Source: an uncultured Ruminococcus sp. | GTDB taxonomy: Bacteria; Bacillota; Clostridia; Oscillospirales; Acutalibacteraceae | DNA: 64,000 nt | NCBI GenBank assembly: GCA_905235715.1 | Contig: CAJONB010000007.1 | Coordinates: forward strand, 32,835 to 96,834 | Reading direction: 5' to 3' | Program-made: the position numbers and the translations under genes | In this document: positions 1 through 64,000 of the stretch, piece after piece | Layout: each line of letters begins with the position of its first letter | How positions within the stretch are numbered: the stretch's first letter is position 1 | Notes under the pieces: model-generated | Seen by the model: only the letters and a program-made list of their open reading frames with translations | The model's database searches: none | Told to the model about the DNA's origin: nothing

Positions 1-2
1 GC

Positions 3-506
3 ATTATCCTCTACGGCTACGCGCCGAGTGATAAGGTCGCTTCCGATTTAGAGCTGCAGCCTGCAATGCGCCTGAAAACGCTGATTTCACATATCAAGAC
101 CGTGAAGGCGGGCGCGACCGTCAGCTATGGTCGCACCTTTACCGCGGAGCGCGATATGCGTATCGCGACGGTGCCGGTTGGCTATGCGGATGGTTTTATC
201 CGCGCTTACGCCAAGGACGGCTATATGTTTGTCTGGGATAAGACAAAAAAATTCGGGAAAAACTGTAAAATCATCGGCAGAATCTGCATGGATCAGACCA
301 TGTTGGATGTGACGGACTTCCCTGAGGCAGAGATTGGCAACGTCGTCGTTGTATTCGGCAACGGTAAGGACGGCGAGCCTACCGCCGAGGACGTCGCCCG
401 CTGGGGCGATACCATCAGCTATGAGGTGCTGTGCGCGGTTTCCAAGCGCGTTCCGCGCCTGTACCGTACCAACTGGATTACGGAAAATGTGGTTTATAAG
501 CTCTAG
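3..506 (+). CDS. alr: Alanine racemase, C-terminal part (truncated by window start)
   Basis: The frame is open from base 3: IILYGYAPSDKVASDLELQPAMRLKT..., then RICMDQTMLDVTD, typical of the Alr C-terminal domain. Confidence 0.9.
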   Translation: MILYGYAPSDKVASDLELQPAMRLKTLISHIKTVKAGATVSYGRTFTAERDMRIATVPVGYADGFIRAYAKDGYMFVWDKTKKFGKNCKIIGRICMDQTMLDVTDFPEAEIGNVVVVFGNGKDGEPTAEDVARWGDTISYEVLCAVSKRVPRLYRTNWITENVVYKL

Positions 507-565
507 TTGCTTAGAAATGAACGATTTAGGATTTGCGGGCGCTCCCGCCTGTGATAGGAGAATGT

Positions 566-3109
566 ATGAAATTATTAGTTGTCGACGGAAACAGCATACT
601 TAACCGCGCGTTCTACGGTATTAAGCCGCTGACCACGAAGGACGGTCAGTTTACCAATGCGATTTACGGCTTTATGACCATGCTTGAGCGCATGAAAGCG
701 GACGTACAGCCCGACGCTGTGGCGATTGCCTTTGACTTGAAAGCAAAAACCTTTCGTCATGAAATGTATGATTTATATAAGGCGAACCGCAAGGGAATGC
801 CGGAGGAGCTGCATCAGCAGATGGCGCCGCTCAAGGAGTTGCTCGCGGATCTCGGCTATACCATCGTGACCTGCGAGGGGTATGAGGCGGACGATATACT
901 CGGCACACTATCCAAGGCGTGCGCCGACAGCGGCAACACCTGCGTCATCGCGACAGGCGACCGCGACAGTCTGCAGCTTGTGAATGACAGCGTATCGGTG
1001 CGGCTGGCGAAGAATCTCAACGGTACAATGCTGTATACGCCCGAGGTTGTTGAGCAGGAATACGGCGTACCGCCGAAAAAGCTCATTGAAATCAAGGCGA
1101 TTCAGGGCGACAGCTCGGATAATATCCCCGGCGTTGCGGGAATCGGTCCCAAGGGCGCGACCGAGCTGATTCAGAAGTACGGAGACCTTGACGGTGTTTA
1201 CGCGCATATCGACGACCCCGACATCAAGCCGGGAATGCGCAATAAGCTGGAAGCGTCCAAGGATAACGCTTACCTCAGCCGCAAGCTCGGTGAAATCTGC
1301 CTTGACGCGCCGGTTAATACCGACCTCTCTGCATATACGGTGGGCGAGGGGGATAAAGCCGCCGCGGCACGGCTGATGGCACGGCTGGAGCTGTTCTCGC
1401 TGATGAAAAAATTCGATTTGGAAATCACCGAAACCAAAGAGGTTCAGCAGGAGGAGCAGCGCGTATTCCAAACAGAATCGCTGTCGGGCGAGGCGCTCAA
1501 AGCGTTTCTCGGCAAATGTAATGAGCTGTATCTCAGCATTGATTTTAATGAACACAAAGCTTATATTTCTACAGAAGAATTATTATATATTGTAGAGGGT
1601 GAGGATAACCTCAAAACGATTCTCGGAGCGGGGAAAAAGCTCTATACCGATAACGCGAAGCCGATTTTCGCTTATTGCGACAAGGTGGGTATCGACTGTA
1701 ATGTTGCGTTTGATATTTCCCTCGCGGCGTATTTGCTCAGTCCGTCGTCCTCAAGCTATGAGCTTGACCGCTTGTGTGCAGAGTACAGTATTCCCGTGGC
1801 TAAATCCGACGGTGACGACAGCCTTTCTTATCTCTATGCGATTCCCGCACTGTGCAGTCGGTTGGCGGATGATATCAAGGACATTGCCGAGGATAAGCTG
1901 CTGTATGAGATGGAGATTCCACTTGCACACGTTTTGGCGCGTATGGAAAATATCGGCTTTGAGGTCGATGTAGAGGGCATCCGCGCCTACGGAGAACAGT
2001 TGGAAAAAGAGGTCAGGGAGCTGCAGCAGTCCATCTATGACGATGTGGGCTACGAGTTCAATATCAACTCGCCCAAGCAACTGGCGACCGCCCTCTTTGA
2101 GGAGCTGAATCTGCCGCCGCGCAAAAAGACGAAAAGCGGCTATTCGACGAACGCGGAGGTTCTGGAGAGCCTGATTGGATTCCATCCCGTTATCGAAAAA
2201 ATCCTTGAATACCGCACTGTGGCAAAGCTGAAATCCACCTACTGTGATTCGCTGATTGATAAGGTCGCGGACGACGGTCGGATCCACTCGTCCTTTAACC
2301 AAACCGAAACCCGCACGGGACGTATCAGCTCGACCGAGCCGAATCTCCAGAATATCCCTGTCCGTACCGAGCGCGGCAGAGAATTCCGTCGCTTTTTCAG
2401 AGCGAAGGAGGGCTGTGTACTGGTGGACGCGGACTACTCGCAGATTGAGCTGAGGGTGCTGGCGCACATTTCGGACGACGAAAATATGCGAAAGGCGTTC
2501 ACGGAAAATATCGATATCCACACCGTGACCGCGTCGGAGGTGTTCCATGTATCGATTGACGAGGTGACGCCGCTGATGCGTTCGCGTGCCAAGGCGGTCA
2601 ACTTCGGTATCGTTTACGGTATCGGCGCATTTTCGCTTTCAAAGGATATCGGCGTCAGTATGCGTGAGGCGCAGAAATATATCGAGAATTATCTCGCGCA
2701 TTTCAGCGCGATTGACCAATATATGAAAGAGGTTATCGAGAAAGCGAAGGTCGACGGTTATGTCACGACCCTTGAGGGCAGACGCAGATATTTGCCCGAG
2801 CTTTCCGCATCAAACCGCAATACCCGCGCCTTCGGCGAGCGCGTCGCGCGTAATGCGCCGATTCAGGGTACCGCGGCGGACATCATCAAAATCGCGATGG
2901 TTCATGTGGATGAACGCCTGAAAAGAGAGGGCTTGTCCGCACGGCTGATTTTGCAGGTTCACGACGAGCTGATTGTCGAAGCGCCCGCGTATGAGATGAT
3001 GCAGGTCGCGATGCTGCTGCAGGAAGAGATGGAAAATGCCGTCCATCTCAGCGTTCCTCTTGTCGCAGAGGCGGCAATGGGCGAGACGTGGTATGATGCG
3101 AAAGGTTAG
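566..3109 (+). CDS. polA: DNA polymerase I
   Basis: N-terminal 5'-3' exonuclease (MKLLVVDGNSILNRAFYG); polymerase motifs DYSQIELRVLAHIS and QVHDELIVEAP. Start set at MKLLVV rather than the upstream in-frame ATG. Confidence 0.95.
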   Translation: MKLLVVDGNSILNRAFYGIKPLTTKDGQFTNAIYGFMTMLERMKADVQPDAVAIAFDLKAKTFRHEMYDLYKANRKGMPEELHQQMAPLKELLADLGYTIVTCEGYEADDILGTLSKACADSGNTCVIATGDRDSLQLVNDSVSVRLAKNLNGTMLYTPEVVEQEYGVPPKKLIEIKAIQGDSSDNIPGVAGIGPKGATELIQKYGDLDGVYAHIDDPDIKPGMRNKLEASKDNAYLSRKLGEICLDAPVNTDLSAYTVGEGDKAAAARLMARLELFSLMKKFDLEITETKEVQQEEQRVFQTESLSGEALKAFLGKCNELYLSIDFNEHKAYISTEELLYIVEGEDNLKTILGAGKKLYTDNAKPIFAYCDKVGIDCNVAFDISLAAYLLSPSSSSYELDRLCAEYSIPVAKSDGDDSLSYLYAIPALCSRLADDIKDIAEDKLLYEMEIPLAHVLARMENIGFEVDVEGIRAYGEQLEKEVRELQQSIYDDVGYEFNINSPKQLATALFEELNLPPRKKTKSGYSTNAEVLESLIGFHPVIEKILEYRTVAKLKSTYCDSLIDKVADDGRIHSSFNQTETRTGRISSTEPNLQNIPVRTERGREFRRFFRAKEGCVLVDADYSQIELRVLAHISDDENMRKAFTENIDIHTVTASEVFHVSIDEVTPLMRSRAKAVNFGIVYGIGAFSLSKDIGVSMREAQKYIENYLAHFSAIDQYMKEVIEKAKVDGYVTTLEGRRRYLPELSASNRNTRAFGERVARNAPIQGTAADIIKIAMVHVDERLKREGLSARLILQVHDELIVEAPAYEMMQVAMLLQEEMENAVHLSVPLVAEAAMGETWYDAKG

Positions 3110-3158
3110 TTTTTGGTTGGTGGTTGGCAGCTTGTAGTTGATGGAACAGGAGGAAAAT

Positions 3159-3614
3159 ATGAAGAAAATATTGTTTGTCTGTACCGGGAATACCTGCCGC
3201 AGTCCGATGGCGGCTGTTATCTTCAATTCATTTGCGGCACAGAAAGGGCTGGATTATGTTGCCGAGAGTGCAGGAGTCGCCGCGATAGGGGACAGACCCG
3301 CCTCGGATAACGCAATAAAGGCGGTCGCGGAAATCGGTCTGGATTTGAGCGCGCACCGCACGCGTTTTTTGCCGTCGTTAAATCTCAACGACTATGATTT
3401 GTTTATCGGTCTTAATGACGAGCATGTTGAAATCATGCGCTCTATGGGGATTCCCGATGATATGCTCAGGGTTCTGCACCGCGCGCCGAATGTGGACGAT
3501 ATCTATGACCTCAGACAGGGTATCGTCGACCCCTACGGCGGGGATATCAACGCCTACCGCAAGTGCCGCGATGAAATTACCGGCGCGGTCAAGCTGTTGA
3601 TAACGACGCTATGA
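3159..3614 (+). CDS. Low-molecular-weight protein tyrosine phosphatase-like protein
   Basis: MKKILFVCTGNTCRSPMAA P-loop (CX5R) and DPYGG near the C-terminus. Confidence 0.88.
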   Translation: MKKILFVCTGNTCRSPMAAVIFNSFAAQKGLDYVAESAGVAAIGDRPASDNAIKAVAEIGLDLSAHRTRFLPSLNLNDYDLFIGLNDEHVEIMRSMGIPDDMLRVLHRAPNVDDIYDLRQGIVDPYGGDINAYRKCRDEITGAVKLLITTL

Positions 3615-4054
3615 TTCTGTGTAAAATGCAGCCCTCGCATATAGGGGGCGTGAAGCTTTTGCTTGATAGCTGCTTCGGAGAGAGCACGTGGTCGGCGGAG
3701 AGTATCCGCTCGCAGTTGGATAAAACGGATTCCTACTGCGCGGTTGCGGTGGACGAGGACGTTGTTGTCGGCTATATTGCCTTTGAGGTGATTACCGATG
3801 AGGGCAGTATTGTCGAACTGGCGGTCGACCCGAAGCACCGCCGTAAGGGCGTCGGAAAAAAGCTTGTCGAGCTGATGCTGACATCCTGCAGCGGCGTAAA
3901 GACAGTGTGCCTCGAGGTGCGCGTATCCAATACCGCCGCAAGGGCGCTGTATCAGGCACTTGGCTTTCAGCCGATTTCCGTCAGGAAGAATTACTACGAT
4001 TATCCGCGCGAGGACGCAGTGATTATGATTAAGCAATTACAAGAAGGTACATGA
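3611..4054 (+). CDS. rimI: Ribosomal-protein-alanine N-acetyltransferase (GNAT)
   Basis: GNAT motif VDPKHRRKGVGKKLV and VSNTAARALYQALGF; overlaps the upstream gene and sits directly before tsaD. Confidence 0.88.
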   Translation: MILCKMQPSHIGGVKLLLDSCFGESTWSAESIRSQLDKTDSYCAVAVDEDVVVGYIAFEVITDEGSIVELAVDPKHRRKGVGKKLVELMLTSCSGVKTVCLEVRVSNTAARALYQALGFQPISVRKNYYDYPREDAVIMIKQLQEGT

Positions 4055-5070
4055 ATGAAGATACTTGCAATTGAAAGCAGCTGTGACGAAACCGCCGCGG
4101 CTGTGGTCGAGGACGGCAGAAACGTCCTATCCAATATTGTCGCATCACAGGTGGAGGAGCATAAGCTTTACGGCGGGGTCGTGCCGGAGATCGCCTCCAG
4201 AAAACATATTGAAAAGATCAACTCGGCGTGGTCGACGAGGCGTTAAACGCCGCAGCTTGTACCATCGACGATATTGACGCGGTGGCTGTGACCTACGCGC
4301 CGGGTCTGATTGGGGCGTTGCTGGTAGGGGTGAACTTTGCGAAAGGCTTTGCGCTTGCGGCGAATAAGCCGCTGATTCCCGTACATCATCTGCGCGCGCA
4401 TATTGCGTCTAATTATATTTCCCACAAAGAATTAAAACCGCCCTTTTTATGCTTGGTCGTATCGGGCGGTCACAGTCATATTGTCGAGGTGCGCGATTAC
4501 ACCGATATGAAGGTGATCGGGCGTACCCGCGATGATGCGGCGGGCGAGGCGTTTGATAAGGCTGCGCGCGCCATGGGGATTCCGTATCCCGGCGGCGTAG
4601 AGCTGGATAAAATAGCGGAAACGGGGGATGAAAACGCGTTTACTCTCCCGCGTCCGAGGGTTGACGGCTCGCTGTATGATTTCTCCTTCTCCGGGTTGAA
4701 AACCGCTGTCATCAATCTGCTGCATAACAAACAGCAGAAGGGTGAGGAATACTCTGTGCCCGACGTGTGCGCTTCGTATCGCAGGGCGGTGGTGAACTGT
4801 CTTGCGGATAACTTTTTGCTTGCGGCTCAGGATTTGGGATATACTACCCTTGTGATTGCGGGCGGTGTTTCGGCAAATTCACTCCTCAGAAGAGAATTGC
4901 AAAAGCGGTGCGAGGGAAAGTATCGGCTTTATATGCCCGAAAAAACGCTTTGCGGTGATAACGGCGCGATGGTAGGCGCGCAGGCTTACTATGAGTATCT
5001 TGCGGGACACCTCGCGAAGTCCGATTTGAATGCTGTTGCCACCCTGCCCATCAGTGAAAATCTATTTTAA
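4055..5070 (+). pseudogene. tsaD: tRNA N6-adenosine threonylcarbamoyltransferase, split by an apparent single-base frameshift near 4215-4225
   Basis: Frame 1 gives [21 protein letters not shown]...[14 protein letters not shown]; the next frame continues [34 protein letters not shown]... to the stop. Confidence 0.9.
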
Positions 5071-5083
5071 CAGAGGATTTTGT

Positions 5084-6445
5084 ATGACCCGTATATTCCG
5101 GTTAACCGCTCTGATCCTGTCTGTTCTGACGCTCTCTATGGCGCTCTGCTCCTGTGGGATAACCGAAATCTTCAAACAGGAGCTTGATCTGCCGACTGTA
5201 ACTCCCAGAGGAATTCCCGAGACCGTCAGCAAGGACTATATCAATCTGAATCAAAATGAATCTAACGCGTCGTCCTACTATACGCCCGTGCATCCGCGGC
5301 ACTCCTACGCGATGCTTTCCGAGGGTCAGCAGGCGCTGTATGATTTGCTCTACGACAGTGTGCGGGAAGTGTACCCGGACACGGATGACGGCGAGGAGCT
5401 GTATAAAACCCGTCAGGTTATCGTGGAGGACTATGTGCTGTCGGTTGCGGATATCCGTGTAGCGGCAAAGGCGCTGTATGACGATAATCCTGATATATTC
5501 TGGCTGTCCAGCACGATTTATCAGTTGACGGATAAAAGTGCGGGATATACGGCAGTGCAGATGCGCTCAATCTACGCGCCTGAGGAGATTCAGCGGATGC
5601 AGGAGGAAATCACATCCGTGATGGATGCGTTCTATGAGGAAATCCCATCGGAGCTGAGTGAATACGGCCGTGAGAAGTATGTACACGACTATATTATCAA
5701 CAATTGTGAATATGATTCCGATGCCGCCGCAACGCAAACCTCAACCGACCGGATAGAGGAAGCGTATTCCGTTTATGGCACGCTGGTGCTGCATAAGGCG
5801 GTCTGCGAGGGATATGCCCGCACGATGCAGCTACTGCTGTGCGGGGTAGGCATTGACTGCGTCGGCATTACGGGAGTCGGCTGCGATACCGACGGAAACG
5901 AAGAATTGCACATGTGGGACGCGGTCAGTCTGGATGATAGCTGGTACTTTGTCGACCCTACATGGGATGACCAGGATTATGACTACCGGCGGTATCAGTA
6001 TTTCAATCTCGACGAGGAAACGATGGGAAAGGATCACCAGCCCTCGCGGCTGTTAAGCGAGCTTTCCGAGGCGGAAATCAACGGCGACGATACCTACAGC
6101 GCGGTTGCAATGAATATCTTTGTGCCCGAGTGTAATTCGACCTATTATCAGTATTATATCTATGAATGTCCGCACTTGACTGATTATGAGGGCGAGGAAA
6201 TTACGGACGGTATCTATCGCGCGGCGTACTATCAGGAGGAGTATATCAGCATATATATTGACCCTGACGCGCTCGATTATGATGATTCGTTATCGTTGCT
6301 GTTCAGCGAATCCCCGCAGTATTTCTTCGACTATATCCGGCAGGTCAACGGCTGGCTCAGTGATTATGAGATTGACGACAGCAACCTGATTTATTATAAT
6401 AACAGGGAACGGAATGTCGTTACCGTGATGCTGAATTATTATTGA
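5084..6445 (+). CDS. Secreted lipoprotein with transglutaminase-like domain
   Basis: Lipobox-like signal (LSMALCSCG); Cys-His-Asp triad context AVCEGYARTMQ / LHMWDAV / YFVDPTWDD. Confidence 0.8.
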   Translation: MTRIFRLTALILSVLTLSMALCSCGITEIFKQELDLPTVTPRGIPETVSKDYINLNQNESNASSYYTPVHPRHSYAMLSEGQQALYDLLYDSVREVYPDTDDGEELYKTRQVIVEDYVLSVADIRVAAKALYDDNPDIFWLSSTIYQLTDKSAGYTAVQMRSIYAPEEIQRMQEEITSVMDAFYEEIPSELSEYGREKYVHDYIINNCEYDSDAAATQTSTDRIEEAYSVYGTLVLHKAVCEGYARTMQLLLCGVGIDCVGITGVGCDTDGNEELHMWDAVSLDDSWYFVDPTWDDQDYDYRRYQYFNLDEETMGKDHQPSRLLSELSEAEINGDDTYSAVAMNIFVPECNSTYYQYYIYECPHLTDYEGEEITDGIYRAAYYQEEYISIYIDPDALDYDDSLSLLFSESPQYFFDYIRQVNGWLSDYEIDDSNLIYYNNRERNVVTVMLNYY

Positions 6446-6455
6446 GGATGATTGT

Positions 6456-6869
6456 ATGACAGTGATTTCAGTTGACCTCGGTCACGCCCGGACGGGTCTG
6501 GCGATATCCGACAACAGCGGATTTCTCGCCTCGTCGCTGTGTGTGATTGAGGAACACAGCGACCAGCGGTTGGTGCAAAAGATTGCAACTAAGGTAAAGG
6601 AAAATCAGGCGGAGCTGGTTGTCGTCGGATTGCCGAAGAATATGGACGGAAGCGAGGGTGAAAGCGCCATTCGCGCGCGAAAGCTCGCCGCTCAAATCAG
6701 CGAGCTCAGCGGCGTTCCGTATGTGATGCAGGATGAGCGCGGTACCACCATCACCGCCCACGCTTACCTCAGCGAAAAAGAGGTTTACGGTAAAAAACGC
6801 AAAAAACAGGTTGACGCCGTAGCGGCGTCCATAATATTACAGGACTATCTTGACAGTCGGAAAGGATAA
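6456..6869 (+). CDS. ruvX: Holliday junction resolvase-like / pre-16S rRNA nuclease YqgF family
   Basis: ISVDLGHARTGLAISD, VVGLPKNMDGSEG, DERGTTITA. Confidence 0.92.
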   Translation: MTVISVDLGHARTGLAISDNSGFLASSLCVIEEHSDQRLVQKIATKVKENQAELVVVGLPKNMDGSEGESAIRARKLAAQISELSGVPYVMQDERGTTITAHAYLSEKEVYGKKRKKQVDAVAASIILQDYLDSRKG

Positions 6870-6873
6870 TGAA

Positions 6874-7116
6874 ATGAACATTGAAGATATGAGCACGGAT
6901 GAATTATTGCAGGAAATCAACGCCCTCGCTAAGAAGAAAAAGGAAGAGGGGCTGAACGAGGAAGAGGCAAAACGCCAGAAAGAGCTGTACTCCGTGTACT
7001 TAAAGGGCTTCCGCCAAAATTTCAAACAGCGGCTGGATAATATGGATGTGCGCTATCCCGACGGCTCTGTCAAATCGCTTAAAGAAGCGATGGAGGAAGG
7101 AAAAAAGAATCAATAA
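6874..7116 (+). CDS. DUF896/YnzC-like small protein
   Basis: LLQEINALAKKKKEEGLNEEEAKRQKELYSVYLKGFRQNFKQRLDNM. Confidence 0.8.
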   Translation: MNIEDMSTDELLQEINALAKKKKEEGLNEEEAKRQKELYSVYLKGFRQNFKQRLDNMDVRYPDGSVKSLKEAMEEGKKNQ

Positions 7117-7129
7117 CCGGCTACATAAA

Positions 7130-7161
7130 AGCCCCGTCCTATCGTGTGATAAGACGGGGCT
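7130..7161. terminator. Bidirectional intrinsic terminator
   Basis: agccccgtcctatc gtgt gataagacggggct hairpin between convergent genes. Confidence 0.8.
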
Positions 7162-7204
7162 TGAGTTTATTTTAAATAAGGTTTGTCGCAAAATAAATTT
7201 TGCT

Positions 7205-7390
7205 CATTTTATATCCCTCAGTCTCGTCGTCGCTCGCCGTACTTGGTAAGGCCAGCCTAGCCGGCAGACCTTTGACCTCGTGTGGCGGCTCCTCCTCTCC
7301 CCAACACGCGGGGCGTGTCGGGGATCCCGAGCGCTGACAGCTCCCTTTAGACAAGGGAGCCTTTAAAGCATCGCGCAGTCCTCTTTATCT
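7205..7390. repeat. Intergenic repeat-like element of the 'GGCTCCCTTGTCTAAAGGGAGC' type
   Basis: atccctcagtc... at one end, gctccctttagacaagggagc hairpin and ctttatctaaagggg at the other; noncoding and structured, unlike flanking DNA. Confidence 0.5.
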
Positions 7391-9044
7391 AAAGGGGGGA
7401 TGTTTTGATTTTTGTCTGCCGGTTCAGCGCTTCGGTAATTGAAAGGAAGATGAAGAACAGCGGGGTGGTAATTGGTTGGTAGAGGTTGACGACCGACTGT
7501 ACTGCATAGCAAATCACCGCGGACAGGAAAATCAGAAGGAGGGGATTTTCTTTTACGCGTCTGATAGCGCGTACCGTTACCGTGCCGAGCAGGGCAAGGT
7601 AGCTGAGCAGACCCAGCGCGCCCTGCGTAATCAGATAGTTGAGGAACTCGTTGTGGACGCAGTCGGTCGAGGTTTCGCCGAAGAGCGTCGTCATTTCGGG
7701 GAAGAACGGCTCCATGACCTTGTAGGCGGTGTCGGGTCCCGTGCCGAAGAGCTTATGGACAAAGCTCATGTCGCGGTACTGTTCCATGCTGTGAATCCAG
7801 TAGTAGCCTCGGTGGGTGCCCCAACGCTCGTTAAAGCGGAGCAGTCTGTTCAGATTGTCGCTCAGCTCAGCCTCGGGGTTGATGAAGGAATAGTAGATAA
7901 CGGCTCCGATTGCGCCGAGAATAGCACAGGCTGTCAGCGTAATCAGGGCGATGATGATAGCTTTCTTCGGATAACGCGGCATCAGCTTCTTTTCAAACAC
8001 CTGCATAAGCAGGAACAGGATTGCGAAAAGCGCTATCACCAAATATATTTTCCGGCTGTAAATCAGGAAGTTTTGGATGAATTCGAAGCCCTTACTGCGG
8101 TCGCCCATGAAAAAGGAGAACAGACGGAGCAGCTTGCCCGAACCGAAAAGAATCAGCATGGCAAGGAAATAGCGCTTGAGGGTCGTGTAGCTCCGCGCGG
8201 AAAAAATCATCATAACAGCGAGAATCACGCATAAGCCGAGAATACCCGAGGTGGAATCGGCGCACAGTAATCCGCAGTAGGCGAAGCAAATCGCTATGCC
8301 GCTGAGAATACGCATATAGCGCTTTTCAAACAGCACAAAGCACATCACCGCGACGGGCAGGAACAGGCACATAAAGGAGGATATCAGGTTTTTGTTGCCG
8401 AGGGTGCTGCCGAAATCCAGAATGACATTCGGCTTGCCCTGCTCGCCCTTGAACAAATCCCAGATATCAAGGTAGCCGCTGTAAATGCCGAGGAAATCAA
8501 GGAAGAAATAGTTGACGATAGCGAGCAACGCGACAACAGAGGAAAAGACGAGATATATCGCAAGGACATATTCCTTGAACACATAGCGCCGTGTGATTGC
8601 GAGATATACGAGCAGATAGACTGTCAACAGCAGCAAACCGTTGTTTCTGCCGCCGACGTTCAATCCGTATTCGTTTTGAATCAAGCCTAAAAATGCCGAC
8701 TTAGAATAATCGGAAACCATTGTGGAGATTGCCGCAAAGCCGTAAAAGCATAAAAAGGAGATATCGGCAGGGGAGAGCGGCATAAAACGAAGGGTCGCTT
8801 TATGAATCCGCTTTTCCTCAAAATAATCCATCAGCGAGGCAATGACAACGGCGAGAATCATCACCGAGGACAACACCATATAAAGGATATATTTATCGGT
8901 GCGGGCGTTGGCATACTGGTTGGTGAGGAAGAACGGGAAGAAGCCGAACATCAGCATCAGATAGATGCTGATAAGAAAGCCGGGCATTGTGCTGTGGCGG
9001 TACTGCGGTTCGCTTTTTGGTTGCTTTTGACGTGTATTTGACAT
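7389..9044 (-). CDS. O-antigen ligase / Wzy family polytopic membrane protein
   Basis: Many TM segments plus GTGPDTAYKV...DCVHNEFLNYLITQGALGLLSYLALL, typical of the Wzy_C domain. Confidence 0.75.
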   Translation of the reverse strand: MSNTRQKQPKSEPQYRHSTMPGFLISIYLMLMFGFFPFFLTNQYANARTDKYILYMVLSSVMILAVVIASLMDYFEEKRIHKATLRFMPLSPADISFLCFYGFAAISTMVSDYSKSAFLGLIQNEYGLNVGGRNNGLLLLTVYLLVYLAITRRYVFKEYVLAIYLVFSSVVALLAIVNYFFLDFLGIYSGYLDIWDLFKGEQGKPNVILDFGSTLGNKNLISSFMCLFLPVAVMCFVLFEKRYMRILSGIAICFAYCGLLCADSTSGILGLCVILAVMMIFSARSYTTLKRYFLAMLILFGSGKLLRLFSFFMGDRSKGFEFIQNFLIYSRKIYLVIALFAILFLLMQVFEKKLMPRYPKKAIIIALITLTACAILGAIGAVIYYSFINPEAELSDNLNRLLRFNERWGTHRGYYWIHSMEQYRDMSFVHKLFGTGPDTAYKVMEPFFPEMTTLFGETSTDCVHNEFLNYLITQGALGLLSYLALLGTVTVRAIRRVKENPLLLIFLSAVICYAVQSVVNLYQPITTPLFFIFLSITEALNRQTKIKTSPL

Positions 9045-9172
9045 AGATACCGTCCCTTAATAAAGTATAGGCTTATTGTAAATCAAAACGGCGGCGGTGT
9101 CAATAAGGGGGAAATAGCACATGATTGCCGCAAACTACAGTCAGTCCTGTACTTTGCAAGGTAGCAGTCAAA

Positions 9173-9212
9173 CCCTCCCGGCACTTCGTGCCGCCTCCCT
9201 TAGCAGGGAGGG
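9173..9212. repeat. Nested hairpin repeat (CCCTCCC...GGGAGGG enclosing GGCAC/GTGCC)
   Basis: ccctcccggcacttcgtgccgcctcccttagcagggaggg. Confidence 0.5.
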
Positions 9213-9271
9213 CGATGATTATTTACAGATGAAAAGCGGCTGTTCCTTGATGGAGCAGCCGCTTGTTGCTA

Positions 9272-11308
9272 TTATATTTTTGCTTTGATCAGGCGAACCG
9301 AGTGGAGGACGCATATCAGGCTGACGCCGGTATCGGCGACGACCGCTAACCACAGCGGAGCAATACCGAATGTCGCAAGGGTGATTACCGCTGCCTTGAT
9401 CAACAGTGAGAAGGTAATATTGGCGCGCACGGTGTTCATCGTTTTGCGGCTGAGGCGGATTGCCTTCGGCAGAGAGGTGAGGGTTTCGGCAGACAGTACC
9501 ATATCGGCGGACTCGATCGCCGCGTCGGAGCCGAGTCCCATTGCAATACCGCAGTCGGAGCGCGACAGCACAGGCGCGTCGTTGATACCGTCGCCGACGA
9601 AGCAGCACGAGCCGTTCTCGGTAATCAGATTTTCGACACATTTGACTTTATCCTCGGGGAGCAGACCGCTTCGGATATCCGTAATATTCAACTGGTCGGC
9701 GATGCGTTTGCAAGCCGCTTTCTTATCGCCGGAAAGCATAACAATCTTTTCGACGCCGAGCGCTTTCATCTGTTCAACAACGTCCTTTGCTTCCGCGCGG
9801 GGCTGTTCGGCAATCGTAATCAGACCGATGACAGTATCGTCGACTTTGACGGAGGTCGCGTTATGCTCTGCGGATTTTGTGACAAAATAGGTATGCTCGC
9901 CGCCGGTTGCGGATACGCCCTGTCCCGGGATTTCCGTATGGTCTTTTAATTCTAATTCGGAAATATGATTTGCTTCCGCGTAGTTGCGGATTGCGGCGGC
10001 AATCGGATGCGCCGAGTGAGATTCTACTGACAGCGCAATCTGTAATATTTCTTCTTCAGAATATTGAGCGGTGGGCTTAATTTCTTTTACAGAAATATTA
10101 TGGTCGGTTAACGTGCCTGTTTTATCAAAGGCAAAGCAGTTTGTCTTTGATAAGGCTTCGACAAATTTTCCGCCCTTAATCAGCACGCCCGCCTTGGAAG
10201 CTGCTCCGATTCCGGCAAAATAGGCAAGAGGAACGGAAATGACAATCGAGCATGGGCAGGACGCGACAAGACATACCAGCGCGCGGTTAATCCAGTTCGG
10301 CCAGTCGCCGGTAATCAGCGAGGGAATAACGGCAATCAGCACGCTGAGCAGGATAACCGCCGGCGTGTAGACGCGCGCAAAGCGTGAAATCAGCTTCTCA
10401 CCGTCGCTCTTGTTTTTGGCGCTGTCTTCGACCAGCTTGACGATTCTTGTCGCCGCGCTGTCGGCATAAGCCTTAGTCGTCTGCATACGGATGGTGCGGT
10501 CATTGTTCATCATTCCGCTGAGCAGCTCGGAATCCACGGTGACTTCAATCGGTACGGATTCGCCTGTGAGAGAGGACGCGTCCATGGTAGTAGCGCCCTC
10601 GACAACCACGCCGTCAAGAGGAACGCGGGTGTGGGGCGGGATTTCGAGAATGGTGCCGATTGCGACGTCCTTAGCTTCGACCTCGCGGGTGGTGCCGTTT
10701 TCATAGATAAAGGCGGTGTCGGGGCGGATGTCCGCCAGCTTGCGGATATCGCGGCGGGATTTTTCGACCGCCTTATCCTCGAGCAGCTCGCCGATACCGA
10801 ACAGCACGGTGACAGCAGCGGCTTCGGTAAAATCGCCGAGAATCATGGCGGAGATGACAGCGACCGTCATCAGCGTCGTTTCGTCAATGTGCAGCTTGAG
10901 GGCAGATTTTACGCCCTCGATTACGACGTCGTAGCCCGACAGAATCACCGACGCTATGGCAAGTATCTTGCAGGCGAGTTCGGTTCCCTTAAAGAAATGC
11001 AGGACAAATGCCGTAACAAAAAGTACGGTAGAGAGTATCAGCAGGATAATTTTAATCTTGCTGACCTCCTCTTCTTCATCTTCATCTTCCGTATCAGCGG
11101 CGTCTGTCACGGTAATACCGCTTTCAACAGTGTCGACTAAAGCCTGAATATCTTTAAGGATATTCCTCTTTTTACTGTTAAATGACAGCGTCTTAGTCGC
11201 GAAATTAAGCTGTACGTTGCTGTACCCGGGTATTCCGTTCAGTTTTTGCTCGATTTTTGCCGCGCTTTCCGCGCTGCTGATGCCGTCAAGAATCAATTCA
11301 TGCTTCAT
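9272..11308 (-). CDS. Heavy-metal-translocating P-type ATPase (Cd/Zn/Co type)
   Basis: DKTGTL phosphorylation motif, TGES, SCPCSIVISVP TM motif, GDGINDAPVL; divergent N-terminal HMA-like domain. Confidence 0.92.
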   Translation of the reverse strand: MKHELILDGISSAESAAKIEQKLNGIPGYSNVQLNFATKTLSFNSKKRNILKDIQALVDTVESGITVTDAADTEDEDEEEEVSKIKIILLILSTVLFVTAFVLHFFKGTELACKILAIASVILSGYDVVIEGVKSALKLHIDETTLMTVAVISAMILGDFTEAAAVTVLFGIGELLEDKAVEKSRRDIRKLADIRPDTAFIYENGTTREVEAKDVAIGTILEIPPHTRVPLDGVVVEGATTMDASSLTGESVPIEVTVDSELLSGMMNNDRTIRMQTTKAYADSAATRIVKLVEDSAKNKSDGEKLISRFARVYTPAVILLSVLIAVIPSLITGDWPNWINRALVCLVASCPCSIVISVPLAYFAGIGAASKAGVLIKGGKFVEALSKTNCFAFDKTGTLTDHNISVKEIKPTAQYSEEEILQIALSVESHSAHPIAAAIRNYAEANHISELELKDHTEIPGQGVSATGGEHTYFVTKSAEHNATSVKVDDTVIGLITIAEQPRAEAKDVVEQMKALGVEKIVMLSGDKKAACKRIADQLNITDIRSGLLPEDKVKCVENLITENGSCCFVGDGINDAPVLSRSDCGIAMGLGSDAAIESADMVLSAETLTSLPKAIRLSRKTMNTVRANITFSLLIKAAVITLATFGIAPLWLAVVADTGVSLICVLHSVRLIKAKI

Positions 11309-11365
11309 TACGTTACCTCTCTTATATTCTTTATCAATACATATCGATACGCAAATAACGGAAGA

Positions 11366-11692
11366 TCATTCCAGTATATGCTCCAGCCCCATCTCAAATA
11401 TCTTTTGGATATGCTCGTCCTCGAGGGAATAGAAGCTCTGCTTGCCCTCGCGGCGCACCTTGACGAGGTTCTCCTGCCGCAGGACGCGGAGCTGGTGAGA
11501 TACGGTGCTCTGTTCCATGCCGACGATATCGGCGATACAGCAGACATTCAGCTCCTGTTCAAACAGCGCGCACATAATGCGGATGCGGGTGGAATCGCCG
11601 AATACCTTGAAAAAATCCGCCAGCTCGAAGAGCGTGTCGATGTCCGGCATTTTTGATTTTGTTTTCTCAACAACGGATTGGTGGTCGTGCAT
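11366..11692 (-). CDS. ArsR/SmtB-family metalloregulatory repressor (CadC/CzrA-like)
   Basis: ELNVCCIADIVGMEQSTVSHQLRVLRQENLVKVRREGKQSFYSL winged HTH; lies next to the P1B ATPase. Confidence 0.9.
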   Translation of the reverse strand: MHDHQSVVEKTKSKMPDIDTLFELADFFKVFGDSTRIRIMCALFEQELNVCCIADIVGMEQSTVSHQLRVLRQENLVKVRREGKQSFYSLEDEHIQKIFEMGLEHILE

Positions 11693-11725
11693 AAGATTGC
11701 CTCCGGTTTATTGAAAAGATGAACA

Positions 11726-11743
11726 CATGAACAACTGTTCATA
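11726..11743. promoter_or_regulatory. Putative ArsR/SmtB operator
   Basis: catgaacaactgttcata: near-perfect inverted repeat ATGAACA-AC-TGTTCAT directly upstream of the regulator gene; matches the TGAACA/TGTTCA style of SmtB/CzrA sites. Confidence 0.75.
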
Positions 11744-11793
11744 CGTTATTACCATCATATTACATAGATTGGATTTTGTCAAGTACAAAACCG

Positions 11794-11822
11794 TTGAAAA
11801 TTCTGAATTTTTGCGCTATAAT
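11794..11822 (+). promoter_or_regulatory. Sigma-A promoter for the HAD hydrolase gene
   Basis: TTGAAA N17 TATAAT. Confidence 0.7.
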
Positions 11823-11847
11823 ACCTGTTGTGTATGGGAGGAAGGAT

Positions 11848-12519
11848 ATGAAGTCTGACAAGCCTGCCGTCATCTTTGATATGGACGGCGTTATTTTTGA
11901 TTCCGAGCAAGCGTATATTGATATTTATCGCGACCTGCTTACCCGCGACGGTATCACCTTTATAGAACAGGCTTGCATTGACGCGATTGGCGCGAACTGG
12001 CTTCGCACGCGTGAAATCTGGCATGAGTATTACGGCGACGCGTTTGATTTTGAACCGTATCACACTGAGGCGAGAGAGATTTTGAAAAACAAAAGCTTTC
12101 CGCTTAAGCCGTATGTGCATGAGATTTTTAACTATCTGAGGGAACGGAAAATTCCGACGGCGCTCGCGTCCTCGACGCGTGAGGAAAGCGTGATGCGGAT
12201 GCTGGAGGAAGCAAAGCTGACCGGGTGCTTTGACGTGATTGTCTGCGGCGATATGGTCAGCCATTCCAAGCCCCATCCCGAGATTTTTTTGACTGCCGCC
12301 GGCCGGTTGGGCGCTGCTCCCGGGGATTGCTATGTCATTGAGGACAGCTACAACGGGATTCGCTGCGCGCATAATGCGGGGATGCACCCGATTATGGTGC
12401 CGGATGTATTGCAGCCCGACGAAGAAATCAGGGGGCTGGCGGAGGTTGTTTTGCCGTCGCTGAATGAGGTTACCGGATATCTGGAAAAACAGTTTGATAA
12501 CGACGATGTTGTACTTTGA
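11848..12519 (+). CDS. HAD-family hydrolase, beta-phosphoglucomutase-like
   Basis: AVIFDMDGVIFDSEQ, ALASSTREE, KPHPEIFLTAA, VIEDSYNGIRCAHNAGM. Confidence 0.88.
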   Translation: MKSDKPAVIFDMDGVIFDSEQAYIDIYRDLLTRDGITFIEQACIDAIGANWLRTREIWHEYYGDAFDFEPYHTEAREILKNKSFPLKPYVHEIFNYLRERKIPTALASSTREESVMRMLEEAKLTGCFDVIVCGDMVSHSKPHPEIFLTAAGRLGAAPGDCYVIEDSYNGIRCAHNAGMHPIMVPDVLQPDEEIRGLAEVVLPSLNEVTGYLEKQFDNDDVVL

Positions 12520-12528
12520 GGTGAGATT

Positions 12529-13260
12529 ATGATATATGAAATTGATTATGTGCCGCGGTTCCGTGAGAGTGAGGCGGACGGGCTGATTTCTACAAAGGGC
12601 TATTTCCGTTATTTTCAGGATATTGCCGCGGGACAGTATCACAGTATAGGCAAGGGCAACGATAGGGTGCCGAAGCAATACGGCGTGTCGTGGGTGTACT
12701 CTAAGTATAAGATGAAGATTTACGGTAAAACCGACTTTGATCATTCTATCCATATTGCGACTTGGGCGTCGCGGTTGGACGCGATTCGCTCGTGGCAGGA
12801 AATGACCATAAAGAGGGGAGAGGAGCTGCTCTGCGAGGGCAGGCTGGAGAGTTGTGTCGTCGATATGCAGAAAAAGCGTATCGAGAAGCTGTCGCGCATT
12901 GAGCTACCCGATGATTTAGTGTGGGACGAGATGACCTCGGTCGAGCCGTTCACGCGGAAGCTGAAGCCCTCGGAAAAGGCAGAGTATCGCTATACGCATC
13001 GGGTGGAATATACCGACATCGACATCAGCCGCCACATGAACAACCTGCATTATATCGATATGTTTATGAACGCGTTTGACCTCGATTTTTACGACCGCTA
13101 TTTCATTACGGACTTTGAAATCCATTATATCAATCAGGCGTATTACAACGAGGAGCTGCGGGTTTTTGTCGAGCAGGACGGAGAGGAATACCGGCTGTTC
13201 GCGTTCAACAAGGATGACGCGGTTGCCGCCGCCTGCATTATCAAGGTCATGCCGTATTGA
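12529..13260 (+). CDS. Acyl-ACP thioesterase (FatA/hotdog fold)
   Basis: Length and hotdog-type sequence: YFRYFQDIAAGQYHSIG..., VEYTDIDISRHMNNLHYIDMFM. Confidence 0.82.
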   Translation: MIYEIDYVPRFRESEADGLISTKGYFRYFQDIAAGQYHSIGKGNDRVPKQYGVSWVYSKYKMKIYGKTDFDHSIHIATWASRLDAIRSWQEMTIKRGEELLCEGRLESCVVDMQKKRIEKLSRIELPDDLVWDEMTSVEPFTRKLKPSEKAEYRYTHRVEYTDIDISRHMNNLHYIDMFMNAFDLDFYDRYFITDFEIHYINQAYYNEELRVFVEQDGEEYRLFAFNKDDAVAAACIIKVMPY

Positions 13261-13279
13261 CATGATGCATAAAAAGGAG

Positions 13280-13312
13280 CGCCGCCCCGGAATTACCGGG
13301 ACGGCGTTTTGT
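13280..13312. terminator. Bidirectional terminator between convergent thioesterase and glgA genes
   Basis: cgccgccccgg aatta ccgggacggcg followed by tttt. Confidence 0.8.
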
Positions 13313-13341
13313 AATGATTATGAATTATGGATTGTTTTGGT

Positions 13342-14769
13342 TTACAGCCAATGCAGGGTATCTTCGTAGACGTTGATATAATCCTGAGCGGAGCGCTCCC
13401 AGCTGTTGTCGCTCATCATTGCGCGCCACATCAGCTGATGCCAGCCCTGGTCGTCATTGATACCGGCGAGCGCACGCTTGACGGCGTTGCACATATCGGC
13501 GATATCGTAGTTCCTGAAGGTGAAGCCGTTGCCGTAGTTATCGGCGCTGTCAAATACGCTGTCCTTCAGACCGCCGACCTCGCGGACAACCGGGATGGTG
13601 CCGTAGCGAAGCGCAATCATCTGTGAAAGTCCGCACGGCTCCTGCTTAGAGGGCATCAGGAAGATGTCCGCGCCGGAGTAAATCTTGCGGGCAAGCTCGG
13701 GGACAAAGCCGTGGCAGGCGCATACGCGACCCGGATAGAACCACTGCATATCGCGGAAGAAGTTCTCATACTCTTCATCGCCGGAGCCGAGGATGACAAA
13801 CTGCATCTTGTTGTTGTTCAGCAAATCAGGCAGACCGCCGCGGACGAGGTCAAGACCCTTGGGCTCTACCATACGGGTGACCATCGCAACGATGGGGGTA
13901 TCCCAGCTCTGCTCAAGTCCTAAGCGCTCCTGCAGTCTGCGCTTACATTCGCCCTTACCTCTCATATCATCCTTGCTGTAGTTGCAGTAAAGCTGATAGT
14001 CGGTTTCGGGGTTATAGCTCTCCTGATCGATACCGTTGAGGATACCGCAGAGCTTGTAGTGATTATTGATCAGCGCGTGGTGCATACCGTAGCTGTACCA
14101 CGGGTCTTTGATTTCCAGCGCATAGCTGGGGGAAACGGTATTGACACGAGTGGAGCAGTAGATAGCGCCCTTCATCATATTCAGCCAGCCGTCCATCTCA
14201 AGAATCTTTGTTTCTGTAGGCGGAATACCGACGCACTCGGTATTGACCTCCCATCCGTACTGACCCTGATACTGGATATTGTGGATGGTAAAGAGCGACT
14301 TGATATTGTGATACCACGGATTCTTGGAATAGAAGATGTAGTAGTACACGGGGACAAGGGCTGTCTGCCAGTCGTTGGTGTGGATAATGTCGGGATGGAA
14401 GTCGATATAGGGGAGCATTTCCATAATCGCGCGTGAGAAGAACGCAAAGCGCTCGGCGTCGTCATAGAAGCCGTACAGCTTGTCGCGCTTGAAATAATAC
14501 TCGTTATCAATGAAATAGTAGGTGCAGTCGTTCCATCTTGCCCAGAACAGACCGCAGTACTGATGTCTCCACGCTACGGGTACGGTAAAATTGGTGATGA
14601 AGTTCATCTGGCACTTCAGTTCGTAGGGAATCGTACCGTAGAGAGGCATGACGATTCTGCAGTCATGACCCTTCCGGCATATTGTGTGAGGCAGAGAGCC
14701 TGCCACGTCTGCGAGTCCGCCGCTGCCTGCGAAGGGATTCGCTTCACTAGTGCAATAAAGAATTTTCAT
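13342..14769 (-). CDS. glgA: Glycogen synthase
   Basis: MKILYCTSEANPFAGSGGLADVAGSLP; SKQEPCGLSQMIALRYGTIPVVREVGGLKD. Confidence 0.95.
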   Translation of the reverse strand: MKILYCTSEANPFAGSGGLADVAGSLPHTICRKGHDCRIVMPLYGTIPYELKCQMNFITNFTVPVAWRHQYCGLFWARWNDCTYYFIDNEYYFKRDKLYGFYDDAERFAFFSRAIMEMLPYIDFHPDIIHTNDWQTALVPVYYYIFYSKNPWYHNIKSLFTIHNIQYQGQYGWEVNTECVGIPPTETKILEMDGWLNMMKGAIYCSTRVNTVSPSYALEIKDPWYSYGMHHALINNHYKLCGILNGIDQESYNPETDYQLYCNYSKDDMRGKGECKRRLQERLGLEQSWDTPIVAMVTRMVEPKGLDLVRGGLPDLLNNNKMQFVILGSGDEEYENFFRDMQWFYPGRVCACHGFVPELARKIYSGADIFLMPSKQEPCGLSQMIALRYGTIPVVREVGGLKDSVFDSADNYGNGFTFRNYDIADMCNAVKRALAGINDDQGWHQLMWRAMMSDNSWERSAQDYINVYEDTLHWL

Positions 14770-14793
14770 AGTAATACCTCCTGTATCAGCTTC

Positions 14794-15906
14794 TTATACG
14801 ATGGATTTTTTGGCAATGTACATCGGATAGCTCAGCGAGCCTTGCAGCTTTGAACCGCGGCTGACGTTGACGTCCTTATCGACGACAATATTTGTCAGCT
14901 CGGCGTTGTCTCCGATAACGCAGTCCTGCATGATGATGCAGTCCTTAATTACCGCGCCGTTTCCGATATAAACACCCTTGGAAATGATGGAATTTTCGAC
15001 TGTGCCGTTAATTACGCAGCCCTGTGCGATCAGCGAGCCTTTTACAGAGCTGTTCAGACCGTAGCGTGAGGGCGCGTCGTCCCTTACCTTGGTATAAATC
15101 GGGCGGCGGTAGTCGAAAAGTCGATAGCGGGTATCTCTGTCCATCAGCTTCATGTTCGCGTCGTAATATTGCTTGACCGAGTCGATAATCTCGCAGTAAC
15201 CGGTCAGCTCATACGCAAAGATGCGGTAGCGCTCAAGTGCTTTTTGCAGAACGTCACGGACGAAGCTGTATTTGGATTCGGACATTGCCTGACGAACCAG
15301 ACCCATGAGGACGGTCTTGCGAATCAGGATAACGCCGATATTGAGATTGCAAACACTGTCGTCGACGGGCGAAGCCATGATGCGGATGACCTTGCCGTTT
15401 TCGTCAACATCCAACAGACTGCGGAAGTCGTCGGTGATGACATCGACATGCCTTTTTACATAGACAAAGGTGATGTCCGATTTGTTCTTTTCCGCGAAGG
15501 ACAATACCTTTGAATAATCCATATTGTAAACGGCGTCGGACGGAGAAATCAAAACGTATTCCTCGTCGCCGTGCTCGATATAGCCGTGCAGGTTGAAGAT
15601 GGTTTCAACGATGGATGAAAAGCTGTGCTCGCCGTAGGGAGGAAGAATGGACAGACCGCTTCTTCTTCTCGCCAAATCCCACGCGGAACCGGAGCCGACG
15701 TGATCCATGAGCGACTGGAAGTTGGATTTTGTGACGATACCGATATTATTGATGCCCGAGTTGGACATATTGGAAAGCGGAAAGTCAATCAGACGGTACT
15801 TGCCGCCGAAGGGGACGGAGCCGGTGGTGCGGTAGGCGGTCAGCTCAGGCAGATTCTTTTCATTAGTATTGGCAAAAATGAGTCCTAATATTTTATTGCT
15901 TGCCAT
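14794..15906 (-). CDS. glgD: Glucose-1-phosphate adenylyltransferase subunit GlgD
   Basis: [32 protein letters not shown] and C-terminal left-handed beta-helix repeats; paired with glgC. Confidence 0.92.
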   Translation of the reverse strand: MASNKILGLIFANTNEKNLPELTAYRTTGSVPFGGKYRLIDFPLSNMSNSGINNIGIVTKSNFQSLMDHVGSGSAWDLARRRSGLSILPPYGEHSFSSIVETIFNLHGYIEHGDEEYVLISPSDAVYNMDYSKVLSFAEKNKSDITFVYVKRHVDVITDDFRSLLDVDENGKVIRIMASPVDDSVCNLNIGVILIRKTVLMGLVRQAMSESKYSFVRDVLQKALERYRIFAYELTGYCEIIDSVKQYYDANMKLMDRDTRYRLFDYRRPIYTKVRDDAPSRYGLNSSVKGSLIAQGCVINGTVENSIISKGVYIGNGAVIKDCIIMQDCVIGDNAELTNIVVDKDVNVSRGSKLQGSLSYPMYIAKKSIV

Positions 15907-15910
15907 TCCC

Positions 15911-17107
15911 TTACACCTCCATATCCTGATCGATCATCGCTTTGCAGGGGACGACAACATCCTCGCCGATTTTCAGTCCGTCGCCGACGACGGTGATGCC
16001 CCAGTCGTCGCGGTTTTCCATCTCGGTGGGATTCGCGCCGACCTTGGCGTTTCTGCCGATGACGGTATTTTCGCAGATAATAGAGAACTGGACGTTTGCG
16101 CCGTCCTCAATGACCGCGCCGGGCATGATGATGGACGAGTTGACGGTAGCGCCCTTGCCAATCATAACGCCGGAGAAGATGATGGAGAATTCGAGGTTGC
16201 CGTCGACGTTACAGCCGTCGGAAATCAGGGAATTCTGAATATCAGCTGTCTCGCCGACATGGTGCGGCGGCATCATGGGATTGCGGGAATAGATGTTCTT
16301 GAGGTCGAGCTGGAGCTTCGGGTCGAGCAAATCCATGTTTGCTTCCCAGAGGCTGTCAATCGTGCCGACGTCCTTCCAGTAGCCCTCAAAGGGATAGGCG
16401 ACCATCTTTTCGCCGGAGTTCAGCATCAGGGGCAGGACGTCCTTGCCGAAGTCGTTGGTCGAATCGGGATTCTGCGCGTCCTTAATCAAATACTCTCTGA
16501 CGGTTTTCCATGTGAAAACATAAATGCCCATCGAGGCGTTGGTGCTCTTCGGATGCGCGGGCTTTTCCTCAAATTCATAGATGGTGCTGTCGGGGTTGGT
16601 GTTGAGAATACCGAAGCGCGACGCCTCTTCCATCGGGACGTCCATCGCGGCGATGGTACAGGCAGCGCCCTTTTCCTTGTGGTATTCAATCATTTCGGCG
16701 TAGTCCATCTTATAGATGTGGTCGCCGGATAAAACAACGATGTAGTCGGGATCGTAGCGGTCTACGAAGCCGATGTTCTGATAGATAGCGTTAGCTGTGC
16801 CGGAGTACCAGTCGGAGCCTTCCTTGCTCTCATACGGCTGCAGACAGGTGACGCCCGAGTGCATACCGTCGAGATCCCATGGCTGTCCGTTGCCGACATA
16901 CTCGTTCAGCTCGAGCGGCTGATACTGGGTCAGCACGCCGACAGCCTCGATGCCGGAATTGATGCAGTTGGAGAGGGGAAAGTCGATAATCCTGTACTTG
17001 CCTCCGAAAGGTACGGCAGGCTTAGCGATTTTCTTGGTGAGAACGCCAAGACGCGAGCCCTGTCCGCCGGCGAGCAGCATTGCTACTACTTCTTTCTTAG
17101 GTATCAT
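15911..17107 (-). CDS. glgC: Glucose-1-phosphate adenylyltransferase
   Basis: [38 protein letters not shown]; start set at [11 protein letters not shown]. Confidence 0.95.
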
Positions 17108-17181
17108 TATATCCTCCGATATTACTGCCAAGCCCCGAGATGCTTCGGGGCCAGGCGGTATTTTGAATTATACGATAAAAA

Positions 17182-19290
17182 TTATTTATCTGATTTTTTT
17201 GTTGCTTTCTTTGCTGCGGGCTTTTTCGCTGCAGGCTTCTTTTCGGGAGCTTTCTTTGCTGCCGTCTTCTTTTCTGTTGTGTCTGCCTTTGCCTTTTCCT
17301 CAGCCTTCTTTTTCTTGCGTGTTTCGGCTGCTTTCTTCGCGGCTGCCTTACGCTTTTCGGCTGCTTTTTCAGCGGCGATTTCCTTCGGACTCTTTTCTTT
17401 TTCGACACACTTGAGATAGAGAGCGCTCATGGGCGGCAGATTCAGGCAGATAGACTGATCAAAGCCGTGCATTTCCTCACCGTCGGAGTGGATGTTGGTG
17501 CCGTTGGTCTTGCCGGTACCGCCGTACTGCTCGTCGTCGGAGTTGAATACCTCGGCATAAGTACCGTAGTCCGGAACGCCGATATAGTAATTTTCTCTGT
17601 ACATCGGCTGGAAGTTGCAGACAACGATAATGTTGTTTCCTTCCTTATCGATACGGCGGAACGCGATAACGCTCTGCTGATAGTCGTCATGGTGAATCCA
17701 GTTGAAGCCTTCCCATGTGAAGTCGACCTGATGCATGCAGGGGTTCGCCTTGTAGAATTCATTGAGCGCACGGAAGAAGTCGTTGAGCTTCTTATGCTTC
17801 TCAAAGCCAAGCAATCCCCACTGCAGCTCCTCGGTGGAATTCCACTCATCAAACTGACCGATTTCAGCGCCCATGAAGGTGAGCTTCTTGCCGGGGTGAG
17901 CCATCATGTAGGACATGAATACGCGAACACCCGCGAACTTCATGTCATAATCGCCGGGCATTTTATTAATCAGCGAGCCTTTTCCGTAAACAACCTCGTC
18001 GTGAGAAATAGGGAGGAGGAAGTTCTCGGAGAACGCATACAGGAAGGAGAAGGTGATGCTGTTATGGTGATAGGGTCTCCACAGCGGGTCGAGGGACATA
18101 TAGGACAGCATATCGTTCATCCAGCCCATGTTCCACTTGTAGTCAAAGCCCAGACCGCCGTCGGATACAGGACGGGATACCATCGGCCATGAGGTGGACT
18201 CCTCGGCAATCATCATAACGGTCGGATGATGGAGGTGAACGGCGGTGTTCAGTCTCTGGATAAATTCGACAGCTTCAAGATGCTCGTGACCGCCGTACTT
18301 GTTGGCGACCCACTCGCCGTCTTTGCGGTTGTAGTCGAGATACAGCATGGAGGCGACTGCGTCAACGCGGATGCCGTCTACATGGTATTTATCCAGCCAG
18401 AACATTGCGGAGGATACGAGGAAGGAGATGACCTCATAGCGGGCATAGTCAAATACGTAGGTGCCCCATTCCTTATGCTCGCCCTTGCGGCTGTCTTCAT
18501 ATTCATAGCAGTGGATACCGTCAAAGCGGCCGAGACCGTGCGCGTCCTTGGGGAAGTGAGCGGGTACCCAGTCAAGGATAACGCCGATGCCTTCCTGGTG
18601 GCACTTGTCGATAAACGCCATGAACATTTCGGGCGAGCCGTAGCGGGAGGTCGGAGCATAGTAGCCTGTTACCTGATAGCCCCAGGAGCCGTCGAAGGGA
18701 TACTCGGTCATCGGCATGAACTCGATGTGGGTGTAGCCCATCTGCTTGACATAGGGAATCAGCTCTTCAGCCAGCTTATCGTAGGAGAAGGTGTTGCCGT
18801 CGGCATACTTTCTCCACGAGCCTGCGTGAACCTCATAGATGTTGATGGGGTTCTCAAAGTGGTTGTGCTCGGCTTTGTACTTGAACCATTCCTCATCATG
18901 CCACTCGTATTTATTATAGTTGTAGATAATGGATGCATTGTCGGGACGGGTCTGTGTATGGAATGCAAAGGGGTCGGACTTGAGTATCTTCTCAAACCAC
19001 GGGGTTTCTACGCAGAACTTGTAGATAGCAGTCTCGCCGAGATTAGCTACCCAGCCTTCCCATACGCCGCCTTCGGAAATCTTGTGCATGTGATTCGCGT
19101 TCTGATCCCAGCCGTTGAAGTCACCGACAACAGATACGCTCAGTGCGTTCGGCGCCCATACACGGAAGATCGTTCCCTGTACGCCGTCCATCCAGTAATC
19201 GTGCGCGCCTAAGAAATCATAAGCGCGAACGGCGTCGCCGCCGTGGAACAAATCGAGAGGATATCTCTCATCGTTTAAAACATAATTCAT
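17182..19290 (-). CDS. glgB: 1,4-alpha-glucan branching enzyme with Lys/Ala-rich C-terminal tail
   Basis: CBM48 plus GH13 motifs: GDFNGWDQNAN, DGIRVDAVASMLYLDY, SHDEVVYGKGSL; tail KEKSPKEIAAEKAAEKRKAAAKK...KKPAAKKATKKSDK. Confidence 0.95.
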   Translation of the reverse strand: MNYVLNDERYPLDLFHGGDAVRAYDFLGAHDYWMDGVQGTIFRVWAPNALSVSVVGDFNGWDQNANHMHKISEGGVWEGWVANLGETAIYKFCVETPWFEKILKSDPFAFHTQTRPDNASIIYNYNKYEWHDEEWFKYKAEHNHFENPINIYEVHAGSWRKYADGNTFSYDKLAEELIPYVKQMGYTHIEFMPMTEYPFDGSWGYQVTGYYAPTSRYGSPEMFMAFIDKCHQEGIGVILDWVPAHFPKDAHGLGRFDGIHCYEYEDSRKGEHKEWGTYVFDYARYEVISFLVSSAMFWLDKYHVDGIRVDAVASMLYLDYNRKDGEWVANKYGGHEHLEAVEFIQRLNTAVHLHHPTVMMIAEESTSWPMVSRPVSDGGLGFDYKWNMGWMNDMLSYMSLDPLWRPYHHNSITFSFLYAFSENFLLPISHDEVVYGKGSLINKMPGDYDMKFAGVRVFMSYMMAHPGKKLTFMGAEIGQFDEWNSTEELQWGLLGFEKHKKLNDFFRALNEFYKANPCMHQVDFTWEGFNWIHHDDYQQSVIAFRRIDKEGNNIIVVCNFQPMYRENYYIGVPDYGTYAEVFNSDDEQYGGTGKTNGTNIHSDGEEMHGFDQSICLNLPPMSALYLKCVEKEKSPKEIAAEKAAEKRKAAAKKAAETRKKKKAEEKAKADTTEKKTAAKKAPEKKPAAKKPAAKKATKKSDK

Positions 19291-19336
19291 AATCTGACTC
19301 TCCTTAAATAAGATTAGTACATAAATATACAAGAAT

Positions 19337-19365
19337 ATAATACCAGACGTTTAGGTGAATTTCAA
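19337..19365 (-). promoter_or_regulatory. Sigma-A promoter of the glgBCDA operon
   Basis: On the minus strand: TTGAAA N17 TATTAT upstream of glgB. Confidence 0.65.
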
Positions 19366-19580
19366 GTAAAACCAGAAATTAAACGCCAAATTTTTCGTGC
19401 ATTTTTTATAAAAATTGTCAATTGCATGGTCAATATATACAACATGAATCGCGAAAATCATCATTAATTCACAAAAAACGGTTTTGGCTTTGAAGTGCCC
19501 TGAGTTGTCACGCTGAATGTTGTTCGATGACGGCAAGAAAAAGAATTCGGCTGTATATTTCCGAAAGGGAAAAATAGCAC

Positions 19581-19609
19581 TTGACAATTCAGCCGATGTA
19601 TATTATTAT
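19581..19609 (+). promoter_or_regulatory. Sigma-A promoter for the rny leader
   Basis: TTGACA N17 TATTAT. Confidence 0.75.
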
Positions 19610-19615
19610 TAATCA

Positions 19616-19891
19616 GGATGGAATAATAGTATTAATATAACTATTTATCCTGAATCCGTTAATGGGTCGGATTCATCCTTTCGTATTAGACTCTCTTAGA
19701 GAGCCGTTATATATAGATATTTTTTATGTCCTATTGCCGGTCCGCGTATGCGGATGCTATTGATTGATGGCACAGCCGACCGAGATAACTACTATCGGAA
19801 CTGTGCGTTTGGTAATACAAAATTGAATATCTGAAGTAACGGCACCGTGAGTTGAGTTTGATTCAAAATCAAATCAAGGAGGTGTCAATGC
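19616..19891 (+). ncRNA. Candidate structured 5' leader of rny (about 275 nt)
   Basis: Several stems: TGAATCCG/CGGATTCA (19651-19675), TCCGC-gtat-GCGGA (19741-19754), GCACAG..CCGA/TCGG..CTGTGC (19770-19806), TTGAgTTTGAT/ATCAAATCAA abutting the SD (19852-19877); no ORF. Confidence 0.5.
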
Positions 19892-21442
19892 ATGGATGCT
19901 TTGAGTATCATCCTCATCGTAGTCGCTTTGGTAATCGGCGCCGGCGCAGGCGTTGCCGTAGGCAGCGCATACCGCAAGAAGGTTGCCGAGGCAGAAATCG
20001 GCAGCGCCGAGCAGGAAGCCAAGCGTATTGTTGAGGATGCGATGAAAACCGCTGAAGCTAAGAAGAAAGAAGCTATCCTTGAAGGCAAGGACGAGGCTCA
20101 CCGCCTGCGTAATGAAGGCGAGAAAGAGCTTGCCGACCGCCGCAAGGAGGTACAGCGTCAGGAGCGGCGTATCCAGCAGAAGGAAGAGACCCTCGACCGT
20201 AAAATCGACAATGTCGAAAAGAAGGAAGACAGGGTACAGAAAAAAATGAAAGAAGCCGAGGCCAGACTCGCCGAGGTGGAAACAATCAAGAAGAGTCAAT
20301 TTGAGATGCTCGAGAGAATCTCGGGCTACACCGTCGATCAGGCAAAGGCTTATTTGCTTGATCAGCTTGAGCAGGATTTGGCGCATGAAAAATCCCTCAA
20401 GATTATGGAGTTTGAGCAACAGCTCAAGGACGAATCCGATAAGCGCGCCCGTAATATTATCTCGCTTGCGATTCAGCGCTGTGCCGCCGATCAGGTTGCC
20501 GAGGCAACCGTATCGGTTGTACCGCTGCCGAATGACGAGATGAAGGGACGTATCATCGGACGCGAGGGACGTAATATCCGCGCGATAGAGACCCTCACGG
20601 GCGTCGACCTCATTATTGACGACACGCCCGAGGCAATCACCCTTTCGTCGTTTGAGCCGGTGCGCAGAGAGATTGCGAGAATCTCTCTGGAGAAGCTTAT
20701 CGCGGACGGAAGAATCCATCCTGCGAGAGTTGAGGAAATGGTTGAAAAGGCACGCCGCGAGGTTGAGGCGAGCATTAAGCAGGCAGGTGAGCGCGCGGTA
20801 CTTGACGCGGGCGTCAACGGTCTGCATCCCGAGCTTGTAAAAATCCTCGGCCGCCTGAAATACCGTACAAGCTACGGTCAGAACGTTCTGAACCATTCGT
20901 TGGAGGTTTGTTACCTTTCCGGCATTATTGCTTCCGAGCTGGGTATCGACCCCACCGTCGCAAAGCGCGCGGGTCTGCTGCACGATATCGGTAAGGCGCT
21001 CGACCATGAAATCGAAGGCAGCCACGTTGAAATCGGCGTAGATATTGCGCGCAAGTATAAAGAGAGCGATGCGGTTATTCACGCGATTCAGGCTCATCAC
21101 GGCGACGTTGAAGCAAAAACCGTCGTTGCCTGCATTGTTCAGGCGGCTGACGCAATTTCTGCGGCACGTCCCGGCGCGCGCAGAGAAAACCTTGAAAATT
21201 ATATCAAGCGTCTGCAAAAGCTTGAAGAGATTGCCTCGTCCTTCAAGGGCGTCGAATCTTCTTTTGCCATTCAGGCGGGTCGTGAAATCCGCGTAATGGT
21301 CAAGCCTGAGCAGGTCAAGGATGATTCCATGGCTTCGTTGGCGCGAGATATCTGTAAGAAGATTGAGGAAGACCTCGAATATCCCGGACAGATTAAGGTC
21401 AATATCATCCGAGAATCGAGAGCCGCCGACTTCGCAAAATAA
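19892..21442 (+). CDS. rny: Ribonuclease Y
   Basis: N-terminal TM, coiled coil, KH domain ([32 protein letters not shown]), HD domain ([12 protein letters not shown]). Confidence 0.97.
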
Positions 21443-21451
21443 GAAACAGAA

Positions 21452-21478
21452 AGCACTGCTGAAAGGCAGTGCTTTTTT
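21452..21478 (+). terminator. rny terminator
   Basis: agcactgc tgaaag gcagtgct tttttt. Confidence 0.9.
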
Positions 21479-21590
21479 GATGATTGATGATGGATGATTG
21501 ATGATGGATGATTGATGTATATGATAAACAAGGTTTATTCAACTAATTTCATATTTCATATTTCTTATTTCTTATTTCTTATTTCATTTT
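21476..21590. repeat. Low-complexity tandem repeats
   Basis: 14-bp units (gatgatggatgatt) repeated at 21486-21517, followed by repeated 'atttcttatttc' units. Confidence 0.7.
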
Positions 21591-22451
21591 TTAATAGTCC
21601 CACTGCGGGACGTACTTTTTATCCGCGCTTTCCATATCCTGTGCGAAGCCGTCAAGACCTAAATCGTATAGCTTATCCAGTACCTTTGCGTATTCGCGGC
21701 GGGTGATTCTGCGGTTGATATCGGGATATTCCGCCAAATCCCCAGCGGGAAAATACTGCGCCATCAGGCTGACGGGGACTTTTGTGCCGAATTCCTCCGC
21801 AATCCGTTCCATAACGCCGATACTGTTTTTTACGTGCGATGGTAACACCAAGTGCCGAATCAGCACACCGCGCTTCATCAAGCCGTCTACGATGATATTA
21901 TCTCCTGTTTGACGCAGCATTTCGCGGATTGCCTCAACGGCGGTTTCCGTATAGTCGGGGCAGTGTGACAGGCGCTGTGCAAGCGAATTGTCGCTGTACT
22001 TAAAGTCGGGGAGATATATGTCGATAACGCCGTCGAGCATTTTCAGGCTTTCTGCCTTATCATAGCCCGAGCTGTTATAAATCAGCGGGAGCTTCGGCCG
22101 GTAAATCGCAAGGCTCTCGAGAATAGTGCCGATGTAGTGGGTGGGAGTGACAAACTCAATATTATGGACGCCTATGTTCTCAAGACGTTTGTATTCCTCG
22201 CTGAGCGCGTAGGGCGTAATGTATCTGCCCGCCGTACCTGCTGAAATCTCGCGGTTCTGGCAGTATACGCATCTGAGGGAACAGCCGGAGAAGAAAATAG
22301 TCCCTGCTCCGTTTGTACCGCTGATAACCGGCTCTTCGTCATAATGCGGCGCGACACGCGCGAGCTTCGGCAGCGTGCCTACACCGCAGAAGCCGCCTTG
22401 ACGCTCCGTTCTTTCTATATGACATGACCGCGGACAAATATCGCACAGCAT
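21591..22451 (-). CDS. Radical SAM protein, PflA/PflX-like
   Basis: CDICPRSCHIERTERQGGFCGVG and FFSGCSLRCVYCQNREIS (CX3CX2C). Confidence 0.85.
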   Translation of the reverse strand: MLCDICPRSCHIERTERQGGFCGVGTLPKLARVAPHYDEEPVISGTNGAGTIFFSGCSLRCVYCQNREISAGTAGRYITPYALSEEYKRLENIGVHNIEFVTPTHYIGTILESLAIYRPKLPLIYNSSGYDKAESLKMLDGVIDIYLPDFKYSDNSLAQRLSHCPDYTETAVEAIREMLRQTGDNIIVDGLMKRGVLIRHLVLPSHVKNSIGVMERIAEEFGTKVPVSLMAQYFPAGDLAEYPDINRRITRREYAKVLDKLYDLGLDGFAQDMESADKKYVPQWDY

Positions 22452-22503
22452 AGCTTCACCGCCTTTCACAGATATCATAGCACAAAAGCGACGGGATGAA
22501 AAG

Positions 22504-22734
22504 TCAAACCTTGAAATCGAGGAGAAAATCCTCGATCGCCTGATTCAAATGCTCCGGCGAAAGATTTTCCGCATTGAATCGCTCTACCAAGCGCTCGACC
22601 TTTTCGCGGTCAGAGGAAACGTCTTTGACGACACGTATCAGCTTCCCGCCTTCAAATACCGTAATCCCGTACGTTTTGTAAAATCCGCAAGTCCGGTCAT
22701 ACATACTCTGCACAAATATCCTGTATTCGTTCAT
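22504..22734 (-). CDS. Small conserved protein (DUF6514-like)
   Basis: 76-aa ORF with SD (ggaggg) and compact domain-like sequence; the family call is from memory. Confidence 0.55.
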   Translation of the reverse strand: MNEYRIFVQSMYDRTCGFYKTYGITVFEGGKLIRVVKDVSSDREKVERLVERFNAENLSPEHLNQAIEDFLLDFKV

Positions 22735-22754
22735 ACGCCCTCCTGCCAGAAGCT

Positions 22755-22773
22755 ATGTGAATATATTTCACAT
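22755..22773. promoter_or_regulatory. Candidate operator, perfect 7-5-7 palindrome
   Basis: ATGTGAA tatat TTCACAT, about 20 bp upstream of the minus-strand 22734 start. Confidence 0.45.
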
Positions 22774-22945
22774 TCTTGTGCAATAATATCACTTAATTCG
22801 ACTGATTGCAAGCATTTCAACAAAAGTGTAATAATCATTACAGAAATCGACAAAATCATTGCAATATTTCTTGCTTCCGTTGGGGGAAAGGTATTGAAAA
22901 CCCGCATGGACTGTGATATGATGAATTTCGAAGATAGGTTATATT

Positions 22946-23684
22946 TTGCGCGGTGCTGAAGAAATCTATGAGGTACCCGGCGATCAGTATCAAAAGCGAA
23001 TGGCGTTTTTGAACGAGGTTCTGGAGCTGGACAGCGCTTTTGAACCGGAAAGCCCTTTTGATTTCGGTAGAATGGAGTACAGAATAAAGTTCAGACTAAC
23101 CGATGATGATATATTTGTCGAGCATGACCAAAACGCAGTCACAGTCAAGTTCTGCGCCGATAAGGTATCGGTAGAACAGATTATCTCCTACACGCTTGAA
23201 ACCGTCCATGTCAAGGATATGCAAATCAAGGACGTGGAAATTGAGGAAATCATCAAGCGGCTGTACCGGCATACTGCTCTTGAGCTATGCGATTCCGCGG
23301 CTGGATTTGCCGTTCCACTGGTATACGATACCGCTGCTGTTGGTTGTTGTGGTATTCGCGACAATGATTTATACCGCGCTGAAAATTATGACTGCGGCGA
23401 TTTCCTTCTGGACAAAGGCGAGCGGTCATGTCACGCACATGCTGTATATGATCAATGACTTTGCCAAATATCCTGTTTCTATTTATAACAAGGCGGTACA
23501 GACGATTATCACTTATGTGATTCCGTTCGCTTTTACCGCGTATTATCCCGCGAGTTACTTCCTTACAGGGAACGACCCTTTGTTCTGCATCGGCGGTACG
23601 GTTATTGCCGGCACGGTGCTGATGGCGATTGCGCTTTTTGTCTGGCACAAGGGCGTGAACGCATACGAGAGCGCGGGGTCATAA
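22946..23684 (+). pseudogene. Remnant of an ABC-2 transporter: eroded ATPase C-terminal part fused out of frame to permease C-terminal part
   Basis: Frame A: EEIYEVPGDQYQKRMAFLNEVLELD...VKDMQIKDVEIEEIIKRLY (no Walker A/B). Frame B: ...DFAKYPVSIYNKAVQTIITYVIPFAFTAYYPASYFL. Confidence 0.65.
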
Positions 23685-23774
23685 TTTCAGATATCAGATA
23701 ACAGTTTACAGATAACAGTGGATGGCGGGCGCTGCCCGCACCCGTTTTCTATTTTTGTACAGAAAGGGCTGTTT

Positions 23775-24866
23775 ATGTCAAATCCGTTCTTTTCGGTTTC
23801 CGAAATCGACCAAACAGAATATCTGACCCCGAAGGTTTCGCTCAACCGTGCCGTAATGGCAAAATGCCCTGTCGGCGGAATCGAAGAGGGCTTGGATGGC
23901 AGATGCTTCAAGGATATTTTCTCGCCTGACGCGATTGTCGCTGAAATGCGGCGCGTATCGCCCCACTATGGACTCGATTTCTCAGGCTATCCCGACTTTG
24001 CCCTGCCGATGCAGCTTGATAAAGCGCTGAAATCGAAGGATGCGCGCTACCGCCAGATGGCAAAGCGCATTGTCCATAAATTCGGCAACCGGCTCGGACT
24101 TTTGCTGCTGACGCTGAAAACGGGTCTGCCGGAGAACCGTGCCGCGCGCCCGGATTGGGACGACGCCTGCTGGAAATGCTGGAATCAGCTCGATACCGTG
24201 ATCCTGACGGGAGGGCTTGCAAGCTCCGGCTTCGGCAGGCGTATCAAGGAGCAGGTGCAGTCGGTCTTTGACCGGGCAGGCGTGAAGCCGTATAATATCA
24301 TGCTCTTCGAGAACGGTGCATATCTCGGTGTGATGGGACTCGGACAGCGAATGATGGAGGACGAATCCGCTTCGCTGGTGCTCGATATGGGGCAGACCTA
24401 CTTCAAGCGCGCTTATCTGAAAAAATCCGGCGGAATCGTCAGCGCCGTTAATACCTTCGACAGTCTTCCGTCGCGCTATATGCAGACGAAATTTGAAGAT
24501 GAGGGCGACAAGCTTGCCTTTGCGTATGACTTGCACAGCTATATTCTCAATATCATCGCGGGAACCTATAGGGAAGCGTCGGAGCAGACCGAGCTGAACG
24601 ACCGAATATTAATCAGTATTGCGAACTATACCCATTCAGGTATTCTCAATTCCGAGCGCGGAGGCTATGCTAAGCTCAGTATGCTGGGAGAGAACTACGC
24701 GGATGTGCTGGAGGAGCAGCTCTCGGGAGAGCTAAGGCGCAGTATTGAGGTGCGGCTGGTACATGACGCGACTGCGACGGCGATGTACTTCTCCGATATT
24801 CCGAACTCGGTGTGCATTACGCTGGGCACAGGCTTCGGCGTAGGCTTTCCTGAAATCAGGAATTAG
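23775..24866 (+). CDS. Uncharacterised ASKHA-superfamily (sugar-kinase/ROK-like) protein
   Basis: LVLDMGQTYFKRA phosphate-1-like motif, VILTGGLASSGFG, CITLGTGFGVGF. Confidence 0.5.
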   Translation: MSNPFFSVSEIDQTEYLTPKVSLNRAVMAKCPVGGIEEGLDGRCFKDIFSPDAIVAEMRRVSPHYGLDFSGYPDFALPMQLDKALKSKDARYRQMAKRIVHKFGNRLGLLLLTLKTGLPENRAARPDWDDACWKCWNQLDTVILTGGLASSGFGRRIKEQVQSVFDRAGVKPYNIMLFENGAYLGVMGLGQRMMEDESASLVLDMGQTYFKRAYLKKSGGIVSAVNTFDSLPSRYMQTKFEDEGDKLAFAYDLHSYILNIIAGTYREASEQTELNDRILISIANYTHSGILNSERGGYAKLSMLGENYADVLEEQLSGELRRSIEVRLVHDATATAMYFSDIPNSVCITLGTGFGVGFPEIRN

Positions 24867-24930
24867 GTGCTTCGGGTAAATGCGGGCATCAATCATCCAT
24901 CATCTATCATCAATCATACATCATCTTCTC

Positions 24931-24956
24931 CGACCGTGCTTATGCGCGGTCGTTTC
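24931..24956 (+). terminator. Putative intrinsic terminator
   Basis: cgaccgtgc ttat gcgcggtcg hairpin. Confidence 0.5.
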
Positions 24957-25136
24957 ACTTTTCGGGTGATTTTGTGAATATTTCTGAGTGCTTTGTCGGA
25001 TTTACACAAATTGCGACAAAAAAGATTGTGCAATAATTCGCGCCGAAATCTTGTCATTTTCATTTATTATTTTTAACAAATATGATATAATGGTTACAAC
25101 TGAGATTCGGTTATTTTACTCAAAGGAGAGGATTTT

Positions 25137-28100
25137 ATGAAATCTCGCAGGATCATCTCATTCTTGCTGGTTGTAATGCTTTTGGTATCTACCGTAAGCA
25201 TCGGCGCGTATGCGAATACCGCCGATCTCGCAGAGACGGGCTACTACAACCAGAACTATCTTGAGAATTACGCAACAAAAGCTGCCGCTGAGTCCGGCTA
25301 CGGCTGTACTTACTCCAAGTCAGCCACCACCTTTAAGGTATGGGCTCCCGAGGCAACATCCGTCAGCGTTAAGCGCTATTCCACCGGTACCGACGCCGAG
25401 TCGGGCGCGGCTGTACTGGGCACCGATAAGATGTCCTATAACAGCTCCACCGGTTCGTGGACACTGAAGCTTAACGGCGACCATAAGAACGAGTATTATA
25501 CTTATATCGTCGACCGCTCCGGCGTTATCAAGGAAACGCAGGATCCCTACGCGACGGCTGTCGGCGCGAACGGCAACCGTTCCATGATCTGCGACCTCGA
25601 TTCCACCGACCCCGACGGTTGGGAGAACGACAAGCACGTCTTCTTTGACAATCCCGGCGAGGCGGTTGTCTGGGAGGTTCATGTACGTGATTTCTCCATC
25701 GACGTTTCTTCCGGCGTCAGCGACGCGAATAAGGGAAAGTACCTTGCGTTCACCGAGGGCAATACCACTGTAGGCGGCAAGGGCAAGGTAGCCTCCTGCG
25801 TTGACTATCTGGTTGAGCATAACGTCAACTGCGTACAGCTCATGCCGATTGAGGACTTTGCGTCTATCGACGAGACCGACGACGCTATCCGCAGAAACTG
25901 GGGCTACGATCCCAAAAACTACAACGTTCCCGAGGGCTCCTACTCCTCCGACCCTTATGACGGAAACACCCGTATCACCGAATTCAAGATGCTGGTTCAG
26001 GCGCTGCATGACCGCGGTATCGCCGTTGTCATGGACGTTGTTTACAACCACACCTTCGTCCTCGAGGGCTCCTCGCTCAACATGACGACCCCGAACTACT
26101 TCTACCGTAAGTCCTCTGCGGAGAACTATCACAACGGCTCGGGTCTGGGCAACGTTCTGTCCTCCGAGAAGGCGATGACCTCAAAGTTTATCTCAGACTC
26201 CCTGATTCACTGGGTCAACGAGTATCACATCGACGGCTTCCGCTTCGACCTGATGGGCTGCCACGATGTTACCAATGTCAAAAAATGGCGCACTAATCTC
26301 GATAAGATCGATCAGCGCATCCTGATGTACGGCGAGCCGTGGCCGGGCGGCGGAGATAACGGTATCAGCAACGGTATCTCTAACTCGAACCTTAACCAGC
26401 TCACCCGCGTCGGCGCGTTCAACCAGACTTATTCCGACGCGCTCAAGGGCGACCATGAGAAGAATACGACCGCAGGTATTGGCTTCCTGAACGGACAGTC
26501 TGACGCTGAAATCCGCAAGGCGGGCGCAGGTCAGGCTACCTATTTCCCAAGCGCTAAGGTGAACCAGTTCATCAACTACACCGATAACCATGATAACCTG
26601 ACGCTGTTCGATAAGATTCTCGCGGGCAACGGCGCTGCCGGCTTTAAGGCAGGTAAGGACGGCGTTGTTTCCAACGGTACCACCCCGCTGATTACCCAGA
26701 ACAAGACCGCCGTCAATAATCCGAGCGCGCAGGTGCTGGGTCAGATGAAGGTTGCTCTGACATCCGCGCTGACCTCACAGGGCATCCCGTTTACCGTTGC
26801 GGGTACCGAGTTCTGCCGCACCAAGTACGGCGATGCAAACTCCTACCGCTCCGAGGACGCGATCAACGCAATTGACTGGACACGCGCTGAGACGTATGCT
26901 TCTGTTGCGGACTACTACGCAGGCTTAGTCGCTATCCGTAAGGCGTTCGATGCGTTTACGAATTCGACCTCTGTTTCCACAACCACCGTCAGCGGCTGTA
27001 CCGCATGGCAAATCAGCAACAGCGCCTCCGGTCAGTGGAGCAAGATTATCGTCGCGCTGAACAATACATCCGCGGCGAAGACCATCACCTGCTCCGGAAA
27101 CTGGACGGTCGTTGCGAACGGCACCAAGGCGGGCACAACCGCGCTGGGTACTACTTCCGGCTCCTACAGCGTTCCCGCATGGTCGGGCGTTATACTGGTA
27201 GATTCCGCGTCCTTCGGCAACTACAAGCAGCCGAACCCCGGTACCGCTACCGTTATTACCGAGCATTATACCCGCGACTCCGCGACCGGCTCTTACACTA
27301 AAATCAAGACCGAGACCGCGAAGTATAAGGAAGGTCAGACATGGCGTGCTTCCAAGAGCCTCGCTATCCTCTTTGACCATGACTTTGACAAGACCGAGTC
27401 CACTGCTTCCGGCAACGCTACCTACGGCGCTGTCACCGCGGGCAGCACCTATACCGTAAAATTCTACTATACCCGCAATATCAAGTCGGGCTATCTGACC
27501 GTTAACTTCCTGAATACCTCGGGCGGCGCGCGTATCAAGACGCCGATGAAGTACCGTATGCGCAACGGCGATCCCTACTCGATTCCCGCGACTGCCGTCA
27601 TGGGCTATGAGCTGGATACCACCCGTTATCCCGCAATGACGCGCGGTAACTTTGACGCAGACAACCCCGCTACCTTCAACTTCTACTATAAGAAGCTGAC
27701 CAATACAACCACCCGCGTCCACTTCTATAAGACCGGCACCAAGTTTGCCAATAGCTCGACAATCCTATGCTACGCTTATGATGACGACGGCAATGAGCCG
27801 CTCGGCGCATGGCCGATCCAGACAAAGGCTACTGCCGGCATGAAGAACGATACCGCGACAGGTGCGGGCTGGGTCTATATCGACGTTCCCACCACCTCGT
27901 GCTATGTCATGTTCCACTACGGCGATATGCAGCTTCCCGGACAGGGTGAGCAGGGCTATTCCGTATCCGGCGAAGCATGGATCAAGAACGGCGTCGTTTC
28001 CTTTAATAATAAGATTGTTACCTCGCATATCGAGATAAAGACCGGTAAGCAGGTTTCCGCCGACGTTACCAAGCAGTACACCAACGTCAGCTCCAACCAG

Positions 28101-29192
28101 ACTTATACGACCTCTCCGGTCACCACCCTTAACCGTGAGTATTACACTCCCGCGAACGCTTCCGGCTACTATGAGGCAGGCGTTACCAACGTCGTTTACC
28201 TCTACACCGATGAAGGCGAAAAGCCCACCGAGCCTCCCACACAGCCGAAGCCGACCTCTGCCGGCACCGGTAAGCTGATGGGCGATACCGACGAGGATAA
28301 TACAATCAGCGTACTTGACTCTACTCTTATCCAGCGCGTGCTTGTTGACCTTGCAGCAAAGACAGCATCATACAACATCGTTGGCGACGTTGACCAGGAC
28401 GGCGCGGTTACCATCATCGACGCGACCACAATCCAGAGATTCCTTGCGGGCTTGAAGCTCGACGATAAAGTGAAAATCAACGTCCGTATCGACGGCGATG
28501 AGCCTACCGAGCCTCCGACCGATCCCGTTGTACCGACCGAGTATACCGAACCGACCGATCCGTATTACGGCGACGAAGTTACCATCTACTTTACGAATAA
28601 CAAATACTGGGGCAGCGTCTATGCTTATATCTGGTCCGATTCTCAGGAGGGCTACTGGCCCGGCGACGCGATTTATCCTGTCGCGACCAACGATTACGGT
28701 CAGGATATTTATGAGGTCACCCTCAGCTCCGATTCCTACATTATCTTCAACGACGGCAACGATACCGAGCAGACGACCGATATCTATGTCGGCGGCTTGT
28801 TAGAGAACGCAGTCTACTGCCTTGATAATGTAGACGAGAACGGTCACTACCTCTACGGCGAGTGGACATACGATCCGTATTATGTCGGTCCTACTACGGG
28901 ACCCGGCGGCGACGGCGGAAAGATGTACATGATTCCGTCCACCGAGTGGAAATCCGACGGCGCGCGCTTTGCGGCTTACTTCTTCGGCGGCAACGATCCG
29001 ACATGGGCAAATATGAAGTACGCCGGCGACAACCTCTATTCGGTTGACATTCCCGACGGCTACACGAATATCATCTTCGTCCGTATGAACGGCGCGACGA
29101 CCGAGAATAACTGGGAAAATAAGTGGAACCAGACCGATGACCTGAGCATCGAGCCGGGCGGCACCTATACCGTCAACGGCTGGGAAAAGTAA
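25137..29192 (+). CDS. Secreted type I pullulanase (CBM48-GH13) with MucBP-like repeats, starch-binding-like modules and an internal type I dockerin
   Basis: Signal peptide; NWGYDPKNYNVPEGSYS, DGFRFDLMGCHD, LMYGEPWPGG, NYTDNHDN; dockerin MGDTDEDNTISVLDSTLIQRVL...GDVDQDGAVTIIDATTIQRFL. Confidence 0.92.
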   Translation: MKSRRIISFLLVVMLLVSTVSIGAYANTADLAETGYYNQNYLENYATKAAAESGYGCTYSKSATTFKVWAPEATSVSVKRYSTGTDAESGAAVLGTDKMSYNSSTGSWTLKLNGDHKNEYYTYIVDRSGVIKETQDPYATAVGANGNRSMICDLDSTDPDGWENDKHVFFDNPGEAVVWEVHVRDFSIDVSSGVSDANKGKYLAFTEGNTTVGGKGKVASCVDYLVEHNVNCVQLMPIEDFASIDETDDAIRRNWGYDPKNYNVPEGSYSSDPYDGNTRITEFKMLVQALHDRGIAVVMDVVYNHTFVLEGSSLNMTTPNYFYRKSSAENYHNGSGLGNVLSSEKAMTSKFISDSLIHWVNEYHIDGFRFDLMGCHDVTNVKKWRTNLDKIDQRILMYGEPWPGGGDNGISNGISNSNLNQLTRVGAFNQTYSDALKGDHEKNTTAGIGFLNGQSDAEIRKAGAGQATYFPSAKVNQFINYTDNHDNLTLFDKILAGNGAAGFKAGKDGVVSNGTTPLITQNKTAVNNPSAQVLGQMKVALTSALTSQGIPFTVAGTEFCRTKYGDANSYRSEDAINAIDWTRAETYASVADYYAGLVAIRKAFDAFTNSTSVSTTTVSGCTAWQISNSASGQWSKIIVALNNTSAAKTITCSGNWTVVANGTKAGTTALGTTSGSYSVPAWSGVILVDSASFGNYKQPNPGTATVITEHYTRDSATGSYTKIKTETAKYKEGQTWRASKSLAILFDHDFDKTESTASGNATYGAVTAGSTYTVKFYYTRNIKSGYLTVNFLNTSGGARIKTPMKYRMRNGDPYSIPATAVMGYELDTTRYPAMTRGNFDADNPATFNFYYKKLTNTTTRVHFYKTGTKFANSSTILCYAYDDDGNEPLGAWPIQTKATAGMKNDTATGAGWVYIDVPTTSCYVMFHYGDMQLPGQGEQGYSVSGEAWIKNGVVSFNNKIVTSHIEIKTGKQVSADVTKQYTNVSSNQTYTTSPVTTLNREYYTPANASGYYEAGVTNVVYLYTDEGEKPTEPPTQPKPTSAGTGKLMGDTDEDNTISVLDSTLIQRVLVDLAAKTASYNIVGDVDQDGAVTIIDATTIQRFLAGLKLDDKVKINVRIDGDEPTEPPTDPVVPTEYTEPTDPYYGDEVTIYFTNNKYWGSVYAYIWSDSQEGYWPGDAIYPVATNDYGQDIYEVTLSSDSYIIFNDGNDTEQTTDIYVGGLLENAVYCLDNVDENGHYLYGEWTYDPYYVGPTTGPGGDGGKMYMIPSTEWKSDGARFAAYFFGGNDPTWANMKYAGDNLYSVDIPDGYTNIIFVRMNGATTENNWENKWNQTDDLSIEPGGTYTVNGWEK
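28272..28466 (+). other. Type I dockerin module inside the pullulanase ORF
   Basis: Two Ca-binding repeats: DTDEDNTISVLDSTLIQRVL and DVDQDGAVTIIDATTIQRFL. Confidence 0.9.
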
Positions 29193-29216
29193 ATCCCGGT
29201 TAACGCTAAATTACAA

Positions 29217-29245
29217 AGAGCCTTGCTTCGGCAGGGCTCTTTTTA
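29217..29245 (+). terminator. Pullulanase terminator
   Basis: agagccttgc TTCG gcagggctct ttttt. Confidence 0.92.
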
Positions 29246-29288
29246 CTTAGAATGTTTGACGATAGGAATTGGTTGGCGCAATTAACTC

Positions 29289-29317
29289 TTGCAAAATAAT
29301 GCATGATGGGATATAAT
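29289..29317 (+). promoter_or_regulatory. Sigma-A promoter for the pqqD-like operon
   Basis: TTGCAA N17 TATAAT just upstream of ATG 29333. Confidence 0.75.
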
Positions 29318-29332
29318 TTGCTTGGTGATAGT

Positions 29333-29596
29333 ATGAAAATCAAAAATGACTTTATCTTAAAGAAAATCGCGGGCAGCTACGTCGTTGTTCCCGTTCGTCA
29401 GCAGGCGGTGGATTTCTCGGGAATCATCAAGCTTTCCGACACCGGCGCGTTTTTGTGGAAGCTGCTGGAGGACGGCGCGGACAGGGAAGAGCTGGTCGCA
29501 AAATTACTGGACGAATATCTGGTGGACGAGGCGAAGGCTGAGGCGGACGTCGACCGTTTTATCGAGCGCTTGAACGAGGTCGGTCTCCTTGAGTGA
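29333..29596 (+). CDS. PqqD-family protein (RiPP recognition element fold)
   Basis: FILKKIAGSYVVVPVRQQAVDFSGIIKLSDTGAFLWKLLEDGADREELVAKLLDEYLVDEAKAEADVDRFIERLNEVGLLE. Confidence 0.85.
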   Translation: MKIKNDFILKKIAGSYVVVPVRQQAVDFSGIIKLSDTGAFLWKLLEDGADREELVAKLLDEYLVDEAKAEADVDRFIERLNEVGLLE

Positions 29597-30044
29597 GCGG
29601 ATATCGAACCGCGAGTTCCTTGCTGTGATGCAGGAGGCGTTCAGCCGCGGTCAGCAGCTGAAATTTACGCCGTCAGGCACCAGTATGCTCCCGATGCTCG
29701 ACGGCATGAACGATACGGTTACATTTGCCGAGAAGCCGGAGCGTTTAAAAAAATACGACGTTGCTTTTTATCAGCGCAATAACGGTCAGCTGGTGCTGCA
29801 CCGCGTCGTGAAGCTGTGCGGGGACGGCAGCTATGTTTTTTCGGGCGACAATCAGTATTACTATGAGCCGGGTATCCGCGACGAAAATATTCTTGCGCTG
29901 ATGGTCGCGTTTACACACGGAGATAAGGAACATACGACAGACGATTTTTCTTATCGGCTTTATATCCATAGGATGATGCTGAAAAAGCGTTTGCGGATTT
30001 TTGCCGTGAAGGTTTATCATAAGCTTTTTAAACGGAACAGATAG
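29589..30044 (+). CDS. S24/S26-family signal-peptidase-like protease (SipW/ER-type Ser-His dyad)
   Basis: SGTSMLPML (Ser box), LVLHRVVKLCGDGSYVFSGDN (His instead of Lys); no N-terminal TM helix. Confidence 0.75.
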   Translation: MSERISNREFLAVMQEAFSRGQQLKFTPSGTSMLPMLDGMNDTVTFAEKPERLKKYDVAFYQRNNGQLVLHRVVKLCGDGSYVFSGDNQYYYEPGIRDENILALMVAFTHGDKEHTTDDFSYRLYIHRMMLKKRLRIFAVKVYHKLFKRNR

Positions 30045-30056
30045 GCAGGGTTTGTA

Positions 30057-30734
30057 ATGAGTATTTACAGAATTTCGGATTTGAATGTTGAGATTACGAC
30101 GAATTCGGCGACTGTCGCCGAGGCAATCAAGCCTTATGAGGTACAATATCAGGAGCGCCCGAATTTGTCGCTGTTCCTGACGGACGACAGACTATTGGAG
30201 CTGATGGAGGAGAACGAAGGACGTACCGCGGATGTGATTGAGACCGTCTATATCGCGACGCTGTATTCTTGGGCGCTGTTTGACTTCAACGGCTTTCCGA
30301 TTCACGCGACGGCGGTCGAGCAGGACGGTAAGGCGATTCTTTTTGCCGCTCCGTTTGAGGATAACCTTGATTTTATGTCCCTGCTGCCGCAGGACAAGGT
30401 CTTTACCTACGACTATCCCGGCGTCAGAATGCAGGATGATTTGTATTATGCCTTTGATACGCCGTTCGGCATGAAGGGCAAATACGCGAAGAGAGGGAAG
30501 AAGCTGCCGTTGGAGGCAATCGTTTTTGTCGATTCCGGGCGGTTTGATTCTCTGCGTGTATTGGAGGCAAAGGACTTCGTGCCGATGTTTATGCGTGCTG
30601 TCGCTCTGAATGTCCGTCACGAGCGCACGAAGCACACGCTGTTCATTCTTGAGCGCGTCATGCACAGAGTGAAATTTTACGGAGTACGCGACTTGAACGA
30701 CGTCGACTTTATTTTTGAGAGAGTAACAGAATGA
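30057..30734 (+). CDS. HPr-kinase-like protein with degenerate P-loop
   Basis: Layout HATAVEQDGKAILFAAPFEDN... aligns to HprK-like 'HAS/AV..GKA.LF.GPSGTGKS' but lacks Walker A. Confidence 0.5.
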   Translation: MSIYRISDLNVEITTNSATVAEAIKPYEVQYQERPNLSLFLTDDRLLELMEENEGRTADVIETVYIATLYSWALFDFNGFPIHATAVEQDGKAILFAAPFEDNLDFMSLLPQDKVFTYDYPGVRMQDDLYYAFDTPFGMKGKYAKRGKKLPLEAIVFVDSGRFDSLRVLEAKDFVPMFMRAVALNVRHERTKHTLFILERVMHRVKFYGVRDLNDVDFIFERVTE

Positions 30735-32399
30735 AAAAGCAAAACAAGAACGCCTTGCGCTGGATTGTCAACAGCTCAAGGCCTCAGCTTTTCAATATCA
30801 TATTTTTGGCGGCAGTCTACGGACTGAACGCCTTTATCGGCGTGTATAACACCGTTTTTGCAAAGAATCTGGTAGATGCAGCGACGCAGAGAGGGGACTT
30901 GAATCAGGTCATTTATTACGCGCTGATGTATCTCGGCGTTACCGTGGTACAAATTGTAACGCTCGTTTTGGCTCGGATTTTTTCCTTTAAGGTATCTGCA
31001 AAGCTGGAAATGTCCATGAAGAGCAGGCTCTTTTCCGATATGATGGACAAAGGCTATTCCGAGATTACGGCGTATCATTCGGGCGAGTTGATGAACCGCC
31101 TGACAAGTGATGTTTCGGTGATTTCCTCTGCGGTGACTTCCATTTATTCCGAGCGTTGTGTTTTTTATCGTAAAAATCGTCGGCATTTTCTATATCTTAA
31201 TCAACATTGATGTCTTGTTTGCGCTGGTGTTTGTCATCGGCGGGGGTCTGGTATTTGTTGCGTCGTCGCTGTTCAAGCCCGTGACGAAGCGTATGCATAA
31301 GCGTGTGCAGGAAACCGACGGCAAGGTGCGGTCGTTTATGCAGGAGGGATTATCCTCGCTGCTGATGGTCAAGACCTTTGAGGCGCAGGATAAGATGTCC
31401 GCGACCGCCAATCAATTACAGCAGGAAAATTACGAAGCAAAGCGCAGACGGAATATCTTGTCTGTCTGCACCGGTACGGCGGTTTCGGCGGTGTTCTCGC
31501 TCGCGTTTGTGTGGGGACTCGGTTGGGGCGCATTTATGCTGTATCGCGGCGCGATTTCCTACGGTGTGCTGACCCAGATTATTACGCTGGTCGGACAGAT
31601 CCGCACCCCGATTCAGGGCTTGGCGAATATCTTCCCAACTTATTTTAACGCGCTTGCTTCCGCGGAGCGTATCATGGAAATCGAGGATCTGCCCGATGAA
31701 GAAATCATCAACAGCGACCTTGATTTCGGTGAGCTGTATAAGAATATGCGCGAAATCCGCTTTGACCGCCTGACCTTTGCCTTTGACCGCGATAAGGTGT
31801 TTGAGGATACCTCGCTGAGCGTACAAAAGGGCGAGTTCGTCGCAATAGAGGGTATCAGCGGAATCGGCAAAAGTACGCTGCTAAAGCTGCTTTTGAGCGT
31901 TTATCAGCCGCTGGAGGGCGAAATATATATCCAAACGGACGAGGCTAAAATCCCCGTCGACAGAAGCACCCGCAAGCTGTTCTCCTACGTGCCGCAAGGC
32001 AATTTCCTGCTGTCGGGAACGCTCAGGGAGAATGTGGCGTTTGTCGCGCCCAACGCGACGGATGACGATATTCTGAAAGCGGCGAAGATCGCCTGTGCGG
32101 ATGAATTTATCAAGGAGCTGCCCGAGGGCTTGGACACCGTGATTGCCGAGCGCGGCGGCGGACTGAGCGAGGGTCAGGTACAGCGTATCGCTATCGCGAG
32201 AGCAATCCTCTCAGGCGCACCTGTAATGCTGCTTGACGAGGCGACCTCCGCGCTGGATGAAGCGACCGAGGAAAAGCTGCTGAAAAACCTCAGAGAATTG
32301 CAGGACGTTACCTGTATCATCGTTTCGCATAAAAAAGCCGCCGAGCAAATCTGCGACAAAATCGTTTCTATCATTGATAAGAAAATTAATATCAGATAA
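30731..32399 (+). pseudogene. ABC exporter (TM-ATPase half transporter), disrupted by an apparent +1 frameshift near 31143-31145
   Basis: Frame 1 ends ...LMNRLTSDVSVISSAVTSI; the next frame continues IPSVVFFIVKIVGIFYIL...GISGIGKSTLL...LSEGQVQRIAIARAI...MLLDEATSALD. Confidence 0.88.
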
Positions 32400-32479
32400 T
32401 TTTACGGTAACGGGATAGATACAAAGTATTGATTCGTCAAAGACGACAAAAAATCTCTCGGAAATTCCGTACTTTTTAC

Positions 32480-32508
32480 TTGACAATTTTTTCTTCCTTA
32501 TATATAAT
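32480..32508 (+). promoter_or_regulatory. Consensus sigma-A promoter
   Basis: TTGACA N17 TATAAT upstream of the DUF177-rpmF operon. Confidence 0.88.
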
Positions 32509-32550
32509 ACAAAGTAGCGTTTTAATATGGTTCAGTCTGCGGAGGTAGTC

Positions 32551-33045
32551 ATGCTGTTAGATCTCAGAGAGCTTTTTGTATCCGACGGCGCGGTGAAGGA
32601 CGCGGCTTATCCGCTCAGTATGGCTGACGTTGATATCGGCGGCGAGCATCCATTCACCTCGCCTGTTGACGTCAAGCTGCACGTCGAGAATAAGGCGGGC
32701 ATCGTCACGATTACGCTTCAGGCGCATTTTATCTACAGTACAACGTGCGACAGATGTATGACGCCGGTTGAGCGGGAATTCTCTTATACTTTTACGCATA
32801 AGCTGATTGAAAGCCTTGAGGAAGAGTATAACGACGACTATATTGAAACTCCGGATTTTATGTTGGATCCGGACGAGCTGGTTATGACTGATATTCTGCT
32901 GGAGTTACCGTCCAAGTTTCTTTGCAGGGGAGACTGTCAAGGTCTCTGTCAAAAATGTGGACATAATCTTAACTTGGGTGACTGTGACTGCGATAAGGCG
33001 GAGATTGACCCGCGGCTCGAAAAATTAAAGGAATTACTAAATTGA
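32551..33045 (+). CDS. DUF177 / YceD-family protein
   Basis: TTCDRCMTPVEREFSY...CRGDCQGLCQKCGHNLNLGDCDCD; located upstream of rpmF. Confidence 0.88.
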   Translation: MLLDLRELFVSDGAVKDAAYPLSMADVDIGGEHPFTSPVDVKLHVENKAGIVTITLQAHFIYSTTCDRCMTPVEREFSYTFTHKLIESLEEEYNDDYIETPDFMLDPDELVMTDILLELPSKFLCRGDCQGLCQKCGHNLNLGDCDCDKAEIDPRLEKLKELLN

Positions 33046-33073
33046 TATATCACTAAGATAGGAGGGTATTAGC

Positions 33074-33259
33074 ATGGCTGTACCGGCTAGAAAACATTCA
33101 CACGCGAGAAAGATGAAGAGAAGATCCAACGTTTGGAAGCTCCAGACTCCGGCGCTCTCAATCTGCCCCGATTGCGGCGAGTACAAGGCTCCCCACAAGG
33201 TATGCCCGAACTGCGGTATGTATAACGGCAGACAGGTCATCGCCAAGGATGCAGACTGA
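33074..33259 (+). CDS. rpmF: 50S ribosomal protein L32
   Basis: MAVPARKHSHARKMKRRSNVWKLQTPALSICPDCGEYKAPHKVCPNCGMYNGRQV. Confidence 0.97.
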   Translation: MAVPARKHSHARKMKRRSNVWKLQTPALSICPDCGEYKAPHKVCPNCGMYNGRQVIAKDAD

Positions 33260-33296
33260 TAACCGCACTATTACGGTTTAATAACAAAAGTATTCA

Positions 33297-33325
33297 GGCG
33301 GGCAGGAGACTGACCGCCCTTTTGT
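33297..33325 (+). terminator. rpmF terminator
   Basis: ggcgg gcaggagactga ccgcc cttttgtttt. Confidence 0.7.
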
Positions 33326-33368
33326 TTTAGTATGAAACTTGATTCTTCCCATAAACGGAGGTGAGCCT

Positions 33369-34685
33369 GTGTCTGTACAAATTAAAACCGTCGTGCGGCA
33401 CAGCTACGCCGACCGTGCGGGAATCAAGGACGGCGAATACTTGCTTTCTGTCAACGGCAACGATATCGTCGATGTGCTCGATTACCGCTTTTATCAGCTT
33501 AATTCTTCATTAGAATTAAAAATCCGCGATAATAAGGGCGGGGTGCGCACCGTGCACATCAGAAAGCCCGAGTATGAGGAGCTGGGGCTGGACTTTGAAA
33601 CCTACCTGATGGATAAGGAAAAGTCCTGCCGCAACAAATGTATCTTCTGCTTTATCGACCAGCTTCCGAAGGGTTTGCGCGAGACCTTGTATTTCAAGGA
33701 TGACGACAGCCGCCTGTCGTTCTTGTTCGGCAACTATGTCACCCTGACGAATTTGTCCGAGCATGAAATCAGCCGCATTATCAAAATGCATATCAGCCCG
33801 ATCAACGTCAGCGTACATACGACGAATCCCGAGCTGCGCGTGAAGATGATGGGCAACCGCTTTGCGGGAGATTCGCTGAAAATCCTCAAGCGCTTTGCGG
33901 ACAGCTCTATCGATATCAATACCCAGATCGTCTGCTGTCCCGGTATCAATGACGGCGATGAGCTCAGGCGCAGTCTGCGCGATTTATATGATTACAACGT
34001 CAATTTAATTGCGGTTGTACCCGTGGGACTGACAAAGTACCGCGAGGGGCTGTATCCCCTGACGCCGTTTACCCGTGAAAAAGCGGCAGAAACCGTCGAT
34101 ATTCTCGAAGAATTCGGCGATATGTGTCTGCAAACCCGCGGGAAACGGATTGCCTACGCCGCCGACGAGCTGTATATCAAGGCGGGGAGAGAGATTCCCG
34201 ACGCGAGCTTTTACGGCGATTTTGAAGCGATTGAAAACGGCGTCGGCTTGCTTGCAATGCTGAAAGAGGATTTGCTCGGCGAGCTGGAATACCGCGAAGC
34301 GAATCCCGAAATCCGCCGCACGGTTTCGATTGCCTGCGGTACCTCCGCCGCACCCTATCTCAGAGAGCTGATGGATAGGGTGGAGGAGAAATTCACCGGC
34401 GTTCATGTTAATGTTTATCCGGTTGTGAACGACTTTTTCGGTGAGATGATCAACGTCAGCGGACTGGTAGTCGGCGGCGATTTGATTCGTCAGCTCAAAA
34501 ATAAGCCGCTCGGAGATGAACTGCTCATTTCCTCGGCAATGCTTCGATTTGAAAACGACCTCTTTCTTGACGACGTCCATATCGACGACGTGATGAAGGA
34601 GCTGAATATACACGTAACCCCCATCAATAACGACGGCGTTATGCTGCTTGATGCAATTTTGGGAGAGGAGGGGGAAAATGGCTAA
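33369..34685 (+). CDS. DUF512 radical-SAM-like protein with N-terminal PDZ-like domain
   Basis: GTG start after ggaggtg; CRNKCIFCFIDQLPKGLRETLYFKDDDSRLSFL. Confidence 0.88.
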   Translation: MSVQIKTVVRHSYADRAGIKDGEYLLSVNGNDIVDVLDYRFYQLNSSLELKIRDNKGGVRTVHIRKPEYEELGLDFETYLMDKEKSCRNKCIFCFIDQLPKGLRETLYFKDDDSRLSFLFGNYVTLTNLSEHEISRIIKMHISPINVSVHTTNPELRVKMMGNRFAGDSLKILKRFADSSIDINTQIVCCPGINDGDELRRSLRDLYDYNVNLIAVVPVGLTKYREGLYPLTPFTREKAAETVDILEEFGDMCLQTRGKRIAYAADELYIKAGREIPDASFYGDFEAIENGVGLLAMLKEDLLGELEYREANPEIRRTVSIACGTSAAPYLRELMDRVEEKFTGVHVNVYPVVNDFFGEMINVSGLVVGGDLIRQLKNKPLGDELLISSAMLRFENDLFLDDVHIDDVMKELNIHVTPINNDGVMLLDAILGEEGENG

Positions 34686-35997
34686 ACCTGTAATTGCGAT
34701 TGTCGGCAGACCGAATGTCGGCAAAAGCACCTTATTCAATAAATTGGTTGGCGAGCGTATTTCTATCGTAGACGATACGCCCGGCGTTACCCGCGACCGT
34801 ATTTACGGCGATGTGGAGTGGAGCGGACGAAAGGCGCTGCTGATAGATACCGGCGGCATCGAGCCGTTCTCCGATGATGTGATTTTGTCCCAAATGCGCG
34901 AGCAGGCGCAGCTTGCGATTGATACCGCAGACGCAATCATCATGGTGACGGACGTGCGTTCGGGTTTGGTCGCGACGGATGAAGAAGTGGCGAATATGCT
35001 GATAAAAAGCAACAAGCCGCTTGTCCTCTGTGTCAATAAGTGCGATTCAATCGGCGACCCGCCGCCCGAATTTTATGAATTTTACAAGCTTCCCTTAGAG
35101 CCGGTTGCCGTATCCTCCATACACGGACACGGTACAGGCGATTTGCTTGACGCTGTCTTTGAAAAGCTGGAAAGCTATGTGGAGGAGGAAGCCGACCCCG
35201 AGGTGATCTCTGTCGCGGTTATCGGCAGACCGAACGTCGGCAAATCCTCTCTGATAAACAAAATCACCGGTGAAAACCGCTGTATTGTGTCCGATATCGC
35301 AGGTACCACCCGCGACACGATTGATACGAAAATCGAGAACAAGCACGGCGTATTTAACTTTATTGATACCGCCGGGATGCGCCGCAAGAGCAAGGTGCTC
35401 GACCAAATCGAGCGCTATTCGATTTTGCGCGCAAAAACGGCGATTGAGCGCTGTGACGTCTGCGTGATTATGCTCGACGCCGAAACTGGCATCACCGAGC
35501 AGGATACCAAGGTCGCCGGATTGGCGCTCGAAGCGGGCAAGGCCTGTATTATCGCTGTCAACAAGTGGGACGCGATTGAAAAGGACGACAAGACCATGCA
35601 GAATTTCCGCAAGGATATCGAGCGTGATTTTGCCTTTATGAGCTATGCTCCGTCGGTCTTTATCTCCGCAAAAACAGGTCAGCGGCTTGACAATCTCTTT
35701 GAAAATATCGTTCATGTCGCCAATACGGCGACGACCCGTATCACAACCGGCTTGCTCAACGACCTGCTTGCGACTGCGACGGCTCGTGTTCAGCCGCCGA
35801 CCGATAAGGGCAGACGATTAAAGATTTACTATATGACACAGGCTTCCGTGAAGCCTCCGACATTCATTTTCTTCTGCAACAGCGCCGAGTTGTTCCATTT
35901 TTCCTACCAGAGATATCTGGAGAACCGGCTGCGTGAGGCGTTCGATTTCAGCGGTACGCCGATCAGATTTGTAATAAGGGAGAAGAGCGACAAGTGA
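34678..35997 (+). CDS. der: Ribosome biogenesis GTPase Der
   Basis: Two GTPase domains, IVGRPNVGKSTLFNKL and VIGRPNVGKSSLINKI, plus KH-like C-terminus. Confidence 0.96.
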   Translation: MAKPVIAIVGRPNVGKSTLFNKLVGERISIVDDTPGVTRDRIYGDVEWSGRKALLIDTGGIEPFSDDVILSQMREQAQLAIDTADAIIMVTDVRSGLVATDEEVANMLIKSNKPLVLCVNKCDSIGDPPPEFYEFYKLPLEPVAVSSIHGHGTGDLLDAVFEKLESYVEEEADPEVISVAVIGRPNVGKSSLINKITGENRCIVSDIAGTTRDTIDTKIENKHGVFNFIDTAGMRRKSKVLDQIERYSILRAKTAIERCDVCVIMLDAETGITEQDTKVAGLALEAGKACIIAVNKWDAIEKDDKTMQNFRKDIERDFAFMSYAPSVFISAKTGQRLDNLFENIVHVANTATTRITTGLLNDLLATATARVQPPTDKGRRLKIYYMTQASVKPPTFIFFCNSAELFHFSYQRYLENRLREAFDFSGTPIRFVIREKSDK

Positions 35998-36710
35998 ACT
36001 GGAATCCTATTATATGCAGTGTGGCGACAGCGGTCATCGCCTATTTGCTGGGCAGCTTCAGCCCCGCGATTGTCTTTACAAGATTGGCGATAAAAGAAGA
36101 TATCCGCACGCTCGGCTCAGGTAACGCGGGCTTTACCAACGTGCTGCGTTCGGTCGGCGTCGGTCCTGCGGCGCTTACCATTATTTGTGACTTTTTAAAA
36201 GGAGTTGTCGCCGTGCTGATTGGCTGGTGGCTGTTTGCTTCCATGCCGATTACCAACGATGTTGCGCGGATAGAGTACGTCAAATATGCCGGCTATCTTG
36301 CCGGAGCTTTTGTCGTCATCGGACATTCCTTTCCGGTTTATTATAAATTTAAGGGCGGCAAGGGCGTTACGACTGCTGCCGCAGCGATACTGGTTATCGA
36401 TTACAGGGTGTTTCTGCTGATATTAGCGACATTTTTGATTATTTTTCTCTGTACGAAATTGGTATCGCTCGGCTCGATCGCCTGTGCGGCGCTCTTTCCG
36501 GTTTATACCTGTTTGATAACCTATTTTTGCGATTATTTACCGTCGCTCGGGACGGAAAATGAAATCCGGTTTCGCTTTGTCCTGATTTCTACGGGGTGCG
36601 CTCTGGTCATCGGACAGATGATTATTGTGCGCCACCATTCGAATATTCAGCGGCTCTTAGCCGGACAGGAAAAAAAGCTCAAGGTAAAGAAAAATCCGCA
36701 AGTGAAATGA
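35994..36710 (+). CDS. plsY: Glycerol-3-phosphate acyltransferase
   Basis: YLLGSFSPAIVFTRL, GSGNAGFTNVLRSVG, FKGGKGVTT. Confidence 0.93.
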   Translation: MNWNPIICSVATAVIAYLLGSFSPAIVFTRLAIKEDIRTLGSGNAGFTNVLRSVGVGPAALTIICDFLKGVVAVLIGWWLFASMPITNDVARIEYVKYAGYLAGAFVVIGHSFPVYYKFKGGKGVTTAAAAILVIDYRVFLLILATFLIIFLCTKLVSLGSIACAALFPVYTCLITYFCDYLPSLGTENEIRFRFVLISTGCALVIGQMIIVRHHSNIQRLLAGQEKKLKVKKNPQVK

Positions 36711-36729
36711 TAAAAGATAGGGGTAACGT

Positions 36730-38046
36730 ATGAAAAAAGTAATAGCTGTTTGCGTCGCTGTTTTGATTCTTTGTATGACGGCGATATCCGCATCCGCGTT
36801 GGATTACGGCTTTAATGTGGAAACGGTCAGTAAAGGGATTTATCTTGAAGAGCTGAATTCAGGCGTTGTTGTCTTTGAAAAAGACGCGGATGTACAGACG
36901 TATCCGGCGTCGACGACAAAAATCATGACCTATATCATTGTCGCGGAAAATGTCGCCGATTTTGACGGTACAATGGTGGAAATCACCGAGGACGCGTTGG
37001 CGACGCTCGACCCTGAGAGTTCCGTTATGGGACTGACCGACCATATCGGAGAGAGCTTTTCTGTCAAGGATCTGCTCTACGGTCTGATGCTTCCGTCTGG
37101 TAACGACGCGGCTCTGGTGCTTGCGACCTATGTCGGCAACGGCAGTATCGACGCTTTTGTGGAGCTGATGAATAACAAGGCGAAGGAGCTGGGCTGTGCA
37201 GGCACGCATTTTGCCAATCCTCACGGATTGTACGATCCCGATCATTATTCAACGCCGCGCGATATGGCGAAGATTACCAAGTATGCGTTAACGGTCAGGG
37301 ACTTTGCCGAAATCTCCAACACCAAGCAGTATACGCCCGCAGGCTTTGAGGATCCGATCGTCACAACGAACTATATGATTGATAAAGACGGTCATAACGG
37401 CGATTACTACTATCCCTATGCAAAAGGTATCAAGACAGGCTTTACCGACGAAGCGGGAAGGTGTCTTGTCACCACGGCGGCGACGGATAGTTATAACTAT
37501 CTTTGTATCGCGTTCGGTGCAGCGTATTCTTATGAAGATGATATCAACTACGCGATGCTTGACAGCATTAACCTGTATAATTGGGCTTTTGACAATATTG
37601 CTTATCAAACAGTTTATCCGACGACGGATGTAGTTGCGAATATCGAGGTCGACAATACAAAGGAGAATACCACGCTCGACCTTGTCCCTACGGCAGATGT
37701 GAAAGCGCTTTTGCCGGTTGGCTATCGGCCCGAGCTGATTACGACGCAGACCGATATGCCCGGGAGTGTTTCCGCGCCGATCAATCAGGGTAGCGTTGTC
37801 GGTAAGTTGAATGTCTATTATAACAACGAGTTGGTTACGACTGCTGAGCTTTGTGCCTCTGCGAGCATTGACGGCGATTCAAAATCGCAGCAGTCGAAGA
37901 GCGATACCGAGGATACGGTAAAGTTGATTTTGATTATCGTATTCATTGTCGCGACAGTGATTATTTTGCTTATCGTTTACCTCGTCGTCAATAAAGCACG
38001 CCGAAAAAAGCGCGAGGTACAACGGCATAGGCGCAGATATTATTGA
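36730..38046 (+). CDS. D-alanyl-D-alanine carboxypeptidase
   Basis: Signal peptide; YPASTTKIMT (SxxK), SGND, KGIKTGFTDEAGRCLV (KTG); C-terminal TM. Confidence 0.92.
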   Translation: MKKVIAVCVAVLILCMTAISASALDYGFNVETVSKGIYLEELNSGVVVFEKDADVQTYPASTTKIMTYIIVAENVADFDGTMVEITEDALATLDPESSVMGLTDHIGESFSVKDLLYGLMLPSGNDAALVLATYVGNGSIDAFVELMNNKAKELGCAGTHFANPHGLYDPDHYSTPRDMAKITKYALTVRDFAEISNTKQYTPAGFEDPIVTTNYMIDKDGHNGDYYYPYAKGIKTGFTDEAGRCLVTTAATDSYNYLCIAFGAAYSYEDDINYAMLDSINLYNWAFDNIAYQTVYPTTDVVANIEVDNTKENTTLDLVPTADVKALLPVGYRPELITTQTDMPGSVSAPINQGSVVGKLNVYYNNELVTTAELCASASIDGDSKSQQSKSDTEDTVKLILIIVFIVATVIILLIVYLVVNKARRKKREVQRHRRRYY

Positions 38047-38052
38047 TAATGC

Positions 38053-38081
38053 TTGACTATTGCCCGCAAGAAGTATAGAAT
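38053..38081 (+). promoter_or_regulatory. Sigma-A promoter for the HIT gene
   Basis: TTGACT N17 TAGAAT. Confidence 0.65.
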
Positions 38082-38113
38082 AGCGTTGTAATCATTATTT
38101 TGGAGGCTCGAAT

Positions 38114-38455
38114 ATGTCTGACTGTGTATTTTGTAAAATTATCAACAACGAAATTCCCTCAAAGCGCGTGTATGAGGATGAGCGTATTATCGCAATCCGT
38201 GACCTCAGCCCGCAGGCTCCGGTGCATGTCCTGTTTATCCCGAAGGAGCATATCTGCTGTGCTAACGCGCTGAATGACAGCAACAGCGATATTGTCGCGC
38301 ACATCTTCTCAAAGATTCCCGCAATCGCTAAGGAGCTGGGACTGGAGAACGGCTACCGAGTTGTTAACAACTGCGGCGAGGACGGCGGTCAGACCGTCAT
38401 GCATCTTCATTTCCACCTGCTCGGCGGAAAGAAGCTCGACGTCACTATGGCATGA
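38114..38455 (+). CDS. HIT-family (HinT-like) protein
   Basis: CVFCKIINNEIPSKRVYEDE ... GQTVMHLHFHLLGGK. Confidence 0.94.
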   Translation: MSDCVFCKIINNEIPSKRVYEDERIIAIRDLSPQAPVHVLFIPKEHICCANALNDSNSDIVAHIFSKIPAIAKELGLENGYRVVNNCGEDGGQTVMHLHFHLLGGKKLDVTMA

Positions 38456-38509
38456 AGAATCCGGCGTAAAATCGCAGGATTGATTATAAAAAGAAGAAGG
38501 TAAGGAATT

Positions 38510-39049
38510 ATGGCAAAAACACATAAGATGACAATTGCCGGCTGTGAGCGCGAGCTGCCGCTGTGCGAGGTAAATGACAAGCTGGATATCGCCGCGTTTA
38601 TTATGTTCGGCGACGTGGAAATCACCGAGAAAGCCGCAGAGGCGCTGTTAAAGGTTGCTCCCGAGCACGATATTGTTATAACCGCTGAGGCAAAGGGAAT
38701 TCCGATTGGCTACGAGGTTGCGCGTCAGGGCTGCCGTGAGTATGTTGTCGCCCGAAAGGGGTTGAAGGTGTATATGCCCGACCCCATCAGCGTCAACGTA
38801 AAATCCATCACCACATTTAACTGCCAGACGCTTTATCTCGGCCGTGACGATGCGGATAAACTGAAAGGCAGACGCGTCCTGATTGTGGACGACGTTATCT
38901 CTACCGGCGAAAGCCTGAGGGCAGTTGAGGAGCTTGTTAAAGCGGCAGGCGGCAATATCGTCGGCAAGGTAGCGGTACTCGCCGAGGGCGACGCCGCTGA
39001 CAGAGATGATATTATCTTCCTCGAGAAGCTCCCCGTATTTCCGAAGTAA
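38510..39049 (+). CDS. Adenine-phosphoribosyltransferase-like protein
   Basis: EAKGIPIGYEVAR ... VLIVDDVISTGESLRAVEELV. Confidence 0.82.
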   Translation: MAKTHKMTIAGCERELPLCEVNDKLDIAAFIMFGDVEITEKAAEALLKVAPEHDIVITAEAKGIPIGYEVARQGCREYVVARKGLKVYMPDPISVNVKSITTFNCQTLYLGRDDADKLKGRRVLIVDDVISTGESLRAVEELVKAAGGNIVGKVAVLAEGDAADRDDIIFLEKLPVFPK

Positions 39050-39082
39050 GCAACCCACAACGTCAAATGAACAGGTGAGATT

Positions 39083-41230
39083 ATGAAGCGAATCGCAGCA
39101 CACATCGGACTGACAGCCTTTTGTGTGCTTGCGGTCGCTTTTTATTTGTCCGAAACGCTTAATTTTGCCCTGATGCTGACGATGGCGGCGTTGGCAATTC
39201 TGTTTTTGCTTATCAAAAAAGCGCGTAAGACGGTTGCATTACCGCTGATGGCAATAGTCGCGGCGCTGTCCTTCGGCGTAAACCTTGCGTATACCGCTCT
39301 TGCCGTGAAGCCGGTTACCAACCGCTTTTGCGGCGAAAATAAACGGATAGAAGCGACGCTCAGCGACGAAGCCTACCGTCAGTACTCAAAATACTATTAC
39401 CGCCTCAAAACCGACAGCATCGACGGGGAAGAGGCAAATGTCAACATTCTGCTGAAAACGAACTCTCCGCTTGAAATCGAGCCGTTTGACACAATTTCCT
39501 TCTCCGCCGATATCAGCCCGACCGAAAATGATTATTATCGCTCGAAGGGCTATTATGTAACGGTAGACGCGCTCGGGGTGAGCTTTCAAATAACAGAGGC
39601 TGAATCCCGCCCGCTGTATTACCGGATTATTGAGCTTCGCCGCTCTATGCGCGCGGCAATCGAGGAATTCCTTCCCGAACGCGAGGCGAGCCTTTGTGAG
39701 GCAATTTTAATCGGCGACAAGTACAAACTTGATACCGCCGTAAAGAATGACTTCCGTATCTGCGGCGCGTCTTATTTTATCGTTGTATCGGGAATGCATT
39801 TTTCGGTGCTTGTCTGCCTGAGCATGTGGCTGCTCAAGAAGCTGCTGCGGAAGCGGTATCTGTATTATCCGCTGACCTATCTTGTGATTTTTCTGTATAT
39901 GTTCGTCACGGGCTTACAGCCATCGGTGGTGCGCTCCGGCATCATGATGCTGATTCTGGTGACGGGTCGATGGGCGCTGCGTCAGGGTGATCCGCTGACT
40001 TCATTAGGGGTTGCGGGCTTTATAATGCCGTTTATCTTTTCACCCTACGGCTGCGGCGATATCGGGATGATTCTATCCTTTGCGGCTACGTTCTCCATTA
40101 TTGTGTGGCAGAGCCCCATTTATGAAAAAATCAGTATCAAGAATCCGGGCGGGAACATTATCAAGCGCGGAATCAATGCCGTTCTCGCAATTGTTTCCGT
40201 CAGCCTTGCGGCGAATATCCTTGTTTTGCCGCTGTCTGTATTTTTATTCAACGGCTTTTCGCTGCTGACTCTGCTGTCGGCGCTGCTGCTTTATCCGTTG
40301 ATTTGGCTGATAATGGTATTCGCGCTGTTTGTCTGCGTATTCTGCTACCTCGGGCCTTTAAAATATCTTGCGCTGCTGCTGTCATGGCCGCTGTACGGCG
40401 TCGCAAAGCTTACCTTATGGCTTGTCGATTCGCTTTCGGAGATTCCGTATGCCTATATCCATGTCAGGTCGCTGTATTTTTATATCTGGGTTGCGGTAAC
40501 TCTTGTGCTCGGTTTGCTTGCATATTGTTTGAGAAAGCGCTGTTGGCTCTATCCTGTCGTCCTCTGGGTCTCGGCATTTCTCTTTTTCGGCGGAATGACG
40601 GTCAATACTATTGTACAACTGAACGTGAATCAGCTGAATTACATTGCAGGTGAACAGGGCGCGACGGTTTATCTCAACCGCAGCGGCAGAATTCATCTTC
40701 TGCGGTTCGATTGCGATTCTTCCTCCGCTTACCAAATGCTTCTTCAATTGACGGATGACTACGGCTGTGCGGAAAGCGCGGTGTGTACAAACTACACAGA
40801 ACGCGTCAATTACAACCGCCTGTCGGATAAAGAGTTCTCCGTCAATCACTACCTGCTTTATCAAAATGTCAGTGAGGTGTATAACGGGAATGAACCGGAG
40901 CTGTCATTCGCAGGAGATTCTGTATTTATCCTTGATGACGACGTTGTTTTACGTACCGTTGAGCATGACAGAAAGATGTTGCTGTATTTAATGGACGGCA
41001 ACAAATCTCTTTTGATGATTCCGACCGGATTTTCTTATGACGCGATTCCCGCCGATATGCGGTATGCGGATGTGATGATCGTCAACAAATATATAGAGGA
41101 TTATGATAAGCTATCCTGCGATACGCTTTGCTTTGTCAATACTTCTGCTTCAAAAACGGCGCTGCCGCCACCGCAGTATGAAACGATTGATAAAGCTTCC
41201 GGGAAGCATTTGATTTTTGATATGAATTGA
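39083..41230 (+). CDS. comEC: ComEC/Rec2-family competence protein
   Basis: DUF4131-like N-terminus; EAILIGDKYKLDTAVKNDFRICGASYFIVVSGMHFSVL; polytopic core. Confidence 0.85.
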   Translation: MKRIAAHIGLTAFCVLAVAFYLSETLNFALMLTMAALAILFLLIKKARKTVALPLMAIVAALSFGVNLAYTALAVKPVTNRFCGENKRIEATLSDEAYRQYSKYYYRLKTDSIDGEEANVNILLKTNSPLEIEPFDTISFSADISPTENDYYRSKGYYVTVDALGVSFQITEAESRPLYYRIIELRRSMRAAIEEFLPEREASLCEAILIGDKYKLDTAVKNDFRICGASYFIVVSGMHFSVLVCLSMWLLKKLLRKRYLYYPLTYLVIFLYMFVTGLQPSVVRSGIMMLILVTGRWALRQGDPLTSLGVAGFIMPFIFSPYGCGDIGMILSFAATFSIIVWQSPIYEKISIKNPGGNIIKRGINAVLAIVSVSLAANILVLPLSVFLFNGFSLLTLLSALLLYPLIWLIMVFALFVCVFCYLGPLKYLALLLSWPLYGVAKLTLWLVDSLSEIPYAYIHVRSLYFYIWVAVTLVLGLLAYCLRKRCWLYPVVLWVSAFLFFGGMTVNTIVQLNVNQLNYIAGEQGATVYLNRSGRIHLLRFDCDSSSAYQMLLQLTDDYGCAESAVCTNYTERVNYNRLSDKEFSVNHYLLYQNVSEVYNGNEPELSFAGDSVFILDDDVVLRTVEHDRKMLLYLMDGNKSLLMIPTGFSYDAIPADMRYADVMIVNKYIEDYDKLSCDTLCFVNTSASKTALPPPQYETIDKASGKHLIFDMN

Positions 41231-41255
41231 CAGAAAATGACGCCGTTGCTATAAT
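41227..41255 (+). promoter_or_regulatory. Perfect consensus sigma-A promoter for holA
   Basis: TTGACA N17 TATAAT; the -35 overlaps the comEC stop codon. Confidence 0.85.
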
Positions 41256-41283
41256 ATAGCTATCAACAGGCTTGAGGTGCGCG

Positions 41284-42330
41284 ATGATTAGTGAAAGCGA
41301 GCTGAAAAAACATCTGTCCTCGGGACAGTTTAAAAATTGCTATCTGGTGTTCGGCGAGGAAAAAATGCTCGTCAAGCGCGCAGTGGAGCAGATTGAAAAG
41401 AAGCTGACCGGCGGGAACGTCAACGACTTCAATTATCATGTATTCGGCGACGGCGCGCAGATGAATGAAATCTCTGTCAGCGCAGATATTATCCCGTTTA
41501 TGGGCGGGTATAATATCGTCCGTATCAATGATATGGATATTGACAAGCTCAGAGCGGACGACTTTGACGCGCTGATGAAAATACTGAAAAGCGTCCCCGA
41601 TACGACGGTAGTGATTATCGCTATGCCGACGCTGGAGGTAACGTCGAAAACCGCGAAAGCGCAGTTCAAGAAGCTGATTACCTATGCGGATAAAAACGGC
41701 GTGTGTATGGAGCTTGCTCACCGCACAGGACTTGCGCTGGAGCGCGACCTTTGTAAATGGGCGAACGCGGGCGGATGCACCATGAACGAGCTGACCGCGG
41801 CGATGCTGATTCAGTATGTCGGCGAGGATTTGAACCTGCTCAATACCGAAATGAAAAAGCTCACTGCCTACGCCGACGGCGGCGAGATCACCCGCGAGAT
41901 GGTAGACCTGCTTGTCACGAAAAGCACGGAGGCGAGTATCTATGATTTGTTCGGCTTCATCATCGCGGGCAATACCGATAAAGCGATTTCGGCAATCTCC
42001 GCGCTGTATTACAACGGCGTGAGCGGCATGACGATTTGCTCGGTGCTGTCCAACGCATACCTTGACGCTTACCGTGCGCGCGTCGGTTCGGAGGCGGGGA
42101 AGAAGACCACCGAGATTGCCGCCGATTTTTCCTACGGCAGACGTGACTGGGTGCTCAACAAAGCGCTCAAGCAGATTCGCTCTGTCATGACGCCCGCGCT
42201 CAGGCGCAGCCTTGACGCGATTCTCGATACCCAGCTGCGGCTGGTAACCGAGGCGGTCGACGAGCGTACCGAGGTGGAAAAGCTTGTTTGCAGGCTTGTG
42301 CTGACTGCGGGTGACAAGAGTGATGAATAA
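41284..42330 (+). CDS. holA: DNA polymerase III subunit delta
   Basis: CYLVFGEEKMLVKRAVEQIEKK ... GEDLNLLNTEMKKLTAYADGGEIT. Confidence 0.9.
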   Translation: MISESELKKHLSSGQFKNCYLVFGEEKMLVKRAVEQIEKKLTGGNVNDFNYHVFGDGAQMNEISVSADIIPFMGGYNIVRINDMDIDKLRADDFDALMKILKSVPDTTVVIIAMPTLEVTSKTAKAQFKKLITYADKNGVCMELAHRTGLALERDLCKWANAGGCTMNELTAAMLIQYVGEDLNLLNTEMKKLTAYADGGEITREMVDLLVTKSTEASIYDLFGFIIAGNTDKAISAISALYYNGVSGMTICSVLSNAYLDAYRARVGSEAGKKTTEIAADFSYGRRDWVLNKALKQIRSVMTPALRRSLDAILDTQLRLVTEAVDERTEVEKLVCRLVLTAGDKSDE

Positions 42331-42913
42331 GCTGGAGCTGAAGGAAGCGGTTATCGTCGAGGGACGCTATGACAAGATAAAGCTGAGCGAGGTTATCGCG
42401 ACTCCCGTGATTGAAACAGGCGGCTTCCGTGTGTTCAAGGATAAGGAAAAGCAGGCGCTGATTCGACAAATTGCCGAAAAGCGCGGGATCCTGATTATGA
42501 CGGACGTTGATTCTGCGGGCTTTGTGATTCGCAATTTTCTGCGCGGAATCGTACCCGAAAGCAGTATCAAGCACGCCTACATTCCGACGGTCGCCGGTAA
42601 AGAAAGCAGAAAAGCCGAGCCGTCCAAAGAGGGCAAGCTCGGCGTTGAGGGAATCGACAGAGATTTGCTTCTGCAAGCTATCCGCAGCAGCGGGGCGACG
42701 GTTCTCGGCGAGGAAACCTCAACCGGAGGCGGGATAACCAAGTCGGATTTTTATGACTACGGACTGAGCGGGCATGAGGATTCCGCAATATTCCGTAAAA
42801 GAATTTTAAAAGATTTAGGCTTACCCGAATACCTGACGGCGAACGCGATGCTGTCGGCAATCAACTGCCTGTTTATAAAAGAAGAATTTGAAAAATATAT
42901 TAAACAATATTAA
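42323..42913 (+). CDS. rnmV: Ribonuclease M5-like Toprim protein
   Basis: KLELKEAVIVEGRYDKIKLSEVI ... GILIMTDVDSAGFVIRNFL. Confidence 0.88.
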   Translation: MNKLELKEAVIVEGRYDKIKLSEVIATPVIETGGFRVFKDKEKQALIRQIAEKRGILIMTDVDSAGFVIRNFLRGIVPESSIKHAYIPTVAGKESRKAEPSKEGKLGVEGIDRDLLLQAIRSSGATVLGEETSTGGGITKSDFYDYGLSGHEDSAIFRKRILKDLGLPEYLTANAMLSAINCLFIKEEFEKYIKQY

Positions 42914-42918
42914 ACAAT

Positions 42919-42952
42919 AAAAACGGCTGCCACCTGAGTGACAGCCGTTTTG
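42919..42952. terminator. Bidirectional terminator
   Basis: aaaacggctg ccacctgagtga cagccgtttt. Confidence 0.88.
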
Positions 42953-42966
42953 TGATGCTTTCGTTA

Positions 42967-43695
42967 TTACATTTCCCAGTTGTGCCATACGTTCTGGATG
43001 TCGTCGTTATCCTCGAACATATCCAGCATTTTCTGCATTTGCACCTGAACCTCGGGGTCGTCAATCTTGGTGTAGTTGGACGGAACCTGCTCTACCTCGG
43101 CGGAAGCAAATTCATAGCCCTTTGCCGCGAGGTCGTCGCGAACCGCGCCGAAATCATCCGGCTCGGTGTAGATGGTGAAGATATCTTCGTCAGCCTCAAA
43201 GTCCGCTGCGCCTGCTTCCAAAGCGTCCTCCATCACGGTGTCCTCGTCCTTATCGAGCTCCTCGCGCTCAATCACAAGCACGCCCTTCTTTTCAAACATA
43301 AAGCTGACGCAGCCGGGGGTACCCATGTTGCCGCCGAATTTATCAAAGTAATGTCTGACGTCGCCCGCGGTACGGTTGCGGTTGTCGGTCAGCGCTTCGA
43401 CGATGACCGCCACGCCTGAGGGACCGTAGCCTTCATAGGTGACAGCTTCGTAGTTGGCGCTTTCACCGCCCTGCGCTTTCTTGATAATACGCTCGATATT
43501 GTCGTTCGGGACGTTGTTCGCCTTCGCCTTGGCGATACATTCTCTCAGCTTTGAGTTGACGTTGGGGTCGGCGCTGCCGCCGTCGCGAATCGCGACGATC
43601 AGCTCTCTGCCGATTTTGGTGAACACCTTGGCGCGCGCGGCGTCATTTTTCCCTTTTTTCTGCTTAATGGTACTCCATTTATTATGTCCGGACAC
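42967..43695 (-). CDS. YebC/PmpR family protein
   Basis: MSGHNKWSTIKQKKGKNDAARAKVFTKIGREL. Confidence 0.96.
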   Translation of the reverse strand: MSGHNKWSTIKQKKGKNDAARAKVFTKIGRELIVAIRDGGSADPNVNSKLRECIAKAKANNVPNDNIERIIKKAQGGESANYEAVTYEGYGPSGVAVIVEALTDNRNRTAGDVRHYFDKFGGNMGTPGCVSFMFEKKGVLVIEREELDKDEDTVMEDALEAGAADFEADEDIFTIYTEPDDFGAVRDDLAAKGYEFASAEVEQVPSNYTKIDDPEVQVQMQKMLDMFEDNDDIQNVWHNWEM

Positions 43696-43840
43696 TGTTT
43701 ATCATTCCTTTATTGTTTATTAACGATACCAATATACCATATCTTGGGAAATAATGCAATTATTAATTACAGTTTTGTAACAACTCTATTGCCTGTTAAG
43801 GCGCGCGGTGATAAAATACAGAGTAAGGATTGAATAAGGA

Positions 43841-44728
43841 GTGAGTATGATGGTCATGTCAATGACCGGCTTCGGCAGAGCTGAGATTTCTGTCGGTACC
43901 CGCGACATTATCGTAGAGATTAAAAGCGTCAACCATCGCTACTACGAGTTTTCCTGCCGCACGGGACGCGGCTACAGCTTCCTTGAGGAAAAGCTCAAGA
44001 AGTATGTCGGCGAGAGCGTCAGCCGCGGCAAGGTGGATATGTATGTATCCGTTACCGAGAATGACGATACCTCGGTTGAGGTAGAGCTGAATAAGCCCCT
44101 TGCAAAGGGATATATCGACGCGATGCAGACGCTTGCGGCGGAATATGATATTCAGGATGATATTTCGGTTTCCGTGCTGGCGCGTATCGGCGATATCTTC
44201 CAGATTCACCGTCCGCCTACAGACGAGGACGCGGTGTTCAACGATGTGAAGGTCGCCGTTGACGAGGCGATGTCGCACTTTCTTGAGATGCGCCGTGCCG
44301 AGGGTGAAAAGCTGCGCGAGGATATTCTCTCCCGCGCCGGGCATATTATCGAAATCGTCGGCGAGATTGAGGAGCGCTCTCCCGTAACCGTTCAGGAGTA
44401 CCGCGACAGATTGTATAACAAGCTCAAGGATGTTCTGCAGAGCAATAATATCGACGAGCAGCGGATTCTGACCGAGGCGGCGATTTTTGCCGATAAGGTC
44501 GCCGTGGATGAAGAAACCGTCCGTCTGCGCTCGCATTTTGACCAGATGAAGACGTTTTTGGATTCCGATGAGCCAGTCGGCAGGAAGCTCGATTTCATCG
44601 TACAGGAGATGAACCGTGAGGCGAACACCATCGGCTCTAAGGTGACGGATTCCGAGCTTGCCCACAAGGTTGTGGAAATCAAGGGCGAAATCGAGAAAAT
44701 CCGCGAGCAGGTTCAGAATATCGAATAA
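43841..44728 (+). CDS. YicC/YloC family endoribonuclease
   Basis: MSMTGFGRAE ... MNREANTIGSK. Confidence 0.93.
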   Translation: MSMMVMSMTGFGRAEISVGTRDIIVEIKSVNHRYYEFSCRTGRGYSFLEEKLKKYVGESVSRGKVDMYVSVTENDDTSVEVELNKPLAKGYIDAMQTLAAEYDIQDDISVSVLARIGDIFQIHRPPTDEDAVFNDVKVAVDEAMSHFLEMRRAEGEKLREDILSRAGHIIEIVGEIEERSPVTVQEYRDRLYNKLKDVLQSNNIDEQRILTEAAIFADKVAVDEETVRLRSHFDQMKTFLDSDEPVGRKLDFIVQEMNREANTIGSKVTDSELAHKVVEIKGEIEKIREQVQNIE

Positions 44729-44739
44729 CGGAGGATGCT

Positions 44740-44985
44740 ATGCGTTTTGTCAATATCGGCTTCGGCAATGTTGTGAATATCAGCAAGATCGTTTCCGTTG
44801 TCAGCCCCGATTCCGCGCCCATCAAGCGTGTTGTCCAGATGAGCAAGGCGGCGTCTACCCTGATTGACGCGACCTTCGGCAGAAAATGCAAGGCGGTTAT
44901 CATCACCGACAGCGAGTATATCATCCTGTCAGCGCTTACTACCGAAACGATTGCGTCGCGTATGGAGGAGGCTAAGGATGAGTAA
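44740..44985 (+). CDS. RemA-like DUF370 regulatory protein
   Basis: MRFVNIGFGNVVNISKIVSVVSPDSAPIKRVV; lies between yicC and gmk. Confidence 0.93.
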   Translation: MRFVNIGFGNVVNISKIVSVVSPDSAPIKRVVQMSKAASTLIDATFGRKCKAVIITDSEYIILSALTTETIASRMEEAKDE

Positions 44986-45547
44986 AGGCTTATTGGTTGT
45001 ATTTGCGGGTGCGTCCGGCGTCGGCAAGGGCACGATAATGAAACGCCTCCTTGCCGGAAATCCCAACATCCGTCTGTCCGTTTCCGCTACGACCCGTGCG
45101 CCGCGCGAGGGAGAGGTCAACGGCAGAGAGTATTATTTTGTTACGCGCGAAGAATTCGACGATTTGCTGGCGAAAGACGGCTTTCTGGAGCATGCCGAGT
45201 ATGTCGGCAACTGCTACGGTACGCCGAAGGAGCCTGTGTTCCGTATGCTCGACGAGGGGCTGGATGTTTTTCTCGAGATTGAGCTAAAGGGCTTTTTGCA
45301 GGTCAAGAAGGCATATCCCGAGTGCGTGAGCATTTTTATTGTGCCGCCTTCGTTTGAAGAATTGCAGGCCCGCCTGCACGGCAGAGGAACAGAGAGTGAG
45401 GAGGTTATCGCCGAGCGGCTAAAAACCGCCCGCGAGGAGCTGGAGCATCGCCATCTGTTTGATTATGTTGTTGTTAATGATGACGCCGACCGCGCCGCCA
45501 ATGAGGTGCTGTCCATCATTTCCGATAGAAAGAGTATAAAGGAGTAA
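44978..45547 (+). CDS. gmk: Guanylate kinase
   Basis: LLVVFAGASGVGKGTIM ... VSATTRAPREGEVNGREYYFV. Confidence 0.95.
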   Translation: MSKGLLVVFAGASGVGKGTIMKRLLAGNPNIRLSVSATTRAPREGEVNGREYYFVTREEFDDLLAKDGFLEHAEYVGNCYGTPKEPVFRMLDEGLDVFLEIELKGFLQVKKAYPECVSIFIVPPSFEELQARLHGRGTESEEVIAERLKTAREELEHRHLFDYVVVNDDADRAANEVLSIISDRKSIKE

Positions 45548-45552
45548 GAGTT

Positions 45553-45747
45553 ATGAAAAGAGTATCTTTAGATGATATGCTGACCGGCAAGGAGAGCCGT
45601 TATGCGCTCGTTATCGGCGTTGCAAAGCGTGCCCGCGAGATTGCCGATGATTTTAAGGAGGAGGGCGTAATCACGGAGGAAAAGCCCGTCCTCTTAGCCA
45701 TTGAGGATTTCAAAAATCACAAGTACAATATTCTGGAAGAAGACTGA
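45553..45747 (+). CDS. rpoZ: RNA polymerase omega subunit
   Basis: SLDDMLTGKESRYALVIGVAKRAREIADDF; context gmk-rpoZ-priA. Confidence 0.88.
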   Translation: MKRVSLDDMLTGKESRYALVIGVAKRAREIADDFKEEGVITEEKPVLLAIEDFKNHKYNILEED

Positions 45748-45754
45748 TACGACC

Positions 45755-48196
45755 GTGAGTGCCGCTATCGCCCGCGTTGCTGTGGAAAACGCCGTCTATC
45801 ATTTTGATAAAGAGTTCAGCTACCTCATCCCGTCCGGTATCGAGAGAGATTTGACGGGGTGCAGAGTTGTTGTACCGTTCGGCAGGGGCAACGCGCGCCG
45901 TCAGGGAATCGTCACGGGTATCGGCGAAACCGGGGATACTGAAAAGCTCAAGGAAATCGCAGAGGTTCTCGACGACGAGCCTGTCCTGTCGCATGAGCAG
46001 CTCGGAATGTGCGCCTTTATGAAGGAGCATTATTTCTGCGCTTACTACGACGCGGTAAAGGCAATGCTTCCCGCGGGGATCAACTACCGCCTTTCGGTCG
46101 ATTATTCCGTCAGCAGTTCACTCGGCGACCGCTTCTATGACTTGCCTGATGAATGGCGCAGGATCGTCACCATTATTCGTTCAAAGAATAATAAAGTGGA
46201 GAAAAACGCCTTACTGGCGGAGCTGGGCTATTCCGATACCGCTGTATTAGATGAAATGGAAGCGGACGGCGTACTGGTCAAAGCTGATTCCGCTTTGCGG
46301 CGTGTCGGCGATAAGACGGTTAAAATGCTGCGTCTGACTGACGACTATGCGGATATCGTTGATTCCGTGAAGCTCAGTCAAAAGCAGCAGAGCATTGTCG
46401 AGCTGCTGCAATCCGTCGGTTCGGCTTCCGCGAAAGAAATCTGCTATTACACGGGCGTCACCTCGTCCGTACCCGATACGCTGGTCAAAAAGGGAATCGC
46501 CGAATATTTTGACGACGAGGTGTTTCGCGTGCCGAAAACCACTGATGTTGTCAGGAAGAATGTTACGCTGACCGGTGAACAGCAGAAAGCTTATGACGAG
46601 CTGTTATCGCTGTATCGCGGTGAAAATGCGGAAATATCCCTGCTGTACGGCGTGACCGGCTCCGGCAAGACCTCGGTGTTCTTCAAGCTGATGGAGCAGG
46701 CGGTCGAGGACGGCAAGGATGTTATCGTTATGGTGCCCGAAATCGCACTGACCCCGCAGCTGCTTGCAATGTTCAAGGCACATTTCGGCGATAAGGTCGC
46801 GGTATTTCACAGCGCCTTATCCCTCGGCGAGAGGTTGGATGAATATAAACGTATCCAGCGTGGAATCGCTAAGATAGCGGTCGGAACGCGTTCGGCTGTT
46901 TTCGCGCCGTGCCGTAATCTCGGACTGATTATCATGGACGAAGAGCAGGAGCATACCTATAAGAGCGAAGCAAAGCCCCGCTTTAACGCGAAGGATTTAG
47001 CCCGTTATCGCTGCTCCTATCACAAGGCGCTGCTGCTGTTGTCCTCCGCGACCCCGAGCGTTGAAAGCTTCTATTATGCAACGACCGGCGCTTATCATCT
47101 GCATACGCTGACAAAGCGCTACGGAGAAGCGACCCTGCCCGAGGTGATTATCGAGGACATGAACGAGGAGGTCGCCGTCGGCAATACCGGTAGCTATTCG
47201 AGCAGACTTTTGCAAAGTATCGAAGATAATCTCGATAACGGCAAGCAAAGTATTCTTCTGCTCAACCGCAGGGGCTACAATTCCTTTGTCACCTGCAACA
47301 GCTGCAAGGAGCCGCTGACCTGTCCGAACTGCTCTATCTCGCTGACCTATCACAGCGCTAACAACCGGCTGATGTGCCACTACTGCGGCTATTCCGTAAA
47401 GTATACGGGCGAATGTCCGACCTGTCACAGCCACAGCCTCAGACTATCGGGTACGGGTACGCAGCGGGCGGAGGTGGAGCTTGCGGAGATATTTCCGCAG
47501 GCGCGGATTCTCCGCATGGATACCGACAGCACCATGACGCGCTCGTCGCATGAGAAGAAGCTCGACGCATTCGCGCGCGGTGATTATGATATTCTTGTCG
47601 GTACGCAGATGGTCGCCAAGGGACTGGACTTTCCGAACGTCACCTTAGTAGGCGTTCTGAACGCCGACAGGATGCTGTATATCGACGACTACCGCAGCTA
47701 TGAAAACACCTTTTCATTATTAACGCAGGTGGTCGGACGGTCGGGCAGAGGCAAGGATAAGGGCAGGGCAATTATTCAGACCTTCACCCCCGAAAATCCG
47801 ATTATTTCCCTCGCCGCCCGTCAGGATTACGACGCGTTTTACAAATCGGAAATCGCGCTGCGAAAAGCGATGCTGTACCCGCCGTTCGCGACGATTTGTC
47901 TGGTCGGCTTTGTAAGCGACAACGCCCGCAAATCCACCGAAGCCGCAAGAGCCTTCTTTACGCAATTGACCGCTTTACTGAAAACCGGTTATCCCGATAT
48001 GCCGCTGAGGATCCTCGGCCCCGTACCGGCGTCGGTTTTTAAGGTAAGCAATAAATACAGATATAAATTGATTTTAAAATGCCGCAATGACCGCCGCTTC
48101 CGCAAAATGCTCGGCGAGATGCTGGTGGCGTTCTCTAAGGAGCGCGCGTTCAGCGACGTTACGGTATATGCGGACGTCGATCCGCATGAAATATAG
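45755..48196 (+). CDS. priA: Primosomal protein N' (replication restart helicase)
   Basis: LLYGVTGSGKTSVFFKL, IIMDEEQEHTYK, zinc-binding CNSCKEPLTCPNC; GTG start proposed. Confidence 0.93.
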   Translation: MSAAIARVAVENAVYHFDKEFSYLIPSGIERDLTGCRVVVPFGRGNARRQGIVTGIGETGDTEKLKEIAEVLDDEPVLSHEQLGMCAFMKEHYFCAYYDAVKAMLPAGINYRLSVDYSVSSSLGDRFYDLPDEWRRIVTIIRSKNNKVEKNALLAELGYSDTAVLDEMEADGVLVKADSALRRVGDKTVKMLRLTDDYADIVDSVKLSQKQQSIVELLQSVGSASAKEICYYTGVTSSVPDTLVKKGIAEYFDDEVFRVPKTTDVVRKNVTLTGEQQKAYDELLSLYRGENAEISLLYGVTGSGKTSVFFKLMEQAVEDGKDVIVMVPEIALTPQLLAMFKAHFGDKVAVFHSALSLGERLDEYKRIQRGIAKIAVGTRSAVFAPCRNLGLIIMDEEQEHTYKSEAKPRFNAKDLARYRCSYHKALLLLSSATPSVESFYYATTGAYHLHTLTKRYGEATLPEVIIEDMNEEVAVGNTGSYSSRLLQSIEDNLDNGKQSILLLNRRGYNSFVTCNSCKEPLTCPNCSISLTYHSANNRLMCHYCGYSVKYTGECPTCHSHSLRLSGTGTQRAEVELAEIFPQARILRMDTDSTMTRSSHEKKLDAFARGDYDILVGTQMVAKGLDFPNVTLVGVLNADRMLYIDDYRSYENTFSLLTQVVGRSGRGKDKGRAIIQTFTPENPIISLAARQDYDAFYKSEIALRKAMLYPPFATICLVGFVSDNARKSTEAARAFFTQLTALLKTGYPDMPLRILGPVPASVFKVSNKYRYKLILKCRNDRRFRKMLGEMLVAFSKERAFSDVTVYADVDPHEI

Positions 48197-48206
48197 GAGT
48201 GATAAC

Positions 48207-48710
48207 ATGGCGTTACGAAATATCGTCAAGGAGGGCGACCCGATTCTCACGAAGAAATGCCGCCCCTACGAAAAATATGATAAAAAGCTCTGGGATTTGC
48301 TCGACGATTTGACCGATACCCTTATCGAATCCGGCGGCGTAGGGCTTGCCGCACCGCAGGTCGGTGTCATGCGCCGCGCGTGCGTGATTGACGTCGGCGA
48401 CGGTCCTGTTGAGTTTGTTAACCCCGAGATCATCGAGGCCGAGGGTGAGCAGGAGGTACAGGAGGGCTGCCTGAGCTGTCCCGACCAGTTCGGCATTATC
48501 CGCAGACCGCAGCACGTCAAGGCGCGGTTTTTTGACCGTGACGGCAACGAATGTACGATTGAGGGTGACGATTTGTTCGCACAGGCGATGTGCCACGAAT
48601 TCGACCATCTCGACGGTATTATCTTCAAGACGAAGGTGATTCGGATGCTGACCGAGGAGGAGCTCAGAGAAATGAGAGAAGAGCAGAGCGGGCCGGGAGA
48701 AGAAGAATGA
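48207..48710 (+). CDS. def: Peptide deformylase
   Basis: GVGLAAPQVGV, QEGCLSCP, HEFDHLDG. Confidence 0.96.
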   Translation: MALRNIVKEGDPILTKKCRPYEKYDKKLWDLLDDLTDTLIESGGVGLAAPQVGVMRRACVIDVGDGPVEFVNPEIIEAEGEQEVQEGCLSCPDQFGIIRRPQHVKARFFDRDGNECTIEGDDLFAQAMCHEFDHLDGIIFKTKVIRMLTEEELREMREEQSGPGEEE

Positions 48711-49627
48711 AGCTGATTTTTATGGGTACGCCGGATTTTGCCGTGCCGTGCCTTGAAAGCTTGATTGACGCGGGACATGAGGTGCTTGCCGTCTTTACCC
48801 AGCCCGACAAGCCTGTCGGCAGAAAGCAGATTCTCACCCCGCCCGACGTCAAGGTCTGTGCGTTAAAGCACGGTTTGACGGTATATCAGCCGAAGTCCCT
48901 GCGTGACGTTGAAGCGATGGATATTATCCGCAGCCTGAGTCCCGACGCGATCATCGTCGCGGCTTACGGAAAGATTCTGCCGAAGGAAATGTTGGATTTT
49001 CCGAAATACGGCTGTATCAATGTGCACGGCTCATTGCTGCCGAAATATCGCGGCGCCGCGCCGATTCAGTGGTCTGTCATCAACGGAGACGCCGAGACCG
49101 GCGTGACGATTATGCAGATGAACGAGGGCGTTGATACGGGCGATATTCTGATGAAAATTTCGATTCCGATTGGGATTGACGACACTGCGGAATCTATGTT
49201 TGAAAAGCTCTCTGCGCTCGGCGGAGAAGCCCTTGTCGAAGCGCTTGAAAAGCTCGAAAGGGGAGAGCTGACGCCTGAGAAGCAGGAGGAAAGCGTCGCC
49301 ACCTACGCGCCGATGCTGAGCAAGGATATCGCATTGATTGATTGGCATAATAGCGGTTCAGCCGTGCATAATCTCGTCAGAGGTCTGTATAGCTGGCCGG
49401 TTGCATATACTGTTTTAAACGGCAAAAAACTGAAAATCATCCGCACCTCTCCTTGTGATAAAAAGGGCGAGGCGGGGACAATCCTTTCCCTCGACCCGCT
49501 GACCGTTGCGTGCGGCGACGGCTCCGTTGTGATTCACGAATTACAGCTTGAGGGCAAAAAACGGATGGATTCAAAAGCCTTTCTCGTCGGCCATCAGTTG
49601 AAAACCGGCGAAAAATTAGGAGGATAA
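48707..49627 (+). CDS. fmt: Methionyl-tRNA formyltransferase
   Basis: MKLIFMGTPDFAVPCLESL ... NVHGSLLPKYRGAAPIQWSVINGD. Confidence 0.96.
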   Translation: MKLIFMGTPDFAVPCLESLIDAGHEVLAVFTQPDKPVGRKQILTPPDVKVCALKHGLTVYQPKSLRDVEAMDIIRSLSPDAIIVAAYGKILPKEMLDFPKYGCINVHGSLLPKYRGAAPIQWSVINGDAETGVTIMQMNEGVDTGDILMKISIPIGIDDTAESMFEKLSALGGEALVEALEKLERGELTPEKQEESVATYAPMLSKDIALIDWHNSGSAVHNLVRGLYSWPVAYTVLNGKKLKIIRTSPCDKKGEAGTILSLDPLTVACGDGSVVIHELQLEGKKRMDSKAFLVGHQLKTGEKLGG

Positions 49628-49631
49628 AACT

Positions 49632-50330
49632 ATGGGCTATATGTATTATGACTGGACATGGTTTGTCTTTATGGTACCGTGTCTGCTGCTTTCCATGTAT
49701 TGCAGCGTAAAGGTGCAAACTACCTTCAACAAGTATTCCGGAATATCGAATTCCCGCATGATGACGGGCGCTCAGGCGGCGGCGGAGCTGCTGCGCGCCA
49801 ACGGCGTTACGGGCGTGACCATCGAGCACGTCAGCGGAAACCTGACCGACCACTTTGATCCGCGCTCCAACACGATTCGTCTGTCAGATGCTGTATATGC
49901 GTCTACCTCTGTCGCAGCGGTCGGCGTAGCGTGTCACGAGGCGGGACATGCCTGCCAGCACGCTGAGGGCTATTTCCCGAACAAGCTCCGCTCGGCAATC
50001 GTGCCTGTCGCCAACATCGGCTCCAAGCTGAGCTGGTTCCTCATTATTATCGGCTTATTGCTGCCGACGCAGTTTAACTTTGTTGTCACCATCGGTATTA
50101 TCTTTTACTCGGCGTCGGTGCTGTTCACACTTGTGACGCTCCCTGTCGAATTCAACGCTTCCTCTCGCGCACTGAAAACGATCAAGGCGAACCGCTTTCT
50201 CAGCGAGCAGGAATATCCCGGAGCGAAAAGCACCCTCCAAGCCGCGGCTATGACCTATGTCGCCGCCGCAACAGCTGCAATAATGCAGCTGCTCAGACTG
50301 ATTCTGATTTCCTCAAACCGCAACCGATAA
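49632..50330 (+). CDS. Zinc metallopeptidase, YugP-like membrane protein
   Basis: GVACHEAGHACQH (HEXXH) plus TM segments. Confidence 0.92.
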   Translation: MGYMYYDWTWFVFMVPCLLLSMYCSVKVQTTFNKYSGISNSRMMTGAQAAAELLRANGVTGVTIEHVSGNLTDHFDPRSNTIRLSDAVYASTSVAAVGVACHEAGHACQHAEGYFPNKLRSAIVPVANIGSKLSWFLIIIGLLLPTQFNFVVTIGIIFYSASVLFTLVTLPVEFNASSRALKTIKANRFLSEQEYPGAKSTLQAAAMTYVAAATAAIMQLLRLILISSNRNR

Positions 50331-50351
50331 CTTTCATTCAGGAGTAACGCA

Positions 50352-51695
50352 ATGGCTAACGTACGCAAAATCGCATTTGACGTGATATCGCGCGTTCTGT
50401 ACGAGGACGCGTACTCGGCGATTGCAATCAACAGCGCGGTAAAGGAAAATCAGCTCAATTCTCTGGACGCTTCCTTTCTGTCAGCGCTGGTCTACGGCGT
50501 GCTGGAGCGCAAGCTGACGCTGGAGTATATCATCCGTCAGTATTCCTCCGTCCGTATCAAAAAGATTGAAAACAAGACGCTGATTGTCCTTTATCTGGGC
50601 GTTTATCAGCTTGCTTTTATGGACAAGGTACCCGACAGCGCGGCGGTCAATGAGAGCGTCAAGCTGTGCAAAAATCTGCGCCTGTATAAGAGCGCGGGCT
50701 TTGTCAACGCGGTTCTGCGCAATTTTGTGCGTGCGGATAAGGCGTACCACTTACCTGACGAAAGCGACAAAACCAAGTATCTGTCAATCAAGTATTCCTG
50801 CCCCGAGCCTTTGGTGGACGATTGGCGCGGGCAGTACGGCGACAGTGTGACCGAAAAGATTCTCAGCGGATTTCTCGGCAGACCTCCCGTCACCGTGCGT
50901 GTGAATACCTTAAAAACCACGAAAGCGGAATTGATGAAGGCGTTGGCGCAGCGGGGGATAGAGACGGAGGAAAATTCTTTTTTAGAAAATTCGCTTCACC
51001 TCAGTCATACAGGCTCGCTGGACGCGATTCCCGAATTCCGCGAAGGACATTTTTTTGTCGAGGACGGCGCCTCTCAGCTATGCGCGGAGCTTTTCGGCGC
51101 GCGGGAGGGCGACACAATATGCGACGTGTGTGCCGCTCCGGGAGGAAAATCTTTTTATTCTGCAATCCGCATGAATAATAACGGAAAGATTTATTGCTAC
51201 GATATTCACCCGCATAAGCTGAAATTAATCGAGGACGGAGCAACCCGGCTCGGCATTGATATTATCAGCGCCGCTCAGCGTGACGCGGCGGATGAACAGT
51301 CTGAACTGCCTAAATGTGACCGCATTTTGTGCGATGTACCCTGTTCAGGGCTTGGAATTCTGCGCCGAAAGCCCGAAATTCGTTACAAAACAGACACAAA
51401 TATTGACATATTGCCAAAGTTGCAATACAGTATATTGTGTGTAAGCGCGTCGGCACTCCCAACAGATGGGATTCTTGTGTATTCCACCTGCACCCTGCGG
51501 GCGTGTGAAAACACAGAAATTATCGAACGCTTTTTACGGGAGCATCCCGACTTCCGCCCCGAGCCGCTGATTTTGCCGCAAGGCTTTGAGCGGCAAGTCA
51601 AAGAGGATGACCACTGCCTGACCGTTTTGCCGGGCGTTTACAATACCGACGGCTTTTTTATTGCCAAGCTCAGGAGGATTTCGCATGAAGCTTGA
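50352..51695 (+). CDS. rsmB: 16S rRNA (cytosine-967-C5)-methyltransferase
   Basis: NusB-like N-terminus; DVCAAPGGKSFYSAIRM, CDVPCSGLGILRRKPEIRY. Confidence 0.94.
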   Translation: MANVRKIAFDVISRVLYEDAYSAIAINSAVKENQLNSLDASFLSALVYGVLERKLTLEYIIRQYSSVRIKKIENKTLIVLYLGVYQLAFMDKVPDSAAVNESVKLCKNLRLYKSAGFVNAVLRNFVRADKAYHLPDESDKTKYLSIKYSCPEPLVDDWRGQYGDSVTEKILSGFLGRPPVTVRVNTLKTTKAELMKALAQRGIETEENSFLENSLHLSHTGSLDAIPEFREGHFFVEDGASQLCAELFGAREGDTICDVCAAPGGKSFYSAIRMNNNGKIYCYDIHPHKLKLIEDGATRLGIDIISAAQRDAADEQSELPKCDRILCDVPCSGLGILRRKPEIRYKTDTNIDILPKLQYSILCVSASALPTDGILVYSTCTLRACENTEIIERFLREHPDFRPEPLILPQGFERQVKEDDHCLTVLPGVYNTDGFFIAKLRRISHEA

Positions 51696-52719
51696 TATCA
51701 AGTCCATGAACCTCGACGAGCTGACCGCTTATCTCACTGAAAACGGTTTTGAAAAATTCCGCGCGAAGCAGGTGCTTTCCTGGATAAAACAGGACGCGTC
51801 CGGTTTTGACGAGATGACGAATATCCCCGCAAGGCTGCGCGATTTTCTCAGCGAGAACACCTATTTTGCAAAAGCGGAGATCGTCCGCACCCAACGCTCG
51901 AAGCTCGACGGTACCGTCAAATTTCTTTTTCAGTTATATGACGGCGAGTATGTCGAGGGCGTTTTGATGCGTTATCATCACGGACTGAGCGTCTGTATTT
52001 CCACGCAGGTCGGCTGCAAAATGGGCTGTACCTTCTGCGCGACAGGCAAAAGCGGGTTTTCCCGCTCACTGACCGCGTCCGAGATGATTGCCCAGATTCG
52101 TTCCGCCGAGCTGGATGCGGGGGAGAGAATCTCCAATGTTGTCCTGATGGGTATGGGAGAGCCGTTTGATAACTACGATAATGTTATCCGCTTTTTGCGG
52201 CTGGTATCCTCTGAGGATTCGCTGCATATCGGTATGCGTCACATTACGGTTTCCACCTGCGGGATTGTTCCGCGCATGATGGATTTCGCCGATTTACAAT
52301 TGCAGTGCGGCTTATCCGTATCGCTTCACGCACCGGATGACGCTTCGCGTTCGCGAACGATGCCTGTGAACCGCCGTTATCCCATCAGTGAGGTTATCGA
52401 CGCCTCAAAATATTATATAAAGAAAACCAACCGTCGGATATCCTTTGAGTACGCGCTGATCAGCGGCGAGAATGATTCCGACGAATACGCGCAGAGCTTG
52501 GCGGCTCTACTGTCCGGCATGCTGTGCCATGTGAACCTGATTCCCGTCAACAATGTTACGGGAGCGGGATACCGTAAAAGTACAATCAAAAGGCAGAACG
52601 CCTTTGTAAATATTCTGTCTGCGGCGGGTGTCAACGCGACCGTGCGAAGAACGCTCGGCTCTGATATTGACGCGTCATGCGGACAGCTCAAAAGAAATTT
52701 TACGAAAGGGGATGTGTGA
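51685..52719 (+). CDS. rlmN: 23S rRNA (adenine-2503-C2)-methyltransferase
   Basis: CISTQVGCKMGCTFCATGKSGFSRSLT, VVLMGMGEPFDNYDNV. Confidence 0.96.
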   Translation: MKLDIKSMNLDELTAYLTENGFEKFRAKQVLSWIKQDASGFDEMTNIPARLRDFLSENTYFAKAEIVRTQRSKLDGTVKFLFQLYDGEYVEGVLMRYHHGLSVCISTQVGCKMGCTFCATGKSGFSRSLTASEMIAQIRSAELDAGERISNVVLMGMGEPFDNYDNVIRFLRLVSSEDSLHIGMRHITVSTCGIVPRMMDFADLQLQCGLSVSLHAPDDASRSRTMPVNRRYPISEVIDASKYYIKKTNRRISFEYALISGENDSDEYAQSLAALLSGMLCHVNLIPVNNVTGAGYRKSTIKRQNAFVNILSAAGVNATVRRTLGSDIDASCGQLKRNFTKGDV

Positions 52720-52720
52720 T

Positions 52721-53446
52721 ATGGAGATATTTTCAAAGTCGGATATCGGCTTGGTTCGGCATGAGAATCAGGATTCGTCGGCTTTCTCCGTCATATCCTC
52801 CGACTGCGTATGGGCAGTGATCTGCGACGGTATGGGCGGCGCCAACGGAGGCAAAGTCGCCTCGTCGATGGCGGTCGAGCATATTACCGAGTCGCTCAAC
52901 GCAAACTATCGTGACGAAATGAACAGTGAGGAAATCGCGGATTTGATGATTTCGACGGTGGAAGAGGCAAATGCGCTGATTTACCATGCCGCTATGGATA
53001 ACAGCGACCTTGCCGGTATGGGAACTACCTGTGATTTGGTCTTTGTCCGCAACAGCACCGTTCATGTCGTCCACGTCGGCGACAGCCGCACCTATTCGAT
53101 TCGCGGAGGAAAAATCCTACAGCTGACGGAGGATCATTCCGTTGTGCAGGAGATGGTTCGCTGCGGCGAGCTGACCCCCGACGAAGCCCAGAATCACCCG
53201 AATAAGAATTTTATCACCCGCGCGCTCGGTGTGAATCACGAGGTACATATCGACTACATTGAGGCGGAGTTCGCCTACGGCGACGTTCTGCTGATATGCT
53301 CGGACGGTCTGTCCAATCATGTGCCGCGTGCAGATATGGTCAAGACCGTACACGAGAACCGCGGTGTGATGCTGATAGACACACTGGTGGAAATTGCGAA
53401 ACGCAACGGCGGCAGCGATAATATCACCGTTACCGTAATTTACTAA
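52721..53446 (+). CDS. PP2C-type Ser/Thr phosphatase
   Basis: DIGLVRHENQDSSAF, VICDGMGGANGG, VHVGDSRTY. Confidence 0.95.
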   Translation: MEIFSKSDIGLVRHENQDSSAFSVISSDCVWAVICDGMGGANGGKVASSMAVEHITESLNANYRDEMNSEEIADLMISTVEEANALIYHAAMDNSDLAGMGTTCDLVFVRNSTVHVVHVGDSRTYSIRGGKILQLTEDHSVVQEMVRCGELTPDEAQNHPNKNFITRALGVNHEVHIDYIEAEFAYGDVLLICSDGLSNHVPRADMVKTVHENRGVMLIDTLVEIAKRNGGSDNITVTVIY

Positions 53447-53459
53447 GGAGTGACCTGAT

Positions 53460-55538
53460 ATGGATAAATATACAGGCAAAAAGCTTGACGGAAGATACGA
53501 AATACGTGAGCTGATCGGCGTCGGCGGCATGGCGAATGTGTACCATTGCTACGACACGATTGACGCGCGCGAGGTCGCAATCAAGATTTTGAAGGACGAA
53601 TTCCTCGACAATGAGGATTTTATCAGACGCTTCAAAAATGAGAGCAAGGCTATCGCCATGCTGAATCATCCGAACATCGTCCGTGTATACGACGTCAGCT
53701 TCGGCGATATGATTCAGTATATCGTCATGGAATATATCGACGGTATCACTCTCAAGGAATATATCGATATGCAGGGCGTGCTGGACTGGAAGGAAACCGT
53801 CCACCTCACGACCCAGATTTTGAAGGCGCTTCAGCACGCACATGAAAACGGTATTGTTCACCGCGATATCAAGCCGCATAATATCATGCTTTTGCAGGAT
53901 GGCACCATCAAGGTGACGGACTTCGGTATTGCGCGCTTTTCCTCTAACGCGACCCGCACCATGACCGAGCAGGCTATCGGTTCGGTGCATTATATCGCGC
54001 CCGAACAAGCACGCGGTGAAAAGACCGACGGTAAGACAGATATCTACTCCGTCGGCGTGATGATGTATGAAATGCTCACCGGCACGCTGCCCTTTGACGG
54101 CGACTCCGCCGTTTCTGTCGCGCTCATGCAGCTGCAGGCAAATCCGCGCCGCCCGCGCGAGATTAACCCCGATATTCCTGAGGGTCTCGAGGAAATCACC
54201 ATAAAGGCGATGCAGAAGAATCCCGACGACCGCTATCATTCCGCGGTGGAAATGCTCTCGGATATAGAGCGCTTCCGTCTGAATCCGAGCATCCGCTTCG
54301 GCTATCAGTTCCAAGCTGTCAAGCGTAATGCGGATATCGGCAAAAAATCAAAGACCTCCTCGCGGTCCGATGGGGATGATGACGTTCCGCAGAATATGAT
54401 TTATGATGACGACGCGCCTGTTCGCAGTCCCGCGCTGTCCGCAATCAAGGGCGTTATCATCGCCGCAATCATTGCGCTGCTGGTGTTCGGCGGCATCGCG
54501 CTGTATAAGGATTATGTCGCCTCCAAGCCGGAGGAGCTTGAGGTGCCGAACTTTGTCGGTATGACCCTTAAGGAAGCCCAAACACTCAGCAACGGTAAAT
54601 TCAACTTTACGCAGGAGTATCGCTACAGCGCGGCGATTCCTGTTGATACCATTATCGAACAGAATCCCTCCGGCGGCGCTAAAAAGGTGCAGGAAGGCTC
54701 TACGATCGAGCTGGTTGTTAACTCTGCCGATACCGAGGTCGTTGTACCGTACCTCAACACAGCTATCGGTACCGAAGATATTGTCGCCCACCTGGAGGCG
54801 GTAAATCTTGTTCCGAAGATTCTTTATGTTGAAAGCGAGCAGACCGCGATGAAGGTCGATGCCGTATTCCCTCCTGCCGGTTCTTCGCTGAAAATCGGCT
54901 CGACTGTTTATGTTTTTGTCAGCAAGGGTATCACAAAAGAGCCCGTCACAATGCCTGCTATCAAGGGCTATACCGCTGATGAAGCAGTTAAGATGCTTGA
55001 GGAGGCAGGAATTACCGATTATGCGATAGAGTATGACGACTATATCCAAGCGGATAAGGACGAGGTCGTCCGGCAGAATCCGCTGCAGGGCAGTGTGATT
55101 TCTCCTGACTATAAGGTAACAATCGTCTGCTCTAAGGGCGAGAATCAGGACAAGACTCAGACCATCCTTGTTGACCTGCCGAAGGAGGAGCAGGATCAGG
55201 TTCGCTTGACCGTTTTGATTGACGGCGCAATTGATCAGGATAACAGCAAGGAGGTTATCCCTGCTTACAGTCCGACCTATACCCTCAAATTCAAGGCAAA
55301 GGATAATGTAACCGTTCTGATTCTTCTCAATGACGAGAAATACCGCGAGTATACCGTCGATTATAAGACCGGCTATGTAGAGCTTGTCAACGCCTATTCA
55401 TATACGGTACAAAATCCCGAAACGCCGACATCCGCTTATGTCGACCCCGAACCTCAGACGGAATATGTTCCCGAGGAGGCGGATATCAATCCCGATGAAA
55501 CGGCGATTATGGATGATGACGGCGTATACGAGCTATGA
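53460..55538 (+). CDS. PASTA-domain Ser/Thr protein kinase (PrkC/Stk-like)
   Basis: GVGGMANVYHCYD, VHRDIKPHNIML, DFGIARF; one TM helix and PASTA repeats. Confidence 0.96.
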   Translation: MDKYTGKKLDGRYEIRELIGVGGMANVYHCYDTIDAREVAIKILKDEFLDNEDFIRRFKNESKAIAMLNHPNIVRVYDVSFGDMIQYIVMEYIDGITLKEYIDMQGVLDWKETVHLTTQILKALQHAHENGIVHRDIKPHNIMLLQDGTIKVTDFGIARFSSNATRTMTEQAIGSVHYIAPEQARGEKTDGKTDIYSVGVMMYEMLTGTLPFDGDSAVSVALMQLQANPRRPREINPDIPEGLEEITIKAMQKNPDDRYHSAVEMLSDIERFRLNPSIRFGYQFQAVKRNADIGKKSKTSSRSDGDDDVPQNMIYDDDAPVRSPALSAIKGVIIAAIIALLVFGGIALYKDYVASKPEELEVPNFVGMTLKEAQTLSNGKFNFTQEYRYSAAIPVDTIIEQNPSGGAKKVQEGSTIELVVNSADTEVVVPYLNTAIGTEDIVAHLEAVNLVPKILYVESEQTAMKVDAVFPPAGSSLKIGSTVYVFVSKGITKEPVTMPAIKGYTADEAVKMLEEAGITDYAIEYDDYIQADKDEVVRQNPLQGSVISPDYKVTIVCSKGENQDKTQTILVDLPKEEQDQVRLTVLIDGAIDQDNSKEVIPAYSPTYTLKFKAKDNVTVLILLNDEKYREYTVDYKTGYVELVNAYSYTVQNPETPTSAYVDPEPQTEYVPEEADINPDETAIMDDDGVYEL

Positions 55539-56414
55539 TAAAGACAGAAGGATTAATCGTTAAAATCACCGGCGGCTTCTATTATGCAGAGGCCGCCGAC
55601 GGCATACATGAATGTAAAGCGCGCGGCGTCTTTCGCAAGCGCGGCACCTCACCTCTGGTAGGCGACAGGGTGGATATCACCGTTCCCGACGACGGCTACT
55701 GCTCGATTGACGCGATCCATGAGCGGAAGAATTCGCTTGTTCGCCCCGCGATAGCGAATCTGGATATTTTAATGATAATCAGCTCGGTCAGAGAGCCGAA
55801 CGCGAATCTGTATCTGATTGATAAGATGACCGCCGCTGCTGTCAATAAGAGTATCGAGCCTGTCGTCGTCTTTACAAAGACCGACTTAGGCTCCGCAACT
55901 GAAATGGTTGAGATTTACAGAAAGGCCGGTATCCGCTGCTTTGAGTTCTCCGCCGTTGATATGCGGGGGATAGAGGACGTCAAGGCGGTGCTCAAGGATA
56001 AGGTCACTGCCTTTTGCGGCAACTCCGGCGTCGGAAAATCCACCTTGCTCAATTCGCTGTTTGCTGTCCTTGCAGACGGGTGAAATCAGCGACAAGCTCG
56101 GCAGGGGCAGACATACGACCCGCACCGTTGAGCTGTTCAAAAAGCACGGCGGCTACATTGCCGATACGCCCGGCTTCTCTACCTTGGATATTGAGCGCTT
56201 TGAACTGATTCGCAAGGACGAGCTGAAATTCGCCTTTCCCGAATTTGAACCGTATTTCGGCACCTGCAGATTCAATTCCTGCAACCACCTTTGCGAAAAG
56301 GGCTGCAGCGTGATTGAAGCCGTCGAAAACGGCGTAATCCCGAAGTCCCGCCACGACAGCTACGTCCGTATGTACAACGAGGTCAAGGACATCAAGGACT
56401 GGCAAATGACATAG
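55535..56414 (+). pseudogene. rsgA: Ribosome small subunit GTPase RsgA, split by an apparent frameshift near 56060-56075
   Basis: Frame 1 ends CGNSGVGKSTLLNSLFAVLADG*; the next frame continues LSLQTGEISDKLGRGRHTTRTVELFKKHGGYIADTPGFSTL...CRFNSCNHLCEKGC. Confidence 0.9.
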
Positions 56415-56421
56415 AAAAATC

Positions 56422-56456
56422 GAGGGTGCCGCCTTTACGGTCGCGCCCTCTTTTAT
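56422..56456 (+). terminator. rsgA-end terminator
   Basis: gagggtgccgc ctttacg gtcgcgccctc tttta. Confidence 0.7.
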
Positions 56457-56515
56457 CAGCTTCGTAGTAACATATCGGTGCTGCGAAATTTTTTTGTAAA
56501 ATTTCTAAAAAAGTA

Positions 56516-56544
56516 TTGACATACCGGAATAACAATGTTATATT
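56516..56544 (+). promoter_or_regulatory. Sigma-A promoter of candidate sRNA 1
   Basis: TTGACA N17 TATATT. Confidence 0.72.
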
Positions 56545-56550
56545 ATACAC

Positions 56551-56704
56551 ACAGGAGGTTAATTAATGAAGTAATTAACCAAATGACAGTAAAATCAAAT
56601 CGGTAAGTACAGCGCCGATTCAGATTCAACTTCCTACAGCCTCTTAACATAATCAATATATTTCATCAATAAAAACGCGGGATCCCGATGGGTTCCGCGC
56701 TTTT
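56551..56704 (+). ncRNA. Candidate small RNA 1 with hairpin-embedded two-codon minigene
   Basis: Own promoter; perfect 9-bp hairpin GGTTAATTA-atgaag-TAATTAACC; AATCGG/CCGATT hairpin; terminator cgcgggatcccgatgggttccgcg + tttt; longest ATG ORF inside is 7 codons. Confidence 0.5.
56676..56704 (+). terminator. Terminator of candidate sRNA 1
   Basis: cgcggGATCCCgatGGGTTccgcgc tttt. Confidence 0.65.
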
Positions 56705-56825
56705 ATTTTGATAGGAAGCCCGTTTTTATCTTTACGTGGTGTAACTCAACTTCTTATGGTAAGCCTTTGTATCCTGCAAATTTTTGTTGTTTCTGTGACT
56801 GCTTTGGCTCAGATATAAAAAATCT

Positions 56826-56913
56826 ATTGCAAATTTTAGATAGTTATGATACGATAAGTATGCCAACTAATTTACAATTTAATTCAGTACAATACTTGCA
56901 CTAACAGTATTAG
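56826..56913 (+). repeat. 88-bp promoter/leader module, copy A
   Basis: About 83/88 identical by eye to 58847-58934; contains TTGCAA N17 TACGAT with extended -10 (TGaTACGAT). Confidence 0.9.
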
Positions 56914-57104
56914 TATAATTGTACCCTCTTTTCATACAGTAATATCAAGAGTGTTTTTTGCTTGTGTAAAAAACACAGCTCTGACTTATTAGAACACCTT
57001 GATATTATATTGAAATTTGGGTTTGTACTAGTATTGTAAATTAGTTTGGCGACTATCGGAGCTATGTGTTTTTCGGCGCGTAACTTCGGTTGTGCGCCTT
57101 TTTT
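56862..57104 (+). ncRNA. Candidate small RNA 2 (about 240 nt) from leader copy A
   Basis: Promoter in copy A; inverted repeats TAATATCAAG...CTTGATATTA (56940-57007) enclosing GTGTTTTTT/AAAAAACAC; ends in a UUCG-tetraloop terminator; no sizeable ORF. Confidence 0.45.
57075..57104 (+). terminator. Strong UUCG tetraloop terminator
   Basis: GGCGCGTAAC TTCG GTTGTGCGCC TTTTTT. Confidence 0.92.
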
Positions 57105-57237
57105 ATTTGCATGATTTGCAGAATAAAAAGATTTCTTAGTCCGTTCAGCTTGTTAATGCGCTACAACAAGCGACGGCTATGAAAAATGCGCACAAAGCAG
57201 TGATTTATTTTACACTATTATTAAGGAGGAAAAGATA

Positions 57238-58269
57238 ATGAAGAAAATTGTAGCGTTACTTATGGCGGTTCTGCTTGTTATGACCTTTACGGCATGCGGC
57301 GGAGAAAAATGGCCTACCTCAGGATTGGGTGCTATGTTGCCGGCTCCCGGCTCGGGAAAGTTAGAAGTTCATACTAATAAAGACAATTTTCGAGCAACGC
57401 TCGATAAGGCTAAGGATGATGAATTCGAAAAATATGTTCTTGCTTGTGAGGATGCGGGATTTACAGTCGAGGAAGAAAAAGACAACAGTTCTTTTGTTGC
57501 GTTCAACAAAGACGGATATAAGTTAGAAATAAATTCGTACAGCGATAATACTTTAAAAATATACCTGTATTCTCCTATCGAATTGGGCACGCTCAGATGG
57601 CCCGGCGGAAAAGCAGGAAAGTTGATTCCTAAGATAGAAACAAGCTTGGGGAGCACAGAACGCGAAGATGAAAACAGCTTCTTCCTTTATGCAGGAAATA
57701 TTACATTAGAGCAGTTCAATGATTATATTGACAAATGTACTGACGCGGGATTTGATATTGACTATAGCAGAGACGATAAATACTATAGTGCATATAATAA
57801 TGACGGATATCTTCTATATTTGAGTTATGAAGGCTTCAATATTATCAGTATCAGTATGGAATACGACGCAGATGACGATGTTGATGACGAACCGACTGAG
57901 AAGCCTGAGAAACCAACCGAAAAGCCAACCGAAAAGCCAACCGAGAAAAAAGCAGAAGCTCCAAAAGAAGATAATGATAGTAATAAAAAGTCTGATTCCA
58001 TAGATCAGGACATAATTCGTGACGATATTAAAAAGGCAATTGACAGTTACGAAGAGTTCGTTGATGAATATTGCGAATTTATGAAGAATTACGATGCGTC
58101 TGATATTGAACAAATTAAAAAATTGTCTGAGCTAACTACAAAAGAGTTAGAAGTAACTAAGGATTTTAATGCGATTGAAGATAAAGAGTTAACAGACGCG
58201 GAGGCTTTATACTATTCAGAAGTATCTTTGCGCTGTTCGCAGAAAATGTTAGAAGCTGCTCAGTACTGA
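57238..58269 (+). CDS. Secreted lipoprotein with two related domains and a PTEK-type repeat linker (DUF6591-like)
   Basis: MKKIVALLMAVLLVMTFTACGG lipobox; EKPEKPTEKPTEKPTEKK; SD aaggagg. Confidence 0.85.
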   Translation: MKKIVALLMAVLLVMTFTACGGEKWPTSGLGAMLPAPGSGKLEVHTNKDNFRATLDKAKDDEFEKYVLACEDAGFTVEEEKDNSSFVAFNKDGYKLEINSYSDNTLKIYLYSPIELGTLRWPGGKAGKLIPKIETSLGSTEREDENSFFLYAGNITLEQFNDYIDKCTDAGFDIDYSRDDKYYSAYNNDGYLLYLSYEGFNIISISMEYDADDDVDDEPTEKPEKPTEKPTEKPTEKKAEAPKEDNDSNKKSDSIDQDIIRDDIKKAIDSYEEFVDEYCEFMKNYDASDIEQIKKLSELTTKELEVTKDFNAIEDKELTDAEALYYSEVSLRCSQKMLEAAQY

Positions 58270-58281
58270 TTATATTCCGGT

Positions 58282-58689
58282 ATGAAAACAGTTGATATGA
58301 CTTGTCCTCACTGCGGCGGAAAACTGTCGATCAATGAAAACCAAACAAAAGCGACATGTGATTATTGTGATTCCGTGATTTTACTGAAAGAAGAGAAAGA
58401 ATTCGATAATGCAAACCATTTCGAAAACTTAGGATATGAGTTTGAAAAAGGACGACAGAGGGCAAAGCAAGAAGCTTTTCAGCAGAATGCTTCTGTTAAT
58501 TACGGTCAAAACGTTTATGTGAAGAAAAAGCGGCATACTTTTTGGTGGGTAATGGGATGGATTTTTATCTTTCCTATCCCGATAACAATTATCATAAGCC
58601 GTAACAAGACAATGAAAACTTGGTTAAAAACCGGAATCATTGCATTATCATGGTTTGTTTATTTGTTGATAGGTTTTATAAATCAATAG
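58282..58689 (+). CDS. Zinc-ribbon membrane protein
   Basis: CPHCGGKLSINENQTKATCDYCDSVILL plus two C-terminal TM segments. Confidence 0.75.
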   Translation: MKTVDMTCPHCGGKLSINENQTKATCDYCDSVILLKEEKEFDNANHFENLGYEFEKGRQRAKQEAFQQNASVNYGQNVYVKKKRHTFWWVMGWIFIFPIPITIIISRNKTMKTWLKTGIIALSWFVYLLIGFINQ

Positions 58690-58720
58690 ATATATCAGCA
58701 TATAATCGAAACGAAATTGC

Positions 58721-58760
58721 GACAACAGGGAGTACCGAATCGTACTCTCTGTTGTCGTTT
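58721..58760 (+). terminator. Terminator repeat, copy A
   Basis: gacaacagggagtac cgaatc gtactctctgttgtc gtttt, 15-bp stem. Confidence 0.9.
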
Positions 58761-58846
58761 TAACCGGTTAGAATTTAGCGGCATCCCCATTATAACGTCT
58801 ATCATTACGGCTTTTTGTTAACTTTGCGGCTGCTTTTGTTAATTTT

Positions 58847-58934
58847 ATTGCAAATCAGAGATAGTTATGATACGATAAGTATGCCAACTGATTTACAATT
58901 TAATTCAGTACAATACTTGCAATAACAGTATTAG
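58847..58934 (+). repeat. 88-bp promoter/leader module, copy B
   Basis: Same TTGCAA N17 TACGAT promoter and downstream sequence as 56826-56913. Confidence 0.9.
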
Positions 58935-58946
58935 GAGGTTTGGCTT

Positions 58947-59759
58947 TTGCGTAGAAAAGAAGTGGTAAGATGTTTTATAAAAAACTTTTCAGAGTTTTTG
59001 TATAATAACAATTATCATTTATATAAGAATTGTTTTATCAAGTATCAAAACGGAGTGCTTAATAGAGTCAGCGTTTGGACACGTAAAACGATTGATACTG
59101 TTTCTTTAGATATTATTCACTTCTGTAAACCTATTTACGAGGATTTTGTCAGCATAGAAGATGAAAACGAAAATGATGATTTTTCGTTGGCTCAATGTGC
59201 TTTTGCCGATAGTATTCTCAACGATATATATTGGAGCTTTGAATATGGAAATATCGATGACATGAACACGATAATGCAAACAGTTTTTACTGTATATAAA
59301 GATTATTTTGTTCAATTTGATTCAAAAAGCATTGATGACTATAATGCAAATTCTCAGAAATATTTTCAAAAGCTTAATAGTAAAAGAGAGACAGATCCTG
59401 CTGAATATATTTCAGAATTGTTTTCAGGAGAGGCGTCAGTGGATTCTTTACCCAAAGACAGAAAGAATAAAATCGTTGAATTATTGGTAAATGCAAGATA
59501 TACGAGTTATTATATCATTCAACGGCTTAATGAAATATCGCAGTATACATCTTGCAAGGATATAGTAGATGAACTTAACTTAACTCTTGAAAGTGTCAAT
59601 GATTTTAACAAAGAGATTGAATACATACAAGCTTTATGTTATGACGATAAGGACGATTTAAAAACAATGCAAAATCAAGAAGATGTTGAACGAAACAGAA
59701 TTATTGAGAACAATCATAAGCTTCTCTTAGATGCAGGATTGATCGAGCAATCAAAATAG
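58947..59759 (+). CDS. Hypothetical protein (AT-rich gene, no family recognised)
   Basis: 270-aa ORF with TTG start after aggagg; follows leader copy B and precedes terminator copy B. Confidence 0.75.
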   Translation: MRRKEVVRCFIKNFSEFLYNNNYHLYKNCFIKYQNGVLNRVSVWTRKTIDTVSLDIIHFCKPIYEDFVSIEDENENDDFSLAQCAFADSILNDIYWSFEYGNIDDMNTIMQTVFTVYKDYFVQFDSKSIDDYNANSQKYFQKLNSKRETDPAEYISELFSGEASVDSLPKDRKNKIVELLVNARYTSYYIIQRLNEISQYTSCKDIVDELNLTLESVNDFNKEIEYIQALCYDDKDDLKTMQNQEDVERNRIIENNHKLLLDAGLIEQSK

Positions 59760-59765
59760 CTTTGC

Positions 59766-59805
59766 GACAACAGGGAGTACCGAACCGTACTCTCTGTTTT
59801 CGTTT
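59766..59805 (+). terminator. Terminator repeat, copy B
   Basis: gacaacagggagtac cgaacc gtactctctgttttc gttt, near-identical to 58721-58760. Confidence 0.88.
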
Positions 59806-59832
59806 AACTGTTAAGAAATCACCGGAAAATCA

Positions 59833-59861
59833 TTGACACTCGGTATCTATTGATATATAAT
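59833..59861 (+). promoter_or_regulatory. Perfect consensus sigma-A promoter for the Na/Pi cotransporter gene
   Basis: TTGACA N17 TATAAT; the predicted transcript starts at a GATTAGC/GCTAATC hairpin. Confidence 0.85.
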
Positions 59862-59938
59862 ATCTACGATTAGCGGCGAAATTTGGCTAATCAAGGCGAA
59901 TTACCCCGATATTGACTTTACTTCCGGAGGTATGATTA

Positions 59939-61729
59939 ATGATTAATGTTATCGTTCAAATGATTACCGGTATGGTGCTGTTTTTATACGGCATGTCGGT
60001 CATGAGCGACGCACTGGAGCGCGCTGCGGGTCCCAAAATGGAGCTGATGCTTTCCAAGCTGACCAGTAGCTCTGTGAAGAGCGTTGCACTGGGTACCGGC
60101 GTTACTGCGGTTATTCAGTCGTCTTCCGCCACATCAATCATGGCGGTTGGCTTTGTCAATTCCGGCGTTATGAAGCTGCGCCAGGCGATCGGCATCATTT
60201 TAGGCGCGATTCTGGGTACCAGCATTACGGGCTGGATTGTTGCTCTCTCCGAGGTAGGAGGGGACAGCGGCTGGCTTGCGCTGCTCTCAACAGATACGAT
60301 TACTTGTGTTTTTGCTTTAATCGGCGTCTTCCTGCACTCCTTTTCCAAAAAGCACATTGCCATCGCTGATATCCTCCTTGGATTCACGGTTCTGATGGTC
60401 GGAATCGGTATGATGAGCGGTTCTGTTGAGCCTTTACAGGATAATCCCGCATTTATTGAAATGCTTACCATGTTTTCCAATCCGTTTCTCGGTATCGTTG
60501 TCGGTGTTCTCTGTACTGCTGTTTTACAGAGCGCGTCGGCTGCCGTCGGTATTTTGCAGGCGCTTTCGCTGTGCGGAGCAATCAACTTTGCTACAGCGTT
60601 TCCGCTGCTTCTGGGTATCCCTATCGGCGCGTCGCTTCCCGTTTTATTTTCGGCTCTGGGAGCGAAAACAGAGGGTAAGCGGGCGGCTATGTCCTATTTG
60701 ATTTTTTCGGTGTTGGGCGCTGTAATCTGCGGCGGGGCTTTCTATGGCTTGAACGCCGTATTCGCTTTCCCGCTGATGGACGTGACGCTGGGTCCCGCAT
60801 CCATTGCGCTTGTCAACACGCTGTTCCGTTTGGTATTCGTGATTATTTTCCTGCCGTGTCTCGGCATCATCGAGAAGCTCGCTTGCTTGTTGGTCAAGGA
60901 CAAGAAGACTGCGGAGGAGTCCGATATTCCGCAGCTTATAGAGCTGGACGAGCGTTTGATTCCGTACCCGGCGCTTGCTTTGGAACAGTGTCAGAGAGCA
61001 ATCAACGATATGGCGAATGCTTCGCGTGAAAGCGTTACACTTTGCTTTAAGGGACTGACGGCTTTCGACGAAGAGCAGCTGAACAAGGTTGAGCAGCTCG
61101 AAAACCTTGCGGATCAATATGAGGATAAAATCGGCACCTATCTGATGAAAATTTCCGGCAATGAGCTGAATTCGGAGGAAAATACGGATGTGTTCAAGTA
61201 TCTGCACGCGCTGTCGGATATTGAGCTGATTACGGATTACGCAAAGGATATTTCCCTGCATTTCCGCAACAACCATGAAACCGGCGACACTTACCCCGAA
61301 GCAGCGGTCTCTGAAATGACCGTTATTCAAAACGCGCTGCAGGAGATGGTTGATACGATGGTCACTTTGTTTACCGGGATGGATAAGGCTGCGGCTGGAA
61401 GAATCGCTGTGCTGGTTGTTGTGATTCAATCGCTTTGTAATAAGGCTGAGTTAAAACAGGTTACGAGAATCCAGTCCGGCGCCTGCAATATGGAGCAGGG
61501 CGCAAGCGTCAACCAGGTTTTGACCGACTACAGTCATATTGCGACGCATTGCTCTAAGATTGCGCTCGCGATGATGGGAATTAACGCCGACAACATCCGT
61601 CAGCATATCAGCGACCATGATTTTGATATCAACAGCAGTCATGCCCGTGACGAAATGGAGGTGTACCGTCAGAAGTACAGCCTCGAGCCGGCAGAGGTAA
61701 CCGCAGGCGGCGAAGCCGCTGAGGAATGA
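59939..61729 (+). CDS. Na/Pi cotransporter family protein with C-terminal PhoU-like region
   Basis: GTGVTAVIQSSSATSIMAVGFVNSG and second QSASAAVGILQAL repeat. Confidence 0.93.
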   Translation: MINVIVQMITGMVLFLYGMSVMSDALERAAGPKMELMLSKLTSSSVKSVALGTGVTAVIQSSSATSIMAVGFVNSGVMKLRQAIGIILGAILGTSITGWIVALSEVGGDSGWLALLSTDTITCVFALIGVFLHSFSKKHIAIADILLGFTVLMVGIGMMSGSVEPLQDNPAFIEMLTMFSNPFLGIVVGVLCTAVLQSASAAVGILQALSLCGAINFATAFPLLLGIPIGASLPVLFSALGAKTEGKRAAMSYLIFSVLGAVICGGAFYGLNAVFAFPLMDVTLGPASIALVNTLFRLVFVIIFLPCLGIIEKLACLLVKDKKTAEESDIPQLIELDERLIPYPALALEQCQRAINDMANASRESVTLCFKGLTAFDEEQLNKVEQLENLADQYEDKIGTYLMKISGNELNSEENTDVFKYLHALSDIELITDYAKDISLHFRNNHETGDTYPEAAVSEMTVIQNALQEMVDTMVTLFTGMDKAAAGRIAVLVVVIQSLCNKAELKQVTRIQSGACNMEQGASVNQVLTDYSHIATHCSKIALAMMGINADNIRQHISDHDFDINSSHARDEMEVYRQKYSLEPAEVTAGGEAAEE

Positions 61730-61748
61730 CGCACTGAATATACAGAAA

Positions 61749-61785
61749 TATCCCTGCTGCATTTTTGCGGCAGGGATTGCTTTTT
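61749..61785 (+). terminator. Intrinsic terminator
   Basis: atccctgctgc atttttgc ggcagggat tgctttttgg. Confidence 0.8.
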
Positions 61786-61881
61786 GGTTAAAATAATTTG
61801 ATTATATGTTGATAAATTTTCCATGATATGTTAATATAAAAATAAAGGTAGAGCCTGATGATAACGGAAAGGGTGTATTGC

Positions 61882-63621
61882 ATGAAAATTAAAAAGGGTA
61901 TGTTAAAAGCAGCGGCTGCGGTACTGTGTATTGTTTTGCTGATTTCATCCGCCTGTATATCAGTTTTGGCTGCGGAAAATACGCCCCTCGGCTCTATCGT
62001 TTGGCTTCCGCTGAGCGTGACGTCCGAGAACATAGAGACCGACCCGGATTACCTTACGTACAAGTCTTTTCTTGAGGAAAACAGCGGGGTCGTCAGCGCG
62101 GTTTATGACGGCATTACCTCGTTCAGCAGCAGTATTGACATCAGCGAATATGACGTTTCCCGTGGTGACGCCTCGACGCTGATTCAATTGATGTACCACT
62201 CGTTTCCCGAGCTGTTTTATGTCAGCCGGTATAGCTACAGCTATGAGGATGACAAGCTGTATACGATTTATCCGAAGTATATCGACGGCAATATCGAAGA
62301 GATGAAGCAAGAATTCTTTGCGAGCGCCGAGCACTATTTATCGCTGGTTGACGACAGCATGGATGATTTTACAAAAGCGGTTATCCTCCACGACGCGCTT
62401 GTGCTTGACAGCCGTTATACTCAAGATGACGCTGTATTCTTCGGAAACAATTACACCTATATGGTTGAGGGCTGGGGTACTTGCCAGTATTACAGCGAAT
62501 GTTATGCCTATCTTTTAGCTCAGTGCGGTATCGAAAGCGAGATCATCAATTCCACAGCTATGGGACACGAATGGCTGAAGGTCAAGCTCGACGGCAGCTA
62601 TTATAATATCGACTTAACATGGGACGATCCTATACCCGATAAAGTGGGTAAGGTAAAGCACACGTTTTTCCTTTACAGCGACGCCGCGTTCCAAACAGCG
62701 GATACCGATATTCAGCGCGGCCGTCACTACAATTATCAATCGATTAACAACGCTGACTCTGCTTTTTATGACCGTTTTGATAATCTCCATCATTTTAACA
62801 CAAAGCTTTGCTATGTAGACGGCAACTTTTACGCTATTACTCCGGACGGCAGATTGGTTCGGTACAATCATTCGGACGATTCCATTACCGTATTGGATAC
62901 CTTGGATTTTAATTGGAAAGCAGGCGAAAACTTTGCCTGGAGAGGAAATTATTCTTCTCTCGTCGACTATGACAAAAAGCTGTATTACAACAGTCCTGAC
63001 GCGGTTTATCAGTATGATCCCGCAACACGGAAAACGAAGCTCTTTGCCGAAGGGAACGGAACCGAACCGCTTTACGGCCTGCGAATTATCGACAATCAGC
63101 TATGGGGCGTATATGCTTCCGACCCGACGGTCGGCTACGTTGAGCCGGTCTATCTGAAGGATATTCCGAAGCCGGTTTATACCGTAACGGTTGACAGCGG
63201 CATTATCAACGGAACGGTTGCCGCCGATAAGCAGACTGCCGTTGAGGGAGAGGTCGTTACCCTGACCGTAAGCCCCGGCGAGGGCTTCGAGGCCGTCAGC
63301 GTTACAGCGAATCAAATGCAGGTTATCCCGCGGAACGGCGTATACTCGTTCAGAATGCCGGCTGAAAACGTCGTTGTTTCGGCGGTATTCGAGAACGGTC
63401 ATCATACTTTGCTCGGCGATGTCGACGGCGACGGTAAAGTTACCATTGTAGACGCTACATATATTCAACGTTATCTTGTTGACTTCAAGATGGATTCCTT
63501 CAATGAAGCTGCCGCGGATGTTGACGGCGACGGCGTGGTTACGATCGTTGACGCGACTTTGATTCAGCGTTATCTCGTCGAAATACCTGTCAACTTCCCG
63601 ATCAATCAATACATCAAATAA
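61882..63621 (+). CDS. Secreted transglutaminase-like protein with InlB-type repeat and C-terminal type I dockerin
   Basis: Signal peptide; GWGTCQYYSECYAYLL / GHEWLKVKL / YNIDLTWDDP triad; LLGDVDGDGKVTIVDATYIQRYL...DVDGDGVVTIVDATLIQRYL. Confidence 0.9.
   Translation: MKIKKGMLKAAAAVLCIVLLISSACISVLAAENTPLGSIVWLPLSVTSENIETDPDYLTYKSFLEENSGVVSAVYDGITSFSSSIDISEYDVSRGDASTLIQLMYHSFPELFYVSRYSYSYEDDKLYTIYPKYIDGNIEEMKQEFFASAEHYLSLVDDSMDDFTKAVILHDALVLDSRYTQDDAVFFGNNYTYMVEGWGTCQYYSECYAYLLAQCGIESEIINSTAMGHEWLKVKLDGSYYNIDLTWDDPIPDKVGKVKHTFFLYSDAAFQTADTDIQRGRHYNYQSINNADSAFYDRFDNLHHFNTKLCYVDGNFYAITPDGRLVRYNHSDDSITVLDTLDFNWKAGENFAWRGNYSSLVDYDKKLYYNSPDAVYQYDPATRKTKLFAEGNGTEPLYGLRIIDNQLWGVYASDPTVGYVEPVYLKDIPKPVYTVTVDSGIINGTVAADKQTAVEGEVVTLTVSPGEGFEAVSVTANQMQVIPRNGVYSFRMPAENVVVSAVFENGHHTLLGDVDGDGKVTIVDATYIQRYLVDFKMDSFNEAAADVDGDGVVTIVDATLIQRYLVEIPVNFPINQYIK
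63409..63600 (+). other. Type I dockerin module
   Basis: Duplicated DVDGDGxVTIVDATxIQRYL. Confidence 0.93.
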
Positions 63622-63746
63622 GAAATCATTAAAATCATTCTTTCTGTCGGTGACAGTTAAAACAAACGCTATTCTTTGCGATTCTATTTCAATAATGATA
63701 TACTGATTGTTTTAGTCTTACTGATAGAATCATGATATGGACGTAA

Positions 63747-63800
63747 AGATGTGCTGTCGATAAAGTAAGGTCATCTCCATTTACCGGCAGCACATCTTCA
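63747..63800 (+). terminator. Large hairpin, putative terminator
   Basis: gatgtgctg...cagcacatc perfect outer stem with further pairing aagtaa/tttac. Confidence 0.6.
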
Positions 63801-64000
63801 GTTTTGTATTCAAATTACAAATATCATCTTGCAAAAATGTTTTAGCACACAACCGCCTCTTTGAACAGCCAATCTTAGGGGCGGTTTCTTGCGGAAGAAC
63901 GCCGCATATATTGAAAAGGAAACGAGTCCCCTCCGGCTTTGTTTCTGAATATCATACGATACGAGGCGGAAGAAAAAATGCTTTTCTTCCCAATGTCATT

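Follow-up and report, generated by a model that had tools for sequence, protein, structure and literature searches.

A candidate GntR-repressed small RNA with a seed complementary to the malF start codon in a Ruminococcus-like genome

We propose, with a probability of roughly 0.7, that a short segment of the 64,000-nt stretch of DNA analysed here (the window) encodes a small RNA (sRNA) that base-pairs in trans, is repressed by a GntR-family regulator and blocks translation of malF (Table 1). In the mechanism we envisage, a YtrA-like repressor of the GntR family, whose gene lies elsewhere in the genome, would bind a 24-bp palindrome just past the −10 element and keep the promoter silent until some signal releases it. 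The freed promoter would then give an RNA of ~156 nt with its unstructured 3′ linker exposed, and 22 nt of this linker would pair across the start codon of malF and the codons that follow it, thereby blocking translation initiation. What we computed is the conservation of the promoter/operator module, its co-occurrence with the regulator, the perfect complementarity between seed and target, the accessibility of the seed, and the co-divergence of Usp-like 3′-UTRs and malF between clades; from these we infer transcription, repressor binding and the direction of the effect (repression).

The end of the mRNA of a Usp-like stress-protein gene may likewise block malF, under its own control. Because the same seed lies at the end of this mRNA, malF, the permease gene of a maltose-type sugar ABC importer, appears to be targeted by two different RNAs. 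The wider proposal, on which we are evenly divided, is a two-RNA circuit that would silence malF over its start codon: a genus-wide RNA from the Usp-like 3′-UTR, rewired together with its target between clades, and a newly born GntR-repressed sRNA of this species that combines a regulon promoter with the same seed.

The window genome is a 1.81-Mb metagenome-assembled genome of 152 contigs, and its relatives in the genus are mostly from rumen or gut. Every sequence feature listed in a first-pass annotation of this DNA (promoter, Shine–Dalgarno sequence, two-codon minigene, hairpin arms, second tiny ORF, AATCGG/CCGATT pair and terminator) could be read where it had been placed. Its proposal of a regulatory RNA of ~150 nt agrees with the promoter, the terminator, the lack of a conserved ORF, the unpaired seed with its 22-bp target and the short noncoding transcripts of relatives.

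Table 1. Sequence features of the predicted RNA gene, in window coordinates
Feature	Position	Strand	Basis or remark
Sigma-70-type promoter, TTGACA-N17-TATATT, extended TG	56516–56544	+	aligned with 41 homologous promoters
TTGACA	56516–56521	+	read directly
TATATT	56539–56544	+	read directly; N17 between it and TTGACA
Predicted small RNA, ~156 nt	56551–56706	+	5′ end placed by the −10 and 3′ end by the terminator; each ±5 nt
AGGAGG (Shine–Dalgarno)	56553–56558	+	read directly; 7-nt spacing to ATG
Putative operator of the YtrA-like GntR regulator, 24-bp palindrome GGTTAATTAATGAAGTAATTAACC	56557–56580	.	the 'hairpin' of the first-pass annotation; in RNA can also form a 5′ stem-loop
ATG AAG TAA 'minigene'	56566–56574	+	operator spacer plus half-site; found in none of the 41 other aligned promoters; judged accidental
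Second tiny ORF	56583–56606	+	read directly
Internal stem-loop of the predicted RNA, AATCGG (56598–56603) with CCGATT (56615–56620)	56598–56620	+	fold
Seed ACATAATCAATATATTTCATCA	56647–56668	+	unpaired; antisense to malF (G000:C57); same sequence as the segment before the terminator in the Usp-like 3′-UTR (G000:C106)
Rho-independent terminator	56676–56707	+	stem 56676–56699, then CTTTTATTTT

The predicted RNA and its malF target

The window RNA has its own promoter and Rho-independent terminator and contains no conserved ORF; no ORF of useful size lies downstream of the promoter. At the −35 and −10 elements 11 of 12 positions match, and a TG precedes the −10. Promoter matches in this AT-rich stretch are not above chance (5 observed against 4.0 expected), so the significance of the window promoter comes from its conservation, in that promoter and palindrome recur in relatives. 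Together the two score 66 bits (E = 5e-18 in the window's own genome) under a model built from 12 sequences that included the window copy itself. Folding of a 159-nt RNA gives −40.9 against −23.5 for shuffles (s.d. 3.5; z −4.9), and the predicted fold (~156 nt) has, after its 5′ stem, an internal stem-loop, then 33 nt of single strand and finally the terminator. The element has no match in Rfam at gathering score; the best sub-threshold match is L20_leader (27.2 bits against the 58.7 needed), and rplT is not nearby.

The RNA is known from one species, as no orthologue was found in others. Its two halves, the promoter/operator and the seed, are each conserved in relatives but in different contexts, and its middle (56583–56646) has no match anywhere searched. 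In the majority of the closest relatives, rsgA is followed not by the window element but by tRNA genes or other DNA. In the window, rsgA (55535–56414) is itself split by a frameshift near 56040–56083, giving ORFs 55535–56083 and 56061–56414; the frameshift is either genuine or an artefact of assembly.

All 22 positions of the seed pair with malF of this genome, from nt −2 to +20, and so cover the start codon and first codons. This duplex of 22 contiguous bp (−29.0 kcal/mol) beats all 250 background gene starts, which were drawn from the loci examined. In the fold, the seed is unpaired with a mean probability of 0.98, making it the most accessible of 135 stretches of this length. Within its own genome the exact 22-mer occurs in the window, at the malF start and in the Usp-like 3′-UTR, and nowhere else. 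Across 161 genus genomes, a 21-mer with at most one mismatch is found only at malF starts, in Usp 3′-UTRs (six species) and in the window, and the reversed 21-mer used as a control has no match. A search of all of GTDB r220 with the seed gave one unrelated exact match, a rate of about one chance match per 264 Gb.

The target is an ABC sugar permease gene (BPD_transp_1) downstream of a solute-binding-protein gene. Among NCBIfam models its product most resembles MalF, but the score of 168 bits falls short of the equivalog cut-off (392). We also considered that the seed could be a relic of an antiparallel malF-like gene (minus-strand MKYIDYV) and rejected this: the same 22-mer precedes Usp terminators, and the sequence on either side of it in the window is unlike malF.

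The Usp-like 3′-UTR and its co-change with malF

In the window genome, the 3′-UTR of the Usp-like gene contains the same 22-mer immediately 5′ of its terminator; outside the seed, this 3′-UTR and the window RNA have no clear similarity. Complementarity between Usp 3′-UTR and malF is maintained in ~25 relatives. Two parts stand out in this otherwise poorly conserved 3′-UTR: AACAAAACT, close to where it begins, and the segment before the terminator, variants of which (ATAATCAAT, a gap and TTTCATCA, among others) still pair with malF. At locus L277 (1400–1620, minus strand), and also at L272–L276, the 3′-UTR of the Usp-like gene P0002 has its malF-antisense segment before the terminator.

In a second clade, the malF leader and start differ, and the Usp 3′-UTR has CATCTCCTTTC and AATCTCTCT instead; these are complementary to the Shine–Dalgarno sequence of the malF leader (AAAGGAGA) and to TAAGAGAGATT. 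Pairing of the 3′-UTR with its own malF has a mean z of −4.1 in clade 1 and −2.0 in clade 2. The corresponding duplexes lie at about −17 to −34 kcal/mol (clade 1) and −18 to −23 kcal/mol (clade 2), whereas cross-clade duplexes lie at about −6 to −16 kcal/mol. The clade-2 duplex ranks 3–40 of 250, with four of nine values at 14/250 or worse, within reach of a generic anti-Shine–Dalgarno sequence, and the clade-2 complementarity is partly of this generic kind. Found in ~25 species and co-changed with malF in the second clade, the Usp-like 3′-UTR is a candidate 3′-UTR-derived sRNA.

Operator, regulator and regulon

The AT-rich palindrome, GGTTAAT-N10-ATTAACC, closely follows the −10. When relatives were searched at the nucleotide level, promoter plus palindrome appeared at 75–81% identity in three genomes, with genes for secreted proteins of 143–151 aa directly behind. 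A sequence-only model recovered strong copies from a limited number of species. The palindrome is found in 42 aligned promoters of the genus, including those of the YtrA-like GntR regulator itself. Strong full-length promoter/operator modules occur in 14 of the 15 genomes whose regulator shares 67% identity or more with the query and in 0 of 15 regulator-less control genomes, and a weaker match lies at the regulator promoter of a genome with a distant regulator (G135). Fisher's test of module against close regulator (table 14/1/0/146) gives ~3e-19, a value that ignores shared ancestry, so that independence is overstated, and that leaves out the G135 match.

The regulator, present in 25 of 161 genus genomes, is encoded on another contig of the window genome (G000:C4:12754-13116). 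It is a 125-aa protein with an N-terminal GntR winged helix-turn-helix (PF00392, 42.4 bits; cut-off 27) and a short C-terminal part; its relatives in the PDB are 3ic7, 2du9 and 3tqn, with nearly full-length alignment to the first two. It scores 65 bits with the PmtR equivalog (NCBIfam NF047563), whose cut-off is 200. Almost every regulator this close to the query has the palindrome 7–8 bp past the −10 of its own promoter, which in the window genome reads TATAAT-tgcgtta-TGTTACTTATTTAACCGATTAAC; the exceptions are an arrangement variant in G098 and a weaker match in G147. The regulator is probably autoregulated.

The genes behind strong modules encode QKNI secreted proteins, Chlam_PMP-repeat proteins, an acyltransferase-3 protein and GntR-family regulators. 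Members of the QKNI family (L005 1605–2048, L020, L026 and others) are small secreted proteins ending in ..VDSQKNIMR.., many of them in the GntR regulon, with a weak resemblance, below cut-off, to Inhibitor_I42/chagasin. QKNI genes of regulator-less genomes have a different promoter. The operator-bearing promoter is common to large secreted proteins with Chlam_PMP/beta-helix repeats (L145, L146, L147, L148) and is also found at the acyltransferase-3 membrane protein (L141, L146, L149); these targets hint at a cell-surface regulon. We predict that the regulon includes noncoding RNAs in relatives too, because operator-driven short transcripts are seen in three genomes: G155 and G130 have two pairs of terminator-ended noncoding transcripts, 88–89% identical between genomes, and G147 has one. 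These transcripts (L225, L226, L230, L231, L232) have C-rich, anti-Shine–Dalgarno-like single strands. We rejected malF as their target, as there was no signal (z −0.3 to +0.7).

Such transcripts bear on the rival that survives best, which we nevertheless consider unlikely: that the site is a relic, consisting of the promoter and operator of a regulon gene (for example, of a QKNI protein) that has lost its coding part and retains an old terminator, with a seed that is a chance match or an inert duplicate of the Usp 3′-UTR end. The window leader is most similar to the leaders of QKNI genes, the window genome has no convincing QKNI member (its best match, E = 0.002, is to the signal-peptide end), and a short transcript lacking an orthologue elsewhere would fit decay. 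However, the promoter and operator are intact, as are the 22-nt seed and the terminator, the seed is exactly antisense to a gene start of the same genome and lies where the fold is most accessible over 22 nt, chance matches to it are very rare, and relatives possess bona fide operator-driven short noncoding transcripts. Reading 'ATGACAG...' as the start of a decayed QKNI gene was tried and set aside as ambiguous, the leaders at L006 and L026 having the same CCAAATGA(A)CAG inside the 5′-UTR.

The arms GGTTAATTA (56557–56565) and TAATTAACC (56572–56580) flank the loop ATGAAG, and the 9-bp hairpin of the first-pass annotation is present as sequence; a role for it as an RNA structure is not favoured. 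Across the aligned promoters the 24-bp spacing is constant and both halves are symmetrically conserved (correlation between halves 0.91; shuffling the columns gives 0.11 ± 0.19, and none of 2000 shuffles reaches 0.91). RNAalifold found neither conserved structure nor covariation, the latter being a check proposed in the first-pass annotation. Because the spacing is constant, the halves are symmetric, covariation is absent and the element tracks the GntR regulator, we read the palindrome as behaving like a DNA operator. That it is instead a conserved RNA hairpin, such as a 5′ mRNA-stabilizing stem-loop, is very improbable, although both roles could coexist: the element sits at the 5′ end of transcripts and 7–9 of the 9 outer pairs can form in many members, but just 4–6 can form in some, and neither the RNAalifold result nor the co-occurrence with the regulator fits a purely RNA-level role.

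Lambda bar minigenes combine a Shine–Dalgarno sequence with a two-codon ORF, and the window has both parts. In the other aligned promoters, the counterpart of the Shine–Dalgarno sequence is mostly AACAGG and the loops are of the kind CAACTAAG or CACTGAGG. Since only the window copy has the Shine–Dalgarno sequence and ATG-AAG-TAA (0 of 41 other promoters), we judge the minigene, unlike those of lambda, to be an accident of the spacer inside the predicted repressor-binding site. The earlier idea of a lambda bar-like minigene, in which AGGAGG-ATG-AAG-TAA sequesters or stalls ribosomes or the hairpin serves to sense translation, can draw on a good Shine–Dalgarno sequence, 7-nt spacing and a start–stop minigene that is truly there, but it is the least probable reading given this lack of recurrence and a palindrome that obeys DNA-operator rules, tracks the regulator and lacks RNA covariation. 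Nor is the second tiny ORF conserved.

Relation to known systems and neighbouring features

Published YtrA motifs typically measure 24 bp, their half-sites lying far apart, and that of YtrASa spans the start site (PMC6746942). The predicted system resembles the YtrA subfamily (B. subtilis YtrA, YtrASa, C. glutamicum CGL2947) in its short GntR protein, its 24-bp palindrome at the promoter or start site, its predicted autoregulation and its very small regulon (two strong operator sites in the window genome). It differs in that the predicted targets include noncoding RNAs and secreted proteins, and in that an ABC exporter operon is not seen beside the regulator gene in the window genome.

In E. 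coli, the GntR-type YieP represses the sRNA RydC, which pairs with mRNA (PMC11340327); we predict a similar arrangement here, with a base-pairing sRNA under a repressor of the GntR family. YieP, however, is predicted to be of the FadR type and activates its own gene, and RydC activates cfa; in contrast, pairing over the malF start codon leads us to predict repression. MalH, an sRNA derived from the end of the malEFG mRNA, acts in maltose uptake (PMC8081044). The Usp-like 3′-UTR shares with it a seed directly before the mRNA's own terminator and a link to maltose uptake, but here the 3′-UTR of a stress-protein gene would target malF, and an independent repressor-controlled sRNA shares the seed.

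A limited literature search found no description of a trans-acting RNA circuit in rumen or gut Ruminococcus-like bacteria. The present case names a putative repressor, operator, RNA, seed and target together, and it may be a snapshot of the birth of an sRNA from a borrowed regulated promoter and a seed already used by an mRNA 3′-UTR. It also illustrates how a DNA operator can mimic an RNA hairpin with a minigene.

Further downstream in the window, positions 56862–57108 (247 nt) form a long rod with a terminator (−78.7 kcal/mol, z −8.0) that belongs to no Rfam family; it is possibly a structured RNA or a small mobile element. Its 3′ core (~57032–57108) is found at 84–90% identity in many genus genomes, and positions 56825–56913 have a 94% partial copy at 58846–58934.

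Follow-up and report, generated by a model that had tools for sequence, protein, structure and literature searches.

Structured leader RNAs before genes for secreted and surface proteins in Clostridia: a putative family of riboswitch-like transcription attenuators

The window analyzed here, 64,000 nucleotides of contig CAJONB010000007.1 from an uncultured Ruminococcus sp. (GenBank assembly GCA_905235715.1), contains two adjacent transcription units; every feature of the window given below lies on its forward (+) strand and is numbered from its first letter. The first unit begins with a promoter at 56827–56855 (−35 TTGCAA at 56827–56832, a 17-nucleotide spacer, and a TG-extended −10, TACGAT, at 56850–56855), followed by a structured leader RNA, leader A, that includes a terminator of its own (56862–57104, about 243 nucleotides). 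Behind it, a Shine-Dalgarno sequence at 57223–57230 precedes the gene for a predicted lipoprotein with a DUF6591 domain (57238–58269; Pfam PF20234, E = 7.7e-74). A second open reading frame (58282–58689) encodes a small protein with an N-terminal CxxC...CxxC zinc-ribbon-like motif, for which all Pfam zinc-ribbon matches are sub-threshold, and a hydrophobic C-terminal part; the unit then ends at terminator A (58720–58760). The second unit consists of module B (58848–58934), gene B (58947–59759), an open reading frame for a 270-residue protein that starts with TTG after the Shine-Dalgarno sequence AGGAGG, and terminator B (59765–59805), a copy of terminator A. Gene B has no Pfam match above the curated cut-off, and comparison with the DUF6591 gene gave no similarity, which led us to reject shared ancestry of the two units' cargo.

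Three neighboring features deserve mention. An RsgA-type GTPase gene occupies two overlapping frames (55535–56083 and 56061–56414), split near 56060–56083 by a frameshift or an assembly error. At 56511–56712, a promoter-like TTGACA...TATATT is followed by AGGAGG-TTAATTA-ATGAAGTAA, the last part being a two-codon open reading frame within an inverted repeat, and then by a terminator hairpin; the hairpin gives a weak L20-leader match (27 bits against a cut-off of 58.7), and the element is possibly another small leader or sRNA. A large secreted protein encoded at 61858–63621 carries at its C-terminus a duplicated calcium-binding repeat of dockerin-like type, a hint of a cellulosome-type host.

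Self-comparison of the window pairs the starts of the two units as modules A and B (56820–56913 and 58841–58934; 94 nucleotides, 93% identity, spacing 2021 bp). The 88-nucleotide core is 94% identical, and TTGCAA, the 17-nucleotide spacer, TACGAT and the extending TG are common to both copies, as an earlier note on this DNA had described. The near-identical terminators that it placed at 58721 and 59766 are equally real: a 57-nucleotide repeat, 58704–58760 against 59749–59805, is 86% identical, with predicted hairpins at 58720–58757 (−28.0 kcal/mol) and 59765–59802 (−21.8 kcal/mol). Given their length and identity, the module and terminator repeats are not chance resemblances. The note went on to suggest a modular family, which might recur elsewhere in the genome, of an 88-bp module and a 42-bp terminator. 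Genome-wide BLAST found two copies of each, all in the window, the outcome that the note had itself named as refuting the idea, and the end-terminator sequence had no copy across 34 relatives. Because there are only two copies of each in the genome, module and terminator fit a local duplication. What does recur before unrelated genes, in this genome and in relatives, is the entire leader of promoter, RNA and terminator in diverged form; BLAST with the 88-mer misses it because the leader copies in this genome are only 56–62% identical to each other. The repeated leader, the structured noncoding RNA and the terminators are all present at the locus as the note had it, but the RNA is not an element distinct from module A: the 3′ half of the module (56862–56913) is the 5′ arm of the RNA.

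Module B has the promoter and 5′ arm alone, the RNA body and its terminator being missing. A structured leader B was rejected, as its 95-nucleotide start folds no better than shuffles (z = −0.3). The 5′ arm is kept to ...CAGTATTAG (58934), after which the sequence continues with GAGG-TTTGGC and gene B begins. In leader A, ATTAG occurs at 56909–56913 and again at 57040–57044, with TTTGGC after the second copy, and removing the stretch between the two copies yields nearly the junction seen in module B, which suggests that module B is probably a deletion derivative of the leader A unit. A local duplication of that unit followed by loss of the duplicate's RNA would have left a promoter without the switch, and gene B, if this reading is true, should escape the attenuator proposed below.

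Leader A is predicted to form a long branched hairpin and then a terminator. The fold of 56860–57105 has an energy of −78.7 kcal/mol (z = −8.0), matched by 0 of 200 shuffles. Helix P1 joins a 5′ arm, GCCAACTAATTTACAAT (56862–56878), which lies in the 3′ half of module A, to a 3′ arm, ATTGTAAATTAGTTTGGC (57033–57050). Within 56941–57006, P3 (56941–56949 with 56998–57006) surrounds the P4 hairpin (56951–56961 with 56966–56981). The A-rich 3′ strand of P4, GTAAAAAACACAGCTC (56966–56981), is also complementary to GGAGCTATGTGTTTTTC (57058–57074), a strand immediately 5′ of the terminator that is conserved in the family, and could pair with it in a long-range helix, LR. The intrinsic terminator of the leader (57074–57104) is a hairpin of −13.0 kcal/mol followed by six T residues. 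A short upstream open reading frame at GGAGCUAUG was rejected, as its AUG is not kept among copies.

BLAST searches with the RNA, in place of the module, matched 24 of 59 genomes, some of them at many sites, and the matched sites follow a common plan: behind the promoter and the first P1 arm come variable arms and an A/T-rich hairpin, then the second P1 arm, and finally a GGAGCUAUGUGUUUUU-like strand, which is conserved, and a terminator. Twelve short copies aligned with MAFFT (alignment A1) yielded a covariance model, R1. Its match to the window copy scores 62.8 bits over a reported span of 56977–57103, the full extent of 56862–57104 being taken from P1, beyond that span. The source genome has four copies, one in the window (contig C7), a tandem pair on C127 and one on C50. 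In the large searches, which scored few candidates per genome, R1 matched 103 of the 295 genomes taken from the order and 68 of the 245 taken from the class; across 398 phylum-wide genomes, about 380 of which were outside the class, the source genome alone matched. Fuller scoring of 20 chosen genomes gave 4 to 27 copies each. Identity between copies averages 69% within a genome, with a maximum of 87%, and reaches 98% across genomes. Since the near-identical copies sit in separate genomes and those of a single genome are divergent, we take the RNA to be inherited rather than freshly inserted. At locus L207 (G172:C48, about 330–930), three complete promoter-RNA-terminator units with differing P1 sequences stand in tandem before one gene, with a period of about 200 bp; paired tandem units are seen in other genomes, and L213 also carries an array of complete units.

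The existence of this RNA family and of its structure seems to us nearly certain. In A1, 95.4% of the pairs over the 12 seed copies are standard ones, against 38–51% when the 3′ side is slid. Alignment A3, which was fitted to the model as A1 was not, holds 90 copies outside the R1 seed; 96.7% of its cells are paired, and double changes occur in 36 of the 38 base pairs, against 21 in shuffles. Over the same 90 copies, 12 of the 13 P1 pairs show double changes, and all 9 pairs of the family terminator covary. A partner-swap test of duplex energies agrees with A1, giving z = −22.6 for same-copy P1 strands. The arms vary together (GCCAAAC/GTTTGGC, GCGACAC/GTGTCGC, GCCACAC/GTGTGGC and others), and these compensatory changes therefore mean that P1 is not a fixed DNA inverted repeat.

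Both pairings of the A-rich strand are conserved in the family. LR is 97.6% paired in the family, with 49 double-change cells against 8.7 in shuffled alignments, and strands from the same copy fit each other better than swapped ones in both helices (z = −12.7 for LR and −8.4 for P4, against +2.2 for a control pair). The LR duplex is the stronger of the two in 90 of 90 copies; in the window the energies are −12.9 kcal/mol for LR and −11.9 kcal/mol for P4. Since they share residues, P4 and LR are mutually exclusive, and mutually exclusive, covarying, copy-specific helices are what one looks for in a riboswitch. Taken on its pairing pattern, the arrangement is the anatomy of a switch. The alternative helix that removes a terminator arm, usual in riboswitches and not universal, was not found: P4 and LR both lie clear of the terminator arms, which covary as partners of one another; LR stops next to the terminator, and no antiterminator is visible. 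We also considered a triple helix (U.A-U) and dropped it, since the order of the tail fits antiparallel Watson-Crick pairing. In the long subfamily, as seen in the window copy, L039 and L041, the 5′ strand of P4 can alternatively pair with a downstream GAACACC, extending P3 (56950–57006 in the window), which would leave the A-rich strand free for LR. At L040 and L043, both in genome G034, P1 is intact and neither a canonical LR strand nor a terminator follows it; these copies are either decaying or differently controlled.

The order of promoter, RNA, terminator, ribosome-binding site and gene is fixed in the family. Of 155 copies, 113 have a −10 element that starts exactly 11 nucleotides 5′ of the RNA, and 120 have the TG extension. 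A Shine-Dalgarno sequence and open reading frame follow within 40 nucleotides of the terminator in 89 of 155 family copies; for other predicted terminators at the same loci the figure is 19 of 315 (odds ratio 21, p = 2e-34). By a simple rule (signal peptide, lipobox or N-terminal membrane segment), 79 of 102 target proteins of at least 100 residues (77%) are secreted, lipoproteins or membrane proteins, against 82 of 336 neighbors (24%; p = 7e-22). BspA-type LRR proteins account for 28 of 126 RNA-adjacent genes and the DUF6591 domain for 2, one of them in the window; no RNA was found beside distant DUF6591 homologues at 16 loci. Copper-amine-oxidase-N surface proteins, CHAP and M23 enzymes, SLH and ricin-lectin proteins, zinc ribbons and HTH regulators make up other targets, and PADLOC returned only scattered HTH-type and single matches among the adjacent proteins. 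For about 15% of copies, some at contig ends, no downstream gene was detected. What the regulated genes have in common is a location in the cell; no shared pathway points to a ligand. Position before genes and the bias in targets argue for regulation in cis, and two further marks of a riboswitch are found here, namely a 5′ leader that has its promoter and terminator ahead of the gene, and a structured domain supported by covariation.

We consider it fairly probable that leader A belongs to a family of cis-acting, riboswitch-like leader RNAs that attenuate transcription ahead of genes for secreted and surface proteins, a view built on comparative sequence evidence; attenuation is its likely function. 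The fixed promoter would start the RNA within 1 to 2 nucleotides of P1, the transcript would fold as a long imperfect hairpin (P1-P2-P3-P4) and then as an intrinsic terminator, and termination would stop the polymerase short of the ribosome-binding site of the next gene, which in most cases codes for a secreted or surface protein. P4 could form as soon as it has been transcribed; LR would have to await the last strand and is predicted to be more stable. Because P4 would form first, and LR needs that last strand and is the more stable, passage from P4 to LR would amount to strand exchange during transcription, and a signal could bias the choice between read-through and termination. More tentatively, and with appreciable doubt, we suggest that these RNAs are a new signal-sensing leader class that coordinates secreted and surface proteins of many Clostridia, in which the terminator is controlled through the neighboring competition of an LR pseudoknot with P4 and no arm is unpaired. 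If the RNAs work as proposed, a single class of them would determine what a large share of gut-type Clostridia display among their surface and secreted proteins, such as BspA-type LRR proteins, CHAP and M23 cell-wall enzymes and lipoproteins, and the signal sensed would offer a new way to study the encounters of these bacteria with their host and neighbors. It also raises a mechanistic question, namely how a conserved strand exchange beside a terminator, and not within it, might govern read-through.

Other readings of the same elements must be weighed. Each unit could be a complete gene for a trans-acting sRNA with a constitutive terminator, the neighboring gene being expressed through leak or from its own promoter. 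The promoter and strong terminator of every copy, the arrays at L207 and L213 with two or three whole units in tandem, and the copies with no detected gene behind them would suit such a gene; we nevertheless find it unlikely in view of the strong same-strand preference for a gene start within 40 nucleotides of the terminator, the preference for one kind of target gene, and the fact that no unpaired conserved seed region is evident. Also improbable, in our estimate, is protein-dependent or processive antitermination of the kind seen with LoaP targets, EAR or put, in which the structure would recruit a factor or alter the polymerase so that the terminator is ignored. A large structured RNA just before a terminator would be expected of such a system, and switch helices that stay clear of the terminator arms fit action through polymerase or a bound factor. 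Yet LoaP gave no match above its family cut-off in any of the 18 RNA-bearing genomes tested, on which ground we rejected it as the partner; the one genome of 36 with an NF033641 (LoaP) match above the cut-off, G314, is itself without a match to the RNA, and neither EAR nor any other Rfam family matches the RNA.

A MITE-like repetitive or mobile element that carries a promoter and hairpins by chance might be suspected from the many copies per genome, the inverted P1 arms and the frequent tandem copies. We regard it as very improbable: P1 varies by compensatory pairs and so does not behave as a fixed DNA end, copies within a genome never exceed the 87% identity noted above while near-identical ones occupy separate genomes, the terminator lies outside the inverted arms, and the position before genes is fixed. 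Hardest of all to credit is a family of cassettes that has the 88-bp module and 42-bp terminator as flanks for exchangeable cargo; unrelated genes at this locus do lie between two leaders and two terminators, but module and terminator occur twice each, side by side, and the terminator is absent from the relatives searched.

The attenuating leader family that we favor is apparently undescribed. Nothing in the window matches Rfam 15 at the gathering threshold, and ranking by E-value gave chance-level matches only, for the window copy and 15 loci. A match of L085 to rli32 (E = 0.001, 25.8 bits against a cut-off of 100) was rejected; it is absent from L097. We found no paper describing the RNA, and the main texts of three surveys (PMC8632094, PMC11109978, PMC8040213), searched by term, gave no such architecture, host range or gene context. 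As far as those texts go, their candidate structured RNAs rest on the same kind of comparative evidence as ours. Prior description is possible, for example in survey supplements, the Weinberg motif database (ZWD) or the 2017 survey of 224 motifs.

Several known systems resemble the family in part. Transcription-terminating riboswitches include the c-di-GMP leaders of surface-protein genes in Clostridia. Like them, the RNA is a 5′ leader with its own promoter, a compact covarying fold, alternative helices and an intrinsic terminator before the Shine-Dalgarno sequence, present in many copies over a set of genes; unlike them, it matches no Rfam riboswitch model and its alternative helices are clear of the terminator arm. 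Like EAR, put and LoaP-dependent leaders, it is a structured RNA that might allow polymerase through a terminator, but here a terminator of its own follows each RNA directly, with one gene or a short operon behind it. Type III toxin-antitoxin loci (ToxIN-like) also consist of a promoter, a structured RNA that is sometimes repeated, a terminator and a gene; the genes behind our RNA, in contrast, encode surface proteins of many families, and among the 126 adjacent proteins no toxin resembling ToxN, CptN or TenpN appeared in the PADLOC tally or in the best 25 of 57 Pfam families.

A phage or plasmid origin of the RNA was rejected, the searches having lent it no support: there was no near match in the phage search, no match in the plasmid search and no exact consensus match in viral contigs. 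Two unannotated contigs from human feces labelled Bacteriophage sp., MT835845.1 (L126, positions 2076–2231) and MT837627.1, do carry the RNA at 73–76% identity, and may reflect phage carriage or mislabelled bacterial DNA.
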